Shown here in pieces: positions 1-64,000 of a stretch of DNA of 64,000 nucleotides. The stretch spans positions 1,860,001-1,924,000 of the forward strand of contig NZ_CAAHFH010000002.1 of assembly GCF_900890705.1 (NCBI RefSeq), given 5' to 3'. Under the pieces are notes generated by a model. It worked only from the letters and a program-made list of their open reading frames with translations. It made no database searches and was not told the origin of the DNA. The position numbers were made by a program, and so were the translations under genes. Position 1 is the first letter of the stretch, and each line of letters begins with the position of its first letter. The DNA is from Pontiella sulfatireligans (GTDB lineage: Bacteria; Verrucomicrobiota; Kiritimatiellia; Kiritimatiellales; Pontiellaceae).

Positions 1-2027
1 CGAATAAACTGTTTGTCTTCCACCTCAGTTGGAATCCAGTTCGTGACCGCATTATATCCCGATACGGCCGAAGTACCACTGCCGATTTCATAACCACTGC
101 CGTCTGCCCAGTTGGTATAGACCAGATCAGTTCCCACCGTGAGAATCGAGACCAAACCTCGGGTTGCCGCATCATCGCGCTCGAAGTAGATATACTCGAT
201 TACATTGGTCGCACCACTCAACTGCGACTGTACCGGAGTGTTGCCCTGGTCTACCGGGTTGGATGGATCGCCGCCGAATGCATATTCGGACAGGTTGTCG
301 ACCATATCGCTGTCGCCATGGTCGAGCAGGCCGGTGTTGGCGCCGACTCCGGGATATCCACCAAGCCAGTCGTTCCAGAGCGAGGTCGGGGTGACGGTCA
401 GCGTGCCAGCCTGCGCGTCGAAGCTTGTAACGGCCATACGCGGATATTTGTGCAGAGCGGCGTTTGTTAAAATCGTCGCCTGTGTCCAGAAACCAATCGC
501 CTCGATGTCCTGCAACGATGGAGTCGCCGCATTCGAAATGGCTGCAACATTCGACTCCGGATCGTAGTCGAACCAGGAAAGTTCCGACGCCTCTGCGGTC
601 AGATCAACATACACATCGTCCGTAATCAACCCCGCGGAGTTGTCGATATTGGTTACGGTCGCACTGATATAATAGCTGCCCGCATCTTGCACCACCCAGC
701 GGAAGCTGGCCGATTTCAGGCGTGCGGGATCCTTTGGATCAAAATTAACCGATGCGTTGAGGGTATCGTTCGTGGAAGCCATGAAGACAGTTCCCGCATC
801 AAGGCCGTTCAGGAAGTCTTCCTTTTGAAACAGAAAAATACCGGTGGAAATATCGTCTTCCGCGTTTTTCCCCGCATCACTCGTTCCGCGAGGCCCATTC
901 CACTGCAGCGCGCATCCTGTACTATTATTAAAAGCAAGAGCGGCATTATTGGAGGCGGGATCCACCGACGTATATACATCAAACCCGGCATAAATCGGCT
1001 GCCCCGAATAATTCGTGGAAACAGGTAAACTCGGGGTGTTCATGTCCAGCAAGAAGGGAATGTATTCATAGAATACGTTGTTCGTGATCTGGCTGAAATC
1101 AAAGTCGACCGCCAGTAACGCCGGAGGCGGCGGAGTCCCAATCACCGACAGTACACCGTTGGATGGGGTCGTGATGAATTGGTACGCCATTGCGCCATCG
1201 ACCCAGACTCCTGAGCCTACAGAAGTTTCGGTAAAGCCCTGCACATTGAAGGGTGCATCCCAAGTCGCCTTGCCTTGCTTGGCTGGATCAGGAGTAACAA
1301 GATCAACAATCGTCCAGGAATCGCCGACCGTCGTGCCGGCGGCCGTTAAATCAAAAATAAAGGTACCATTCCCGTTGAATTTCGGCTTCCAACTGGTCGG
1401 ATTGGAATCAACTATTTTTTTATTCACGCCGTTCGCCCCGATTTCAAACGTCATGGAACCCACGGCCCCCAACACCAGGCTTCCCTGTTTTTGGAGTTGC
1501 CAATCTCCGCCGATGACCTTTGTCGCACCGTTAAGTTGAACTATGCTTCCAGAGAGTCCTCCCTCAAAAATAACGTCGCCTCCGGTGGTATTGTCAAAAT
1601 CACCGTTGAACTCCAGCGTGTCAGCGCCGTCGAGGGTAAGCGTATGGTTTTTTTCACTGACGGCAAATTCCACCTTGGAATTGATGGTCACGGTTCCCGC
1701 TCCATCTTGTAGCGTAATGGATGTATTGCCTAAATTACCCGCCGTCAAATTGTTGCCACTAATCGACCACGCTCCATTCGTATTTGGACCGAACACGATA
1801 TCGGATCGCTTCAGCGCAGTGCTGGTATCATTGGTTGTGGCCACATTAACCGTATCGTTCGTAAAATAGAGATCGGTTGTTCCCAGTCCGGCGGGTTTTT
1901 CCAGCCCGACCCAGTTGTTGGTTTCGGACCAGTTTCCATTAACGCTTCCGTTCCAGTCATAATCCACCGCAAACGCGACGCCCACCATTGCGCTCATTGC
2001 CATTATAGTTAATATGCATTTTTTCAT
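1..2027 (-). CDS. Large secreted beta-rich protein, C-terminus off the left edge
   Basis: The frame is open from ATG 2027 to the window edge, so about 675 codons are visible and the stop is missing. A strong AGGAGAGGTGG ribosome site precedes the start. Residues 1-20 are a signal peptide ending AFA, so the protein is exported. The mature part begins DYDWNGSVNGNWSETNNW, a beginning typical of autotransporter-like beta-repeat proteins, and continues as Asn/Thr/Gly-rich beta strands to a PPPP linker near residue 297. Near residue 570 comes GDSDMVDNLSEYAFGGDP and then an EYIYFERDDA stretch, a C-terminal module common in secreted Verrucomicrobia and Lentisphaerae proteins. No catalytic motif is visible, so the function is unknown; polysaccharide binding is an inference from the neighbouring sugar-use genes. 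It is transcribed divergently from the XylR-like regulator. Confidence 0.8.
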   Translation of the reverse strand, partial: MKKCILTIMAMSAMVGVAFAVDYDWNGSVNGNWSETNNWVGLEKPAGLGTTDLYFTNDTVNVATTNDTSTALKRSDIVFGPNTNGAWSISGNNLTAGNLGNTSITLQDGAGTVTINSKVEFAVSEKNHTLTLDGADTLEFNGDFDNTTGGDVIFEGGLSGSIVQLNGATKVIGGDWQLQKQGSLVLGAVGSMTFEIGANGVNKKIVDSNPTSWKPKFNGNGTFIFDLTAAGTTVGDSWTIVDLVTPDPAKQGKATWDAPFNVQGFTETSVGSGVWVDGAMAYQFITTPSNGVLSVIGTPPPPALLAVDFDFSQITNNVFYEYIPFLLDMNTPSLPVSTNYSGQPIYAGFDVYTSVDPASNNAALAFNNSTGCALQWNGPRGTSDAGKNAEDDISTGIFLFQKEDFLNGLDAGTVFMASTNDTLNASVNFDPKDPARLKSASFRWVVQDAGSYYISATVTNIDNSAGLITDDVYVDLTAEASELSWFDYDPESNVAAISNAATPSLQDIEAIGFWTQATILTNAALHKYPRMAVTSFDAQAGTLTVTPTSLWNDWLGGYPGVGANTGLLDHGDSDMVDNLSEYAFGGDPSNPVDQGNTPVQSQLSGATNVIEYIYFERDDAATRGLVSILTVGTDLVYTNWADGSGYEIGSGTSAVSGYNAVTNWIPTEVEDKQFI

Positions 2028-2189
2028 GATTCCACCTCTCCTGTTATTTTGTCATTGATGGCACCGCCTGACTCCAAGCTTACTCTGCCACCGCATTCTT
2101 CATGTGTACCTAATATAAGGAAATCAACCATCCTTTCAATCCCTAGTAACGAATCTAAAATCGGTAAATATGAAACTATCCACGAACGA

Positions 2190-2218
2190 TTGACACAGCT
2201 CAGAAATCCGTCTATTAA
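2190..2218 (+). promoter_or_regulatory. Candidate sigma-70 promoter of the XylR-like gene
   Basis: A perfect TTGACA (2190-2195) is followed after 17 bases by TATTAA (2213-2218), a four-of-six match to TATAAT. It lies 30 bases before the regulator's ATG, in the divergent gap 2028-2247. Predicted from sequence only. Confidence 0.4.
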
Positions 2219-2247
2219 CCTTAAAACTCCAAATTGGTGAAACTAGG

Positions 2248-3402
2248 ATGATTAAACGAAAGCATATTATGCTGCTGCTCGAATGGTACGATTACCGCAT
2301 CCATCGCGGCGTGGCGCAAGTGGCGCGCCAAGCCGGATGGCAGCTCAACTGCCCCAAAGACCCCATCACCAACGAGGGCTTTCTAAAAGACTGGAAGGGC
2401 GACGGATGTATCGCGCTTTTGCAATGCACCGAGACGCTGGAATATTTCCGAACCCACAAAATCCCACTGGTCGACCTCGGCCTCGGCGAGCATAAGCTCC
2501 CCATACCGCGGGTCGTGACGGACAACCGGGAAATCGGACGCATGGCCGCCGAGCATTTCCGCGACCACGGCTACCGCGAAGTTTTTGCACTGGGCCCCGG
2601 CAACGTGCGTATGTATCAGGAACGGCTCGATGCATTGCAGGAGTTTATGGAGGAAGATGGCGGTTCCGTGACGGTTCTCCAAACATCGGAAAACATGCAA
2701 CGGGCCGTGATCCAGGAGTTGGAAGAAATTGCGAATCAACGCAACCATCGCCTTGAGGAGCTATCGTTGGGATTCTTTGCCTACACGGATGTTATGGCCG
2801 CGGAACTGATCTCCATTTGCCTCCAGCATGAACTCCGCGTTCCCGAAAACATCGCCGTATTGGGCGTTGATAATGACGATTTGATTAACGCGGGGCTTAC
2901 CGTTGGACTCACCAGTATTGACAGCGACCAAGAGGGGCTGGGCCGGCAAGCGGCCAACGTCTTGCGGAGCATACTTGAACATCCCCCTAAAAAATCGAAA
3001 CCCGAACTCATTCGCCATTCGCCCAAGGAAGTAGTCGTGCGGCGAAGCACCGACTGCTACGCCGTGCGGAACCCGCTGGTTTCTGAAGCACTGCACTGGA
3101 TTCAAAATAATTTTCATACCGGCATACAAGCCACCGATGCGGCCGAAGCCATGGGCGTGACCCAGCAGGGATTGCAAAAGGCATTTGCGGTCAACTACAC
3201 ACGCTCGCCGGGTCAGGAAATTCGATATCAACGGATCCAGTCCGTTGCCCATCTGCTCAGCTGCACCGAAGCCAAACTGGAAGACATTGCTGAGAACTGC
3301 GGCTTCTATTCCGTCGACACCCTGATTAACAGCTTCCGCTCCGCATTCGATACGACGCCTGGAAAATACCGTAAAATGAAACGTGAGGAACGGGCGCGTT
3401 AG
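2248..3402 (+). CDS. XylR-family regulator (sugar-binding domain plus AraC HTH)
   Basis: A 384-residue protein with the layout and length of E. coli XylR. Residues 1 to about 265 form a LacI/periplasmic-binding-protein-like sensor (DNREIGRMAAEHFRDHGYRE; FFAYTDVMAAELISICL; VLGVDNDDLINAGLTVGLTS). Residues about 280-384 form two AraC-type helix-turn-helices (ATDAAEAMGVTQQGLQKAF and LEDIAENCGFYSVDTLINSF). Such proteins activate pentose or oligosaccharide genes on binding a sugar. The ATG has only a weak upstream AGG. The gene is divergent from the secreted protein and convergent with the GPH transporter/GH43 pair, which it probably controls. The actual ligand cannot be read from the sequence. Confidence 0.88.
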   Translation: MIKRKHIMLLLEWYDYRIHRGVAQVARQAGWQLNCPKDPITNEGFLKDWKGDGCIALLQCTETLEYFRTHKIPLVDLGLGEHKLPIPRVVTDNREIGRMAAEHFRDHGYREVFALGPGNVRMYQERLDALQEFMEEDGGSVTVLQTSENMQRAVIQELEEIANQRNHRLEELSLGFFAYTDVMAAELISICLQHELRVPENIAVLGVDNDDLINAGLTVGLTSIDSDQEGLGRQAANVLRSILEHPPKKSKPELIRHSPKEVVVRRSTDCYAVRNPLVSEALHWIQNNFHTGIQATDAAEAMGVTQQGLQKAFAVNYTRSPGQEIRYQRIQSVAHLLSCTEAKLEDIAENCGFYSVDTLINSFRSAFDTTPGKYRKMKREERAR

Positions 3403-3463
3403 ACCAGTACTGTGTCATGAAATATTTGTCCTGTTCGGCAGGACCCCAACTACGTGTGTTTTT

Positions 3464-3606
3464 TGACCGCAAAGACACGAAGACGCAAAGGGAAAGAGCC
3501 CGGTTCCAATCTCTGGAAACAAATGACTGGATTCGCTCCAAACATTAAAAATAAGTTTTTCAGATCCCATTTCTTATTCCTTTGCGTCTTCGTGTCTTTG
3601 CGGTCA
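3464..3606. repeat. Perfect 28-bp inverted repeat between convergent genes
   Basis: The arms at 3464-3491 and 3579-3606 are exact reverse complements (core ACACGAAGACGCAAAGG), 87 bases apart. The arms hold near-repeats of the short phrase (A)AGACACGAAGACGC, in the style of dispersed phrase-like repeats. The 220-base gap 3403-3625 otherwise has no gene. It may act as a bidirectional terminator or be a small mobile repeat. Confidence 0.8.
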
Positions 3607-3625
3607 TACACCCGTCATCTGTGTA

Positions 3626-5110
3626 CTAGACCTCTCTGGACTTCCTGCGTTGGGCCAGCTCATCGCCGATCTGATAGTTCAACTCTTTGGAAATCGGATA
3701 GAACAGCAGAATGGCAACCGCCACGATAATGAAGGCCGCCGGAGCAACGGAAGTGGCAATACGGATACCCGTAACCGCCCGCTCTGTAAGCTCCACTCCG
3801 CCCTCGTAGCCATACATGCCCAGAATATGTCCCTGGATATAGCCACCGACCCCCAATCCGAATTTAAGGGCGAAGACCACGCCTGCGAACGTGAATGCGG
3901 TCGCACGGCGGCCCGTCTTCCATTCCGAATAGTCGGCCGAGTCCGCAATCATAGACCACAGTAAAGGTACAGTAGGTCCATAGGCCAATCCCCACAGCGC
4001 GCTTTGCCACAGCATGGCGCGGACATTCGTTGCAGGAATATAGAAAAGCCAGAGGGTCACGAGCAGGGTAACCACAAGTGATCCTACAAAAACCATCCTC
4101 TTCCCGAAGAGCTTCGACAGAGGCTTGGAGCTTAGTACGCCAAGGAACATGGTAAAGGTACCCAGCATGCCCATGATGCCGTAGGCCACACTGGGCACAT
4201 TGGAATGATCCGGCTTGAGCAGATAACCGAACGCGTTCAGCACCTTTCCGAAGCCGGTCGGAGCAACCCCTTCAACCGACTGGAGCCCCATGCTTCCGAT
4301 GAAATCAGCCAACGCCTGCTGATCGGCAAAGTGTTCCATGAAAAGGGGTATGGATCCGCCGCGAACCACCAGCATGATGAAAATCATCAGTGTGGCGCTA
4401 AAAAGAATAACCCACGGGCGGTTCTTGAAGGTATCGAGCATGTCCTGTCTTGCGGAAGACTGCTGGTCCGGGTCGGGCTCCACCCGTTCCCTCACCGAGA
4501 AGAAGCAAATCACAAAAAGCACAATGGTCACTAGCGCGAAAATGCCCATCGTGATCGACCAGCCCTTGGCATCGTCTCCTTGCCCGAATTTATCAACCAG
4601 CGGCAACGTCATGCCTTGAACGATGAACGAAACGATCATCACACAAACAAACCGAAACGTAGAAAGACTGGTGCGTTCGTCCACGTCGCCTGTCATCACC
4701 CCGTTCAGCGCACAGTAAGGTACATTGTTGACGGTATATATGGCCATCAGCAGAAAATACATGGCGTAGGCATAGACCATCTGTCCCGTGGGCGACCATC
4801 CGGGACTGGTAAAGGTCAGCCAGAAAATGGCGGCAAAAGGCAGTGCCGACCAAATCAACCAGGGACGGAAGCGTCCCCATTTCGTTTGAGTGCGATCGGC
4901 AATGAAACCCATCGCCGGGTCGGTAAAGGCATCGAAAAAACGGCCAATCAGGAACAGGAGCCCCGCGGCCTTGGGACTGAGCCCCATGACCGTGGTAAAG
5001 AACATGAACTGATACGCCATAAGCACCTGGAAAACCAAATTGGCTGCTCCGTCGCCCAAGCTGTACCCTGCCTTTTCGCGAAATGATAGTTTCTGATGAA
5101 AGTGTCCCAT
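3626..5110 (-). CDS. GPH-family sugar:cation symporter (MelB-like)
   Basis: A 494-residue polytopic inner-membrane protein. The N-terminus, SFREKAGYSLGDGAANLVFQ, is the classic GPH opening (glycoside-pentoside-hexuronide:cation symporters). A conserved cytoplasmic loop, DPAMGFIADRTQTKWGRFRP, follows near residues 65-84. About twelve hydrophobic segments are visible. It would import oligosaccharides or glycosides with Na+ or H+. It lies eight bases downstream of the GH43 gene on the same strand, so the pair forms an operon in which imported oligomers are hydrolysed. The substrate is probably xylo- or arabino-oligosaccharide, inferred only from the GH43 and XylR-like neighbours. Confidence 0.9.
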   Translation of the reverse strand: MGHFHQKLSFREKAGYSLGDGAANLVFQVLMAYQFMFFTTVMGLSPKAAGLLFLIGRFFDAFTDPAMGFIADRTQTKWGRFRPWLIWSALPFAAIFWLTFTSPGWSPTGQMVYAYAMYFLLMAIYTVNNVPYCALNGVMTGDVDERTSLSTFRFVCVMIVSFIVQGMTLPLVDKFGQGDDAKGWSITMGIFALVTIVLFVICFFSVRERVEPDPDQQSSARQDMLDTFKNRPWVILFSATLMIFIMLVVRGGSIPLFMEHFADQQALADFIGSMGLQSVEGVAPTGFGKVLNAFGYLLKPDHSNVPSVAYGIMGMLGTFTMFLGVLSSKPLSKLFGKRMVFVGSLVVTLLVTLWLFYIPATNVRAMLWQSALWGLAYGPTVPLLWSMIADSADYSEWKTGRRATAFTFAGVVFALKFGLGVGGYIQGHILGMYGYEGGVELTERAVTGIRIATSVAPAAFIIVAVAILLFYPISKELNYQIGDELAQRRKSREV

Positions 5111-5118
5111 ATTACCCC

Positions 5119-6129
5119 TTAATCCTCAGCGAGATCATGATGTTTCAGCGGTTCCATTCTACCCCCGCCGTCGATGGTGCAGATCGTTCCGTCTTCACGG
5201 AATTCCAGTTCGCAAACTTTCATGCTGCGCAGCCAGGTCTTTCCCCCCGAGGGCACACAGTCGTGGTAAAACAGATACCACTTGCCTTTAAACGCCGCAA
5301 TCGAATGGTGCGTGGTCCACCCAACAACCGGAGTCAGGATCACGCCCTCGTAGGTGAAGGGTCCATATGGATTATCCCCCATCGCATAGCAAATTTTCTG
5401 CGTATTGCCCGTGGAATACGAGAAGTAGTATTTCCCCTGGTATTCATGCACCCACGCCGCTTCGAAAAAACGGCGATCATGATCTCCGGCTTTCAGCTCT
5501 TCGCCATTTTCATCGAGGAGCAGGACGGCGCGCGGCTCTTCGCCAAACTGGAACATATCATCGCTCAGCTTCACCACCCGCGCGGGCAATGCCGGCTCGT
5601 TGTCCAAAGGCTCTTGCCCGCCCTCAACGGCTTTGTTGCTTCGATAGGACTGCAGCTGCCCGCCCCAGATGCCGCCAAAATACATATAGTGCGAGCCGTC
5701 CGCATCGCGGAAGACACAGGGATCAATCGAGTAGCTTCCTTCGAGCGGCTTCTCCTGCGGAATGAAAGGCCCTTCGGGCTTATCGCTGATGGCCACGCCG
5801 ATACGGAAAATGTCATTCTGATCCTTAACGGGAAAATACAGGTAGTACTTACCGTCCTTGCAGGCGCAGTCGCAATCCCACAACTGACGCCCTGCCCAGG
5901 GGATATCCTCCACATCCAGCGCAACCCCGTGATCCGTAACTTCGCCATCGATTTCATCCATCGAAAAAACGTGGTAATCGCACATGGCGAAATGATCGCC
6001 ATTGTCATTTTCAGGAATGCCCGCATCGATGTCGTGCGAAGGATAAATATACAACTTTCCGTCGAACACATGCGCATGCGGGTCTGCCGTGTATAGATGC
6101 GGCACCAGATATCTTGTCCATTTCGCCAT
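5119..6129 (-). CDS. Glycoside hydrolase family 43 protein
   Basis: A 336-residue five-bladed beta-propeller hydrolase of the arabinosidase/xylosidase family. The candidate catalytic base is Asp in TADPHAHVF (residues about 15-23), the pKa-modulating Asp is in SYSIDPCVFRDADGSH, and the acid Glu is in RFFEAAWVHEYQGKYYFSYS. There is no signal peptide, so it acts in the cytoplasm on imported oligosaccharides. It is first in an operon with the GPH symporter. Family members remove arabinofuranosyl or xylosyl units from hemicellulose fragments; which one here cannot be decided. Confidence 0.9.
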   Translation of the reverse strand: MAKWTRYLVPHLYTADPHAHVFDGKLYIYPSHDIDAGIPENDNGDHFAMCDYHVFSMDEIDGEVTDHGVALDVEDIPWAGRQLWDCDCACKDGKYYLYFPVKDQNDIFRIGVAISDKPEGPFIPQEKPLEGSYSIDPCVFRDADGSHYMYFGGIWGGQLQSYRSNKAVEGGQEPLDNEPALPARVVKLSDDMFQFGEEPRAVLLLDENGEELKAGDHDRRFFEAAWVHEYQGKYYFSYSTGNTQKICYAMGDNPYGPFTYEGVILTPVVGWTTHHSIAAFKGKWYLFYHDCVPSGGKTWLRSMKVCELEFREDGTICTIDGGGRMEPLKHHDLAED

Positions 6130-6231
6130 TCAGATCACCATTGGTTCATCTTTGAAAAAGAAGTGTATGCCAGCGGCCCGATACGAACAATCAGTACTCA
6201 TGAATGCTATATCGTGTTTTTTGAAACCGTA

Positions 6232-6789
6232 TTAAATCCATTTAGCGATTTCGGCGGCAGAAAACCGCGGCCGGGTTTTGCGCTCCCCCGCCGGCCAGCC
6301 GACGGTGATGAGGCTGACGGGCTTGATCGAACGCGGCCAGCCAACGATGCGGCTCACCAGCTTCGGCTTGATCCAGCCGATCCAGCAGGTGCCCAGCCCG
6401 AGCTCCTCGGCCTGCAGCACCAGATGCTCGCCGGCAATGCCGAGGTCGAGCTGCGGGTAATCGACGCCCGAGATTTTCGTTCCCACCGCGTGAACAATGC
6501 CCGACCGCTCCATGCCCAGCGCAATGATCGCCCCCGCATTTACTGCCCATTTCATTGGGATGCCTTTCAGAAAGGATTCATTGACCAGCCGCATCCGGGT
6601 TGCTTCGTCTTCCACCACCGCAAACCGCCACGGCTGCTTGTTGCAAGCCGACGGCGCCAGCCGCGCCGCTTCGAGCATCAACTCCAGATGTTCCCGCGGC
6701 ACCGGCTTTGGCTCGTACGACCGGCAGCTGGTCCGGTGCTTCACTAAATTGATGAATGGCTGACTTTCCATAGTTTCACTAAAACTCAT
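6232..6789 (-). CDS. Nitroreductase-family FMN protein
   Basis: A 185-residue flavoprotein of the nitroreductase fold. It has the FMN-binding HRTSCRSYEPKPV near residues 18-30 and LEAARLAPSACNKQPWRFAVV near residues 35-56. The C-terminal half, LGLGTCWIGWI, is the usual dimer/flavin-site segment. These enzymes reduce nitroaromatics, quinones or other acceptors with NAD(P)H. It begins eight bases after the stop of the interrupted AlbA_2/HATPase gene. A second ATG at residue 7 (METMESQPF... region) is possible. A remnant of a related gene lies at 9783-9896. Confidence 0.88.
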   Translation of the reverse strand: MSFSETMESQPFINLVKHRTSCRSYEPKPVPREHLELMLEAARLAPSACNKQPWRFAVVEDEATRMRLVNESFLKGIPMKWAVNAGAIIALGMERSGIVHAVGTKISGVDYPQLDLGIAGEHLVLQAEELGLGTCWIGWIKPKLVSRIVGWPRSIKPVSLITVGWPAGERKTRPRFSAAEIAKWI

Positions 6790-6797
6790 TAAAAACC

Positions 6798-7787
6798 CTA
6801 TTTATCCAGAACTTCCCAAGAACCGCCTTTATCGGGTCCGACGCGCTTTAACACACCCATTTTCTTAAGCTTATCAATGTTTTTATCAATCGCCGTTGTA
6901 CTGATGCCGATTGTTTCCGCCATTTCGCGTTTGCTGACGGCAGGATTTTTTGAAACGAGCAAAAGAATAGTCCGCTGACTTTCCACCAACCGACCTGCCA
7001 ACCTTTCTACCAACCTTTCCGCCAACCCCGAACCGGGCATGTCCGGTGAACTTTTCGGTGAACTTTCCTCCGCCCCCTCATAGCGGAAGATCACCCGCAG
7101 GAAATTCGGGCGGATTTCGAACACCTCCCGACCGTAGCGCTCCAGGATGCGCGGCACGCCGCTGCCCAGCTGCTCGACCATTTCCAGATCGCGGAACACC
7201 CGCATGATTTCCTTGTTACGGGGCGAGGAGTAGCCGTTAAAGAAATCGTCCCGCGTCACACCATAGGGCAGACCACCCGCGGATGTGATTTCCAGACGGT
7301 CGGAAAAGAACTCGAACTTGGGGCAGGCGCCGTTGGAATAGTCGTTGTGGACAATGGCATTAATCACCGCCTCGCGCATGGCGCGGCCATGAATCATCTC
7401 GCGCTCTTCCCGCAAGGGATAGCCGATCCGGGTGTAAATCGTGTTTTCAACATCCATCCGCTCCAGCACCCCTTTGAGCGCTTTCACGAGCGAACAGCGG
7501 CCATAGTCGCGGTTTTCAATCAATTCAACCCGCGTAGCATCGGCATATTTGGCCACCTGAATGGAAACCCCGTTTTCGTCGGCCAGCAGATAGGCGGCAT
7601 AGTTGGGTTTCCCCTCCGGCGTCAGCAGTTCCAAATTCTGCATAAAGGCGGTATTCAGCTGGAGACCGCGCGCCTCGTAATAAATTTTGAGTTGCTCAAA
7701 CGCCAGGTCAAGGCGGGTGGACGGCATGCGGCCGATCATGTTCCGAACGCGCCGGCCGTAGAGCGACTCGATCATTTCCTGCGTCAT
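6798..7787 (-). pseudogene. AlbA_2/HATPase regulator, C-terminal part cut off by an IS
   Basis: This 329-codon segment is the C-terminal part of a RecG-related AlbA_2-type ATP-binding regulator. Residues near 130-148 give a GHKL/HATPase_c_4 N-box (REAVINAIVHNDYSNG), and the last 65 residues give a winged helix (VSKREMAETIGISTTAIDKN). A low-complexity linker of paired VERLAGRLVE phrases lies between them. The N-terminal AlbA_2 domain is missing here and is found at 9379-9765, across the IS1182-type element. Removing the element and one copy of TA restores ...ASEPMTQEMIE... in frame, giving a 448-residue protein. The residual piece still begins with a natural ATG, so it might be translated, but the full protein is broken. 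Confidence 0.9.
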
Positions 7788-9321
7788 AGCAGTCTGTCGG
7801 AGTTAGAACCCCGCACTGGCGACATCCCGGCATGAACTTATCAAGTAAAAGAGGCAAAGGCCGGGCGAAGCAAGAAAATGTCTGAAAATACGCCCGAAAA
7901 TGTGCCGACAGTGCATTGGCGTGCTGTTTTGCGGTTGCCGCCGGGTGTTTCGGGGCACGCGCCGCCATGAGCTTGAATATTTTCTTTAGATTGTAACTGA
8001 GGCAGACGAGGCTCCATTCGGTTTCGGCTTTCTCCTTCCCCCTCATCGAGAAGCGGCGGAAGCCGAGCACTTCCTTGATAACCCCGAAAACGGGTTCGAC
8101 GGTTTGCTTGCGCTGCTTGTAGAGCGCCTTCCCTTCGGGGGTCTTGAGACGGTAGGCCATCTGTTCCTTGATGGGTGCGCCAGGTGGCGGCGGGGTCGGC
8201 AGCGGTTGCTTCTCGAGGTCGGCAACGCTGACGTGGTGCGAGCCTTTGGCCATGGCGCTGTACACCGTCGGCCCGCCACCGGTTTCGGCGTCTTTGACGG
8301 CCTTCTCACTGTAGTAGCCGGTATCGGTCAATACGCTTTCCGGAGTGGCCGCTTCCTCAGGAATGCTTGCGAGAACAGGATTGAGCTGCTCTTTGTCATT
8401 GGGCGCATCGGTGACGAGCTGACCAACGATGAGATAGGTTTCGGTGTCTACAGCGGCCTGCGCGTTGTAGGCCTGTTCGAAGTGGCTGCCGTTGCCGGCC
8501 TTCATGATGCGGCTTTCGGGGTCGGTAAAATTGTATTGCTTCTTATCCGGCGGCTCTGCGGATGGAGGTTTAGGTTCTTTTCCCCGCGGTTTCTTGTTTT
8601 TACGCTTTTCCTCGAAGGCCGTTTTCTTCTCTTCGTACTCGGCCTGTTTTTGTTTGCGCTCCTCTTCGTAGCGCGCCTTGATCACTGCCCGGGCGTGCTC
8701 CAGGCTCTTGATGCGGTCTTCGCGCCGGACGATTTCGTCCGGGATGCTCAGCCCGTCATCAAGCGGGACGTTATCGACCTGCTCGGCTTTGGCGGCGAGT
8801 TGTTCGACTTCCTTGCGCAGCAGTTCGACCTGCTCGCCGGCATGCTTGTAGCTGACAGCGGAATGCTTGCTGGCACTGGCTTTGATCTTGGTGCCATCGA
8901 CGCTCACGGTGCCGACCTTTTTGAGACCGGCGGTTTCCTGCGCCATGAGCAGCACCCGTACAAAAGCCTTTTCGAACAGCTCGCGGTTCGTGCGGCGAAA
9001 GGCACAGATCGTGTCGTGATCGGGATGCAGGCTGCCGCCGCAGATGTAGCGAACGATGACGTCCGACCAGGTCGCATCCTCGATCCCGCGCGAGGAGAAG
9101 CGGCCCGTGGCGTAGCAATAGATCAGCAGAGTCAGCATCATGCGCGGCGGATACTGCTCGTCGCCAGTTCCCCGAAGGTTGAAGCGGAAGTCTCCAGCGG
9201 GAAGCCGGTCCACCGCATCGATCAGGAAATGCACAATGTGCTTCTGAGGAATCCAGTCGCGCAGGTCTGGCGGAAGCAGCATCGGGGTGTCGCGGTCGAG
9301 GTTCTTGAGTCGTGTGGCCAT
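7708..9321 (-). CDS. IS1182-family DDE transposase
   Basis: Start chosen at ATG 9321 behind AAAAGGAAGTG; an ATG at 9357 would add 12 residues. The N-terminal DUF772-like region (LLPPDLRDWIPQKHIVHFLI; GRFSSRGIEDATWSDV) is followed by the DDE residues: Asp in TVSVDGTKIKASAS, Asp in SVLTDTGYYSEK and Glu in QTVEPVFGVIKEVLGFRRFS. A long charged coiled coil (residues about 165-245) with KNKKPRGKEPKPP separates the first two. The element supplies no stop codon before its end, so the frame runs through the terminal repeat and 80 bases into the host gene. The last 27 or so residues are therefore host-derived. Family transposases carry out DNA cut-and-paste. Confidence 0.92.
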   Translation of the reverse strand: MATRLKNLDRDTPMLLPPDLRDWIPQKHIVHFLIDAVDRLPAGDFRFNLRGTGDEQYPPRMMLTLLIYCYATGRFSSRGIEDATWSDVIVRYICGGSLHPDHDTICAFRRTNRELFEKAFVRVLLMAQETAGLKKVGTVSVDGTKIKASASKHSAVSYKHAGEQVELLRKEVEQLAAKAEQVDNVPLDDGLSIPDEIVRREDRIKSLEHARAVIKARYEEERKQKQAEYEEKKTAFEEKRKNKKPRGKEPKPPSAEPPDKKQYNFTDPESRIMKAGNGSHFEQAYNAQAAVDTETYLIVGQLVTDAPNDKEQLNPVLASIPEEAATPESVLTDTGYYSEKAVKDAETGGGPTVYSAMAKGSHHVSVADLEKQPLPTPPPPGAPIKEQMAYRLKTPEGKALYKQRKQTVEPVFGVIKEVLGFRRFSMRGKEKAETEWSLVCLSYNLKKIFKLMAARAPKHPAATAKQHANALSAHFRAYFQTFSCFARPLPLLLDKFMPGCRQCGVLTPTDCYDAGNDRVALRPARSEHDRPHAVHPP

Positions 9322-9407
9322 CACTTCCTTTTGGTTAAGACAGGCATAGACTGGCACAGTCTCATGAATATTGAAATATTATTCGCAAGCTAAGTCCGAC
9401 AGACTGC
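7789..9407 (-). mobile_element. IS1182-type insertion sequence with TA target duplication
   Basis: The element is 1,619 bp. Its terminal inverted repeats read inward GCAGTCTGTCGGAGTTAG (left, from 7789) and GCAGTCTGTCGGACTTAG (right, from 9407), 17 of 18 matching. TA lies directly outside each end (7787-7788 and 9408-9409). Deleting the element plus one TA rejoins the host gene in frame, which fixes both the ends and the duplication. The element carries only the transposase gene, on the minus strand. Confidence 0.92.
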
Positions 9408-9765
9408 TAGGCTCCGATGCGCTCCCAACGCGCAGAAAACACCCCTTTTCCGTCATGCCGTATTTTCGAAGGTAATACGGCTTCTCCTGTCCGCCTGCGA
9501 TCGTGATGCGCACCACGTTCTTCCCGTCATGCTTTTCAAGTACCAGATCAAAAAGCCCCATGATGGACGGCTGGATATTGTTTTTGAGGCGATCCTTCAC
9601 CGCCAGCTGAACCGCATCGCAATCCGCGATCCCGACCACTTCGCCATCGGCATCGATCCCCAGATGGATCACCCCGCCATCCTGATAATTCAGAAATGCG
9701 ACCACCTCTTTTTCCAGCGAATCCGTCAGCTGACGTTTATATTCAATGCGGTTCGATTCCGTCAT
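9379..9765 (-). pseudogene. AlbA_2/HATPase regulator, N-terminal part cut off by an IS
   Basis: Codons 1-119 (9765-9409) are genuine and encode the AlbA_2 (divergent AAA-4) domain: ESNRIEYKRQLTDSLEKEVV at the start, then FLNYQDGGVIHLGIDADGEV and CFLRVGSASEP. The last nine or so codons (SSLSDLACE) are read out of the transposon end. The rest of the protein is at 6798-7787. AlbA_2/HATPase proteins are often transcription regulators or defence-island members; no partner gene here shows which. Confidence 0.9.
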
Positions 9766-9782
9766 ACATCAAATCCTCTCAC

Positions 9783-9896
9783 TCACCGTCCAAAATCACC
9801 CGATCCCGCCATCATCCTTGGCAAAGTCCCGCATGCTTTCTGCCTCCGGCAACTCGTGTAGTGCTTCACCAATTCGATGACCGGTTGGTTTTCCAT
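9783..9896 (-). pseudogene. 5' remnant of a second nitroreductase gene
   Basis: ATG 9896 opens a 37-codon frame whose first 17 residues, MENQPVIELVKHYTSCR, match the start of the intact nitroreductase (MESQPFINLVKHRTSCR) at 12 of 17 positions. The similarity then stops, and the frame ends at 9783-9785, 18 bases before the AlbA_2 gene. The nitroreductase pair thus brackets the interrupted gene, which suggests that an ancestral nitroreductase was split or duplicated here. Confidence 0.75.
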
Positions 9897-10275
9897 ATGG
9901 TGAAAGCTAGCACAGCCGGAATGTTCCGGCCATTGGAACTAACACCCAAATACCACGACCCTGCCAGACCTCGTTTGTAGAATCCCCATGGCATGAGTTG
10001 AATGGAGGGCGACGCTCCGTCGGAGCCCCGAACTACGTAGATTGATGCTCCAGTATTAACCCGGACGGGAGATGACGAAACGGATGGCCGTGATGGCGGC
10101 CATGCTCACGGAAAAAGCGACGGGGACGTCGCTTCTACGAATATGCCAAGACCGACCTGAAGACGGTACCAAACGGATTGGCTCACAGAGCCAACTCTAC
10201 AACACGCACTGGTGTAGCGTCGGCTCTATGAGCCGATTGCGTCTACGGCGGCAACTCAATCGTGACACTCCCTAG
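9897..10275. other. Gene-free stretch rich in short stems
   Basis: No convincing coding frame. It contains several GC-rich short stems: GCGACG...CGTCGC near 10117-10132, GGCTCACAGAGCC near 10180, and GGCTCTATGAGCC near 10222. Phrases ending in CTACG/ACGTAG recur. This resembles dispersed extragenic repeats; a similar stem is seen after leuS at 62010-62026. Confidence 0.5.
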
Positions 10276-11058
10276 CTACATGGTTCGCCAGAACTTGAGA
10301 TTCTTGGCCTCGATTTCGCGTTGGCTTGGCAACGGATAGAAGATGTTTTCGCCTTCTGTGGCAAAGGTGAAGCCGTGCTTCAACTGGCGGTAGGAAATGC
10401 TGTCAAGGTTGCTGTCCAGGGAGAGCCCCTTGCTGTTCTTTTCCGGACTGGTCGTCAGATCGAGAAAGGCGTCCCTGATCGTTGATGGATGCAGGGCTGC
10501 CACCGGGGAGGGCTTGAAGGGATTCTGCTCGAACTCCTTGAGGAATTCCGGGATATCAATGTTGAGCTGGGTATAGAACTGCTTCGGGGCGGCCTTGGTA
10601 TGGCCGGGCTTGGTGATCCGTTTCCCAAATTCCGGGGGGGTGAGTTTCGACATCACCAGCAGGCGCATGGGCGCAATTTCGGCATAGATCCTGATGGTCT
10701 CGGCATGCGATATATCGTGCTCTCCCCGGTCAAGACCGATGCAATGGCCCTCTTCCGTCGACAGGTACAGCCGCCCGATCGCCGAAAAGTCAACATGCTC
10801 GAGCACGCGGTAGGAGGCAATGAACTTGGTGGCCTTAAGGCGTCCGTCCTCGTGGGGCATGAGCTCCTTCAGCATGTTTTCTATGTCGAAGTAATCGTTT
10901 CGGTAGTCCACATCCACTTCCGCAAAGACCAGCTTGCCGGAATAATGGCGACTGGAACCAGACGTGTAGTGTTTGGCAAACATTTTAGGTTCGAGCTGCG
11001 ACGCAATCAACGCCGTGTTCGGGTAGAGCACCATATAAAGCCGGTTTTCATAGTTCAT
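10276..11058 (-). CDS. Unknown protein translationally coupled to a pyrophosphatase
   Basis: A 260-residue soluble protein with no signal peptide, membrane segment or recognised motif. The start is ATG 11058, which directly follows the upstream pyrophosphatase stop (TAA then one A); a longer frame from 11094 would overlap that gene. Mid-protein features are IGRLYLSTEEGHCIGLD and AEIAPMRLLVMSKLTPPEFG. The C-terminus, YPLPSQREIEAKNLKFWRTM, is basic and polar. Tight coupling implies a joint role or joint regulation with the ion-pumping pyrophosphatase. The function is unknown. Confidence 0.75.
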   Translation of the reverse strand: MNYENRLYMVLYPNTALIASQLEPKMFAKHYTSGSSRHYSGKLVFAEVDVDYRNDYFDIENMLKELMPHEDGRLKATKFIASYRVLEHVDFSAIGRLYLSTEEGHCIGLDRGEHDISHAETIRIYAEIAPMRLLVMSKLTPPEFGKRITKPGHTKAAPKQFYTQLNIDIPEFLKEFEQNPFKPSPVAALHPSTIRDAFLDLTTSPEKNSKGLSLDSNLDSISYRQLKHGFTFATEGENIFYPLPSQREIEAKNLKFWRTM

Positions 11059-11059
11059 T

Positions 11060-13132
11060 TTACAACCCCCAGTAGTTTTTGAGCATTGGCGCAATCACCA
11101 GCGAGATGATGGCCATGAGTTTCAACAGGATATTCAACGACGGTCCGGCGGTATCCTTGAAGGGGTCCCCCACCGTATCGCCGACCACCGCCGCCTTGTG
11201 CGCCTCGGAGCCCTTGCCCTGGCTAGCGCCGCATTCGATCATTTTCTTGGCATTGTCCCAAGCCCCGCCGGCATTCGACATGAAGATGGCCAGGACAACC
11301 CCCGAAGCCGTCACGCCAATCAGGGTTCCGGCCAGCATTTCAGGACCGCCGATAAACCCGACCAGAACGGGTGTCAGCACGGCAACCACTCCCGGCACAA
11401 CCATGCCTTTCAGCGCAGAGGCGGTGGAGATATCGACGCACTTTTTGTAGTCCGGCTCTTCGGTCTCTTTCAGGATGCCCGGTTTTTCGCGGAACTGGCG
11501 GCGGACTTCTTTAATCATGGCAAAAGCGGCCTCGCCAACGGCGTTCATGGCCATGGAGGAAAATAGATAAGGCAGCACCGCCCCCAGCAGCACGCCGGAA
11601 ATAACCTTCGCATTCATCAGGTCGATGGTTCCCACGCCAACCTGCTGCCGGTAGGCCGAAAACAGGATGATCGCCGTCAGGGCAGCCGAACCAATGGCAA
11701 ATCCCTTTCCGATGGCGGCGGTGGTGTTCCCTACGGCGTCAAGCTCATCGGTAATCTCCCGCACCGCCGGAGGAAACTCCGACATTTCGGCCAGGCCGCC
11801 GGCATTGTCCGCAATCGGGCCGTAAGCATCGACGGCCAGCTGGACGCCTAGCGTCATCAGCATGCCCAGCGCGGCAATGGCAATGCCGTAGAGCCCGGCC
11901 AAAGCCTCGCTGGAAAGGATGGCCGCCACAATAATCACAATCGGGGGAAAGGCCGAAACCATGCCGACGCCCATTCCAGTGATGAGGGTCGTGGCCGGAC
12001 CGGTCTCGCAGGCTTTCACGATCTTGTTCACCGGCTTGGTATCGGTGCCGGTATAGTATTCCGTAATCATCCCGATCAGCGTGCCGGCCACCATGCCAAG
12101 CACCGAGGCGAAGAACACATTGAGCCAGCCCACAGCCGCTTCACCCGCGCCGCCGCCCAAAAAGAAATAGCTGAGCAGGAAGGAGAACACGGCGGCAATG
12201 CCCGCCGCGCCAAAGGTTCCCTTGTTCAGGGCCGCTTGCGGCGACTGCCTTTCCTTCACGCGCACCAGCCCCACCCCGATCATCGCGGCAACGATGCCGG
12301 CCACCGCAAGCAGGAGGGGGAAGACCACCAGCTTCAGCCGATATGCATCGCTCCCGGCAATACTGACCCCGAGAACCATCGCGCCGATGATTGAGCCCAC
12401 ATAGGACTCGAACAAGTCCGCCCCCATCCCGGCCACATCACCAACATTGTCGCCCACGTTGTCGGCGATGGTGGCCGGATTCCGATGGTCGTCTTCGGGA
12501 ATTCCCGCCTCGACCTTTCCAACCAAATCCGCCCCAACATCAGCCGCCTTGGTGAAGATGCCGCCGCCCACCCGGGCAAACAAGGCCATCGAGCTCGCAC
12601 CCAGGCTGAATCCGGTAACAATCGGAAGAATCTGGTCGGCAAGGACTCCAACGGAGGAACCGAAAAACAGCCTCCCAAGAAAAAGAAGGACAAGAAAACC
12701 GAGCATGGACAACCCGACCACGCTCATGCCCATCACGCTGCCACCCGTGAACGCAACCTTCAGGGCGGGAATCAAGCCGCCTTGGGCGGCGTGGGTGGTG
12801 CGGGTATTGGCGGCGGTGGCCACCTTCATGCCGATGAATCCCGCCAGCGCGGAAGCCATCGCTCCCACCACGAACGCCACAGACTGGTATCTCAACGAAC
12901 CCTGGTTGGCGATGGCAAGGAAAGCGGCAACAATCAGAACAAAGGGAATCAGAACCTTGTATTCCCGAGTCAGGAACGCCATGGCTCCATCGGCCACGTA
13001 CCCGCCGATTTTTACGAGCTTGGGATTCTCGACCGGCTGCCCGAAAATCCACTTTGTCTTTATCGCCGCATAGCCCAAGGCGAGAAAACTTCCTCCCGCA
13101 ACGATTAACAATGTCCAACTGAATGTATCCAT
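11060..13132 (-). CDS. hppA: Membrane pyrophosphatase, probably K+-dependent and Na+-pumping
   Basis: A 690-residue integral membrane protein with about 16 hydrophobic segments. It couples hydrolysis of pyrophosphate to cation export. The substrate motif [20 protein letters not shown] and the loops [20 protein letters not shown] and [15 protein letters not shown] are intact. The [10 protein letters not shown] motif has Ala where K+-independent enzymes have Lys, so it is probably K+-dependent. Glu in [10 protein letters not shown] is at the position typical of Na+-transporting members; this assignment follows family rules and is an inference. It is divergent from a second pyrophosphatase and followed immediately by an unknown coupled gene. 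Confidence 0.95.
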
Positions 13133-13480
13133 TTATATCCTTTTATATCCTTTTTTCATAACGGCCATGCATTCCGGCAGGCTGGTTTAATTGGCTGGGT
13201 GGTTATCAGCAAACTTCATCGGGCTAGCCAGCAAAAAGCTGCCGAAAACCGGTTTCAATGGGAAGGGTAGGCACAACGACCAAGTTGTGCAAGAATTCCG
13301 TTGAGGGGAAATAGGAAAATAAAACCGGCAAGTCAAGTTTGGTTTCCCAAGCCCTAGAACCAGCAATGCGCAAATTCAGCGCTAAAATGACGCATTTTCC
13401 CATTTGATATGCGTTGCCCTTCTCTCTAATGTTTGTTAAATTTTGAGTCTTTTGATTTATAGCTAACAATTGGGGAAACT
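13133..13480. other. Divergent promoter region between the two pyrophosphatase genes
   Basis: 348 bases with no gene. Next to the left gene the phrase TATCCTTTT is repeated (13136-13157). A hairpin GCACAAC...GTTGTGC lies near 13270-13290. The right half is AT-rich and ends about 10 bases before the second ATG in TTGGGGAAACT. No known riboswitch fold was recognised. Confidence 0.5.
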
Positions 13481-15772
<2,292 letters not shown>

Positions 15773-15792
15773 TTCCAGCGGCAGGAATTATG

Positions 15793-15824
15793 AAAAAGGC
15801 CACCCCAAATGGGTGGCCTTTTTT
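15793..15824 (+). terminator. Rho-independent terminator of the second pyrophosphatase gene
   Basis: AAAAAGGCCACCC (15793-15805) pairs with GGGTGGCCTTTTT around a CAAAT loop and is followed by further T residues. It starts about 20 bases after the stop. Confidence 0.93.
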
Positions 15825-16096
15825 ACTCGTGACCTGCGCTGCAATATTCCGCTTTGCATCACGTTTTATTACGAGCAAGGGGAGGCACTGGAGGTGGACG
15901 ATGAATATTCAATGGACAAACATGACGGGATTCGGACCGGTAGCATGGAATCAGGGAGGCCCTCCAGTGGCCATCCTGATAAAGCATCCGCCTAATAAAA
16001 TCGGGAAGAACGAGCCAAAGCAGCATCCGGTGGAGGAAATACTTCCAGCCTCTCGCTCAACATCCGCAGCAAGCTGATGACGAGGATCAGAGCCTG
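15825..16096. other. Gene-free gap with a decayed copy of the hppA 3' end
   Basis: No coding frame with family support. Bases 16052-16090 match 15661-15699 of the upstream pyrophosphatase gene at 33 of 39 positions (CTCGCTCAACAT then CTGATGACGA), so this is a degenerate duplication of its 3' end. The rest shows nothing recognisable. Confidence 0.6.
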
Positions 16097-17407
16097 TTAT
16101 TTCCCTGCGCTTCCAGCCTCATACAAAATTCCAAACTCTGGAGATATTTCGTAGACATGATCCTCTTCCCCTTCCGCCTGCCGAATGAAGTTGTTCTTCT
16201 TTAGCTCCCGCAGCACGTTGCTGACATTCTGCTTGGACTTGCCGGTCGAATCCACCAGATCCTGGTTCGAAAAGGTGCCGACAGGCAGACCGAGCATGAA
16301 CTTTTTCTGGCCGGCGGTCAGGCAATTGAGCTTTTCTTCCGTCAGCCTTTTCAAGGCATCGAGCGCCTGCTCTGTTTTCAGCGTACCCACCCGGTTAGGC
16401 GAAATGTTTTCCAAAACCAGCATCTCGATGTCGTTCATCACATTCCGAATCCGGCTGTCATGAATTCTGCAGAGCCGCCTAATCAGATCGTCATCCACCG
16501 GCTTGATGAATTGCCGGTCTTCGTGGGCCAGCACTTCATAGCGCTTGTTTATGATGGCAATGGTCTCGTTTTCGGTAAAAGGGCGAACGTAGACCGGGTT
16601 GCCATAGAAAATGCTCCGCACCCGCTCCTGGGGGGAAACGACCTGCTGAAAGAATCCGCTTCTGGCGACAAATACGAAGTAGGCGTTTTTGATTTGGAGA
16701 ACATCTCTGATGTCGTCGAAAAACTCCCGGCAGGCATCGGCATCCTTGTCCAACAGGATTTCAACGTTGTCCAAATGGATGAGCACGCCGCGGTAGCCGT
16801 TTGCCTGGCACATCGTAATGACTCTGCGGATATAGTCCTCCAGCTGGGTATTTGAAATCTCGCCCTTATGGATGGTGGTGGCCTTTCCCTGCCCAAACTG
16901 CAGCCCCGATCCGGCAATCGAAAATCCGTAGGTTTTTCCGCTCTTGCTTTGATAGTAGGTGCCCGTCGTTGCGATTACCTCCATCAGCAGCTGGTTTTCT
17001 TCAATCGACTTGTCATCCAGCTCGGTAATGAAGGTGCGGGCCAGACAGCTTAGGATATCGATCAGGAACTGTCGTTTCGTCCAATCCTTCTCCGCCGAGA
17101 TTTCGCTGATGGGCGTAAAAAGCGGCCGACTCGTTTTGCGCCACCCGTTTCGGTGGTGGTTTACGAGCGACGTCTTGCCGACCCCGATTTTCCCTTCAAC
17201 CAGCACACAGCCTCCGCCTTCGGATTTGAGGAACTGGTCCAGTTTTTCGCTGGGATTGAGCTCCTCCGTCGTTTCCCGTGGAAGATACGCATTACTCACA
17301 GAAAGCTCGGACTGGCTGAAAAGGCTCAACGGCCGGGTTTCGAAGGGATTGCTCAAAAAGCCGTAATTGGCCCAAATCAACGATTCACGATCCAAATCCT
17401 GTTCCAT
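16097..17407 (-). CDS. AAA ATPase with C-terminal winged helix
   Basis: A 436-residue cytosolic protein. The N-terminus (WANYGFLSNPFETRPL) resembles ExeA/Orc-type ATPases. Walker A is VEGKIGVGKTSLVNHH (near residue 75), Walker B is RGVLIHLDNVEILL (near residue 205), and a sensor-like FVFVARSGFF follows. Residues about 365-420 form a winged helix (GTFSNQDLVDSTGKSKQNVSNVLRELKK, split as NQDLVDSTGKS and KQNVSNVLREL). It may be a DNA-binding ATPase regulator or a target-selection factor. No partner gene is next to it. The upstream region carries a repeated motif that could be its operator. The function is unproven. Confidence 0.75.
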   Translation of the reverse strand: MEQDLDRESLIWANYGFLSNPFETRPLSLFSQSELSVSNAYLPRETTEELNPSEKLDQFLKSEGGGCVLVEGKIGVGKTSLVNHHRNGWRKTSRPLFTPISEISAEKDWTKRQFLIDILSCLARTFITELDDKSIEENQLLMEVIATTGTYYQSKSGKTYGFSIAGSGLQFGQGKATTIHKGEISNTQLEDYIRRVITMCQANGYRGVLIHLDNVEILLDKDADACREFFDDIRDVLQIKNAYFVFVARSGFFQQVVSPQERVRSIFYGNPVYVRPFTENETIAIINKRYEVLAHEDRQFIKPVDDDLIRRLCRIHDSRIRNVMNDIEMLVLENISPNRVGTLKTEQALDALKRLTEEKLNCLTAGQKKFMLGLPVGTFSNQDLVDSTGKSKQNVSNVLRELKKNNFIRQAEGEEDHVYEISPEFGILYEAGSAGK

Positions 17408-17427
17408 GCCTCTGCCTCCGATTATTC

Positions 17428-17525
17428 GTAAACTGCGGTAAACTGAAATCCAATGTACTCCAGTTTATCCCATGAATAAAGTGAGGAATGAGTAAATTGC
17501 AGTAAACTTGAATTTGATTTACCGC
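17428..17525. repeat. Iterated GTAAACT-type motifs upstream of the AAA ATPase gene
   Basis: GTAAACTGCGGTAAACT (17428-17444) is echoed by GTAAATTGCAGTAAACT (17492-17508), and inverted partial copies occur at CAGTTTAT (17461) and GATTTACCGC (17516). All lie within 120 bases upstream of the ATPase/winged-helix start, as expected for an operator cluster. Confidence 0.55.
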
Positions 17526-17589
17526 GGTCCGACGTGACGAATAGACAGAACCCCGTCTGCAACAATTTGATCTTTGCGGGACATGCCAG

Positions 17590-19512
17590 CTAATCCTTAA
17601 GAATCTGAGTGCCGATCCTTCCTTTGCTGGGATATTCATATTCACCTGCATCCAGATGCTTTTCCAGGATCATCAGCGGTACCGTTGCGCCGGTCTCCCT
17701 GTTGAGCATCCTAGCTTCTCCCGAAATTTTCCACCCATCCTTGGTCAGCGTTCTAACTGACGATTTTTGGGCAACGAGACAAACGGTCCCTTGGCTCTTA
17801 ACCGTAAACTGAAGGGGTTTCTCTGTATTGGTACGGCTTTGGCTTATTTTGAACCCTTTGAACCTATCGGGAATTGAAGCAAAAACCCCGCCCCATTCAT
17901 CGAGGGATATATCATCGTCGTTCCGAAATCCGCTGAACGGCCTTTTGCAGTATATCTTTGCATATCCACCCGCCTCGGTTCTTTTTTCCGCCCGACTGGA
18001 AGGCGCAGCCACGGCCCCGCGCTCGGCCTCGAGGGAAGCCGCCTTAATATTATCGATCCAGATGCTTCCTCTTGGCGGGGCTTTGCCTTGACTGAGCCCA
18101 AACCGCATCGACTTCAGATTCCAGACCGTGGAAGCCATTTTCGTGTTGTCCCGGCCGGTTTTGTAGGCATGTTCGATAATGATGCCGCTCTGATCGGGTT
18201 TGATGACTTTCAAGATGCTTTTGAACCGATTGCTCTCCTCGGACTTCTTCGACGAAAAGCTGAAATGGAACCAGGGCGATTTGGAAAGGCCGGTCTCTGG
18301 GCGATCCAGAAACAGGGATGCCGGGAGATTCTTGTCGAGCTTCCAATTCGGCGCACCCCCTATCCAGCTCCACTTCCCGTCGGGCTGGATTCCCAAAGCT
18401 TCGACCCAGCGGCAGCCATCGGCCAGTTCGCCACCTCCCATCAGCAGAGTGAACAGCTCAATGGTTTCGCTGATTCCCCCGGCTTCCAGATCCAGTTTAA
18501 AATCAAAATCCAGCGACCAGGTTTCGCCCAAATCCCAGCTTAGCGCGGCCGGCGCCAAAATCGTGCTGTGCGCAGTTTCGAAGTCTATTTTAAGCGCCTT
18601 TCCTTCTGATCGGCCGGGCGCTTTCTCGACCTTGAAGCCGACGGAGCTTCCGCGGATAAGAGCCCAGTTCTGCTGCCCGGCCAAGCAACCTTCGTGAAAA
18701 TCATCGAAGTTGCAGGCATAGCTTTTTGCCCTCGGCTTGGATGAAATATTCAAGTTGTCGATAAATACCGTTCCGTGGGGAGACTCTTTTCCCACAACAA
18801 AACCACACGTCATCTCTTCAAGGCTCCAGACTTTTATCTGTTTCGGTTTGTTGTCCGGCTCCGTCGTGTAAACCCGATGCAGCACTGCGACGCCAGCGGA
18901 ATCGGTTACCGTAAGCACGCTCTCAAAAGCGCCCTGTTCATCCGCCTTGGTTGTTGTGAACACCAAATGGAACCACTTTGAATCGGCGCTCCCCGTTTCC
19001 GGCCGGGCGACAAATGTCGAAGCAGGTTGATTGCGCAAAAGCTGCCAGTCGGGAGCACCGCCCCCCCAGCACCATTCACCATCAGGTTCGGTGCCGAGCG
19101 CTTCCACCCAGCGGGAGTCCTCTTCCAGCCTGGGGTCGCCCATGGCCAGCAGGAGAAATTCGCGGGTCTCCGGAACCGGCTTCGCGTCCAAATTGAGCCG
19201 GAAATCAAATTCGACCGAACTGGTTTCCCCGGGCTTCCAGCTGAGCGTCTCCGGTGCGGAAATCTTACTGTAGGCCCCTTTGAATTCAATTCTAAGCGCC
19301 TTGTCCCCGGGATTTCCGCTCTTTCCCGCCCCATCGACCACACGGTAGCCACTGGGCACGCCCAAGATTATTTTCCACCCCTGCTGCCCGCAAATCGAGC
19401 CGTCGACATAGTTGTCAAAGGTGTAGGCGGCGGTCGTTCCCTCAGCATTAAAGGCAAAGAGCCCGCCAATAAGGAAAACAAACCATGTTGCCATCCGAAT
19501 GTTCGTTGTCAT
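17590..19512 (-). CDS. Secreted protein with two duplicated lectin-like domains
   Basis: 640 residues from ATG 19512, chosen because GGAGGCG lies just upstream; an earlier ATG at 19563 lacks such a site. A signal peptide (ATWFVFLIGGLFAFNAEG) leads into two homologous domains of about 220 residues. Landmarks recurring in order are: TFDNYVDGSICGQQGW / NFDDFHEGCLAGQQNW; KALRIEF / KALKIDF; SRWVEALGTEPDGEW / CRWVEALGIQPDGKW; GTVFIDNLN / GSIWIDNIK. These look like concanavalin/laminin-G-type jelly rolls. A C-terminal tail of about 170 residues has CLVAQKSSVRTLTKDGW. No catalytic motif is seen. It is probably an exported carbohydrate-binding or surface protein. Confidence 0.75.
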   Translation of the reverse strand: MTTNIRMATWFVFLIGGLFAFNAEGTTAAYTFDNYVDGSICGQQGWKIILGVPSGYRVVDGAGKSGNPGDKALRIEFKGAYSKISAPETLSWKPGETSSVEFDFRLNLDAKPVPETREFLLLAMGDPRLEEDSRWVEALGTEPDGEWCWGGGAPDWQLLRNQPASTFVARPETGSADSKWFHLVFTTTKADEQGAFESVLTVTDSAGVAVLHRVYTTEPDNKPKQIKVWSLEEMTCGFVVGKESPHGTVFIDNLNISSKPRAKSYACNFDDFHEGCLAGQQNWALIRGSSVGFKVEKAPGRSEGKALKIDFETAHSTILAPAALSWDLGETWSLDFDFKLDLEAGGISETIELFTLLMGGGELADGCRWVEALGIQPDGKWSWIGGAPNWKLDKNLPASLFLDRPETGLSKSPWFHFSFSSKKSEESNRFKSILKVIKPDQSGIIIEHAYKTGRDNTKMASTVWNLKSMRFGLSQGKAPPRGSIWIDNIKAASLEAERGAVAAPSSRAEKRTEAGGYAKIYCKRPFSGFRNDDDISLDEWGGVFASIPDRFKGFKISQSRTNTEKPLQFTVKSQGTVCLVAQKSSVRTLTKDGWKISGEARMLNRETGATVPLMILEKHLDAGEYEYPSKGRIGTQILKD

Positions 19513-19884
19513 GCCACGCCTCCGTACTTGCGCAAAGCCCAAAGCAGGAATACACCCGTTCAATCAAGAAATGCAAGAACCATTCACCGCATGTTAAATA
19601 GTATTTGAATGCGTATTTAATATGTTTTTATTCCTGTTCTTATGAAGCCGTGGCAGTAAATGATTCGGCGGTTCCCTCCTGTTCCGGACACGGGCGCCGA
19701 GCCAATCGTCGACCGCGACTCTGCAGGAACAGGCGCGCCCAAACCACGGAAGCCATTTCCAACGTTATCCGAGCGGAAAAATAAAGCCTTATGGGGGTTG
19801 CCTTTGGATAAAAATCCCTATAAACAACGCCGTCTATTGAAAGAGAAAACAGGATATAACCTTTTTTTTCAGGGGGATATAGAT
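19513..19884. other. Intergenic region before the glycosyltransferase gene
   Basis: About 370 bases between divergent genes. The part at 19590-19640 is AT-rich (GTATTTGAATGCGTATTTAATATG), a plausible promoter zone. A coding frame does extend upstream of the glycosyltransferase ATG from 19660, but its composition (Pro/Arg-rich, no signal) looks non-coding. Confidence 0.45.
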
Positions 19885-21180
19885 ATGGGGTTTCACACAA
19901 TTGTTAAAACCGGTTTTGAAGTTGCGCTGACAGGGGCGTTTGTTCTTTCGCTCGGCTACTTTATTGTGACCGCATTTGCACTGGCTCTTTCGCGGCTTCG
20001 GGACAAGCCTGAGACCATTGAAGACGAGTCGCTCTATCCAACCGTCACCGTCCAGATTCCAACGTACAACGAGCTGGCGGCCTTGAACTGCGCCGCGCGC
20101 TGCCTCGACTTCGACTATCCAGCCGACAAGCTGCAGATCATGATCGGCGACGACAGCAACCAACCGGAGCTCTCGGCCCAGATCGACGAATTTGCCGTCG
20201 CCAACCCGCGCATCGAAATCAGCCGCCGGGGCGACAACGCCGGCTTTAAACCAGGCAACCTCAACGTGATGCTGCCCAAGGCCACGGGCGACTATCTTTT
20301 GATCCTCGATTCCGACTTCCTGCCGAAGCGGGACTTCCTCAAGCGCCTGGTGGTTCCGGTGATCAAGGACCCAACGCTGGCCGGCGCACAGGCGGCTTGG
20401 CGCATCATTAACGTGCACGACAACCACAGCACGCTGATGGGCACCGGCATCGTAAACATTATCCACACCGTGATTCTTCCCTTTTTGAAAGCAGCCACGA
20501 ACCAATGCGTTTTCTGCGGTTCGGGCGAGCTGGTAAAGAAAAGCTATCTCGAAGAGCACGGGGGCTGGACGGCCGGCGCGCTGACGGAGGACGTGGACTA
20601 CTCGCTACGCGTGATTACCGACGGCAAGCGCATCGCCTATGTTTCCGACCTGCGCATCCGCTGCGAAGTCCCCTACACGCCGGGCGATCTATTCCGCCAG
20701 CAAATGCGATGGGCCTATGGCGTAATGCGCGCTTTCATGGCGCACGGCAAGAAGCTGTTCCTTTCGCGCACCATCCAGAAACGCACCAAATTCGCCGCGT
20801 TCCTCTTCGGCAGCGGCTATGTTATGATTACCCTGCTCCTGCTCACGATGATTCTCGGAGCATTGAATCTGATTTCCGGCATACTGGGCGTTGACCCGGC
20901 CTCGGCGCAAACCTCTTCCTACACCGTCGGCCATTTTGTCTACGATACCGCCGTCAACCTGCTGCTGACCTGCGGCATGCTGGTTTCGTCCATCGCCGCC
21001 GGCTTCATCAATGGCTTTGGCTTCCGAAGCATCGGCCGGCTGGTGGCCTCTTCGCTGACCATCGGCGTTATCTGCATGTTCTTTGTTGGCCGCGGCCTCA
21101 TTACGGCTTGGCTCGGCCTGCCGATGAAGTGGTTCATGCTCAAGAAGGCAGGGAACGACCAGGCCTCCGCTAAGGCATAG
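19885..21180 (+). CDS. Processive family-2 glycosyltransferase (cellulose-synthase-like)
   Basis: 431 residues from ATG 19885, preceded by AGGGGG. One N-terminal membrane helix (residues about 8-35) is followed by a GT-A domain: VTVQIPTYNELAAL, IGDDSNQPE (first Asp pair), LILDSDFLPK (DxD metal site), LTEDVDYSLRVI (catalytic TED) and FRQQMRWAYGVMR (QxxRW). Two or three C-terminal membrane helices end the protein. These motifs define a processive inverting synthase that makes a beta-linked polysaccharide from a nucleotide sugar and extrudes it. No accessory synthase genes are adjacent. It converges with the PaaX-like gene across a 36-bp palindrome. Confidence 0.88.
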   Translation: MGFHTIVKTGFEVALTGAFVLSLGYFIVTAFALALSRLRDKPETIEDESLYPTVTVQIPTYNELAALNCAARCLDFDYPADKLQIMIGDDSNQPELSAQIDEFAVANPRIEISRRGDNAGFKPGNLNVMLPKATGDYLLILDSDFLPKRDFLKRLVVPVIKDPTLAGAQAAWRIINVHDNHSTLMGTGIVNIIHTVILPFLKAATNQCVFCGSGELVKKSYLEEHGGWTAGALTEDVDYSLRVITDGKRIAYVSDLRIRCEVPYTPGDLFRQQMRWAYGVMRAFMAHGKKLFLSRTIQKRTKFAAFLFGSGYVMITLLLLTMILGALNLISGILGVDPASAQTSSYTVGHFVYDTAVNLLLTCGMLVSSIAAGFINGFGFRSIGRLVASSLTIGVICMFFVGRGLITAWLGLPMKWFMLKKAGNDQASAKA

Positions 21181-21199
21181 CCCGCTCCCCAGAAAAAGC

Positions 21200-21235
21200 T
21201 CTAATCCAAACTCACGGCCGTGAGTTTGGATTAGA
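21200..21235. repeat. Perfect 36-bp palindrome overlapping the PaaX-like stop
   Basis: CTAATCCAAACTCACGG and its exact reverse complement abut at 21217/21218 with one further matching base pair at each end. The stop codon of the PaaX-like gene (21231-21233) lies in the right arm. It could be a bidirectional terminator for the two convergent genes or an operator. Confidence 0.85.
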
Positions 21236-22058
21236 TGTTTTCTAGACGGGACGCTACGGCGTGCATGATCTGGTTGTGAAGGGAATACACCTTCTCGCCC
21301 ATGTAGCCGGACGGACGCAACACCCGCGGAAGCAGCGGATCCAGCACGAATGCCGACCGGTAGGCGCCGAGCTCATCCCTAACCAAAAAAGCAAGTGCTT
21401 CAGCGTCGCATACGCCGGAGCTGAGCCGGTCTAGGTTTTCGCCGAATACATCGCAGTAGCGTTGCTGGATTTCATTCAGCCGGTCAAAGTTCCAGGCATC
21501 GTCCACCACCCGGCGGTTCGGAAGCCCCAGAACCGTGCGCGACTCGAACAGATAGGCGAACGAGTCCACCCCCGCCGCCTTCGCCAAGTCGTCAAACTCC
21601 GGCCGGATGTCGTTTGGCGAAATCCACACGCTCTGCTGCAAGCATCCCATATGCAGCCGCTTCAAATATTTGCGCAACCCGTCTCGATAGACGCGGTTCC
21701 GCTCAGGGATGTCGTAGACAAAGAGATACCAAATGCCGTTCCACGACCGGTTCCAATATTTTTCAGGCCGGAAATAGGCGGCGAGCACTCCCTCCCCTTC
21801 TTCGGTCAGCCGCAGCACCGGTATTCTCCCTCCGCCCTGCCCCGTAACGGCCAGTCCGGATTTGCGAAGCCGGTAGACGGCGTTCCAATACGCCTTCTCG
21901 TTTGGATAGCACGACTTTTTCAGCAGCCCCCACCCGCCCTGGGTCAAGAAGGTTGCCGTCAGGTCCAGCATTTCCATCAGCTCAAGCCCGATGCGCCTTT
22001 TCACGACCGGAAGACTGATATTGGGATCATGGAACTCCACCCACCTCATGTGTACCAT
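21231..22058 (-). CDS. PaaX-family transcription regulator
   Basis: A 275-residue protein. The N-terminal winged helix (GGWGLLKKSCYPNEKAYWNA; YRLRKSGLAVTGQGGG, residues about 40-80) precedes a Cas2-like ferredoxin-fold middle domain (WYLFVYDIPERNRVYRDGLR; LHMGCLQQSVWISP) and a helical PaaX C-terminal domain. PaaX repressors bind palindromes and respond to CoA thioesters. Here a palindrome lies directly against the start and a related one at the stop, so autoregulation is likely. The start at 22058 has no room for a ribosome site outside the palindrome; ATG 22049 is an alternative. No phenylacetate genes are present, so the effector is unknown. Confidence 0.85.
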   Translation of the reverse strand: MVHMRWVEFHDPNISLPVVKRRIGLELMEMLDLTATFLTQGGWGLLKKSCYPNEKAYWNAVYRLRKSGLAVTGQGGGRIPVLRLTEEGEGVLAAYFRPEKYWNRSWNGIWYLFVYDIPERNRVYRDGLRKYLKRLHMGCLQQSVWISPNDIRPEFDDLAKAAGVDSFAYLFESRTVLGLPNRRVVDDAWNFDRLNEIQQRYCDVFGENLDRLSSGVCDAEALAFLVRDELGAYRSAFVLDPLLPRVLRPSGYMGEKVYSLHNQIMHAVASRLENI

Positions 22059-22098
22059 GTTCTAATCCAGACTCACGGCCGTCAATCTGAATTAGAAC
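22059..22098. promoter_or_regulatory. Imperfect palindrome at the PaaX-like gene start, probable operator
   Basis: A 40-bp imperfect palindrome centred on ACGGCCGT. Its left half, TCTAATCCAGACTCACGG, differs from the half-site of the downstream 36-bp palindrome at a single base. It ends next to the first codon of the PaaX-like gene, where a bound repressor would block transcription. Confidence 0.6.
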
Positions 22099-22195
22099 TA
22101 TTTTTAGATCCGAGTCATCACACGTGTAAAATGTTAATTGCAGTTTTACGCTTTAATCAGGCACTATCCGCGTTTTGAAAAAGGATCCTTTACCC

Positions 22196-23782
22196 ATGCG
22201 TCTTAGAATAAATCAAATTTCCGTTCGGCTGACCTATGGCAAGAGCGACGTCCTCAAGGCCGTCTGCCGCGTGTTGCGTTGCCATAAGGAGCAGCTCCAA
22301 AATCTGGAAATCCTGCGCCGGTCGCTGGATGCGCGCAAAAAAGACAAGGAACCCCGCTATATTCTCTCGGTGGAGATCGATTATTCCGGCAAGCCGCCAA
22401 TGTGGAAACAGGGGCATCTTGAAAAAGCCCCGAAGCCTGAACCGCCGCTGGTGTTTCCAAGCGCTGAAGCAATTGATCCCCCGCCCGTGGTGATTGGCGC
22501 CGGCCCCGCGGGATTGATGGCTGCGCTGACGCTCGCCGAAGCAGGACGCAAGCCGCTGCTGATTGAACGTGGCGCAGAAACCCCCGAGCGAGAAAAGCAG
22601 GTGGAAGCCTTTTGGAAGGACGGAGCGCTCAATGTGGAGAGCAACGTGCTCTACGGCGAAGGCGGAGCCGGCCTTTTTTCCGACGGCAAGCTGACGGCAC
22701 GCTCGAAGGACCGCGCGCGCATCCGCCGCTTTTTTGAAACACTGGTTTCCTGTGGCGCATCGCCGGAGATTCTGTTCGATGCCATGCCGCATATCGGCAC
22801 CGATGATTTAACCCATATTATTCCGGCCGTCCGCAACCGCATTTGGGAACTGGGCGGCGCGTGCGCGTTTAATTCCAAGCTCGAAGGGCTGCAGATTGAA
22901 AACGGCGCCTTGCACGGCATTGTGGCGTCTGGAAATCAAATCCGAACGAATGCCTGCTTTTTAGCCACGGGCCACAGCGCACGCGATGTTTATGGAATGC
23001 TCGACAAACACGGCGTTCCCCTCGAAGCAAAGCCTTTTGCCGTTGGCGTGCGGCTGGAGATTCCCCAACAGCGGATCGACCAGGCGCAGTATGGCAAGTG
23101 GGCGGGAAAACTTCCGATGCTCGGAAGCGCGAGCTTCCGGCTGACCCGCAAAGAAGAAAAAAACGCGCGCCGCTGCTACAGCTTCTGCATGTGCCCGGGC
23201 GGATTGGTGATTTCGTGCGCTTCGTCGGAAGGGCTGATAACCTCCAACGGAATGAGCCTTTCTGCGCGCGACAAACCGTTCGGAAACGCGGCGTTCCTGG
23301 TTCCGGTTGATGTAGCTGACTTTCCAGTTGCAGAAAACCCCGCTCTCGCCGGCATTGATTTTCAGAAAAGGATGGAACGGGCGGCCTTTGAAGCCGGAGG
23401 CTCCAATTATGGATTGCCCGCCGCTCGGTTAATCGATTTTCTTGAAGGAAAAAAGGGCGACTTACCAACAGAGCGCTCGTGCATGCAGTCCTCCCCCGCC
23501 CTCCTGCAGGATATTTTGCCGGAGTTCGTATTCCACACGTTGGAATCAGCCGTTCCAAACATGTTGCGGGAATTGAACCGCACGCCACTGGAAGAAGCAG
23601 TTCTATATGCCTCTGAAACGCGCAGTTCCAGCCCTGTGCGCATTTTACGTGATACAGACGGCGAATCGACTGGCGTAAAAGGGCTTTTCCCGTGCGGCGA
23701 GGGGTCCGGCTATGCCGGAGGCATCGTAAGTTCGGCGCTCGATGGAATGAAATCCGTTGAGCAATATATATTTAGGAAATGA
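22196..23782 (+). CDS. FAD-dependent dehydrogenase (COG2509 type)
   Basis: 528 residues from ATG 22196, preceded at good distance by AAGGATCC; a TTG at 22175 would add seven residues. An N-terminal domain of about 95 residues (LRRSLDARKKDKEPRYILSV) precedes the Rossmann FAD motif VVIGAGPAGLMAALTLAEAG. Further flavin-binding blocks are ESNVLYGEGGAGLFSDGKLT and GLFPCGEGSGYAGGIVSSA. Family members are soluble flavoproteins of uncertain reaction found widely in anaerobes. It is followed 68 bases later by a small conserved gene. Confidence 0.85.
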   Translation: MRLRINQISVRLTYGKSDVLKAVCRVLRCHKEQLQNLEILRRSLDARKKDKEPRYILSVEIDYSGKPPMWKQGHLEKAPKPEPPLVFPSAEAIDPPPVVIGAGPAGLMAALTLAEAGRKPLLIERGAETPEREKQVEAFWKDGALNVESNVLYGEGGAGLFSDGKLTARSKDRARIRRFFETLVSCGASPEILFDAMPHIGTDDLTHIIPAVRNRIWELGGACAFNSKLEGLQIENGALHGIVASGNQIRTNACFLATGHSARDVYGMLDKHGVPLEAKPFAVGVRLEIPQQRIDQAQYGKWAGKLPMLGSASFRLTRKEEKNARRCYSFCMCPGGLVISCASSEGLITSNGMSLSARDKPFGNAAFLVPVDVADFPVAENPALAGIDFQKRMERAAFEAGGSNYGLPAARLIDFLEGKKGDLPTERSCMQSSPALLQDILPEFVFHTLESAVPNMLRELNRTPLEEAVLYASETRSSSPVRILRDTDGESTGVKGLFPCGEGSGYAGGIVSSALDGMKSVEQYIFRK

Positions 23783-23850
23783 GCACAATACCGGTTTGAA
23801 CCCTTTTGAGGCAATGTGGTCGAAGGGTTTGAAAGCAATGGAGGTATGTT

Positions 23851-24069
23851 ATGTTCCTAAAGCATGTACCATCAGGCGACTTGGTCGAGGTGATCGACCT
23901 GCCGGACGTGATCAACCCCGGATCCCCCACGGTTCGGGCAAGAGCCCATACGGGCGAGATCATTCAGCGTCCGGAAAACTTCCTGAAGACCGAACTCGCG
24001 TTCCCTTCAGGAGAAGCGCTGCCGCAGTGCTGGAGTGACGCCCACTACTACGAACACGCCGCCGCATAG
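23851..24069 (+). CDS. Small conserved protein, often mis-annotated as acetyltransferase
   Basis: 72 residues starting at ATG 23851 behind GGAGG. The sequence MFLKHVPSGDLVEVIDLPDV and the end ELAFPSGEALPQCWSDAHYY resemble a small family I recall from deltaproteobacteria and PVC bacteria. It is far too short for an acetyltransferase fold, so that name is misleading. A clear terminator follows, so this is the last gene of its unit. The function is unknown. Confidence 0.8.
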   Translation: MFLKHVPSGDLVEVIDLPDVINPGSPTVRARAHTGEIIQRPENFLKTELAFPSGEALPQCWSDAHYYEHAAA

Positions 24070-24074
24070 CGAGC

Positions 24075-24112
24075 GCCCCGTTTGAGCGGATTCAAACGGG
24101 GCTTTTCTTTTT
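24075..24112 (+). terminator. Rho-independent terminator
   Basis: GCCCCGTTTGA pairs with TCAAACGGGGC around a short loop, followed by a T-rich run. A weaker second hairpin, GGTGTC...GACACC with a long T run, follows at 24131-24163. Confidence 0.92.
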
Positions 24113-24190
24113 CAGATTTTACCTGTATTGCGTGGTGTCTGTTTTGACACCGCGTTTTTTTTTGCGGATTTTTGGAAAAGGAGTTCAACC

Positions 24191-24955
24191 ATGTTCGATT
24201 TTTGGCTGCCGATGGCCCTGCTTTTTGTCGCCGCCACCATTGCTGCGATCGTCGCGAGGCGAAAGCGCGACCGCTGCTTGAAATATTTCAACCGCGAGCC
24301 GGTGATGATTCTGATGCAGTCGGGCAAGTGGCTTTGGGGGCAGCTGTTCGCCTACCCCAAAACCATGGAACTGGTTTTCGATAATCCGCCCAAAGACGAA
24401 TCGGGCGTACGGAAGGCGAGCTATGTCCTCTATACGCCGGAGATTGACGGCATCAAGAAAATCCTCCAGCCCCCGCCGGAGTCGGGCACAAAAGAACACG
24501 AAAAATGGAAAAAGGAAATCCAGCAGATCGCGAATCCCTCGTTATTGCGCCGCTGTCGCCGCTGGATCTGGAATGTCTTCAATACGCTGCGCGATGCCAT
24601 CTCGCAGTCGCTCGGCATGATTATCGGCACCATGAAGACCAAGACCCCTATGGGCAAGGTGTCCGGTGCCGACAAGCGCGCGGGGGATATTGGCAATACG
24701 CTGCTCGGCACCGTGCCGAACGCCTACGAACCGGTGCTTGAAAAATATCTCTGCAAGCAAGTGATTGTTGAAATTATCGAGGATGGCGAGGTGATCGAAT
24801 TCGCTGGGCTGCTGCAGGAATATTCAGAAAAATACCTGCTGCTCCGCAACGTGGCCCACAAGCCTTCCATCGATACCGAGAGCGAGCTGTCCGACCGCTT
24901 CGACATTATTTTTCCTCGCAGCCAAGCGCTGGTGCGGCATTGCGTGGTGGCCTGA
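24191..24955 (+). CDS. Unknown membrane-anchored protein
   Basis: 254 residues from ATG 24191, preceded by AAAAGGAG. One N-terminal membrane helix (FWLPMALLFVAATIAAIVAR) is followed by a basic segment (RRKRDRCLKYF) and a soluble cytosolic domain. Near residues 195-230 lies KQVIVEIIEDGEVIEFAGLL followed by SEKYLLLRNV, a small beta unit. No recognised enzyme motif. It is one base upstream of the PhnP-like gene and heads the run of genes through folP, cdaA and cdaR. Confidence 0.75.
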   Translation: MFDFWLPMALLFVAATIAAIVARRKRDRCLKYFNREPVMILMQSGKWLWGQLFAYPKTMELVFDNPPKDESGVRKASYVLYTPEIDGIKKILQPPPESGTKEHEKWKKEIQQIANPSLLRRCRRWIWNVFNTLRDAISQSLGMIIGTMKTKTPMGKVSGADKRAGDIGNTLLGTVPNAYEPVLEKYLCKQVIVEIIEDGEVIEFAGLLQEYSEKYLLLRNVAHKPSIDTESELSDRFDIIFPRSQALVRHCVVA

Positions 24956-24956
24956 T

Positions 24957-25730
24957 ATGAAATTTACATTTCTCGGCACGGGAACCTCGCACGGCATCCC
25001 GATGATTGGATGCTCTTGCAGCGTGTGCACTTCCACGGATCTTAAAAACAAGCGCCGGCGCTGCAGCCTTTATGTGGTCGCCGAAGGCCAGCACCTTATT
25101 TTCGACACACCTCCGGATTTCCGCGACCAAGTGCTCAACTTTGGCGTCGAGCGCGTTGATGCGGTTTTTCTAACGCACCCGCATGCCGACCATATTTATG
25201 GTTTCGATGACGTCCGCCGCTTTTCCGATATTCAAAACGGCCATATCCCGGTCTATGGATCGCCCAGAACCATCAAACAGATGCGAAAAAAGTTCGACTA
25301 TGTGGACCGGAAGAGCCACTCCTTCGGAGGCGTTCCGCGCGTTCGCTTTACGGATCAGACCGAACCGGTTGAAATCGGCGGCGCGGTGATGGTCACTCCC
25401 CTGCCCGTTTCGCACGGAAAGGACATCGTCTACGGATTTCTCGTAGAAGCCGGTGGGGTGCGGATTGCCTATATTCCAGACTGCAACGGCATTCCAGAAA
25501 CTACTTTCGAGTTGCTGGAAAACATGAATGCGATGATCCTCGACGGCCTCCGCCCGCAAAAGCACCCCACCCACTTTTCCACCGGCGAATGCATCGAGCA
25601 GTTGGAACGGATCGGCGCCAAGCGTTCGTTCATCACCCACCTCACCCACAACTCCGAGCACCACAGCCTGCAGCAGAAGCTTGGCGAAGCGGCAACCGTT
25701 CCTTGGGATGGCCTGCAAATCGTGCTATGA
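24957..25730 (+). CDS. PhnP-like metallo-beta-lactamase-fold phosphodiesterase
   Basis: A 257-residue cytosolic hydrolase. LGTGTSHGIPMIGCSCSVC opens the protein and carries a Cys cluster as in PhnP. The metal site is THPHADHIYGFDDVR (HxHxDH) near residue 80, with LPVSHG and ITHLTHNSEHH supplying later His ligands. Members hydrolyse cyclic phosphodiesters; the true substrate here is unknown. It overlaps tightly with its neighbours in the folP-cdaA-cdaR unit. The first gene of this unit, folP, begins eight bases after this stop. Confidence 0.88.
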   Translation: MKFTFLGTGTSHGIPMIGCSCSVCTSTDLKNKRRRCSLYVVAEGQHLIFDTPPDFRDQVLNFGVERVDAVFLTHPHADHIYGFDDVRRFSDIQNGHIPVYGSPRTIKQMRKKFDYVDRKSHSFGGVPRVRFTDQTEPVEIGGAVMVTPLPVSHGKDIVYGFLVEAGGVRIAYIPDCNGIPETTFELLENMNAMILDGLRPQKHPTHFSTGECIEQLERIGAKRSFITHLTHNSEHHSLQQKLGEAATVPWDGLQIVL

Positions 25731-25737
25731 ACAACTT

Positions 25738-26598
25738 ATGACGAACCGCAGAACCTACAATTGGAAGTGTCGCAACCTCACTCTGAAGTTGGGCGACCGA
25801 ACGCTGGTGATGGGCATTCTAAATGCGACGCCCGACTCGTTTTCCGATGGCGGCGATTTTTACGATATCAATGCCGCCGTGGACCGTGCGCTGGACATGG
25901 AGGCCCAAGGCGCAGACATCATTGATATTGGCGGCGAATCAACCCGGCCCGGCGCAACGCCTGTTCCGGCTTTAGAAGAGATTAAACGCACGCTTCCCGT
26001 CATAGAAAAGATCCGCGAGCACTCCTCTGTTCCGATTTCAATCGATACGATGAAGGCTGAAACGGCCTTTCAGGCATTGGAAGCCGGAGCAAACATCATT
26101 AATGACATCTCGGCGTTCGAGACCGATCCCAAAATGGTTGAAGTAGCCGCACAGACTGCTGCAGGAGCGGTTTTAATGCATATGAAGGGCACACCGCAAA
26201 CGATGCAGGATGATCCCGCTTATGCAAACGTGGTTCAGGATGTTCGGAGCTATTTGCAGCAACGCATGGACTTTGCGGCATCCCACGGCGTCGGGCGCGA
26301 ACACTTGGTGGTAGACCCCGGCATCGGCTTCGGCAAAACACTTGAACACAATCTGGACGTGATGCGCAGGCTGCCCGATTTGGCGGAATGCGGCCGCCCG
26401 CTGCTCGTTGGCGCCTCGCGAAAAAGCTTCATCGGACAGTTGCTTGGGCGCGACAATCCCGCCGAACGACTGTCCGGCAGCCTGGGCGCAGCCGCATGGG
26501 CGGTGCTTCAAGGCGCGCATATTTTGCGGGTGCACGATGTAATCGAAACTTGCGATGTTTGCCGCATGTTGGATACATTCGTTTGCGGAGAGCCCTGA
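25738..26598 (+). CDS. folP: Dihydropteroate synthase
   Basis: 286 residues from ATG 25738; the frame continues further upstream without a better start. It condenses p-aminobenzoate with dihydropterin pyrophosphate in folate synthesis. Diagnostic motifs are GILNATPDSFSDGGDFYD, DIIDIGGESTRPGATPV, SIDTMKAETA, DPGIGFGKTLEHNLD and GASRKSFIG. Its stop overlaps the cdaA start (TGATG), an arrangement seen in many PVC and Bacteroidetes genomes. Confidence 0.96.
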   Translation: MTNRRTYNWKCRNLTLKLGDRTLVMGILNATPDSFSDGGDFYDINAAVDRALDMEAQGADIIDIGGESTRPGATPVPALEEIKRTLPVIEKIREHSSVPISIDTMKAETAFQALEAGANIINDISAFETDPKMVEVAAQTAAGAVLMHMKGTPQTMQDDPAYANVVQDVRSYLQQRMDFAASHGVGREHLVVDPGIGFGKTLEHNLDVMRRLPDLAECGRPLLVGASRKSFIGQLLGRDNPAERLSGSLGAAAWAVLQGAHILRVHDVIETCDVCRMLDTFVCGEP

Positions 26599-27455
26599 TG
26601 CAATGGAAAGAAGCCTTTGAACTGCCGGACGTGCTGGGATGGATAGAAATATTCATCGTGGCCGCCCTGCTTTATTTTATTTTCCGGCTATTCAAAGGCA
26701 CACGCGGCGCGGCGATCCTAACCGGCTTGATCATCTTATCCGGCACGCTCTACGCCATTACCAGCCTGAGCCATCTCGACGTGCTGAATTGGCTGCTCTC
26801 CAAACTCATGCTTTATATCTCGCTGGCCGTCGTGGTTATTTTCCAACCGGAGATCAGACGCGTACTTGCCAAACTGGGAAGGCAACCTTGGAGCACCAAC
26901 GGAATAACGAAGCAAAAGTCTCTGGTTGAACCGATTATGCAAACCGTAAAAACACTTTCAACCCGAAAGATCGGGGCGCTGATTGCCATTGAACGGGAAA
27001 TCGGAACCCGCGCCATCCAGGATACCGGCACCAAGATCAACAGCGTGGTCAGCGCCGAACTGCTTTCCACCATCTTCTTTCCGCATACGCCGCTGCACGA
27101 CGGCGGCGTCATTATTTCCGGCGACCGCATCTGCGCGGCAGGCTGCCTCTTCCCCCTCTCCCAAAAGGAAGAGCTAAGCAAGACGCTTGGAACCCGCCAC
27201 CGCGCCGCGATTGGACTGACTGAAGAAACCGATTCGATTGTCGTCGTGATTTCGGAAGAAACCGGGGCCGTTTCGATTGCATACAACGGACGCCTGCGGC
27301 GGGGCATGGAAGAAGAACGCTTGCGACGGGTTCTCACATCCATGCTTAGGCGCGAACGAACCGGCCTCGCGCGGTTCCAGCAGAAAATCCAAACCGGAGA
27401 AGCGACGCTCTCGGATACGGTCTTGATGCCCTACGGAGAAGAGCACGATGAGTAA
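26598..27455 (+). CDS. cdaA: Membrane diadenylate cyclase CdaA
   Basis: 285 residues from ATG 26598, overlapping the folP stop. Three N-terminal membrane helices (IFIVAALLYFIFRLF; AAILTGLIILSGTLYAI; LLSKLMLYISLAVVVIF) are followed by the DAC domain that joins two ATP into cyclic di-AMP. The RHR motif is present in TLGTRHRAAIG. The first active-site motif reads TPLHDGGVII, with Gly where DGA is usual. c-di-AMP controls K+ and osmolyte uptake and wall homeostasis. The cdaR stop-start overlap (ATGAGTAA) implies coupling. Confidence 0.93.
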   Translation: MQWKEAFELPDVLGWIEIFIVAALLYFIFRLFKGTRGAAILTGLIILSGTLYAITSLSHLDVLNWLLSKLMLYISLAVVVIFQPEIRRVLAKLGRQPWSTNGITKQKSLVEPIMQTVKTLSTRKIGALIAIEREIGTRAIQDTGTKINSVVSAELLSTIFFPHTPLHDGGVIISGDRICAAGCLFPLSQKEELSKTLGTRHRAAIGLTEETDSIVVVISEETGAVSIAYNGRLRRGMEEERLRRVLTSMLRRERTGLARFQQKIQTGEATLSDTVLMPYGEEHDE

Positions 27456-28392
27456 GCCTTTTTCCAAATTCTGGGGCAACCTCCGCAAAGAAAAGTGGTT
27501 GATGCTTTTTTGTTTCGTGCTGGCTTTCTTTGCCTGGCAAGGGATTAGAAGAAATCTGGGCTTCGAGGTTTCTGTATCCGATATATTGGTCGATGTGGAT
27601 GTTCCCGAAGGCGTTGCGGTTTGGGAAAAATCCACGCACCGGGTGAATATTCTATTTCGTGGATCGCGCGAAGACATCCGTTATCTAAATAACGAGCAGC
27701 TTCGCGTTGTCATCCCCTTGCCCAATCCTGCATACGGCGAAGATATTAATGTTAAGCTCTCGGAAAAATTCCTCAGGAACCCGACGGGCGCCAAAGTGGT
27801 CCGTTTCAGCCCTTCCGACGTCACGGTCAAACTCGACCATGAAGGCGAACGCCTCCTCCCGGTCAAGGCGACGATCAACGGAACCCTGCCTGAAGGACTA
27901 GAGGTGGACCGGATTGTCTGCACACCTGCATCGGTTAGGGTTTTCGGTGCGCAGCAGGTGCTGGATGGGATGGAAAGCATTCATACGGAAACGATTGAAC
28001 TGAAAGACCGCCAAGCAACATTCAAGGAAAGCATTCCTGTTGCCCTGCCCCAGGCGGGCAGAATGCAGGTGGATCCCGACTGGGTATCGGTTGAATTTAT
28101 CCTGGAAGAGCGCAGCTCTGTGCAATCTTTTGAAAACGTAGAAGTTAAAATAATGTGCGCATCTGGAGAACAAAGGCACTTCAATATTCACCCGCAAACT
28201 ATATCAGTCACCGTAAAAGGGCAGCAGCAGCGGATTGAACAAATGCGATCAAGCGATGTCTTTGCTTTTGTAAGCTGTTCCGACCTTGCGGAAAACACCG
28301 GCTACGATTTGCCCGTTGTTTTGGATCTTCCCCAAGATGTTCAGCTTGTTAAAACAGTTCCTACGGTTGTACACGTTGATGTTGAAAATTAG
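27448..28392 (+). CDS. cdaR: CdaR-like YbbR-domain regulator of CdaA
   Basis: A 314-residue protein with one N-terminal membrane helix (WLMLFCFVLAFFAWQGI) and extracytoplasmic YbbR repeats; clear repeat-like strands are VDVPEGVAVWEKSTHRVNI, LPEGLEVDRIVCTPASVRV and ALPQAGRMQVDPDWVSVEF. CdaR-type proteins modulate CdaA from outside the membrane. The start overlaps the end of cdaA by eight bases, the usual cdaA-cdaR arrangement. Confidence 0.9.
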   Translation: MSKPFSKFWGNLRKEKWLMLFCFVLAFFAWQGIRRNLGFEVSVSDILVDVDVPEGVAVWEKSTHRVNILFRGSREDIRYLNNEQLRVVIPLPNPAYGEDINVKLSEKFLRNPTGAKVVRFSPSDVTVKLDHEGERLLPVKATINGTLPEGLEVDRIVCTPASVRVFGAQQVLDGMESIHTETIELKDRQATFKESIPVALPQAGRMQVDPDWVSVEFILEERSSVQSFENVEVKIMCASGEQRHFNIHPQTISVTVKGQQQRIEQMRSSDVFAFVSCSDLAENTGYDLPVVLDLPQDVQLVKTVPTVVHVDVEN

Positions 28393-28409
28393 CAGAGGAA
28401 ATTTATACC

Positions 28410-29072
28410 ATGAAATCCCATCTTTTAGTCATTGCAAGCCTTCTACTCGCCTCCTCCTGCGTTTTTTCACAGGAAACTGGAAGCACTTCAAATGCGGCCT
28501 TGTCAGGACTTTCAATCGAAACTCAAACCACCGAAGAACGTATTCAGTTTCTTCTGGATGTCGCAACGGCGTATTTCAATGAAGACGATTTTGAGTCGGC
28601 GATCAGTGCCTATGAGCGCATCTTAGAGATCGATCCCATGCACCAGCAAACGCGATTCATCATCGGCCATGTTTACATCAGCGGAAAACAGTATAAGAAA
28701 GCCGAGGAACAGCTTTCTGCCCTGATTGAAGATTACCCTGAAGATTTCAAACTACTGAACAACCTGGCATGGCTCTATGCGACAGCAGAGGATCCGAGTT
28801 TCCGTGATGGCCAAAAGGCCATTTCTCTGGCTAGGCAGGCTATCGTACTTGCCCCGAACGACCACCACGTATGGAGCACGCTTTCTGAGGCCTACTACGT
28901 CAGCAGTGAGTATGAGAAGGCCTACCGCTCCATCAATCATATGGCTGCTTTAGCCGCCCGTTATGGAACTGATATCACTAAAGAATCAGTTGAAGACTAC
29001 AACGAGCAGATTCGCAAATGCAAACGCGCAATGGATACAGCGGAGGCCATAAAGGGCGACTTGGAAGAATAA
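28410..29072 (+). CDS. Exported TPR protein
   Basis: 220 residues. The signal sequence MKSHLLVIASLLLASSCVFS may be a weak lipobox (ASSC) or a type I signal. It is followed by TPR units at about 45-80 (VATAYFNEDDFESAISAYER), 80-112 (QQTRFIIGHVYISGKQYKKA), 113-146 and 147-185 (HHVWSTLSEAYYVSSEYEKA). TPRs bind proteins; the partner is unknown. It is 17 bases after cdaR and may be co-transcribed. Confidence 0.82.
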   Translation: MKSHLLVIASLLLASSCVFSQETGSTSNAALSGLSIETQTTEERIQFLLDVATAYFNEDDFESAISAYERILEIDPMHQQTRFIIGHVYISGKQYKKAEEQLSALIEDYPEDFKLLNNLAWLYATAEDPSFRDGQKAISLARQAIVLAPNDHHVWSTLSEAYYVSSEYEKAYRSINHMAALAARYGTDITKESVEDYNEQIRKCKRAMDTAEAIKGDLEE

Positions 29073-29174
29073 CCACCCCCCTTCCCTTATTGTGTGCAAC
29101 TGCTTGTTGACCCCTAGTTAAGAGGGTGCAACTATCTGCTTCTATTTTATTACGCTGAAAGATTGGATTTATTT

Positions 29175-31076
29175 ATGTACAAGTCTTTATACAAAGTGGT
29201 TGTAGTTGGAGGAGGCCATGCTGGATACGAAGCCGCGTTAGCCTCTGCGAGAATGGGAGTTGATACTCTATTAATAACTCTAAAAAAGGGACTTATAGGT
29301 AGACTACCATGTAACCCTGCTGTTGGAGGAATTGCAAAATCACACCTTGTTTCTGAACTGGACGCTCTTGGAGGAGAACTCGGACGCAACTCTGACTACA
29401 CCGGAATCCAATACCGCATGCTAAATACCCGAAAGGGACCAGCAGTGCAATCAAACCGGATTCAGTGCGACAAGGACTTATTCCCCCAACGAATCCAAGC
29501 AGTTCTCGCCATGCAGGACAATCTGGAAATGCTGGATGATATTGTAACGGCCATCCGGACAAAGAATGGAAAAATATGCGGAGTCACCTGTCGCTCCAGC
29601 GGAGATATTAATGCCGAATCCGTTGTAATATGCACAGGAACCTTTCTTCGTGGCCGAGTGCTTATCGGCATGAAAAGCATCAAGGAAGGACGCATGGGAG
29701 AAGAATCTGCTGAAGGTCTTTCCGCATCATTTGACCAATTTGGATTCGACCTAGGACGGCTTAAAACAGGCACCCCGCCCCGTATTCACAGAGATTCGGT
29801 GGATTATTCCAAAATGGAGAATCAGCCAGGGGATGATCCACCTCCCTTTTTCTCGCGAATGGCCCGCAAAGAATGGAAAATGTTCCACGTGGAACATGGA
29901 AACCCAGACCCAGAAGAGATGAAGCGCTTGTTCCACGTGGAACATAACGCTCTTCACCCATGGATGCCGGGCGCAGATCAGATTCCATGCTGGCTCACTC
30001 ACACGAATGAAAATACTCACCAAATAATAGCGGACAACCTCAGCAAAAGCGCAATGTATGGCGGAATGGTTGAAGGCACAGGCGTGCGCTACTGCCCCTC
30101 AATCGAGGATAAAATTGTTAAGTTTTCCGACCGCAACTCGCATCACGTCTTTATTGAACCTGAGGGGCGAAACAACATCCGCCTCTACCCCAACGGAACA
30201 TCCAACAGCCTTCCCGAGGACATTCAGGAGCAAATGGTCCGTTCAATTCACGGGCTTGAAAACGCTGAAATCCTCCGACCAGGCTATGCCATTGAGTATG
30301 ACTATTCCGATCCAACGCAGCTATTCCATACTCTGGAAACAAAACGAGTAGAAAACCTCTATTTTGCAGGCCAATTAAACGGGACAACTGGCTATGAGGA
30401 AGCCGCCGGACAAGGATTTATTGCCGGTGCCAACGCTGCGCTAAAGGTTTCAGGCCAAGACCCCCTAACTTTAAGCCGTAACGAAAGCTATATTGGCGTT
30501 TTAATCGATGATCTAGTTACCAAAGGTACGGATGAGCCATACCGCATGTTTACCTCGCGATCAGAACATCGCCTTACACTTCGTCAGGACAATACCTATT
30601 TCCGTTTGCTGGAAAAAACAAAACAGCTCGGTATTATCGACTCCAATGAAATAGGCCTTATTTCTCGGCAATGGAAAGAGATCGAAAAGGAAATCTCACG
30701 CCTCGAAAAAGTATTTCACGAAGGAAACTCTCTCGGCCAACTTCTCCGTCGCCCGGAATCTTCATATAAAACTTTGCCGCAGGAATCATCTTCCTTAGAT
30801 GAAGAAGTAATTAAGCAGGTTGAAATTGAAGTTAAATATGCTGGATACATTAAGCGGGAAAAAGAGCGTATTGAATCATCGAAAAAGCAAGAAAGTCAGT
30901 TAATACCACTCGATTTTGATTACGATGTGATTAATAGCATGCGTTTTGAAGCCCGTGAAAAACTGAAGAAAATAAAACCAGAAAACCTGGGCCAAGCTGC
31001 CCGCATATCGGGTGTAAATCCTTCCGACGTTTCCATTCTTGCTATGTGGCTTAAACGCCATATACAACGGAAATAG
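29175..31076 (+). CDS. mnmG: tRNA modification enzyme MnmG, carrying parS sites
   Basis: 633 residues from ATG 29175; a TTG at 29163 could add four residues. It is the FAD/NADH subunit that, with MnmE, makes 5-carboxymethylaminomethyl-uridine at tRNA wobble U34. Motifs are [20 protein letters not shown] (FAD) and [19 protein letters not shown], and the C-terminus is typical ([18 protein letters not shown]). Unusually, about 40 extra residues sit near residues 230-265, encoding FHVEH twice; these are the reading of two parS palindromes (29881-29896 and 29929-29944). The usual order resumes at [17 protein letters not shown]. mnmG is often near oriC. Confidence 0.95.
29881..29896. promoter_or_regulatory. 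parS chromosome-segregation site 1, inside mnmG
   Basis: The sequence TGTTCCACGTGGAACA is a perfect 16-bp palindrome identical to the ParB (Spo0J) binding site reported in Pseudomonas and close to the B. subtilis form. ParB binding seeds the segregation complex near oriC. The assignment rests on exact sequence identity to known parS. Confidence 0.9.
29929..29944. promoter_or_regulatory. parS chromosome-segregation site 2, inside mnmG
   Basis: A second perfect TGTTCCACGTGGAACA, 48 bases from the first measured start to start. The two sites encode the same peptide FHVEH in the same frame. Confidence 0.9.
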
Positions 31077-31548
31077 TGCCTTGACGATGTCTTAGATCGT
31101 CATTTCATTTCCCCGTATATTAATAGATTTTTCATCCCTACCATTAGATCCATGTCTCAACTTTGAGTTCATGGATTTATTTATCGAATCCCTCATTTAA
31201 ATCGAACTCATGACTAGGTTTTAGCGGGGCATCCTTTTGGCTCTAATTAATAATTTAAGCGAGGGTTTATTCTTACCATATAGTGGATTACAAATTTATC
31301 CTGAAATTTAGCATATAATGCTCAAGTATATTTTCGATGCCGAGATAAATGACGATAAAGTTGATCATATTAGCTACCTATTACCAAGTATGGCAGGATA
31401 AATAATGCTAGTGATTAGTCTGTAAACTATATTTCGTATAAATATATCGATATAAAAGGAGTTCCGTTGATCTTTCCGTTTTTTTAAGTATTTTGGAATG
31501 TGGACTTTCCGTATATACAGCGTGAGAACCCTAGCAGTGGAGATTAAA
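31077..31548. other. AT-rich gene-free stretch before the hydrogenase operon
   Basis: About 470 bases of low G+C with no supported gene on either strand. A hairpin, TGACGAT...ATCGTCA, at 31082-31102 just after mnmG could act as its terminator, though the T run is poor. The region up to 31548 is the likely hydrogenase promoter; no clear -10/-35 pair was fixed. Confidence 0.5.
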
Positions 31549-32079
31549 ATGCCTGATGCAAATATGTCTGTAACTTGTTCCTGTGGAACGAATGAAAACA
31601 ATGAAACACTATTTGATAAGCTGGATGAGATTCTCGAAGAGTACAAATTCAAAGAGGGCGGCCTTATTCCTGTTCTCCAAATCGCACAAGGGCTGTTTGG
31701 CTTTCTCCCAGAAGAGGCGCTGCATCACATTGCAACTAAAATGAACAAGCCCTATAGCGAGGTGGCTGGTGTCGTAGGATTTTATTCCTACTTTTCAACG
31801 CAACCACGCGGAAATAACGTTATAAGAGTCTGCCTAGGAACAGCATGCTATGTTCGAGGTGGAAAACAGGTTTTGGATTCCCTTAAAAAGGAGCTCCATA
31901 TTGACGTTGGCGAAACGACTGAAGATAAGGTTTTCTCATTGGAGGTGGCACGTTGCTTCGGCGCCTGCGGGTTAGCGCCGGCCATCATGATCAATGACGA
32001 CGTCCATCAACGCGTCAAACCTACACGAATTAAGCAAATCCTTGCTCCTTACTATAAAACTGAAATGGAGGAAGCGTAG
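31549..32079 (+). CDS. hydC: NuoE-like [2Fe-2S] subunit of the hydrogenase
   Basis: 176 residues from ATG 31549 behind GGAG. The thioredoxin-like NuoE fold has the helical start GLIPVLQIAQGLFGFLPEE and the four ligand Cys in RVCLGTACYVRGG and VARCFGACGLAP. Bound as HydC in bifurcating hydrogenases, it relays electrons between the flavin subunit and HydA. A short Cys pair (CSCGT) near the N-terminus is extra. It is first in the unit hydC-hydB-hydA, two bases before hydB. Confidence 0.92.
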   Translation: MPDANMSVTCSCGTNENNETLFDKLDEILEEYKFKEGGLIPVLQIAQGLFGFLPEEALHHIATKMNKPYSEVAGVVGFYSYFSTQPRGNNVIRVCLGTACYVRGGKQVLDSLKKELHIDVGETTEDKVFSLEVARCFGACGLAPAIMINDDVHQRVKPTRIKQILAPYYKTEMEEA

Positions 32080-32081
32080 CT

Positions 32082-35000
32082 ATGTCTGAAAAAATTAAAT
32101 CGCCGGCAGATCTAACGAAACTACAAATCCGAGAGATCCAAAAGCTTGGACTTCGTGTCGATCACTCGCTTCCAAAGTCTCGCGATGGCTCAGCGCGTGA
32201 AATATTAGTCTGTGTTGGAGGAGGGTGCTTGGCTTCTGGTGCTCTGGAAATTTGCAAAGCCTTTAAGCAGGCCATTGCAGACAACGACCTTGCACATAAG
32301 GCCACGTTGGTCGAAACCGGATGCATGGGGCCTTGCGCCGCAGGTCCTGTTGCTAAAATTATGCCCGACAATGTGTTCTACCAAGGTATCACTGCTGAGG
32401 ACGCAAAAACCATTGTCGAGCAGCATATTATGCAGGGGCAGATAGTTTCGCATTTGCTGCATAAGGACGCCGCTAGCGGAAAACCGGTAGCGGACATTGA
32501 TGATATCGAGTATTTCAAACGGCAAAATAAGGTGGTGCTACGAAATTGCGGAAATATCGACCCTTTTAAAATAACCGAGTACATCGCGACCAAAGGATAT
32601 CAGGCGCTTGCAAAGGCCGTTTCTTCAATGAGTTCCGAAGAAGTAGTCAACAGCATCTTGGAATCCGGATTGCGTGGGCGGGGCGGGGGAGGGTTCCCGA
32701 CCGGACTGAAGTGGAAATTCACCCGCGAGGCGGAGTCCGATATCAAAAGCGTAGTCTGCAACGCGGACGAAGGTGATCCAGGAGCATTCATGGACCGCAG
32801 TGTGCTGGAAGGCGATCCCCATAGCGTAATCGAAGGCATGTCCATCGCGGGGTATGCCGTTGGTGCCGCTCGCGGGTATGTTTACTGTCGCGCTGAATAT
32901 CCAATCGCCATCGAACGCCTGCAAAGGGCCATCAACCAAGCGCGCGACATTGGCTTGCTTGGTGAAAACATACTTGGAACCCAGTTTTGCTTTGATCTGG
33001 AAATACGCATGGGATCCGGCGCATTTGTCTGCGGAGAGGAAACCGCGCTAATGACCTCGATCGAAGGCAACCGCGGGGAACCACGGCCGCGGCCGCCATT
33101 CCCCGCCATCAAAGGGCTATGGGGAAAGCCTACCTTATTGAACAACGTGGAAACGTTTGCCAGCATACCGGTTATCATTTCTGACGGTGCCGAAAAATAT
33201 GCCGAACTCGGCACTGAAAAGAGCAAGGGAACGAAAGTATTCGCACTGGCCGGCGCGGTAAACAACACCGGATTGGTGGAAGTGCCAATCGGCATTTCTC
33301 TCGGCGAACTCCTCTACGACATCGGCGGCGGAATGATCGATGGCAAGCCGTTCAAGGCCGCGCAACTTGGCGGCCCGTCTGGAGGCTGCATTCCAAAAGA
33401 GCATCTCAATGTGGCGCTCGACTATGAATCGCTCAACGAACTCGGCGCCATCATGGGCTCCGGCGGTTTGATCGTGATGGACGAAGAAAGCTGCATGGTC
33501 GATGTTGCCCGCTTCTTCCTTGAATTTGTTCAGGAAGAATCATGCGGCAAATGCACCCCGTGCCGTGTGGGAACCAAACGACTGCTCGAAATTCTCGAGC
33601 GCATCTGCGATGGAAAAGGGGAGGAGGGCGATATTGAAAAGCTTATTTCCCTCGGCAACCAAATCAAAGAAACGGCCTTGTGCGGCCTAGGCAAAACCGC
33701 CGCCAATCCGGTGCTATCCACCATCCGGCATTTTCGGGTGGAATACGAAGAGCACATTCGCGAAAAGAAGTGCCGCGCCGGCGTATGCGCCGGCCTCGTC
33801 CGTGCCCCCTGCCAAAGTGCGTGTCCGGCCTCGGTCGATGTACCTGGCTTCGTTTCGCTCGTCGGAGAAAAACGCTATGCCGATGCGCTCAAGCTGCACC
33901 GCGAACGCAACCCATTTGCGGCCGCTTGTGCCCGCATTTGCTTCCACGCCTGCGAAGAGCACTGCCGCCGCTCCTCGCTCGACAGCCCGATTTCCATCCG
34001 CGGCATAAAGCGCTTCATGGTGGAACAAGAAATGATCATTCAAGTTCCCGAATGCAAAGAGAACGCAAAGAATGCCTCAAAAAAAATCGCCATCATCGGC
34101 GCAGGTCCAGCGGGACTGTCCTGTGCGTACTTTCTTGCGCGCCTCGGCTACAAGCCTAAGGTGTTCGATTCCTCGTCACGCCCCGGCGGCATGATGGCGC
34201 AGACCATTCCATCCTACCGCCTTCCTCGCGAAATCCTCGCTCGCGAGATCCGCATGATTGAACGCCTCGGCGTCGATATCGAATGCGACCGGGCGCTTGG
34301 ACGGGACTTTACCTTCGAAAGCCTTAAGGCGGACGGCTACGAAGCCGTATTTCTCGCAGTAGGGGCCCCAGATGGTTTAATGCTTGGGCTGGAAAACGAG
34401 GACGCAGAGGGCGTCACCGAAGCAATCAGTTTCCTGCGCGAATACAACGTCCGCGGTTCCGTTCCGGTTGGCAAGGACGTCGTCATTATTGGCGGCGGCA
34501 ATGCGGCCATTGATGCCGCCCGAACCGCCACCCGTCTAGATGCAAAAACCGTGACCGTGCTCTACCGCCGCACGCGGGAGCAAATGCCGGCCTACGAAGA
34601 GGAGATTGAAGAGGCAGAAGCCGAAGGCGTTAAACTACAGCTACTTACTTCTCCTGAAGAAATTGTTGTGGAAAACGGCCACGTGGTTGGCATCCGTTGC
34701 AAACCGATGGAGCTCGGTGCATTCGACCGTTCCGGAAGACGGCGTCCCGTTGCAGGGGAAGACAAGGACTTTATTGTTCCGTGCGACCAAGTCATCGTGG
34801 CCATTGGTCAAAGTGTGGATTTGCCGGCACTGAGCGGCAACTACACGTTTAATTTACAGCGCAACGGCTATCTTTCTACCGACGCGCTCACTAAAAAAAC
34901 TTCTAAAGATTGGATCTTTGCTGGCGGCGATGTCGCTACAGGCCCATCTTCAGTGATTGAAGCTGTGGCCGACGGTGAAAAGGCCGCGGCAGGAATCGAC

Positions 35001-35237
35001 CAATTTCTTACCGGTAAAAACAATGCCTTTTGGCGCGAGGAGAAGCGGAACAACACTTTCTTCGATCCCGATGCGGAACCCGTTATGTATGAACGTGAAA
35101 AACAGCCGCTCATTCCCGTGGAGCGGCGGCGATGCAACTTCGACGAGGTTGAGCAGCCGTGGGATGAAGCCACGGCAATCCGGCAGGCCAAACGCTGCCT
35201 GCGTTGCGACTACCGCGAAGAAGTCCACACTTGGTAA
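32082..35237 (+). CDS. hydB: HydB (NuoF-like) fused to a GltD-like NAD(P)H oxidoreductase
   Basis: 1,051 residues, nearly twice a normal HydB. Residues about 40-125 are a thioredoxin-like [2Fe-2S] domain (CVGGGCLASG; ETGCMGPCAAGP). Residues about 135-545 are the NuoF FMN/NADH module (SGLRGRGGGGFPTGLKW; CNADEGDPGAFMDR; EESCGKCTPCRVGTKR). From about 570 to 1040 lies a GltD-like module: Cys-rich CQSACPASVDVPGF and CARICFHACEEHCRR, FAD site AIIGAGPAGLSCAYFLA and NAD(P) site VVIIGGGNAAIDAARTATR. In common HydB the C-terminus is a ferredoxin domain, so the GltD graft adds a second FAD and nucleotide site as in NfnB. It should link H2 to both NADH and NAD(P)H; inference. Confidence 0.9.
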   Translation: MSEKIKSPADLTKLQIREIQKLGLRVDHSLPKSRDGSAREILVCVGGGCLASGALEICKAFKQAIADNDLAHKATLVETGCMGPCAAGPVAKIMPDNVFYQGITAEDAKTIVEQHIMQGQIVSHLLHKDAASGKPVADIDDIEYFKRQNKVVLRNCGNIDPFKITEYIATKGYQALAKAVSSMSSEEVVNSILESGLRGRGGGGFPTGLKWKFTREAESDIKSVVCNADEGDPGAFMDRSVLEGDPHSVIEGMSIAGYAVGAARGYVYCRAEYPIAIERLQRAINQARDIGLLGENILGTQFCFDLEIRMGSGAFVCGEETALMTSIEGNRGEPRPRPPFPAIKGLWGKPTLLNNVETFASIPVIISDGAEKYAELGTEKSKGTKVFALAGAVNNTGLVEVPIGISLGELLYDIGGGMIDGKPFKAAQLGGPSGGCIPKEHLNVALDYESLNELGAIMGSGGLIVMDEESCMVDVARFFLEFVQEESCGKCTPCRVGTKRLLEILERICDGKGEEGDIEKLISLGNQIKETALCGLGKTAANPVLSTIRHFRVEYEEHIREKKCRAGVCAGLVRAPCQSACPASVDVPGFVSLVGEKRYADALKLHRERNPFAAACARICFHACEEHCRRSSLDSPISIRGIKRFMVEQEMIIQVPECKENAKNASKKIAIIGAGPAGLSCAYFLARLGYKPKVFDSSSRPGGMMAQTIPSYRLPREILAREIRMIERLGVDIECDRALGRDFTFESLKADGYEAVFLAVGAPDGLMLGLENEDAEGVTEAISFLREYNVRGSVPVGKDVVIIGGGNAAIDAARTATRLDAKTVTVLYRRTREQMPAYEEEIEEAEAEGVKLQLLTSPEEIVVENGHVVGIRCKPMELGAFDRSGRRRPVAGEDKDFIVPCDQVIVAIGQSVDLPALSGNYTFNLQRNGYLSTDALTKKTSKDWIFAGGDVATGPSSVIEAVADGEKAAAGIDQFLTGKNNAFWREEKRNNTFFDPDAEPVMYEREKQPLIPVERRRCNFDEVEQPWDEATAIRQAKRCLRCDYREEVHTW

Positions 35238-35266
35238 TGGAAATTTAATAAACGAGAAATTGAGAT

Positions 35267-37039
35267 ATGATTAATCTGACCATCGACAACACACCGCTTA
35301 CCGTTGAAGAAGGAACCACAGTGCTGGAAGCCTGCAAGCAGGCAGGCATCAAGATCCCCACGCTCTGCTATCTTGAAAACATCCAAGCCATTGGTGCATG
35401 CCGCGTCTGTCTAGTCGAAATCGAGAGGGTGAAGGACCTGGTGGCCTCCTGCGTGATGCCCGTGGCCGAGGGCATGAAGGTAACTACCAACAACCGCCGT
35501 GTCCGCGAGGCTCGCAAAGTGGTCGTTGAACTCTTGCTTTCCGAACATGAAGGCGACTGCCAAACCTGTGATCGCAACGAAGACTGCGAGTTGCAAAGTC
35601 TCGCCCATGACCTCGGCATCAAGGAGTTGCGTTACGAGGGCGAAAAGGCGCAGCGCTTCCAGGACCACAGTACGGCCGGGCTTGTGCGCGATAGCGCCAA
35701 GTGTATTTCGTGCCGCCGTTGCGTAACCGTTTGCACGGCCATTCAGACCGTATCCGCTCTCTTCCCGCAAAGCCGTGGCTTCAAAACCACGATTGGCCCT
35801 GCCTTTGCGCAGAACCTCGACACGGTGACCTGTGTACAGTGTGGACAGTGCGCGGCTGTGTGTCCGGTCGGTGCCATCTCCGAACGCGACCAGATCGACG
35901 AGGTTTGGGCCGCGCTGGACGACCCATCCAAAACCGTTGTCGTGCAAACCGCCCCGGCCATCCGCGCCGCGCTCGGCGAATGCTTTGGCATGGAACCCGG
36001 AACGCTCGTTACCGGAAAAATGACTACCGCGCTGCGCAATATGGGATTCGACGCCATATTCGACACCGACTTTTCTGCCGACCTTACCATTATGGAAGAG
36101 GGGACGGAGCTGCTCACCCGCCTGAAAAAGGCGTTAGTCGACAAGGAGGACGTGGCCCTGCCCATGTTCACCAGCTGCTGTCCCAGCTGGATTCTGTTCG
36201 CGGAGTATTTCTACCCCGATATGCTCTCCAATCTCTCCACCTGCAAATCACCGCAGCAGATGATGGGGGCCATGGTTAAAACCTACTATGCAAAAAAAAT
36301 AGAAAAAAAGCCGGAAGAGATCGTCATGGTTTCCATCATGCCCTGCACCGCCAAGAAGCATGAAGCCGCCCGCGACGAAATGAACGATAGCGATGCGCAG
36401 GATGTGGATATTGTTCTCACCACCCGCGAACTGGGGAAAATGGTCAAACAAGCTGGAATCGACTTTTCCAGCCTCGCCGATTCCGAAATGGATGCGCCGC
36501 TCGGACTCAGCACCGGCGCGGCCGACATTTTTGCCAATACCGGTGGAGTGATGGAGGCTGCCCTTCGTACCGTCTATGAAATTGTTACCGGTCGCGAACT
36601 GCCGTTTGAAAACTTGCACGTCTCGCCGGTCGTTGGCCTTGAAGGGATCAAAGATGCCGAAATTACCATTGAGGGAACCGTTCCTGAATGGAGCTTCCTT
36701 GAAGGGGTGACCGTCAAGGTTGCCGTGGCGCATGCCTTGGGCAACGCCCGCAAACTCGTCGATAAAATCCGTGCCGGCGAAGCGGAATATCACTTCGTTG
36801 AAGTAATGACCTGCCCCGGCGGCTGCATTGGAGGCGGAGGACAACCGCGCATCACCACCGACGAAGTCCGCAAAAAGCGTATCGCCGCGATCTACGCAGA
36901 AGACGAAGGCAAGACCCTGCGAAAGTCGCACGAAAACGAAGGTGTCGCCAAACTCTACGAAGAATTCCTCGGCGTACCCCTGGGCCATAAATCGCATGAG
37001 TTGCTCCATACTAAATACTACAAAAAGGAACTTGTGTAG
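35267..37039 (+). CDS. hydA: [FeFe] hydrogenase catalytic subunit
   Basis: 590 residues. In order: [2Fe-2S] ferredoxin domain with the CX10CX2CX13C pattern (residues 34-62); a His-Cys3 cluster (HEGDCQTCDRNEDC); two [4Fe-4S] clusters (CISCRRCVTVC; CVQCGQCAAVCPVG); and the H-cluster motifs FTSCCPSWI (L1), MPCTAKKHEA (L2) and EVMTCPGGCIGGGGQP (L3). All five H-cluster cysteines are visible. It makes or uses H2, taking electrons from NADH and reduced ferredoxin via HydBC; a group A3-like bifurcating complex is inferred from the gene order. It is 29 bases after hydB. Confidence 0.96.
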   Translation: MINLTIDNTPLTVEEGTTVLEACKQAGIKIPTLCYLENIQAIGACRVCLVEIERVKDLVASCVMPVAEGMKVTTNNRRVREARKVVVELLLSEHEGDCQTCDRNEDCELQSLAHDLGIKELRYEGEKAQRFQDHSTAGLVRDSAKCISCRRCVTVCTAIQTVSALFPQSRGFKTTIGPAFAQNLDTVTCVQCGQCAAVCPVGAISERDQIDEVWAALDDPSKTVVVQTAPAIRAALGECFGMEPGTLVTGKMTTALRNMGFDAIFDTDFSADLTIMEEGTELLTRLKKALVDKEDVALPMFTSCCPSWILFAEYFYPDMLSNLSTCKSPQQMMGAMVKTYYAKKIEKKPEEIVMVSIMPCTAKKHEAARDEMNDSDAQDVDIVLTTRELGKMVKQAGIDFSSLADSEMDAPLGLSTGAADIFANTGGVMEAALRTVYEIVTGRELPFENLHVSPVVGLEGIKDAEITIEGTVPEWSFLEGVTVKVAVAHALGNARKLVDKIRAGEAEYHFVEVMTCPGGCIGGGGQPRITTDEVRKKRIAAIYAEDEGKTLRKSHENEGVAKLYEEFLGVPLGHKSHELLHTKYYKKELV

Positions 37040-37050
37040 TATTATCAGGC

Positions 37051-37101
37051 GGCGTGAATTTTCACATGAAGATTAAGGTGTAATCGAATTGAATTCACGC
37101 C
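37051..37101 (+). promoter_or_regulatory. Stem-loop between hydA and the TM1266-type gene
   Basis: GGCGTGAATT at 37051 pairs with AATTCACGCC ending at 37101, a ten-base perfect stem with a 31-base loop. There is no T run, so it may regulate or process the operon transcript instead of ending it. Confidence 0.5.
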
Positions 37102-37140
37102 TCAATCGTCACGCTTCACGAATGGGATAAGGAAAAAATA

Positions 37141-37386
37141 ATGGATAAGCATATTATTGTTGGGGTGCATATTGTAGAGCGAGAAGTACACGCTGTTCAA
37201 GTGCAAGAGCTTTTCACCCGCTACGGTTCCCAGATAAAAACCCGGTTGGGCATTCATGACGACATCTGCTCCTCAAACGGCCTCATTCTGCTGGAAATGG
37301 CGGATACCGCTGAAACCTGCAGAATGATTACAGAAATAAAGGCCATTGCCGGCGTCGATTGCAAAACCATGCTATTTGAGCATTAG
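37141..37386 (+). CDS. Iron-only hydrogenase system regulator, TM1266 type
   Basis: 81 residues with an ACT-like alpha-beta pattern: HIIVGVHIVEREVHAVQVQE, RLGIHDDICSSNGLILLEM and EIKAIAGVDCKTMLFEH. Length and position, about 100 bases after hydA, match the TM1266 family (putative regulators of iron-only hydrogenase systems). The family is small and DNA-binding has not been shown from this sequence. It is the last gene of the hydrogenase unit. Confidence 0.82.
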   Translation: MDKHIIVGVHIVEREVHAVQVQELFTRYGSQIKTRLGIHDDICSSNGLILLEMADTAETCRMITEIKAIAGVDCKTMLFEH

Positions 37387-37418
37387 ACTGTATGGTGGAT
37401 GCGCTTCGTCGCATCCGT

Positions 37419-39761
37419 TTATTGCAGCTCGCGGTTAAAGTTTCCGGAATGCCCATTTATGGGCTGAGCGTGAATGATTTTGTGGACTATGTCGCCAGCT
37501 TGCTCGGATGTATCGATGCCGTAGCAGAGATCGATGCGGAAGCGACGCGCACCAAGTTCTTTCAGCTCATCGAAATGTTCAACCAACGAAAACGGCGTTT
37601 TTCCAACAACTACAAACTGCCGTCCGTTTTTTTCAATACGGAAGGAGCGGCGCGAGCGGTCGGTCAGTTTTTCTTCGTGCCCAGCCGGCGGTGTGGCGGA
37701 AATCATCAGGGGCGTATGCTGGTAAACCGGTACAATGGCCGCATCGCCCAGCTGCGGAATCAATGCCGACCAGTTTTGCGAATCGTCCTCGGGCGAAAAG
37801 ACAAACTGCCGGATTCCTTGATCGCACCATTGCAATGCGGCCTGGGTATTAAGTGTGTAAAGCGGCCAATCGGCAGTAATATCCGCTTTGCCCTTCAATA
37901 GATGAAGCCCCCCAACATTCGCTGCTTCCCATTTTTGCTGGTTTGGCAACGAATCAATGAACTCGCGAAATGCAACGGTGTCTTCTTCGCGAATAATAAC
38001 GGGTAGGGCGAGCCGTAATTTTTCCGGGGGCAAAGCAACAATCGCAGTATTAATAGATGCAAGGTTAGACAAATCAACCTCCAACACAAGTTCATCGATG
38101 CCTTCGAGGTTTTCCAATAGTTTAAAACATCGCGTTTTAACGGACCACGAAATTAACTGCGCTGCAGGTTCGGTAGGAATAACCTCCTCAATGAAAAAGC
38201 TCTTTCTGGATTGGTTCCATACCTCGGAAAAATCGTCGATCAACTTCCGACGGGCATTATTCAACATGGAAGCCGGAACAAAAACCGGATCGGAACCTTC
38301 GCCGAAGGTGAGTTTACCGAGCATCCAATCGGTCTCTCCGAGTTTTTCAAAGCAGCGCCGAATTGCCTCCACTGATTTTTCCGGCTGGCGCGCCGGTTCA
38401 AATGGACCAGGCAGGGTATTTTCCACTTGCACCTGAGTTCCGTCGCAGTCGGCCGAGGCCGTCAGCGCAACGCTTTCAGCGGATTGCAAAACATGAATAT
38501 CAACCGGACGGCGCTGGCGGAACACTCCGGGGCGAGGGGTGCTGAATTCGTAGCGCTGGCGCACCGCCTGCGAAAATGAGCAATAGACGGGAACTCCAAT
38601 CTCGATCCGTGGCGAATCTGCTGGCAGCTTGAGCGCTATCTCCGCAGCCGCTGGAAGTTCGAAACGGCGTTTCTTTTCCGGATCGCTCGCTAGTCGCATC
38701 TCATCGGCCGCAAAACCAAACGGATGGGTTCCATCGCTTTCTATCTTTAGACCGTCGTGCTTTTGCAGAGCGCGACTGCTGTGAAGCACGAGCCATGGAC
38801 CGACAACGGATTTAACTGTTCCAATCAACGCACCACGGTGCCCATCGTTTACAGGATCAACCGGATTGTCGGCTGAATCATCAAGATAAAGGCCGGTTGA
38901 AGGCCGTCCGAAAATGGTTTGGATGTCCGAGAGCCGTTGCTCTTCATCCGCTGAATCGCCTTCGAGCGCTTTGCGGTAGAATTCGGTAACAGCGGCAACA
39001 TAAAGCGGACTCTTCATCCGCCCTTCAATTTTGAGCGATGCCACACCAGCATCAAGCAGTGCGGGCAAATGTGAAGCCGCAGAAAAATCCTTCATCGAAA
39101 ACGGCAGCGATTCATTTTCGTCTTTAGCCTTGAAGGGTTGGCGGCAGCAGTAGGCGCAGCGACCGCGGTTGCCGCTTCGACCGAGCATATGCGACGAAAA
39201 AAGGCAGAGTCCACTGTAGGAGAAGCAAAGGGCGCCATGAATGAATACTTCAGTTTCGAGGCCGCAGTTTCGGCTGATTTCTCTAATTTCAGCGAGTCTT
39301 AATTCGCGCGCCAGCACGACGCGGGAAAATCCGGATGCCTTTAATTGTTTTGCTCCAGCCAAATTATGAACCGCGAGCTGGGTGCTGGCATGCAGACGAA
39401 GCTGCGGAAAGTTATTTCGGATCAAACGGGCCATGCCCATGTCCTGGACAATGACGCCGCCGGCGTTCAGATCGCGGATCAGCGCAAATGTTTCGAGTGC
39501 CGCATTGAGCTCGCGCTGCTGCACCAACGTGTTGAAGGTTACATAGACATGGCGACTGAGGCTGTGTGCATAGCCGATCAGCTCGTCGAGCGCCTCACTC
39601 GTGAAGTTCCCTGCGCCGGCGCGGGCGGAAAACTGCGTCAGTCCGGCATAGACGGCGTCAGCGCCATACGCGAGGGCCGCCCAAGCTGCTTCAGGCGTTC
39701 CTGCGGGAGCCAGCAGTTCTGGAAGAGGTTTGTTCAAATTTAGTACCCCGAGGCTTTGCAC
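37419..39761 (-). CDS. rlhA: U32 family protein, RlhA-like 23S rRNA hydroxylase
   Basis: 780 residues. The N-terminal TIM-barrel U32 domain (LPELLAPAGTPEAAWAALAY; GADAVYAGL) contains the Cys-rich segment GALCFSYSGLCLFSSHM and NRGRCAYCCRQPF. The central DUF3656-like region and long C-terminal part separate it from shorter U32 proteins such as TrhP. E. coli RlhA uses it to make 5-hydroxycytidine in 23S rRNA. The protein is longer than E. coli RlhA, so equivalence is likely but not certain. Start taken at 39761, with no close upstream ribosome site visible. Confidence 0.8.
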   Translation of the reverse strand: MQSLGVLNLNKPLPELLAPAGTPEAAWAALAYGADAVYAGLTQFSARAGAGNFTSEALDELIGYAHSLSRHVYVTFNTLVQQRELNAALETFALIRDLNAGGVIVQDMGMARLIRNNFPQLRLHASTQLAVHNLAGAKQLKASGFSRVVLARELRLAEIREISRNCGLETEVFIHGALCFSYSGLCLFSSHMLGRSGNRGRCAYCCRQPFKAKDENESLPFSMKDFSAASHLPALLDAGVASLKIEGRMKSPLYVAAVTEFYRKALEGDSADEEQRLSDIQTIFGRPSTGLYLDDSADNPVDPVNDGHRGALIGTVKSVVGPWLVLHSSRALQKHDGLKIESDGTHPFGFAADEMRLASDPEKKRRFELPAAAEIALKLPADSPRIEIGVPVYCSFSQAVRQRYEFSTPRPGVFRQRRPVDIHVLQSAESVALTASADCDGTQVQVENTLPGPFEPARQPEKSVEAIRRCFEKLGETDWMLGKLTFGEGSDPVFVPASMLNNARRKLIDDFSEVWNQSRKSFFIEEVIPTEPAAQLISWSVKTRCFKLLENLEGIDELVLEVDLSNLASINTAIVALPPEKLRLALPVIIREEDTVAFREFIDSLPNQQKWEAANVGGLHLLKGKADITADWPLYTLNTQAALQWCDQGIRQFVFSPEDDSQNWSALIPQLGDAAIVPVYQHTPLMISATPPAGHEEKLTDRSRRSFRIEKNGRQFVVVGKTPFSLVEHFDELKELGARRFRIDLCYGIDTSEQAGDIVHKIIHAQPINGHSGNFNRELQ

Positions 39762-39767
39762 GCACCC

Positions 39768-40007
39768 CTATTGGATGGATTTAAAAAACTCACCGAATTC
39801 TTTGGGCGTAAGGTCGTCGAGCTTCATGCCTCGGGCCTTAAGCTCCTCTTCGATTTTCTGGATGAGCTGCTGAAGATATTCATGGCTCTCGCCGGAGCCC
39901 ATGAACACATCGTAGTTCTCGCCTTTGGTAATGCGGACGTGGCCGTCTTCAGCATCGAATCCGACGCCGAGCAGGCGCACAATTTTCTTTTCGTTACCGA
40001 TAGACAT
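39768..40007 (-). CDS. Small unknown protein
   Basis: 79 residues beginning MSIGNEKKIVRLLGVGFDAE and ending PKEFGEFFKSIQ. The middle is an amphipathic helix (EYLQQLIQKIEEELKARGMK). It has no membrane segment. It ends six bases before rlhA begins, so the two are likely co-transcribed. Function not recognised. Confidence 0.7.
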   Translation of the reverse strand: MSIGNEKKIVRLLGVGFDAEDGHVRITKGENYDVFMGSGESHEYLQQLIQKIEEELKARGMKLDDLTPKEFGEFFKSIQ

Positions 40008-40065
40008 TTTTTTATGAAACCTGCTTGATCCCGTTGGGGTAAATGGATACTTTTCCGACCTTGTT

Positions 40066-40139
40066 TGCCGAATGGTGTAATGGTAGCACTAGCGACTCTG
40101 ACTCGCTTAGTCTAGGTTCGACCCCTAGTTCGGCAACCA
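40066..40139 (+). tRNA. tRNA-Gln (CTG anticodon)
   Basis: A standard cloverleaf with encoded CCA. Acceptor TGCCGAA pairs with TTCGGCA, D-arm GTG...CAC, anticodon stem AGCGA/TCGCT with loop CTCTGAC (anticodon CTG, reading CAG), and T-arm CTAGG-TTCGACC-CCTAG. Discriminator base A. The flanking genes run on the other strand. Confidence 0.96.
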
Positions 40140-40204
40140 TTTTCCCGTTTTCTGAAACTTCAGAATGCCGGGAAAAACCTTTTCCCAGCCTCCTTTGATG
40201 CATT

Positions 40205-41299
40205 TTAGTTCACACGGATCGGCATGATCACGTAGAGAAACGGTACATTGGTCTTGATGACGCCGGGGCTCAGCTCGTCCGACAGCTCAAGGAAAACCTC
40301 ATCGGAGTCGAGATGCTTGAGCGGCGCTAGCAGGAAGCCAGGATTGAAGGCAATGGTAATGTCCTTGCCGGAATACTTTACCGGAACGCTTTCGTTGGAT
40401 TCGCCGATTTCAGGTGACGATGTAATAAGCTCCAAGCGGTTTTCAGTAATCTTAACCTTTACGGAGGCGGCTTGGTCGTCGAGCATCAGAGAAACACGAC
40501 GGACGGCGCTGGCCAACATTTCGCGGTCGATCGCGATGCGTTCTTCGCACTGCGACGGAATCACCTGGCGGTAGTTCGGATAGGTGCCGTCGATCAGCTT
40601 GGAAATGATGAAAATGTTTCCAAATTCAAAAGCCACCTGCGTTGCCGAGGTTTTGATCGTTGCTTCGCCTTCGCCTTCGAGAGTTTTGATCAGCTCGCTC
40701 ACAGTCTTAGTAGGCACCACAATATCGACTTCCGCTTCTTCGGGCATGTCGATTTCCTGCTCAACCAAAGCGAGCCGGCGTCCGTCGGTGCAGACCGTTG
40801 TCAGCTTATTGTCGCGGAACGCCATCAGGGAACCGTTCAAAATCGCACGGGATTCATCCGTAGAGGCCGCGTAGGAGGTTTTCTGGAGGATATCCTTGAA
40901 GGCGTCCCGCTTGAGCGTATAGGAGTAACTCTCTTCGAATGTGGGCATAGGCGGAAAATCATTTTTCGAAAGGCCTTCCAGCTTGCAGTTGTAGGAACCC
41001 GAAATGATCGTGGCTACATCTTCGTTGCTCACTCCAATGTCAACCTGATGGCTGGGGAGGTCGCGGCAAATGCTGAAGAAGCGGCGGGCGGGCAGGGTGG
41101 TGGACCCTTCCTCGTCAATGTCGGCCTCAATGCTCGTGCGTACGCTCACCTCCATGTCGGTGGTTGTCAGCGTCAGCTTGCCATTGCCCGCTTCAAGCAG
41201 AACGTTTGAAAGAATCGGCAACGTTGTGCGTTGGCCAACGATCGACTGCACTTTTTGCAGCGCTTCCAGAATCTGATCCTTCTCGATGCTGAACTTCAT
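40205..41299 (-). CDS. dnaN: DNA polymerase III sliding clamp
   Basis: 364 residues from ATG 41299 behind GGAGG; a TTG six bases earlier is less likely. The beta clamp keeps polymerase III on DNA. Landmarks are KFSIEKDQILEALQKVQSIV at the start, TTLPILSNVLLEAGNGKLTL and the C-terminal YVIMPIRVN, which fits the peptide-binding end of the clamp. It is the gene after dnaA on the same strand, across the candidate origin. Confidence 0.97.
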   Translation of the reverse strand: MKFSIEKDQILEALQKVQSIVGQRTTLPILSNVLLEAGNGKLTLTTTDMEVSVRTSIEADIDEEGSTTLPARRFFSICRDLPSHQVDIGVSNEDVATIISGSYNCKLEGLSKNDFPPMPTFEESYSYTLKRDAFKDILQKTSYAASTDESRAILNGSLMAFRDNKLTTVCTDGRRLALVEQEIDMPEEAEVDIVVPTKTVSELIKTLEGEGEATIKTSATQVAFEFGNIFIISKLIDGTYPNYRQVIPSQCEERIAIDREMLASAVRRVSLMLDDQAASVKVKITENRLELITSSPEIGESNESVPVKYSGKDITIAFNPGFLLAPLKHLDSDEVFLELSDELSPGVIKTNVPFLYVIMPIRVN

Positions 41300-41902
41300 T
41301 AACAAGCCTCCTATTATATAGATATAGTTTATTTATAAATTCACTATTAGTATTGGTCTGTAGATAACCGCGGAAAACAGTACTTTTTTTCTGTAACCCC
41401 GTCACCCGTAAAAGTTTGAAAACATTAATAACCCTGTTGATAAACGGATCGTAAATACGGCGTTCTGTTCACAACTCCGAGTTATTAAATCCATCCTCAG
41501 AAACTCCACAGGTTACTAAGGTTTCATTAACAGCCCGTTAGGGTCGTATTTGCATTCGTCCTGATCAAATCCATCGGATTCTACGGAGCTGAATGCAGAT
41601 GAGTATTATTCCATGACGCACCGATTCTTCAAGCCAATTGGGGTTCTAATGGCATGAAATATTGAATAAAACTTCTAAGCCTAAGTTGGCCTCCAATAAA
41701 AAAGGTTCCTTCCCCGATTACGGGGAACGCTTAGCCGCTTCGCTGCCGTCGTTTCGCACCAACCTGACCGCGTATCCCTCGCGAAGCTCGGGTGAACCGT
41801 TACGATACCATTGACGATTTCCACTCCCTTGAAACGGGCTATGAACTAACAAAAAGCCGTCCCGGAAGGACGGCCTCAAAGAACCTACCGATGAAGGAAG
41901 CC
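41300..41902. other. Candidate chromosomal origin (oriC) between dnaA and dnaN
   Basis: A 603-base gap. The dnaN-proximal part, 41311-41350, is a strong AT-rich tract (a possible unwinding element). One-mismatch DnaA boxes (consensus TTATCCACA) occur on the minus strand at 41359-41367 (TTATCTACA) and 41435-41443 (TTATCAACA). A small hairpin TTCCCCG-ATTA-CGGGGAA is at 41710-41727. No perfect box cluster was found, so this is the best candidate, not a proof. Confidence 0.5.
41851..41875 (-). terminator. Rho-independent terminator of dnaA
   Basis: On the minus strand, GCCGTCC pairs with GGACGGC around a five-base loop and runs into TTTTT. It lies about 28 bases after the dnaA stop, so dnaA and dnaN are probably separate transcripts. 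Confidence 0.85.
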
Positions 41903-43285
41903 CTACTGTATGGCTTTGGCGCAGTTCTTGTTTACCTTATCCTTCAGGATGGCAATGGTTTGCTGCAGGCCACGGTCTTCCTTGGCTTTTCCTGCAACTT
42001 GCTCGTTAGCATAAAGGATGGTGGCATGGTTGCGACTGAACTGCTCTCCGATCACCGGGAACGACTGCGTGGTCATGGAGCGGGAAAGATGCATAGCAAT
42101 TTGGCGCGGCCAGGCGATATCTTTAGTACGCTTCTTTCCTGTGAGATCAGAAGGGCGCAGGTCAAAGTATTCAGCAACGGTGCGTTGAATGATGTCAACA
42201 CTGATGGACGCCTGCGATTCCTTGTCGAGCAGATCGTGCAAGAGCGATTCCACCTTTTCCACATCCACTTTTTGATTGGTGAGCGACATAAAAGAAGCCA
42301 CCCGGATCAATGCCCCTTCGAGGCTGCGGACATTGGATGAAATACGTTCAGCAAGGTAGTCAAGCAGGGTGTTGTCGATTTTGAGGTTAAGCAGTTCAGC
42401 CTTTTTGCGGAGGATAGCGGTGCGGGTTTCCACATCCGGTTTTCCAAGTTCAGTCACCAATCCCCATTCGAAGCGCGAAATCAAACGGGGCGCAAGGCCG
42501 GCCATTTCGCTGGGTGTGCGGTCGGACGTGAGCACAATCTGCTTATGGCTCTCAAAAAGGGTGTTGAAGGTGTGGAAGAACTCTTCCTGGATTCGCGCCT
42601 TGCCGTCGAGGAACTGGATGTCGTCGATCATCAGCATGTCGATCTTCCGGTATCTTTTCCGGAAAGCGGCCACGTTGTTGTTCTGGAGCGCGTCGATGTA
42701 TTCGTTCAGGAAGGTTTCGCAGGTGATGTAGCAAATTTTGGCGCGGGGCTTCTTAGAGGCAACATGGTTGCCTATCGCTTGCATCAGGTGGGTTTTTCCA
42801 AGACCGACCCCGCCATAGATGAACAGCGGGTTATAGGTGCGAGACGGCGAGTTGGCCGCCGCCATCGAGGCCGCGTGGGCAAATTGGTTGGCCGGGCCGA
42901 CAACATAGGAATCAAACGTATAGTTGGGATTAAGGTTGTGAGTAGGCTTTTTATTTCCGCCAAAACCGAGGCCGGGAATTGAAATAGGGGCATGCTGTTC
43001 CGGTTCCGCTTCTTCTTTGGCGATATCAAAGCAACTGGAATCGACTTCCAGCGAAATATTAATTTCCTTGCCGCTTACAACCATTACGGCCTTGCGGATC
43101 ATCGGAAAATAGTTTTCCTCTAGCCAGTCTTTATAAAAGTCGTTGGCAACAGCTAGGCGCATGGTGGTGTCCGAAATATCCACACACTGAATTACTGCGA
43201 TCCAGCGGTCATAAATATCGCCGGAGAGTATCCCCTTGAGCTGTTTGCACGCCTCGTTCCAAATATTGCTGTTTTCCATGGACAT
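41903..43285 (-). CDS. dnaA: Replication initiator DnaA
   Basis: 460 residues. Domain I spans about residues 1-85 and a short linker follows. Domain III has Walker A FIYGGVGLGKTHLMQAIGNH (near 150) and Walker B DMLMIDDIQFLDGK. Domain IV, at the C-terminus, has the DNA-binding helix-turn-helix AMHLSRSMTTQSFPVIGEQF with FSRNHATILYA. It starts at ATG 43285; a second ATG two codons later is equally possible. It is divergent from the peptidase gene at 43576 and faces dnaN across the candidate oriC. Confidence 0.97.
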   Translation of the reverse strand: MSMENSNIWNEACKQLKGILSGDIYDRWIAVIQCVDISDTTMRLAVANDFYKDWLEENYFPMIRKAVMVVSGKEINISLEVDSSCFDIAKEEAEPEQHAPISIPGLGFGGNKKPTHNLNPNYTFDSYVVGPANQFAHAASMAAANSPSRTYNPLFIYGGVGLGKTHLMQAIGNHVASKKPRAKICYITCETFLNEYIDALQNNNVAAFRKRYRKIDMLMIDDIQFLDGKARIQEEFFHTFNTLFESHKQIVLTSDRTPSEMAGLAPRLISRFEWGLVTELGKPDVETRTAILRKKAELLNLKIDNTLLDYLAERISSNVRSLEGALIRVASFMSLTNQKVDVEKVESLLHDLLDKESQASISVDIIQRTVAEYFDLRPSDLTGKKRTKDIAWPRQIAMHLSRSMTTQSFPVIGEQFSRNHATILYANEQVAGKAKEDRGLQQTIAILKDKVNKNCAKAIQ

Positions 43286-43575
43286 ATTAGTAAATTGCTT
43301 TTCCTTAACAGGAGATCTGACCTTATTGACAAGTTATTAACAGGCAGTGGTTTCCTATTCTCACTTGCGAGATTGAAAGGTAGTTCAACGCCATCCTGTG
43401 CTCAAGTTAAGAGCGAAAAAAATCGCGTAAAAAAACCCATACCACTAAATATGGTTGTAACGGAACGCAACTACACAAGATAGCCCTCCAATTGTTGGGA
43501 TATGGTTAAGCCATAATTGTAGCTCTGCGGTATAGATAAGTTGTAAGGCAAGGAATTTGAGGAGGTTGTGCCCAA
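43286..43575. other. Divergent promoter region upstream of dnaA
   Basis: 290 bases, AT-rich, with no gene. A weak DnaA-box-like TTATTAACA lies at 43334-43342 (two mismatches to the strict consensus). It could allow DnaA autoregulation or be part of a split origin. The peptidase start is preceded by GAGGAGG near 43558. Confidence 0.5.
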
Positions 43576-44703
43576 ATGAATCAATTAACAGGTATGATAT
43601 TAGTTGCAGGATCATCTCCAAGCACCACGAATATTCACTATTTAAGCGGATTTACTGCTCCTGACTCATTTCTCTACATGAAAACGGCCCAAGGTGGATT
43701 GCTCGTTGTTTCGGCCATGGAAAAGGGCAGGGCAATAAAGCAGTCTACTCCCGGAACACAGATATTCACACCCGCTGATCTAGGCCTTAAAGGTAAAAAA
43801 GCATGGAATAAGGTAGAGCAAATCCGGATTTTGATGGAAATAGCGCAACTCCGTCGCATCTTGGTGCCGGTCGATTTTCCCGCCGGACTTTTCCATGCGT
43901 TGGAAAAAAAAGGATTCAAGATAGCCATCGAGCGGAAAGCGATCTGTCCCGAGCGCAAAGTTAAGGACAAGGCGGAGATTGCGAAGCTTAGGAAAAGCCA
44001 GCAAGCCGCCGTGGCGGCTATGAAGAGCGCAATTTCGCTGATCGGATCGGCAAAAATAGGTAAAAATGGCCACCTCTTTATAGAGAAGGAATTCCTGACC
44101 TCCGAAAAAGTGCGCCAGCTGATACACAAAACCCTCATCGATCACGATTGCGCCGGGATCGAAACCATCGTCGCAGGCGGGGATCAAGGCACCGATCCGC
44201 ATGAACGCGGCCACGGCCCGCTTTTTGCCGGCCAATCCGTTATACTGGATATTTTTCCGCGTTCCGAAAAAACCGGTTATTGGGGCGACATCTCTCGCAC
44301 CGTTTGCCGAGGGCCGGCCTCGGCAGAGCTTAAAAAGCTCTATAACGCGGTAAAAGCGGCTCAGGCCGTTGCGTTGCGCGCAGTGAAGGCCGGCGTATGC
44401 GCTGATGAAATTCACGGACTGTGCAAAACCGTTTTTGAGCAGCGCGGCTTCGAAACCAAGGAGGTGGACGGTGCCTACGTCGGTTTCATCCACGGAACCG
44501 GCCACGGGGTCGGGCTCGACATCCACGAACTTCCACGGGTTGGAGCCAGCGGTGAAACGCTCGAGCCGGGCAATGTGATCACCATTGAACCCGGCCTCTA
44601 TTATCCCGGCCTCGGCGGCGTCCGGATTGAGGATACGGTTGTGGTAACAGAGAGCGGCTACCGCTATCTTAGCGCCTGCCCGAAAAAGTTTGAGCTGTTA
44701 TAG
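43576..44703 (+). CDS. M24 family Xaa-Pro aminopeptidase-like protein
   Basis: 375 residues with a strong upstream GAGGAGG. The N-terminal non-catalytic domain (YLSGFTAPDSFLYMKTAQGG) precedes a pita-bread fold with the metal ligands: Asp in SVILDIFPRSEKTGYWGDIS, His in IHGTGHGVGLDIHELP, and Glu in NVITIEPGLYYP and GVRIEDTVVV. It cleaves an N-terminal residue before proline, probably in the cytosol. No signal peptide is seen. Confidence 0.9.
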   Translation: MNQLTGMILVAGSSPSTTNIHYLSGFTAPDSFLYMKTAQGGLLVVSAMEKGRAIKQSTPGTQIFTPADLGLKGKKAWNKVEQIRILMEIAQLRRILVPVDFPAGLFHALEKKGFKIAIERKAICPERKVKDKAEIAKLRKSQQAAVAAMKSAISLIGSAKIGKNGHLFIEKEFLTSEKVRQLIHKTLIDHDCAGIETIVAGGDQGTDPHERGHGPLFAGQSVILDIFPRSEKTGYWGDISRTVCRGPASAELKKLYNAVKAAQAVALRAVKAGVCADEIHGLCKTVFEQRGFETKEVDGAYVGFIHGTGHGVGLDIHELPRVGASGETLEPGNVITIEPGLYYPGLGGVRIEDTVVVTESGYRYLSACPKKFELL

Positions 44704-44763
44704 GCAATAAGCGCTTGTTAGGCTGCGTTATACAGCCGAGCACAGAGATCCTGGAGATACCTT

Positions 44764-45372
44764 ATGAACAAACAGCTTTTAATTTTAGCCCTTTCTGCGC
44801 TGGTTATTCCCGCAATAGCTCAGCAAACCAACCAAATCCCGCGCGGACGTGGTGAATGGCGCCCCGGCCAGGAAAAAGGCGAGCGCCCAGAACGCCCGCA
44901 CAGTTCGCGCCGCTCTGATATGACGACCGGTCAAAAAGAAAAAATGGAGGAGTACCGGGTTCAGCTGATGGAAAAGGCCCTCAAAAAAATTGGTGTTTCG
45001 GATGAGCAGCAAGGGCAGATTGAAGAGCTTCAGCGAACACATAAAGAAAAGATGCGGATCGTCTCGCAACGATCCGGCGAAGCCCGCAAGAAACTTTCCG
45101 CCCTTCAAAAGTCCGGCGCAGCAGAGAAGCAGCTTGGCGCCGCTATCGACGAAATATGCGCGCTTCAGAAAGAGCAGCTTTGGATTCTCGTGCGCAACCG
45201 CATGGAAATGGAAGAGATTCTCGGCAAAGAAAAATTCGCCCTTTTCATGGAAAGCGCCCGCACGCAGTTTGAGTCGCATGGCCGTCGCGGCGGATCCAAC
45301 ATGCCGCCGCGCCCCGGGTTTTCGACCGAAGAGCGCAGCGGAGCCCCGAATCCGCCGCCGCCGGGAACATAA
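44764..45372 (+). CDS. Exported Spy/CpxP-like protein
   Basis: 202 residues with a signal peptide (KQLLILALSALVIPAIAQ). The mature part is Arg/Glu-rich and helical, with MTTGQKEKMEEYRVQLMEKA, GVSDEQQGQIEELQRTHKEK and KEQLWILVRNRMEMEEILG, a pattern as in LTXXQ/Spy-type periplasmic chaperone proteins. The tail is Pro/Gly-rich (MPPRPGF...NPPPPGT). A chaperone or stress role is inferred from the family only. Confidence 0.7.
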   Translation: MNKQLLILALSALVIPAIAQQTNQIPRGRGEWRPGQEKGERPERPHSSRRSDMTTGQKEKMEEYRVQLMEKALKKIGVSDEQQGQIEELQRTHKEKMRIVSQRSGEARKKLSALQKSGAAEKQLGAAIDEICALQKEQLWILVRNRMEMEEILGKEKFALFMESARTQFESHGRRGGSNMPPRPGFSTEERSGAPNPPPPGT

Positions 45373-45440
45373 CCGCGCCAAACCCTCTATTCTCGAAAAT
45401 CAGTCTGCCCATTTACAGCGCTTTTGCTACACTGCTGTGC

Positions 45441-45629
45441 ATGGCGGAAAATCTTCCCAGTCCCTTGCAGGCCGGTTTTAAGCTCACGAATCAGGAGAAA
45501 AAGTACATTCTCGTGATCTGCTCCCTCTTTCTTGTGGGAATTGTGGCGCGCTATTTATATTTGAAAAACCGAAACCCTGCTGTATACACGCCCGCCGGTA
45601 TTGAAAAAATGGAGCCGACGCATGAGTGA
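45441..45629 (+). CDS. Small single-pass membrane protein
   Basis: 62 residues with one membrane helix (YILVICSLFLVGIVARYLYL) followed by a short tail ending EKMEPTHE. The stop region overlaps the next gene's ATG (ATGAGTGA), so translation is coupled to the HIT-family gene. Function unknown. Confidence 0.65.
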   Translation: MAENLPSPLQAGFKLTNQEKKYILVICSLFLVGIVARYLYLKNRNPAVYTPAGIEKMEPTHE

Positions 45630-46035
45630 TTGCATTTTCTGTAAAATAGCCGCAAAGGAAATCCCGGCAACCATCGTCTATGAAGACGGCGATGTGCTTG
45701 TTTTCATGGATATTGGCCCGATTATCAAAGGGCACGCGCTCGTTATCCCTAAAAAGCACTATGACCCTGTAACCCAAACGCCGGACGATGTACTGGCCAA
45801 GCTTCACCTCGTTGCCAAGCGCATTGCCCAGGCGCAAATGAACGCACTGGGCGCCGACGGGGTCAATATAATGCAAAACAACGGAACGGCGGCGGGGCAG
45901 GAAGTGCCCCATATTCATATACACGTCATTCCGCGTTTCTCCGATGATGGGCACCACTGGAACTGGAACGCGAAAAAATACGACGATTTTGATGAAATGG
46001 CTGAGTTGGCCGGAAAATTGCGAAAGCATTTATAG
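45622..46035 (+). CDS. HIT-family nucleotide-binding hydrolase
   Basis: 137 residues from ATG 45622. DCIFCKIAAKEIPATIVYED opens the protein and HIHIHVIPRF carries the histidine triad; GHALVIPKKH and NNGTAAGQEVPHIH complete the HINT-type core. Such proteins hydrolyse AMP-lysine or AMP-N derivatives. It is coupled to the 62-residue membrane protein upstream and three bases from the next gene. Confidence 0.92.
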   Translation: MSDCIFCKIAAKEIPATIVYEDGDVLVFMDIGPIIKGHALVIPKKHYDPVTQTPDDVLAKLHLVAKRIAQAQMNALGADGVNIMQNNGTAAGQEVPHIHIHVIPRFSDDGHHWNWNAKKYDDFDEMAELAGKLRKHL

Positions 46036-46038
46036 ACC

Positions 46039-46449
46039 ATGAAAAAACCAAACAAAGACGATTTGCTGGCTCCGATCCTCAAAAAGGATGTCCGCTATAC
46101 GGCTGAAGCCTATATGTTCATCCGCGAGGCGCTCGACCATACCGTGCGCAAGCTCGACAAACCCCGCCACGTTTCCGGCCAGGAGCTGCTCTCCGGCATT
46201 CGCGACTATGCTCTCGTTCAATTTGGTCCGGTAGCCAAGCGCGTCCTCTGCGAGTGGGGCATCAATGAATGCGTCGATTTTGGAAATCTCGTCTTCAACC
46301 TCGTCAACGAAGGCCTGCTCGGCAAGACCGACGAGGACTCCATCGAAGACTTCATGGGCGGCTACGACTTCACCGAAGCCTTCCTGCACCCGTTCCGCCC
46401 GAAGGAATCCGTTGCCTGCCTGCTCGACGAAACTGTTCCAGCCGACTAG
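46039..46449 (+). CDS. Minf_1886-type protein restricted to Verrucomicrobia/Planctomycetes
   Basis: 136 residues matching the Minf_1886 family pattern: DVRYTAEAYMFIREALDHTV, HVSGQELLSGIRDYALVQFG, AKRVLCEWGINECVDFGNLV and EDSIEDFMGGYDFTEAF. I recognise it as a protein family largely restricted to the Verrucomicrobia and Planctomycetes. The function is unknown. It is useful evidence for the lineage of this window. It converges with the metallopeptidase gene with four bases of overlap. Confidence 0.85.
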   Translation: MKKPNKDDLLAPILKKDVRYTAEAYMFIREALDHTVRKLDKPRHVSGQELLSGIRDYALVQFGPVAKRVLCEWGINECVDFGNLVFNLVNEGLLGKTDEDSIEDFMGGYDFTEAFLHPFRPKESVACLLDETVPAD

Positions 46450-47129
46450 GCGCTTGTTTTCCAAGCCACTTCAATGGCGGCGTAGCCCTTGGGGTCGTAT
46501 TCCCGCAATTCCATGCGGTTGAACGGGAAAAAGTCGTTCCGCCCAAAATAGGCCTCGCTCAATTCGGCGAAGAACTCCTTTTGATTGTTCAGTGCGTAGG
46601 CGCGCCTTGCTTTTCCTTTGGCATGCTTCACTTCGGCATAAAGCCCGGAATTCAACGCCTGTTTGTAGGCAGAGGCAATGGGTTCAAAGGAGTGGGTCAA
46701 AACCTGATGGTGGTAGGCGTGCGCCATTTCATGCAGCACCATCGAAGGCTGGATTTCCGACCATTGGATAAAGAGCGTTGGATTTGCAAACTCAACGCTG
46801 CGGGCCTTGTTTGGATTATGCCCGTGATCCGTCAGCCATTTCGCTGATGGATGATAGGCCGCGCACTTTGCCGCGCCATTGTCTTGATGCTCCAGCCAGA
46901 CCGGCACCGCCCGCAACTTTTCCACCGCTTCTGCCGGGAGGGCATGCACAACCTCCTTGAGCTTGGTTTCCAGCAGTTTGATCGCCTCGGAGGCGAGCGG
47001 TGCTTCCTCATCAAGCAGCCTCCGGCTCACTACAACCGTCCATCCTTGGATCTGCCGTCTTTCATAGGGCGTTTGCTGCGCAAATACCGGCGCGGCAGCA
47101 AGCAGGGGAATAAAGTTGCGTCGTTTCAT
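46446..47129 (-). CDS. Exported zinc metallopeptidase-like protein
   Basis: 227 residues from ATG 47129; longer upstream frames lack a signal. The signal peptide is MKRRNFIPLLAAAPVFA. The zinc site HEMAHAYHH lies in SMVLHEMAHAYHHQVL, and a downstream Glu in FFAELSEAYFGRND completes a gluzincin-type set, similar to anthrax lethal factor-like folds. The substrate is unknown; it may be periplasmic. No strong ribosome site precedes the start. Confidence 0.72.
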   Translation of the reverse strand: MKRRNFIPLLAAAPVFAQQTPYERRQIQGWTVVVSRRLLDEEAPLASEAIKLLETKLKEVVHALPAEAVEKLRAVPVWLEHQDNGAAKCAAYHPSAKWLTDHGHNPNKARSVEFANPTLFIQWSEIQPSMVLHEMAHAYHHQVLTHSFEPIASAYKQALNSGLYAEVKHAKGKARRAYALNNQKEFFAELSEAYFGRNDFFPFNRMELREYDPKGYAAIEVAWKTSA

Positions 47130-47289
47130 ATTAACCAGAACGCTCGGTGTTTCCTTTTCCTGACATTTACCCGTGTCGGGCTTGCGTAGAATTGTTGCGC
47201 TTTCTGTCTGAAAAGGCTTACAGGAAAGCGTCCCATGAGAGTACAGGTATGATTTTAAGAGAAACGAATAACCAACGCGAGGCAGGGTA

Positions 47290-49464
47290 ATGCACAAACC
47301 TTCCAAGATTTTAAGCTGGGTGCTTACGGCATCCATGAGTTTAACGGGGCTTCCGGGCGCATTTGGCCAAGAGGCCCGGCCTCCGGCGCCGTCGCCCGCC
47401 AATGCCGCGCCGCAAGGCACGGCCATCACCAGCCAGCGCGATTCTTCAACTTCCATTCCTCCGGTTCAGTCCGCGGTCACGCGCGACGCCTCCAAGTCCG
47501 AGGTCGCCATCAACTGGGAAAACGTCACGCTGAAGGACTGCATCGAGGTGCTTTCGCGCGATCTCGGAATGGAATTCATCATTTCCCCCTCCGTCAATGT
47601 TACGCAGGAAGTAAGCATCCGTGCCGGCGACGTCACCACCTGGAACCGGGAGAATAAGCTCGAGCTCTTCGATGCCATCCTTGACACCGCCGGCGTCCAG
47701 CGCATCCAACGCGGACGCGTGTGGATCTATTCACCCTCCGACATCCGTCCGGTCGTTCTAGGTTCAGCCAACTCCGACCTGCCTGACGGACAGCCCGTCA
47801 TCGGCGTCATCAAGCTCCAGAACATCAGCGGCGCGCAGGCGCAGCAGTTTCTCAGCAGCGTCGGCGGAAAGCCCCAGCGCGTATTCGCCATGGGCGGCTC
47901 CCAGACCATCATCGTAATCGGGACCAAGGCTTTTCTGCGCCAGGTCGAGGAGCTGGTGGCCATGGTGGACCTTCCGCCCTCCGTCATGTCGCACTATGTG
48001 TTGGAGATGGCCGACTCCGAAGATGTCGCCGGCGAGCTCACCAATATTTTCTACCGGCAGGAAGGCAGCAATGGCCAGCCGATCCGCTTCTTTGCCGTGC
48101 CGCGCCTGAATGCCGTGGTTGCCCAAAACCTGGCGCTCAACCAGCTGGCGCAGGTTGAAAAATGGGTGAAGCTGCTCGATAAGACCGACGATCTCAACGA
48201 ACGCGTCACCAAGGTTTACCGCATGCAGGTAATCGAGGCGGAAGAAATCGGGAAAACCCTCAGCAGCCTCTACTCCGATCTCTATAAGCAGGCGCAGCTG
48301 CGCGAGCGCGAGCGTGGCAAGACCGCCACCAAAATAGCCAAGGCATCGGTCGCCGCCCCGGCACCAGCGGCGGCGTCAAAAACCGCGGGCGCGTCGAAAG
48401 CCAAGACAGCGTCACCCAAAGCAAAGTCGTCTGCAAGCCACTCAGCCAACGGCGGCGCATCATTGGGCGGTTCCGCCGTACAGATGGACGAAGAGGTCAT
48501 CATTCTCTCCGACAAAGACACCAACACCCTCATCGTCAATGCCCCGGCCGACATGCAGCGCGAAATCGAACGCACCATTAAAGAGCTCGACAAATCCCGC
48601 CGCCAGGTGCTCATCGAAACCGCCATGGTTGAAGTGGTGCTCGACGAAGGCATCGACCTCGGCGTGGAATGGGCCGTGCAGGGCGGCGGGCAGGACCGAA
48701 GCTCCGCGGGTCAGCAAAGCGGTTTAGAGCTTGGCGACCTTGCCTCTGGAATCACGCCGATCACCGATGCAGCCAATGGATTCACCTATTTTCTCAACGC
48801 CAACGATAAAAAGTGGGCGCTCATTCAGGCCGCCCAGGACGACAACCGCCTTCAGGTGCTCTCTTCTCCGACCGTGCTTACCCGCGACGGCATGGAAGCC
48901 GAAGTCTCCTTCGGTCAAGAGGTGCCCATCCGGCAAAGCACGCTGAGTTCCGGCGGCAACGAAAACTTTTCGTTCGACTACCGCGACGCCAAGATCACGC
49001 TCCGGGTTACGCCGCATATCGACGATCAGGAAATGGTCACGCTTAATATCGAGCAGGAAATCCGCCGCGTAGTGGAGGACAGTATCGCGACGGAAGACAG
49101 CGCACCGACCTTTAGAACCCGCGAAATCCGCTCCAACCTTCAGGTCGACAATGGCCAGACCATCATTCTCGGCGGTCTGATCGAGCGGGGCGACATCGAG
49201 GCGCGAGTCGGCATTCCATACCTCATGGACATTCCATTTGTTGGATATCTCTTTGGCCGCACCGTCATCCGCAAGGAGGGAACCGAAATTCTGATGGTGC
49301 TCACGCCGCACGTTGTCGATTCGCGCGATGAAACCGACCTGCTCACCCGCGATTTCCGTCGGAAGCTGATGGGGGCCCTGAGCCAAAGCAGTGAAGAGAT
49401 CCGCAAAACATATAACCTGCAGGAAGAAGAGCCTGTTGAGCCTGTTCTTCCGGAGGCCGAATAA
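47290..49464 (+). CDS. gspD: Type II secretion secretin
   Basis: 724 residues forming the outer-membrane channel. A signal peptide (to about residue 26, AFG) and a proline-rich segment precede N-domains from about residue 70 (INWENVTLKDCIEVLSRDLG) and repeated ring domains. A Lys/Ala/Ser-rich linker lies near 345-395. The secretin core has EAEVSFGQEVPIRQ, VDNGQTIILGGLIERGD and IPYLMDIPFVGYLFGR. The stop overlaps the gspE start by one base. It is first in an eleven-gene type II operon. Confidence 0.92.
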   Translation: MHKPSKILSWVLTASMSLTGLPGAFGQEARPPAPSPANAAPQGTAITSQRDSSTSIPPVQSAVTRDASKSEVAINWENVTLKDCIEVLSRDLGMEFIISPSVNVTQEVSIRAGDVTTWNRENKLELFDAILDTAGVQRIQRGRVWIYSPSDIRPVVLGSANSDLPDGQPVIGVIKLQNISGAQAQQFLSSVGGKPQRVFAMGGSQTIIVIGTKAFLRQVEELVAMVDLPPSVMSHYVLEMADSEDVAGELTNIFYRQEGSNGQPIRFFAVPRLNAVVAQNLALNQLAQVEKWVKLLDKTDDLNERVTKVYRMQVIEAEEIGKTLSSLYSDLYKQAQLRERERGKTATKIAKASVAAPAPAAASKTAGASKAKTASPKAKSSASHSANGGASLGGSAVQMDEEVIILSDKDTNTLIVNAPADMQREIERTIKELDKSRRQVLIETAMVEVVLDEGIDLGVEWAVQGGGQDRSSAGQQSGLELGDLASGITPITDAANGFTYFLNANDKKWALIQAAQDDNRLQVLSSPTVLTRDGMEAEVSFGQEVPIRQSTLSSGGNENFSFDYRDAKITLRVTPHIDDQEMVTLNIEQEIRRVVEDSIATEDSAPTFRTREIRSNLQVDNGQTIILGGLIERGDIEARVGIPYLMDIPFVGYLFGRTVIRKEGTEILMVLTPHVVDSRDETDLLTRDFRRKLMGALSQSSEEIRKTYNLQEEEPVEPVLPEAE

Positions 49465-51146
49465 TGGCCTATCGTCCCATAGGCGACATTCTCGTGGCCG
49501 GCGGCTGCGTCAACCGCGACGCCATCGAGGCCGCCCTGCGCAAGCAGAACGAGGGCGGGGGGCTTTCGAGGGTTGGAAAAATCCTGGTCGACAACGGCGA
49601 TATTCAGCCGGAGGAGCTGGTGCAGGCGCTTTCCGAGCAGTACGGACTTCCCGTTTGCCCGCATAAAAAGCCGGCCGAGCACCTCTTCCTCGAAGAGCAG
49701 CTCCCTTTTCCGTTCATGATCGAGCACCGCGTGCTGTTCCTGACCTTGGAAGACTCCATCTGCGCCATCACCGACGATCCATCCGACTGGTCATCCATCG
49801 AAGCCGCCCGGTTGCAACACGGCGAGGCGCTGCCGGTCTACCTCGCTAGCGAAGAACAGATGGACGCGGCGCTGGCCAAGGTGCAGGCGTTCGCTGAAAA
49901 CAACCTTAAGTCCATGATGGCGGAGGCCGAAGTCTTCCAGGCCGGCGAGTGGGGCGACGAAGAGGAGCATCTCCGCGACCTCGCCCTCGAAGCGCCCGTC
50001 GTCCGCATGGTCAACCTCATCATCACCCAGGCCGTCGAAAAGCGCGCGTCCGACATCCACGTCGAGATCGGCGACTACAACCTGCGCGTGCGCTACCGCG
50101 TCGACGGCGTCCTGCACGCCGCCGAATCCATCGATAAAAAGCATCACGCCGCCGTCATTTCGCGCCTCAAGCTGCTGGCCAAGATAGATATCGCCGAGCG
50201 CCGCATTCCGCAGGACGGGCGCATCAAGATGCAGATCCACGGGCACGACCTCGACATGCGCGTGGCTACTACGCCCACCATCTACGGCGAAAACGTCGTC
50301 ATCCGCCTGCTCAACCAGCAGCACGTCGAGCTCAACTTTTCCAGCCTCGGCATGCCCGACCGCGAGCGCGACCTCTTTAATAAAATGGTCGAACAGCCCC
50401 AGGGCTTCATTCTCGTTACGGGCCCGACCGGCAGCGGAAAAACCACTACGCTCCACACCGCGCTCACCCACCTCAATTCCGACAAAGTGAAGATCATCAC
50501 CATCGAGGATCCGGTCGAAATCCGCCTGCAGGGCATCAATCAGATTCAGATGAACCCCAAGATCGGCATGACTTTCTCCAACGGCCTGCGCTCCATTGTC
50601 CGCCAGGATCCTGACATCATCATGGTCGGCGAAATTCGTGATGCCGAAACGGCCGACATCGCCATTCAGGCCTCGCTTACCGGCCATATGGTGCTGTCGA
50701 CGCTGCACACCAACGACGCCGCCGGCAGTATTGCCCGTTTGGCCGACATGGGCGTCGAAAGCTATCTCATCGCCTCCGCGCTCACCGGCTCGCTCGCCCA
50801 GCGCCTCTGCCGCCGGATCTGCCCGCACTGCGCCGAGGCCACCGTCGTCAGCCGCTCGCATTTGTCCGACTTCCCCGAAGCCGTCGATCCCGAATACACC
50901 CTCTATCACGGCAAGGGCTGCGAACATTGCGACGGAACCGGCTTCTTCGGCCGCATGGGCTTGTACGAGCTCATGGCCGCCAACGATGAAATGCGCGAGC
51001 TCATCCAAAAATCGCCCGAAGCCGGCCCCATCCGCGAACTCGCCAAAAAACACGGCACCCGCCTCCTCCGCGAAAGCGGCTGGGAAGCGGTCATCAAAGG
51101 CGCCAGCACCGTAGAAGAAATCCGCCGGGTAACGCAATGGACATAG
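49464..51146 (+). CDS. gspE: Type II secretion ATPase
   Basis: 560 residues with an N-terminal MshEN-like domain, then the ATPase core: Walker A VTGPTGSGKTTTLHTAL, Asp box and Walker B QDPDIIMVGEIRDAETADIA, and a C-terminal zinc site CPHC...CEHC. It drives pseudopilus assembly from the cytosolic face. The ATG overlaps the last base of the gspD stop. Confidence 0.95.
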   Translation: MAYRPIGDILVAGGCVNRDAIEAALRKQNEGGGLSRVGKILVDNGDIQPEELVQALSEQYGLPVCPHKKPAEHLFLEEQLPFPFMIEHRVLFLTLEDSICAITDDPSDWSSIEAARLQHGEALPVYLASEEQMDAALAKVQAFAENNLKSMMAEAEVFQAGEWGDEEEHLRDLALEAPVVRMVNLIITQAVEKRASDIHVEIGDYNLRVRYRVDGVLHAAESIDKKHHAAVISRLKLLAKIDIAERRIPQDGRIKMQIHGHDLDMRVATTPTIYGENVVIRLLNQQHVELNFSSLGMPDRERDLFNKMVEQPQGFILVTGPTGSGKTTTLHTALTHLNSDKVKIITIEDPVEIRLQGINQIQMNPKIGMTFSNGLRSIVRQDPDIIMVGEIRDAETADIAIQASLTGHMVLSTLHTNDAAGSIARLADMGVESYLIASALTGSLAQRLCRRICPHCAEATVVSRSHLSDFPEAVDPEYTLYHGKGCEHCDGTGFFGRMGLYELMAANDEMRELIQKSPEAGPIRELAKKHGTRLLRESGWEAVIKGASTVEEIRRVTQWT

Positions 51147-51156
51147 GATTTATTAC

Positions 51157-51196
51157 TGCGTACTGCGTATTCCAGCCGATCAATACGCAGTACGCA
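51157..51196. repeat. Hairpin repeat between gspE and gspF
   Basis: A perfect 15-bp inverted repeat (TGCGTACTGCGTATT and its reverse complement), separated by ten bases. The arms themselves echo TACTGCGTA. It has no T run. It may slow or process the transcript, or be a dispersed repeat. Confidence 0.75.
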
Positions 51197-51212
51197 ATAC
51201 GAAATACGACTC

Positions 51213-52427
51213 ATGAACAAGTTTACATATAAAGCCATTACCGCCACAGGCGAGGCGCGCAACGGAACCATCGAGGCTCCATCGCAAAACCAGGCCGTTC
51301 GGTTGGTGCAGCAAACGGGATTGGTGTTGCTCAGCATCTCCAGCTCCGATACGCCCGAAAGCTTAGCGTCGGTTTCGCGCTCGATCGGCGGGCGGATCAC
51401 CGCGCAGCAGCTGATGGAATTCTCCACCGAAACCTCGGCGCTGCTCGATGCCAAGATTCCGCTCGAAGAAGCGCTCAAAACCCAGGCCGAGCTCAGCGTC
51501 CACGCCGGTTTTAAAGAAGTGCTCACCGAGGTTTGGAAAGACGTCAACGGCGGGGCTTCGTTCGCTGACGCCCTCGCGCGCCACCCCAAGGTGTTCGAGC
51601 GCTTCTATTCCAACATGGTGCGCGGCGGCGAAGCCTCCGGCTCGCTTGAGCTCATCATGCGCCGCATTGCCGAATTGATGGAGCGCCGCCAAAAGCTCCG
51701 GGCAAAGGTCACCAGCGCCATGGTTTATCCGGCTCTGGTTCTGGTGCTGGGCATCGGAGTGGTGGCCGGCCTGATGTGGTTTTTGATTCCGGTGCTCACC
51801 GCCATGTTTACCGAGAGCGGGCAGCTTATGCCGGCGTCCACTCGTGCCGTGATTGCCATGAGCGAGTTTAACCGCACCTACTGGTGGTTCACGCCCCTTC
51901 TGATCGTGGCCGGCTTTTCGGTCTTCAAATTCTTTACCCGCACTGATGAAGGAAAAATAAAGTGGGGGCTGAAAGTGCTGCGGATTCCTGTGCTTGGCCG
52001 GCTGACGGCCGAAGCTGAAACCAGCCGCTTCTGCCGGATGCTCAGCGCGCTGCTCGACGGCCAGGTGCCGATCCTGCAAGCTATCTCGATTACCGGCGGC
52101 ACGCTCTCGAACGCCGCGCTGCAACATCTCATGAAAAAGGTCTACGAGGCCGTGCAGGGTGGACAGCCAATGGGGCCGCTGCTCCAGCGGCACCCCGAAT
52201 TTCCGCAGCTTGCCTCGCGCATGGTGACCTTGGGCGAAGAATCCGGCGAGCTCGGCACCATGCTCAATAAGGTCGCCGACCGCTACGAGGAAAAGGTCTC
52301 GGCCACCACCGACCGTTTTGTAAGCGTGCTTGAACCTTTAATGATTGTTGTGCTGGGCATTTTTGTCGGCTTCATCGTGATCGGCATTATGCAGGGCATG
52401 ATGGCCATGAGCACGAGTGGTGGATAG
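51213..52427 (+). CDS. gspF: Type II secretion inner-membrane platform protein
   Basis: 404 residues with two GspF domains (SAALLDAKIPLEEALKTQAE near 80 and CRMLSALLDGQVPILQAI near 278) and three membrane helices (VYPALVLVLGIGVVAGLMWF; WWFTPLLIVAGFSVFKFF; PLMIVVLGIFVGFIVIGIMQ). It links the ATPase to pseudopilus assembly. It is 66 bases after gspE, the gap holding the hairpin repeat. Confidence 0.93.
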   Translation: MNKFTYKAITATGEARNGTIEAPSQNQAVRLVQQTGLVLLSISSSDTPESLASVSRSIGGRITAQQLMEFSTETSALLDAKIPLEEALKTQAELSVHAGFKEVLTEVWKDVNGGASFADALARHPKVFERFYSNMVRGGEASGSLELIMRRIAELMERRQKLRAKVTSAMVYPALVLVLGIGVVAGLMWFLIPVLTAMFTESGQLMPASTRAVIAMSEFNRTYWWFTPLLIVAGFSVFKFFTRTDEGKIKWGLKVLRIPVLGRLTAEAETSRFCRMLSALLDGQVPILQAISITGGTLSNAALQHLMKKVYEAVQGGQPMGPLLQRHPEFPQLASRMVTLGEESGELGTMLNKVADRYEEKVSATTDRFVSVLEPLMIVVLGIFVGFIVIGIMQGMMAMSTSGG

Positions 52428-52553
52428 GGGAAATTGTGATTTTGGAATTTGGAATTTGGATTTGAGGGACGGCTGCGCCGACAGGCTTCTAAAAAAAAGC
52501 GTCGCAGACCCGGAAATCGGAAATCGGCATTCAAAATGAATACGGAGGTAGTA

Positions 52554-52991
52554 ATGAACCAGAAGAAAAGAAAGAACAGCAGTGGTTTCACTTTGGTGGA
52601 GCTTTTGGTGGTGGTCGTGATCCTGATGGTGATTGGAACCATTTCGATGCAGACGTTCCGCAAAGAGCCCGATAAGGCGCGGGTGCAGGCGGCGCGGACC
52701 TCGTTCAGCCAGCTCGAAACCGCACTTGAGCGCTACAAGCTTGATAGCGGAACCTATCCCGCCGAGGAAGAAGGCCTGCTCGCGCTCGTGGTTGCGCCCG
52801 ATGATGACGACGGCTCTTGGGGCGGTCCCTACATGCGGAAGAAAACCGCGCTCCGCGATCCGTGGGGCAACGACTATCTTCTCCAGATACCGGCTTCCGA
52901 CGGCACCGACTATGAACTCATCTGCCTCGGCGCCGACGGCGCGGAAGGCGGCGAAGGATTCAATGCGGACCTCTCCAGTTTGGATGAGTAG
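52554..52991 (+). CDS. gspG: Major pseudopilin
   Basis: 145 residues from ATG 52554 behind GGAGG. The short basic leader ends at SG, then FTLVELLVVVVILMVIGTIS, the prepilin motif with Glu at position 5. The body has the GspG Ca-type features GTYPAEEEGLLALV and DPWGNDYLLQIPASDG. A longer frame from upstream is mainly repeat-derived and was not chosen. It forms the pseudopilus shaft. Confidence 0.92.
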   Translation: MNQKKRKNSSGFTLVELLVVVVILMVIGTISMQTFRKEPDKARVQAARTSFSQLETALERYKLDSGTYPAEEEGLLALVVAPDDDDGSWGGPYMRKKTALRDPWGNDYLLQIPASDGTDYELICLGADGAEGGEGFNADLSSLDE

Positions 52992-53022
52992 GGAATAACG
53001 AATATCGAACAAGGAATCCTGA

Positions 53023-53691
53023 ATGCCGAAAGATCAATCCATTCAAGTTTCAAGTTTCAGGTTTCAGGTTTCGAAACAAGCGTTTACGCTTGTTGAGCTC
53101 ATTGTCGTGTTGGCGATCATTGCCGTGCTGGTCACGGTCAGCGTGCCGGCCATCGCTTCGTTTTCCTCCCCAAAGGAAACCCTGCGCAAGGAAGGGCGGC
53201 GAGTAATGCGGCTGATGAGCGAGGCGCGCCAGGTGGCCATGAGCCGCAAGGTGCGCATCGATGTCCGTATCGATCCGGTGATGAATGAAATCCGGGCGGT
53301 CGAATCACAGGCCTACCGGTCAATCATCGCCAACTATCCCGACGGGCTGATCGACCGCGAAGACGAGGAATGGCTGCTCGCCATGAGCAACCGGTTTGAA
53401 AAGGTGATCGCGTTCAGTGACGAAATCATGCTCGAAGGTTTTTCCATCGATGAGATCCAGGCGCCGTTCAACGAGGACGATGTGTTCCAGCGGGAGGAAA
53501 GGGAGGACGAAGATTACCGGACAACGGAAGATCCGGAGGCCGAAACCGTCGCATTCACCTTCACCCATTTTGGCGGGAGCGACGGCGGCGGCATAAGCCT
53601 GGCATTCAAGGAAACCCGCCTGGACATTGCGGCGGATATTTTGACCGGACGCCCAAAGCTGGTGAACCGCATTGGATCGGGTGAGCAATGA
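53023..53691 (+). CDS. gspH: GspH-like minor pseudopilin with repeat-derived leader
   Basis: 222 residues. The prepilin motif QAFTLVELIVVLAIIAVLVT begins near residue 19; the leader before it (IQVSSFRFQVSK) is encoded by tandem CAAGTTTCAGGTTTC-type repeats, and the start ATG and AAGGA site are also in repeat sequence. The body (EGRRVMRLMSEARQVAMSRK) is typical of GspH. It overlaps gspI by four bases. A minor pseudopilin at the pseudopilus tip. Confidence 0.85.
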   Translation: MPKDQSIQVSSFRFQVSKQAFTLVELIVVLAIIAVLVTVSVPAIASFSSPKETLRKEGRRVMRLMSEARQVAMSRKVRIDVRIDPVMNEIRAVESQAYRSIIANYPDGLIDREDEEWLLAMSNRFEKVIAFSDEIMLEGFSIDEIQAPFNEDDVFQREEREDEDYRTTEDPEAETVAFTFTHFGGSDGGGISLAFKETRLDIAADILTGRPKLVNRIGSGEQ

Positions 53692-54095
53692 AGAAGGGTT
53701 TTACCATTTTAGAGATCTTGGTGGCGTTGTTGGTTTTCGCCATCGGCGTAACCGGAATGTTGGCGGCGTTGACGCATCATATGAAGGACGTGTCGCTTTC
53801 GGAAGACCACGCGCGCGGCGTCCGCATTGCCCAGCGGGAAATGAATGCCCTGCGTCGGATGAAATATTTGCCGGACGCAGAAATGACCGGGGAAGAAGGC
53901 CGCTATGTGTGGACGACCACGGTTGAAGAGGCCGACTATGACGAACTGCCTGGCGTTGATTCCGACGAGACGGGCAGTTCCCGCGCGCTGAAGCCCTGTA
54001 ATATGACGGTGCTGGTGCAATGGAGCGACGTCGAGGGCGGCGAATTGAGAAAACGGGTTTTGTTTCAGGGGTTGGAGCTTTTTCAACAGCGATAG
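53688..54095 (+). CDS. gspI: GspI-like minor pseudopilin
   Basis: 135 residues. The short leader MKKG precedes FTILEILVALLVFAIGVTGM. The body includes RGVRIAQREMNALRRMKYLP and matches GspI in length and layout. It overlaps the gspH stop by four bases. It forms the tip complex with the H, J and K proteins. Confidence 0.86.
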   Translation: MKKGFTILEILVALLVFAIGVTGMLAALTHHMKDVSLSEDHARGVRIAQREMNALRRMKYLPDAEMTGEEGRYVWTTTVEEADYDELPGVDSDETGSSRALKPCNMTVLVQWSDVEGGELRKRVLFQGLELFQQR

Positions 54096-54119
54096 CGAAT
54101 AACGAACAAGGAATGCCGA

Positions 54120-54884
54120 ATGCCGAAGGGCAGTACAATTCAGGTTTCAGGTTTCAGGTTTCAGGTTTCAAGGGGCGGCTTCACCCTCCTTGAACTCCTT
54201 GTGGCTTTGGTTTTGCTTGGAATCCTCGGCGGTTCGATCGCGGGTGTGCTGAACAATGCTTCGAGGTCGGTGGCGCAGGGAACGGCCGCGATGGATCAGC
54301 TGACGCGGCTGCGGTCGCTCGAAACGGTGCTCGGCGGCGCATTGCGTGATGCTCGGATTGTTACGGTTTCAACGCAGGAGCGCAGTTGGCTGGCCGACGA
54401 TTCGAGCTACGACACGGCCGATGGGCGCTATCGCTTCCGAGGCGAAGAGCTCGCGCTGGGTTTCGTGCTCGACCGTCCGTTCCTCGAGGCCGAGCGCGAC
54501 GGCTACATGCATTGGATTTCCGTCGAGGTGCGTATCGACGAGGAAACGGAAGCGCAAAGCCTGTGGATGGTGGACACGGCTTATTTGCAAGGGATCGACA
54601 ACCCCGTGGGGGACGACTGGAGCGATGCCGGCCTTTCCGAGGATTGGAAACCGCGCAAAGAGGTGATGCTGCTCGACAATACCAGAGAGATTTTTTTCCG
54701 CTACTGGGAGCTGGAGCAGAGCGGCTTTACCGACGAGCCGGAAAAGGAAGAGATGGAGTTCGACGACATCGACACCGACTATGCCGTGCGCCTCCCCGAC
54801 CTCGTTGAAATGGTCATGGCCGTTCCGGGCCTCGGAACCGAATCGCTGATGTTTGACTACTCAATCCGCAGGAAGGGCATATGA
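54120..54884 (+). CDS. gspJ: GspJ-like minor pseudopilin with repeat-derived leader
   Basis: 254 residues. The leader IQVSGFRFQVSRGG, encoded by CAGGTTTCAGGTTTC repeats, is followed by FTLLELLVALVLLGILGGSI. The start ATGCCGAAGG lies in the same repeat phrase that starts gspH. The body has a long acidic segment (EPEKEEMEFDDIDTDYA). It overlaps the gspK start by four bases. GspJ identity is by position and length. Confidence 0.82.
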   Translation: MPKGSTIQVSGFRFQVSRGGFTLLELLVALVLLGILGGSIAGVLNNASRSVAQGTAAMDQLTRLRSLETVLGGALRDARIVTVSTQERSWLADDSSYDTADGRYRFRGEELALGFVLDRPFLEAERDGYMHWISVEVRIDEETEAQSLWMVDTAYLQGIDNPVGDDWSDAGLSEDWKPRKEVMLLDNTREIFFRYWELEQSGFTDEPEKEEMEFDDIDTDYAVRLPDLVEMVMAVPGLGTESLMFDYSIRRKGI

Positions 54885-56005
54885 GAGGTCTAAGGTCAGA
54901 AAGTCGAAAGTCGAAAGTCGGGAAAGCCAGCCGACCTTTCGACTTTGGGCCCTTAGACTTTCAATCTGAGCCGAAGGCGAAATCAGGTTCCGCCCTCATC
55001 ATGGTGCTGGCGGTGGTGGTGGTGCTGGCGGTGCTGATTACGACCTTCGGCGTCGATATGAAGAGCGAGGTGAAGGCGGCGGGCGGGCACTATGAAGAGG
55101 CGCTCAACTTTCAGCTGGCGCGCAGCGCGCTGGCGCTGGCACGCATGGAGCTCAACCGCAAAAACACGACGCTTTATTCCGACGAATACGGCAACGCCTT
55201 TTTTGTCAAGGCGGCGGAGGATTACGAATCGGAAATAGAGGAAATGATGCTCTACCGCGAAGGGGTGGAGCTGGGCAGGGGACTCGCGTCGTACCGCATC
55301 ATCCACAAGCCAAACGCACTTGATCCAAACAAGGTGAGCCACAACGATTGGCACCGGCTGCTGGAAGTGGCTTGCGGAATCGAAGAGGGCGAGGAGCGCA
55401 ATGCGCTTGTGGATGCGTTCCACGACTGGATTGATACTGACAACCTTGTGCGGGCCAACGGGGCGGAGGAAGATTTTTACCAAGACCTGGAGCCACCGCG
55501 CCACGCCAAAAACAGCCCCGTTTCGAGCTATGAGGAAGTCTTGCTCGTCTATGGCTTTACGCCGGACATGCTCTATGGCTACGGCAACCCCGTGCAGATC
55601 GAGGACAATATGCTCGTCGGCGGCGGCCTGCTGCGCTACTTCATCGGCGACAACAGCCTGGAGGCGCGTGCTTCGCGCAAATACATCATCGACGGCGTGC
55701 TGCCTTCGGAGCCGGCCAGCCGCCGCGAGGATCGGGAGCGGTTCACCAAAATTGAAGAAAAGCCCAGCCACCTCTATTTGATTGCCCAGGGCTTTGTTCA
55801 GGAAAGTCCGATGGACGAGGATGATTTTTTCGAAGATGAGGAAGAGCAGCTTCCGGAACCAGCCTATCAATCGCGGCACATTATTCTGGTGCGGCTCGAA
55901 GAATCGAAAGACGGCTACCGCATTGAAGACCTGCTCGAAAACGCGGGCGCCGAAACCGTTGAGCGCATCCTCGCCTACGGCGTACCCGGGGAAGAGATGC
56001 TATGA
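54881..56005 (+). CDS. gspK: GspK-like minor pseudopilin with repeat-rich leader
   Basis: 374 residues, longest of the pseudopilins as expected for GspK. An unusual 35-residue leader (RSESRKSKVGKASRPFD) is encoded by AAGTCGAAAGTCG-type repeats with their inverted copy, before ALIMVLAVVVVLAVLITTF. GspK lacks Glu-5, as here. Later acidic residues (ERFTKIEEKPSHLYLIAQGF; EDDFFEDEEEQLPE) fit the family. It caps the pseudopilus tip. Confidence 0.85.
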   Translation: MRGLRSESRKSKVGKASRPFDFGPLDFQSEPKAKSGSALIMVLAVVVVLAVLITTFGVDMKSEVKAAGGHYEEALNFQLARSALALARMELNRKNTTLYSDEYGNAFFVKAAEDYESEIEEMMLYREGVELGRGLASYRIIHKPNALDPNKVSHNDWHRLLEVACGIEEGEERNALVDAFHDWIDTDNLVRANGAEEDFYQDLEPPRHAKNSPVSSYEEVLLVYGFTPDMLYGYGNPVQIEDNMLVGGGLLRYFIGDNSLEARASRKYIIDGVLPSEPASRREDRERFTKIEEKPSHLYLIAQGFVQESPMDEDDFFEDEEEQLPEPAYQSRHIILVRLEESKDGYRIEDLLENAGAETVERILAYGVPGEEML

Positions 56006-56155
56006 ATTTTTCAACACAAACACTCAAAGGGCACCAAGTTCTGCAACGCTCAGAAGGCGCAATGTTTGTGCATCTTCGAGTTCTTGGTGCCTTCGTATTT
56101 TCTTCGTATGAAGGTGTAAAACAGAATCCTTTAAACTCAAAATCAGGCAAAGCCT

Positions 56156-57499
56156 ATGACGAATAAAGCAAGCATGTGCATCCTGTTCCGGGACGAGGCG
56201 GTGGAGGTTGTATTCATCGACCGCACGGTGCTCGGCGCGCAGATCAAATTCATGGAGCGGCTGCCGCGCGATGAACAGGTGTTCGAGGCGGTGGCGGCGC
56301 TGATGGCGTCGGTGGAAAAAACACCGAGCCGCGTGCTGCTGTGCATCCCGCGCGAACAGGCGATGCAGCGGACGCTGCGCTATCCCGCTATGTCGCTGGC
56401 TGATATGGCCAGCATGATTCAGTTCGAGGCCACCCGCCATGTGCCGCTGCCGGAGGCCGACCGTGCGTTGGGTTGGTCGGCGGCGCCGGAGCCGGACGAA
56501 AAGCAGGTGGTGCTGAGCTTGGTGGCGGCGCGCGAGGCGGACGTCCGCTCGCTGGTTGGCCGTTTTGAGGAGGCCGGAGTGCCGATCGACGAAGCGGTTC
56601 CGTTTAGCTCGGCGGTTTTTCCGATTCTTTCAGATAAGCCGACGCTGCTGGTGGTTTCCGATGTGCGCAACGTGGAGTTGTGCTTATACGGCAACGGCCT
56701 GCTGCAGGATTCGCAGGTGATGAGCCGGTCGATGCCGGGCTTCGGTCCGGAGCGGGTTGTTACCGCGGCGCGTCAAATGGCGGTCAAACATAAGGACTGG
56801 CTTGGCATGGAGGGCGTCGGCCGCGTGTTGGTGGCCGGTCCCGAGCCGTTGGATGCTGATTTGGGCGCCGCTTTCGGACTGAATCTCCAGCCCTTGGAAG
56901 TGCCCGAGGCCTTTGCTTCGGTTGAAGAACCGCTGACCGATGCTCTGCTGGCGGATGCGGCCGAACTTCCTCCCGAATTGAACCTGATCGAAAATGCGGG
57001 ACGGAAGGTTCCAATCAGCAAGCGCACCATTCTGGTGGCGGCGCTCTGCGCACTGCTGGCGGTTGAGCTGCTGGCCTCGCTGGCCTTCAAGACCGGCGCG
57101 CCGGCGCTGCAGCGCAAGCAGGTGGCCGAAGAAATTTCGAAGGTGCGCCGCCGCGCCGCGCCGATCCAGCGCATGAAGGATAAAAACCGCGAAATGCGTC
57201 GCCAGCTCTACCGGCTGGACGAAATCTGCAGCCGGCACGTGAGCGGAATGGAGATTTGGGGCGCGCTCAGCGAGGCGCTGCCCGAGGACAGTTATCTGCA
57301 GCTGGCCTACTTTAAAAACGGAGGCTCGCTTCATATCCGCGGGCTTTCAAAAGAACCCGACCGCCTGCCCGAACTCCTGCTCGAATCGCCGCAGATCGAG
57401 GAGATCAGCAAGTCGGATATTGGCAAGAAGGAGGGCGACTATCATTCCTTCGCCATCACCGTTACCTTGAGGACTTCCGATGAAGAAGCTGATATTTAA
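56156..57499 (+). CDS. gspL: GspL-like protein (PilM/PilN-type) of the secretion system
   Basis: 447 residues. The N-terminal PilM/GspL actin-like domain (VEVVFIDRTVLGAQIKFMER; VLLCIPREQAMQRTLRYPAM) is followed by one membrane helix (RTILVAALCALLAVELLASL) and a PilN-like periplasmic end (YKLQLAYFKNGG region, HIRGLSKEPDRLPELL). It links the ATPase to the periplasmic parts. It follows gspK after 150 bases, a gap with partial GGCACCAAG...CTTGGTGCC repeats. It overlaps gspM by 20 bases. Confidence 0.82.
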   Translation: MTNKASMCILFRDEAVEVVFIDRTVLGAQIKFMERLPRDEQVFEAVAALMASVEKTPSRVLLCIPREQAMQRTLRYPAMSLADMASMIQFEATRHVPLPEADRALGWSAAPEPDEKQVVLSLVAAREADVRSLVGRFEEAGVPIDEAVPFSSAVFPILSDKPTLLVVSDVRNVELCLYGNGLLQDSQVMSRSMPGFGPERVVTAARQMAVKHKDWLGMEGVGRVLVAGPEPLDADLGAAFGLNLQPLEVPEAFASVEEPLTDALLADAAELPPELNLIENAGRKVPISKRTILVAALCALLAVELLASLAFKTGAPALQRKQVAEEISKVRRRAAPIQRMKDKNREMRRQLYRLDEICSRHVSGMEIWGALSEALPEDSYLQLAYFKNGGSLHIRGLSKEPDRLPELLLESPQIEEISKSDIGKKEGDYHSFAITVTLRTSDEEADI

Positions 57500-58100
57500 A
57501 ATTTCGCAACGCGAAAAAATCTACCTGATTGCCGGAGGCCTTGCGCTGTTCATAGGCCTAGTGGCCTTTCCGGGCCTCAAAGCCGCTTCCGCTTTCCGTC
57601 AGGAGCAGCTGGAAGCGCTGCGGGACGAAACCGCCTTGCTGGAGGATCTCAATGCACTGGTGGACGATGCCCGAGTAATCCAGCAGGAAAACGAAATGCT
57701 TCGCGATGCGCTTAAGGGCGCGGACGAGCTGTTGTTCCCGCCGATAGAAAACCACATCATGATGCAGACGCAACTGATCAAGCTGCTTAACGAGATGGGC
57801 CCGGATCTCGGGCTGGAAGTTTCTGCCGGACGTTCATCGGTCGGCGATGCGTCCACCCAGATGAATATGGAGGTAAAGGGGCGCGGGCGCTATCCGGAAA
57901 TTCTCAAATTCCTGCACCGTATGGAAACCTACCGGCCACTGATTTTGGTCGATTCCATGTCGATGTCGGCACCCAAGCCGAAAAAATCCAACAGTTCGAA
58001 ATCAAAGAAGACCGTAACCGAAAAAACGAAGGACCCGAGCATGGGCTTCAAAATATCGATCCAAATTCATACGCGGGCCGGCGAGGAGGGGGGAGCATGA
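57480..58100 (+). CDS. gspM: GspM/PilO-like protein
   Basis: 206 residues: a short cytosolic start, one membrane helix (YLIAGGLALFIGLVAFPGL), a coiled coil (QEQLEALRDETALLEDLNALV), then a PilO/GspM ferredoxin-like domain (YPEILKFLHRMETYRPLILV). The overlaps with both neighbours imply stoichiometric coupling. It pairs with GspL. Confidence 0.8.
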   Translation: MKKLIFKISQREKIYLIAGGLALFIGLVAFPGLKAASAFRQEQLEALRDETALLEDLNALVDDARVIQQENEMLRDALKGADELLFPPIENHIMMQTQLIKLLNEMGPDLGLEVSAGRSSVGDASTQMNMEVKGRGRYPEILKFLHRMETYRPLILVDSMSMSAPKPKKSNSSKSKKTVTEKTKDPSMGFKISIQIHTRAGEEGGA

Positions 58101-58954
58101 ACCTGAATGTTGATTTTTCCAAATATGTGGTTCCCGTTCTAGGAGCCTGCTGCATAGGCGGGGCGTTGCTGGTGGCGGCGGGACTGCGTTCGCCGGTTGA
58201 GCTCGAAGCGGCCGATTCCGCGGACGCTGCCGAAGCGCGGATTCCCGAAAGCCTCGCGCTCGACGGCTATATTCCAACCATGGAAGAGGTTCTGGCCAAG
58301 CATCTCTTTGTTCCGGAGCGCGCGGCCACCGGCGAAAACGCCTTTCCGGACCTTCTGGTCAAAGGCGTTTATGTGGGCGAAACTCAGCGGAACGCCGTTT
58401 TTTCGCTTAAGTCCAAGCCCGGGGCCAATCTGCGCGTCTGGCAGGGCGACGAGCAGGCCGCCCTTTCGCAGGTCGAGGACGAGCGCGATCCACGGCAGCC
58501 CATCGTTAATTTTCTGGAGGAATGGCAGATCAAGTCGATCGACTTTGCCGGGGTAACGCTCGAGCACATCATTACCGGAGAAGTGGAAACCTACGAAGTT
58601 GACTACAAGCCGCTTAAGCATGCGAAAGACAGTGCGCAGGGCGGCTATGGCCAGGGCATGGTGGTTGATACATCGCCGGGAACCGCCAAACCGGCCGCGG
58701 CACGAACTGTGGCCACGGCGCAATCCGGGCAGCAACGCTCTCCATCGTCGGGGGTTCAGGGAGCCGCCAGCCGAGTGGGGGCCTTTATGCAAAGGATGTC
58801 TCCCCAGCAGCGCCAGCAGTTTATGCAGCAGCTCCAGAAGCAAAATGCCGCGGCCTCCAAGAAAAGCGGGGGATCGTCAAACGGCGGAGGCACGTCACAG
58901 AAGAAAAGTTCCAGCAGCAAGAAAAGCGGGGGCAGCAGCAAGCGCCGGAGCTAG
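58097..58954 (+). CDS. GspC-like inner-membrane protein of the secretion system
   Basis: 285 residues, last in the operon, overlapping gspM by four bases. One membrane helix (VVPVLGACCIGGALLVAAGL) is followed by an HR-domain-like beta region (LVKGVYVGETQRNAVFSLKS, KPGANLRVWQGDE) resembling GspC/PilP. The C-terminal 85 residues are low complexity: glutamine-rich MSPQQRQQFMQQLQKQ, then Ser/Lys/Gly (SKKSGGSSNGGGTSQKKSS). GspC identity is inferred from position and the HR-like part. Confidence 0.65.
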   Translation: MNLNVDFSKYVVPVLGACCIGGALLVAAGLRSPVELEAADSADAAEARIPESLALDGYIPTMEEVLAKHLFVPERAATGENAFPDLLVKGVYVGETQRNAVFSLKSKPGANLRVWQGDEQAALSQVEDERDPRQPIVNFLEEWQIKSIDFAGVTLEHIITGEVETYEVDYKPLKHAKDSAQGGYGQGMVVDTSPGTAKPAAARTVATAQSGQQRSPSSGVQGAASRVGAFMQRMSPQQRQQFMQQLQKQNAAASKKSGGSSNGGGTSQKKSSSSKKSGGSSKRRS

Positions 58955-59040
58955 GCTGATTTTTCCAAGCTTTGGAAGTGGATAAAATGGGGCTAATCCT
59001 TATTATTCCCGATCTTTAGCGCACGGGGTGCGCAGTTAAT

Positions 59041-59470
59041 CGTTATTGGTTAATTGTTGATAGGTGGTGGTATGAAGGATTTTCGGGAACTGAAGTGCTG
59101 GCAAGCGTGCCGGGAGTTGCAGCTGTTTGTTGTGAAGAAGGTTGTCCCTTTGCTTCCCAAAGAGGAAAAGTACCGCTTGGTAGATCAAATAGTTCGAGCG
59201 GCCCGTTCAACCACAGCCAATATTGCGGAAGGCTATGGGCGTTACCACTATTTGGATAATGCAAAATTTTGCAGTAATTCACGTGGTTCGAGCTATGAAG
59301 TATTGGATCGCTTGCAAGCGGCGCGTGATGAAGAGCTGATCTCAGAAGAGACGTTTAAAGAGGGCGAGGTCCTGGTTTGGGATGCGGTAAAAATAACCAA
59401 TGGATATATGAACTATCTCAAAAAGGCCAAAGACCCCAACGCATAGGCTATTAACGATTAACAAATAACG
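59041..59470. repeat. Inverted repeats framing a four-helix-bundle gene
   Basis: Bases 59041-59063 and 59448-59470 are inverted copies matching at 20 of 23 positions (right arm read on the minus strand CGTTATTTGTTAATCGTTAA). They frame the gene at 59072-59446 almost exactly, with nine bases before the start and a stop at the other arm. No transposase gene is inside. It could be a passively mobile cassette. Confidence 0.7.
59072..59446 (+). CDS. Four-helix-bundle protein (S23/IVS type)
   Basis: 124 residues from ATG 59072, behind AGGTGG. DFRELKCWQACRELQLFVV, YRLVDQIVRAARSTTANIAE and GYGRYHYLDNAKFCSNSRGS are the family's hallmark segments. Family members are encoded in rRNA intervening sequences in some bacteria and are related to Avd of diversity-generating retroelements. 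No reverse transcriptase or rRNA gene is present here. The gene lies between inverted repeats. Confidence 0.9.
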   Translation: MKDFRELKCWQACRELQLFVVKKVVPLLPKEEKYRLVDQIVRAARSTTANIAEGYGRYHYLDNAKFCSNSRGSSYEVLDRLQAARDEELISEETFKEGEVLVWDAVKITNGYMNYLKKAKDPNA

Positions 59471-59479
59471 GTGAATGCA

Positions 59480-62002
59480 ATGAACGAAAACTACCCCTTT
59501 AGCGATATTGAAACCAAGTGGCAGGACTTCTGGGACGACAACGGCGACTTTAAGACCGATCTGGCGACGGCTAAAAATCCGTATTACTGCCTGATGATGT
59601 TCCCGTATCCCTCCGGCAAGCTCCACGTCGGCCACGGGCGCAACTACATCATTGGCGACGCCGTTGCTCGCTACAAAAAGATGCAAGGCTTCGATGTGCT
59701 CACGCCGATGGGCTGGGACTCGTTTGGTCTGCCCGCCGAAAACGCCGCCATCAAAACCGGCACGCCGCCGGCCGAATACACCGCCGCGAATATTGTGACC
59801 ATGAAGGAGCAGCTCCGCGCTTGGGGCTGCATGTATGACTGGGACAAGGAAGTCACCTCCTGCATGCCCGACTACTATAAATGGACGCAGTGGCTCTTCA
59901 TTCAGTTTTATAAGCAAAACCTCGTCTATAAAAAGAACTCCAACGTCAACTGGTGTCCGTCGTGCGCCACCGTGCTCGCCAACGAGCAGGTCGTTGACGG
60001 CGCGTGCGAACGCTGCGATTCCGAAGTCGACCAAAAGTCGATGGATCAGTGGTTCTTCAAAATCACCGACTATGCCCAGCGGCTGCTCGACGATCTCGAT
60101 ACGCTCGACGGCTGGCCTACCCGCGTGAAGACTATGCAGAAAAACTGGATCGGCCGCTCCGAAGGCGCCGAAATTGATTTCCCGATCGTGCCGCGCGAAG
60201 ACGGGGCAGGGGACAACATTGAAAACGTCGCCTGCTACACTACCCGCGTCGACACCATCTATGGCTGCACCTACATGGCGCTCGCCCCCGAACACCCGGA
60301 ACTGAAAAACCTCGTTGCCGGCCTCCCGCAGGAAGAAGAGGTGCTCGAATTCATCAAGGCCAACTCCAAGCTGACCAACCTCGATCGCGAGGCAGATGAG
60401 GTTGAAAAGGAAGGTCGCTTTACCGGGCGTTACCTCATCAACCCTTATAATGGCGAAAAGATTGAGCTGTGGGTCGGCAACTATGTGCTGATGTATGGCA
60501 CCGGCGCCGTCATGGCCGTTCCGGCGCACGACACCCGCGACTTTGCCTTCGCCAAAAAATATGACCTGCCCATCAAGCTTTCCATTCAGAATCCGGAAGG
60601 TTCGCTCGTCCTCGACGAAATGGAAGATGCATACACCGAAGACGGAACCTGCGTTGATTCCGGCGATTTTTCCGGTGTCGATAACCGCGAAGCGATCAAG
60701 CAAATGATTGCCCTCGCCGAAGAAAAGGAATTCGGCAAAGGCAAGATTAACTTCCGCCTGCGCGACTGGCTCATTTCCCGTCAGCGCTACTGGGGCGCGC
60801 CGATTCCAATGGTCTATTGCGAAGACTGCGGCGTGGTTCCCGAAAAGGAGGAAAACCTCCCGATCCTGCTGCCGACCGACGTTGAATTTAAAGCCGAAGG
60901 CGAATCGCCGCTCAAATCCAGCGAAGCCTTTATGAACTGCAAATGTCCGAAGTGTGGAAAACCCGCCACCCGCGAGTCCGACACCATGGACACGTTCGTC
61001 GACTCCTCCTGGTATTTCCTGCGCTACCTCAGCGCACAGGATTCCACGCAGGCCGTCGATTCCGCGATCTCCAATAAATGGATGCCGGTCGATCAATATA
61101 TCGGCGGCATCGAGCATGCCATTCTGCATCTGCTCTACGCGCGCTTCTTCACCAAGGCCATCAAGGATCTCGGCCTGATCGATTTCGACGAGCCGTTCAA
61201 ACACCTCTTTACGCAGGGCATGATCTGCAAAAAAGGCCCCGACGGCAACCTGTACAAAATGTCGAAGTCCAAAGGCAACGTCGTCAGCCCCGAAGAACTG
61301 CTCGAAAAATACGGCGCCGACACCGTCCGCCTCTACACGCTCTTTATCGGCCCGCCCGAAAAAGAAGCCGAGTGGCAGGATACCGGCGTCGAAGGCGCAT
61401 CGCGTTTCCTTAAACGTATCTGGCGCCGTGTTTCGGAAAATCTGGACCTGCTCAAATCCGTTGAAGGAAAAGTTCCAGACCTCGGAAACATGGGTGACGC
61501 CGAGCGCGACCTCTACCGCAAAACCAACGAAACCATCCAGCAGATCACCCGCGGGCTCGATGGGGCGTTTACGTTCAACACCGCTATTGCGGGAATCATG
61601 GAGCTGATGAATGCCGTCGACCACCTCAAGATTTCGGCCGACAGCTCCGACTCCGCCAAAATCGTTTTCCGCGACGCCATGGTCAACGTCGTCCTGCTGC
61701 TTTCGCCCTTCGCGCCACACATTGCCGAAGAGCTGTGGGTCGAGCTCGGCCACAAAGCCGGCGTCATGAACGCTGACTGGCCCGTCGTAAACGAAGAAGC
61801 CCTCAAGCGCGACGAGCTTCAATTGGCGGTTCAGGTCAACGGCAAAGTCCGCGACCAGATCAAAGTCCCGTCTTCAGCTAGTAAAGATGAAATCGAAGTC
61901 ATCGCCATGGCCTCCGAAAAAATCCAAACCTGGCTAGAAGGCAAAACCATCCGCAAGGTGATTGTAGTGCCCGGACGGTTGGTGAACATTGCGGTTTCGT
62001 AA
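59480..62002 (+). CDS. leuS: Leucyl-tRNA synthetase
   Basis: 840 residues from ATG 59480; a GTG nine bases earlier would add three residues. It charges tRNA-Leu. Class I motifs are [20 protein letters not shown] (HIGH) and [17 protein letters not shown] (KMSKS), with the editing domain between ([20 protein letters not shown]). The bacterial leucine-specific layout is complete. A short CGCGGCA...TGCCGCG stem follows at 62010-62026. The opposite strand is open for 826 codons, which is an artefact of codon bias. Confidence 0.97.
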
Positions 62003-62009
62003 ACGTAGA

Positions 62010-62026
62010 CGCGGCATCTTGCCGCG
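62010..62026. repeat. Short stem after leuS
   Basis: CGCGGCA pairs with TGCCGCG around TCT. No T run follows, so termination is weak at best; it resembles the dispersed GC-rich stems at 9.9-10.3 kb. Confidence 0.5.
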
Positions 62027-62120
62027 TTATGTTTGAGCGAGAAGAAGGAATCAGAAAATGAGAAATGATGGTAAAAGTATTTTGCCCCCTTTTCCGATCA
62101 TTTAGTTAGGGTTCCTGTCT

Positions 62121-62594
62121 ATGAAAATGGATATTAAGCAATGGTTCACGTATACACATCTTGACCTTTATTTATCTCAGATAGACTTCTTTCTGAAAGG
62201 TATTCAGGAACGGGTGCTTCCCGCATTTGATGATTTAGACAACGATGCAATGATTTTCGAGCAGAGGGAGTTTGAGCGACTTTCGGAGGTTGTGAATCCA
62301 AAAGTAATGAATGAAGCAGATCTTGCTGAAATTGTTCGGAATATGGCAATCAATTACTGTACGTCCTTTCAAAATGTTCTCCAAGGAATGCACAATCTGT
62401 TAGCCGTTGGGATGTTTCATCTTTTTGAACAACAAGTTTGTACCTTTAACCAAGCATTCCAATATGGGAGGCCGATCCGCTCATTTGCCCAACCTGCAAT
62501 CGAGAAATGCGCATTGTTGCCCTCATCGACGAACGCGCGGTCATCGAACGCATTCTGCGGCACCTCTGCATGTGGGAGAAGGGTGTTCCACTAA
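62121..62594 (+). pseudogene. Unknown gene truncated by transposase-derived sequence
   Basis: The first 112 or so codons (YLSQIDFFLKGIQERVLPAF... to FEQQVCTFNQAFQ) look genuine. From about 62460 the frame enters the +2 reading of a transposase tail, so the last 40 or so residues (IRSFAQPAIEKCALLPSS...) are not native. The intact gene would have been longer. Function of the native part not recognised. Confidence 0.65.
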
Positions 62595-62710
62595 AACCGG
62601 CCCGTGCGCCACCGGAAGGCGAGGGTACGGTGGAGTTGTTCCCCGGCGATCCCTTTCCCGACTACAGCAGGGATCCTGTGATGGAATACGATGTTTGCGC
62701 GAATGGCTGA
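62461..62710 (+). pseudogene. C-terminal remnant of an IS91-like transposase
   Basis: Read from 62461 in its own frame, the sequence gives WEADPLICPTCNREMRIVAL followed by IDERAVIERILRHL and FPGDPFPDYSRDPVMEYDV, ending at a stop. WExDPLxCPxC...MRIxALI with a Cys pair and ILRHL is the usual C-terminus of IS91-type putative transposases. The catalytic part is gone, so this is a decayed fragment. A hairpin TCTGCCCGTCC/GGACGGGCAGA at 62771-62804 lies downstream and may mark the element's end. Confidence 0.75.
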
Positions 62711-62953
62711 GTGTTCGTGGCAGGGGAGATTTGTCCGAAACAGGTCGTTTTTGTCCATCGGGCCATCGTGTCTGCCCGTCCGGGGCACGCCCTGGACGGG
62801 CAGACTCCCTCCCTTGACAAAGCCCCCGGCTTCCTCTACATATTCCACCATGAAACCGCTGTCCAGAACGGCCTCTCGGGGCGAGCGCCCCAATCGCCTG
62901 AAAAGCGATTTCCTATCAATTAGAGTACAGAGATCTTAATGAAGGAGAATCAA

Positions 62954-63409
62954 ATGAAGAATTTACAGTTTATTTCCGCCGTTGCCATCATCGCACTCAT
63001 CACGGGGTGCGCGAGCAGCCAGTCCGGCGAGGTGTATACGCGCGATCAAGCCCGTGCCACCCAGAATGTACAACTCGGTGTGGTTGAATTTGTGAAAGAA
63101 GTGCAGGTTGAAGGCAGTCAGTCCGGTCTCGGTACCGTGGCTGGCGGAGCGGCTGGTGGTGTGCTGGGTAGTACCGTGGGTTCGGGCTCGGGGTCTAAGC
63201 TCGCTGCGCTCGGTGGTGCAGCCGTCGGAGCCGTTGCCGGAAATAAGGTCGAAGAAAAACGGACGCAGTACACTGGCCTCGAAATTACCGTCAAACTCGA
63301 TAGCGGCAAAGTGATTGCCGTCGTGCAGGAAGCAGACGTTCAGTTTGCTGTCGGCGACCGCGTTCGCGTGCTGACCGACAACAAAGGCACCACCCGCGTC
63401 CAGAAATAA
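62954..63409 (+). CDS. Glycine-zipper outer-membrane lipoprotein (SlyB/Pcp-like)
   Basis: 151 residues from ATG 62954 behind AAGGAG. A lipoprotein signal ends at the lipobox ITGC, so the mature protein starts at Cys about 20. The core is a glycine-zipper: [20 protein letters not shown] and [20 protein letters not shown], typical of membrane-spanning glycine zippers. A C-terminal beta domain follows ([36 protein letters not shown]). Envelope integrity is the inferred role. Confidence 0.88.
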
Positions 63410-63423
63410 CAAGGCAGAGCCTT

Positions 63424-63609
63424 GTGGAGGGCGTACGCAACAGCGTATCAATCGACTGGACGCGCAAGGAAAACGTAAAGGCCAAGATCCGCACTATGGT
63501 AAAGCGCATCCTCCGCAAGTATGGCTATCCTCCCGACCGGGAAGAACAAGCCACCCAGACCGTCCTGCAACAGGCCGAACTGCTGTGTGGGGACTGGGCG
63601 GAAGAGTAG
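63424..63609 (+). pseudogene. C-terminal fragment of a type I restriction subunit (HsdR)
   Basis: 61 codons from GTG 63424. [40 protein letters not shown] and QQAELL match the usual HsdR C-terminal (DUF3387) end. The helicase and nuclease parts are missing, and there is no hsdM or hsdS nearby. It follows an intact gene by 14 bases, so it is a stranded remnant, unless it has become a small stand-alone gene. Confidence 0.75.
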
Positions 63610-63684
63610 ACATTGAACTATTGGATTCACCCGTTTTGGGTGGCTGTATGAACAACGCCATAAACATGTTCGTTCAAATACACT

Positions 63685-64000
63685 CTAAGCACGCTCGCTA
63701 TACAAAGAGCAGAAGAGCTTGTTGAGGTGCATGTAGAGCTGGCCTGAGCCTTTCTTTTTCCCTGAACATAAATTGCGGCGAAGGATCATCAGCGGGAACA
63801 CAAGGATGATCAGAGAGGCGCTCATGGGCTCTGGGATGGCCGCGACGCGGAAGCCTAAATAGATCTCCTCACTTACGGGGAAGGCGAGGCCGCGGTGCGA
63901 AGAATTCAGCTGGCTCTCATAAGTGGTGTAGTCATCGCCTCGCATCGCATAATAGTCCTTCAGGAAGCCGTAGTTAGGGCCAAACTTGCTCTCAGTCAAC
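63685..64000 (-). CDS. PEP-CTERM-tailed protein, C-terminal part only
   Basis: The 5' end lies beyond the right edge; 105 codons are seen. YLGFRVAAIPEP is followed by a membrane helix (MSASLIILVFPLMILRR) and a basic RR tail, which is a PEP-CTERM sorting signal. The upstream SSHRGLAFPVSEEIYLGFRVA resembles the end of formylglycine-generating-enzyme (SUMF1) domains, which often carry this tail in this lineage. The signal directs export and surface sorting. Enzyme identity is inferred from about 25 residues, so weak. Confidence 0.65.
   Translation of the reverse strand, partial: LTESKFGPNYGFLKDYYAMRGDDYTTYESQLNSSHRGLAFPVSEEIYLGFRVAAIPEPMSASLIILVFPLMILRRNLCSGKKKGSGQLYMHLNKLFCSLYSERA

Follow-up and report, generated by a model that had tools for sequence, protein, structure and literature searches.

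The window considered here, by which the whole analysed stretch of 64,000 nucleotides is meant, carries an mnmG gene (gidA) with two identical and perfect copies of the 16-bp palindrome TGTTCCACGTGGAACA, placed 48 bp apart from start to start and both in frame within the mnmG open reading frame, where each is read as FHVEH (Table 1). This arrangement, which an earlier note on the same DNA had singled out, is confirmed; moreover, no third perfect copy exists in the genome to which the window belongs (7.4 Mb; 7,395,795 bases in 5 contigs), in which about 0.0017 would be expected assuming equal base frequencies. Near copies elsewhere in this genome amount to none with one mismatch and three with two mismatches. 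Within the window, the palindrome is matched three times at up to three mismatches, compared with 0.24 times on average, and never more than twice, in 100 shuffles. The 16-mer, which has a CACGTG core, is identical to parS2 and parS3 of Pseudomonas aeruginosa, and is described there as the most tightly bound parS, with the highest affinity (PMC4368675). The proposal of the earlier note that the palindrome is a ParB-binding site thus appears sound by analogy, the same 16-mer being a proven ParB site in that species.

Table 1. Positions in the window of the genes and sites under discussion
Feature	Position	Strand	Remarks
mnmG (gidA), tRNA uridine-5-carboxymethylaminomethyl modification enzyme	29175..31076	+	Host gene of the sites, from start codon ATG to stop; TIGR00136, 771.8 bits (cut-off 524.85)
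MnmG insert, residues 232-267	29868..29975	+	Holds both sites; gap in alignment to PDB 9hip; low-confidence loop
parS-type palindrome 1, TGTTCCACGTGGAACA	29881..29896	.	Read (M)FHVEH, MnmG residues 237-241
parS-type palindrome 2, identical TGTTCCACGTGGAACA	29929..29944	.	Read (L)FHVEH, MnmG residues 253-257
dnaA	41903..43285	-	TIGR00362 at G000:C2:1901936-1903261; PF00308, PF08299, PF11638

The MnmG proteins of known structure (PDB 9hip and 2zxh) belong to the same enzyme family over nearly the whole length, but are without the residues that hold the sites: residues 232-267 of the window's protein stand opposite 5 residues of PDB 9hip, and residues 229-262 opposite 8 residues of PDB 2zxh. The insert therefore comprises about 26-31 extra residues relative to these structures and not the approximately 40 given in the earlier note. 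An AlphaFold model, for which 39 aligned MnmG proteins served as input, has a mean pLDDT of 90.4 overall, with means of 72, 50, and 52 for the blocks of residues 231-240, 241-250, and 251-260, respectively. Because the model is confident and the blocks of the insert have a lower pLDDT, the latter is probably flexible, a loop on an enzyme that is otherwise ordinary; as far as a model can tell, the protein seems to tolerate it, as had been supposed. Elsewhere in the window, two adjacent genes for membrane pyrophosphatases are divergently oriented (11063-13132, minus strand, and 13481-15772, plus strand; PF03030, 881 and 863 bits).

Distribution and reading frames of the sites

"Class" and "phylum" are used in the following as the kinship labels of the genome search. 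The class set consists of one mnmG locus per genome from 90 genomes, the window's own included; a second piece from G035 (L060), a truncated locus of G023 (L062), and a duplicate from G005 (L063) were left out. With up to two mismatches allowed, a site is present in the loop of 88 of these 90 loci, the exceptions being G034 and G129; with at most one mismatch the number is 85, and 76 loops contain a perfect site. The loops of G076, G191, and G029 hold 2-mismatch sites only. Two further genomes, G073 and G101, were added late and stand outside the counts of codons, frames, and loop lengths and outside the tree; each has two 1-mismatch sites in the loop, which brings the class to 90 of 92 loci with a loop site. 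Genomes lacking a usable MnmG match (G002, G004, G010, G014, G016, G018, G025, and G176) do not count towards the 92.

Class sites that deviate by one mismatch at the most, 142 in number, are read in three frames, as FHVE[HQ] (106 sites), CSTWN (20), or VPRGT (16), and in 15 loops more than one frame is used. When mapped onto a tree of MnmG (FastTree, 122 rows, with the loop excluded from the alignment and no bootstraps), the use made of the CSTWN and VPRGT frames changed on no fewer than four occasions, and the set of frames on no fewer than 14. As for the codons, 124 of 137 FHVE[HQP] motifs from class and non-class loci are written with all four parS codons, as compared to 4.2 expected from codon use in the remainder of the same genes, and TTC and GAA are each found in 137 of 137 motifs, against background shares of 0.42 and 0.52, counts which derive from related sequences and are not independent trials. 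The use of three frames, together with the fixed choice of codons, indicates that it is the DNA, and not the peptide, on which selection acts. Conservation of FHVEH or of the palindrome in related MnmG proteins, which the earlier note had named as a check, is therefore found, and it is found at the level of the DNA.

The loop segment, measurable in 75 of the 90 loci, is mostly longer where it contains more sites: it has 54 residues without a site (one genome), a median of 63 with one, 73 with two, and 110 with three (five genomes). The rise with site number is not strict, as the sole loop with four sites has 86 residues and is thus shorter than the median for three. The extra loop of MnmG seems to exist mainly to hold the sites.

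A perfect site is present in 54 of the 64 class genomes sampled. These genomes contain 101 perfect sites; the loop accounts for 78 of them and the rest of the mnmG locus for 18, the latter either in the same open frame or at most 0.7 kb from the mnmG frame, and the remaining 5 are in G176, a draft genome of the class in which MnmG was not found. There, they lie within 0.8 kb between two non-mnmG genes, in a repeat-rich stretch (L240:2722-3520). A cluster of sites without mnmG counts against a centromere seated in this gene and has lowered our confidence in that reading by a small step, from very high to slightly less so.

What the earlier note had described in one genome spans the class and other classes of the phylum, though not all of the phylum. 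Of the 194 genomes that were sampled from the phylum, 107 have a perfect site somewhere, whereas the pattern read backwards, used as a control, is matched in 2 of the 194. Outside the class, perfect sites occur in 53 of the 130 genomes sampled; for 42 of the 53 its location was examined (for G228 by coordinates only), and in 39 of the 42 at least one perfect site is inside mnmG, at the position of the loop in 37 and near the 3′ end of the gene in G074 and G077. In G061, G116, and G177 the perfect sites are on another contig than mnmG. The sites seen inside mnmG of non-class genomes are all in the FHVE frame. The common position in mnmG of several classes suggests, as judged from these sequences, an origin in an ancestor of the phylum with subsequent losses. 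The loop motifs FHVEQ, FHVEQ, FHVKQ, FHARQ, and FRMEQ, found at one and the same MnmG position in G067, G205, G086, G167, and G074, respectively (L191-L195), apparently represent stages of site decay.

ParB, SMC, and the replication origin

A search of 41 genomes with the ParB profile TIGR00180 yielded 26 genomes with a clear ParB, and 21 of these have a site in mnmG (at most one mismatch; in the case of G216 a perfect 14-base core). Of the five others, G129 has changed sites, G205 and G167 have the decayed motifs FHVEQ and FHARQ, and G061 and G116 have sites elsewhere. No mnmG site is present in any of the 15 genomes without clear ParB, and the 14-base core is nowhere to be found in any of these 15; they include G095, with two weak matches of 45 bits, which is below the cut-off. 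The association of ParB with the mnmG site has a Fisher p of 2.4e-7, a value without correction for descent. Thirteen of the 15 genomes lacking ParB fall into one clade, while the other two, G034 and G086, are single genomes placed apart, which by reading of the tree would amount to about three separate losses. SMC (TIGR02168) follows the same distribution, being above cut-off in all six site-bearing genomes examined for it and in none of the six examined that lack sites. G034, a draft genome that is approximately 90% complete, is devoid of sites, ParB, and SMC, although the genomes that surround it in the tree have two or three sites. In G024, SMC was matched as two adjacent pieces (G024:C1:774611-778143), as if by a frameshift or a sequencing error.

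The best ParB of the window's genome (171 bits) contains the ParB_N, HTH_ParB, and C-terminal dimerisation domains. Its residues were placed by motif and not by structure; by this placement, an arginine and a glycine match positions 173 and 201 of Caulobacter ParB, while alanine and lysine replace Ser172 and Arg204, which contact parS in Caulobacter. The gene (L006:1216-2151, minus strand) is on another contig than the sites, and the distance is likewise large in relatives, with 0.81 Mb in G024, 1.35 Mb in G032, and, as the nearest, 0.19 Mb in G104. A ParA-type motif (K.GG.GKT) was encountered neither within approximately 1.5 kb of ParB in 26 loci nor in the window. Considering the remote ParB and the lack of a ParA motif in its vicinity, a ParB-SMC system that operates without ParA is possible. 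Such systems, comprising ParB, parS, and SMC, are reported for Streptococcus pneumoniae and Staphylococcus aureus (PMC7333895), and the joint presence or absence of the three components is a likeness to them; in contrast to those ParA-less organisms, the search for ParA covered the surroundings of ParB and the window, and a gene elsewhere is possible.

The changed sites of G129 are accompanied by a changed ParB. The MnmG loop of this genome (L148) has six identical copies of GTTTCCACGTGGAAAC, all in one frame and read VSTWK[QR], and one canonical GTTTCACGTGAAAC is present elsewhere in the genome. The recognition helix of its ParB, GKKNRSSVAN, is one residue longer than that of the window's genome (GKARASVAN), and a tyrosine takes the place of a glutamine kept in the 25 other ParBs compared. 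These sequences are suggestive of a paired change of site and ParB, in a single genome.

A distance of 12 kb separates the two sites from dnaA in the window's genome, which suggests that the sites lie in the neighbourhood of the origin. The AT-rich gap of 0.4 kb behind mnmG (31077-31497), considered as a candidate for oriC, contains no DnaA box at up to one mismatch; the boxes of this quality nearest to dnaA, outside its reading frame, are at 41359 and 41435. As GC skew within the window is too noisy to place an origin, two single-contig relatives were sampled by 20 stretches of 20 kb each. In G024 the skew minimum is at 3.31-3.49 Mb, with mnmG at 3.344 Mb and dnaA at 3.338 Mb. In the other relative (G224:C1) the minimum is at 0.46-0.66 Mb and mnmG at 0.525 Mb, with dnaA at position 104; the three perfect sites are in the loop of mnmG (L174) and in the flank upstream of the gene, and mnmG is approximately 525 kb from dnaA. 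In both relatives the minimum brackets mnmG within 0.2 Mb, and the vicinity of mnmG to oriC, which the earlier note had brought forward in general terms, is borne out by GC skew in these two genomes. Origins that do not coincide with dnaA have been described in a Hi-C study of gut bacteria, in which clusters of parS were used for placement (PMC10197239).

A probable centromere inside mnmG and alternatives to it

One could regard the FHVEH repeats as a feature of the MnmG protein, for example as a loop that binds a metal or contacts tRNA, with the palindrome being a by-product of its codons. The histidines and the glutamate could indeed bind a metal, and the FHVE frame prevails, with 106 of the 142 class sites and all sites seen in mnmG outside the class. 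We nevertheless give this almost no credence and reject it on the grounds of frames and codons: of the 142 class sites, 36 are read in a different frame, as CSTWN or VPRGT, and the choice of codons is fixed far beyond usage. Further, the loop is of low confidence in the AlphaFold model, and there is no site where ParB is missing. Were the repeats to form hairpins in the mRNA and thereby control expression of mnmG, one would point to the 6-bp stem and 4-base loop which, by inspection, each site can form (UGUUCC-ACGU-GGAACA). The bases of that loop, however, are about as conserved as the stem (149, 141, 145, and 149 of 150 in frame 1, for sites preselected at up to three mismatches), one of the variants (GTA for GTG, 7 of 137) disrupts a pair of the stem, and perfect sites are also found outside the open frame, all of which disfavours a hairpin; nor would the joint distribution with ParB and SMC be predicted by it, and its probability is accordingly very low in our view.

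It is also conceivable that ParB binds the sites, but mainly for local control of mnmG or its neighbours and not for segregation. Their position inside a gene would agree with this, and in P. aeruginosa the promoters next to parS3 and parS4 are reported to be repressed (PMC5521831). Still, these are the sole perfect sites of the genome, they are near the origin in two relatives, and SMC is absent where they are absent, as expected of a site for segregation and SMC loading; for P. aeruginosa, unpublished data mentioned in PMC3909081 indicate no regulation of a gidA promoter region by ParA or ParB. Local control as the main role therefore seems quite improbable, albeit less so than the two previous possibilities. 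Finally, the palindrome might be the target of another DNA-binding protein with a similar site, such as one of the Noc type, since Noc, closely related to ParB, has a binding site that differs from parS (PMC7383237). The ParB of the window's genome, matched by motif, has Arg, Ala, Glu, and Gly at the positions of Gln173, Lys179, Lys184, and Arg201 of Noc and hence does not have the Noc set of residues, and binding of ParB to the 16-mer has been proven in another species; a Noc-type site is unsupported, and the chance of one is close to nil.

The two palindromes are thus very probably the parS of the chromosome, that is, a centromere for the loading of ParB, carried near the origin by a flexible loop of MnmG. 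Weighing against this are, besides G176, the decayed mnmG sites of two genomes that have ParB (G205 and G167), the perfect sites on contigs other than that of mnmG (G061, G116, and G177) or near its 3′ end (G074 and G077), the remoteness of ParB, the failure to find a ParA-type motif beside it in 26 loci, the alanine and lysine in place of two parS-contacting residues, and the fact that G034 and G086 are single genomes. The segregation centre built into a tRNA-modification gene, as the earlier note had phrased it, draws support from the conservation within the class, from the absence of sites alongside that of ParB and SMC, and from GC skew in relatives, all of which are comparisons of sequence. 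The origin-proximal centromere inside mnmG would, on the best reading, be a dual-coding element. ParB, encoded elsewhere in the genome, would nucleate on the two sites in mnmG, close as a CTP clamp, and slide outward from them; at the sites it would load SMC, whereby newly copied origins would be organised and separated. These steps, that is, loading of ParB, sliding of the CTP clamp, and recruitment of SMC, are taken from what is reported on ParB in other organisms (PMC7333895, PMC4368675, PMC4442127). The sites may have stayed where they were once captured because the loop costs the enzyme little. Capture presumably took place in an ancestor of the phylum and may have been followed by duplication, by shifts of frame, and, in one lineage, by a change of sequence together with ParB. 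A more far-reaching scenario, which we consider unlikely, would have such an ancestor capture the centromere in mnmG, with the carriage of ParB sites as the only role of the loop, the sites being free to duplicate, to change frame, and to change sequence along with ParB, and would have ParB on mnmG couple synthesis of the enzyme, and so translation, to segregation of the origin.

Occurrence of parS inside genes is already known. In P. aeruginosa, where parS forms an origin-proximal cluster that includes the 16-mer of the mnmG sites as parS2 and parS3, some parS are intragenic and were mutated with the amino acids left unchanged (PMC4368675), and those closest to oriC are in recF (PMC3909081). 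Unlike there, a single gene contains both perfect sites of the window's genome, and they occupy an additional loop of a conserved enzyme, a loop which is met again, together with its sites, through the class and in other classes; further, the class sites are in three frames, and ParB is not encoded nearby. In Bacillus subtilis, parS-359 is likewise in a coding gene, and ParB loads SMC at parS (PMC4442127), but the host gene is parB and not mnmG. Among the literature matches listed (titles, beginnings of abstracts, and passages), none names parS inside mnmG, although an earlier mention is possible, and no report was found among them of a centromere seated, through a class and in other classes, in a loop by which a conserved enzyme has been extended, or of a protein loop built around parS across a clade.

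If this is true, the segregation centre of a poorly studied group of bacteria would have been placed by sequence alone. The locus would show with exceptional clarity how, in nature, a DNA element evolves within a protein, given its three frames, its loops that are mostly longer with more sites, and a site and ParB that have apparently changed as a pair. In genomes such as G224, in which dnaA fails as a marker, mnmG with its sites could then indicate origin and centromere. Why a centromere persists for long in a gene, and whether transcription of that gene bears on the loading of ParB, would become amenable to experimentation. A further observation concerns another phylum: in a Cytophagales genome (L075:5925-5979), two perfect palindromes 39 bp apart are located directly upstream of the mnmG start and not within the gene.
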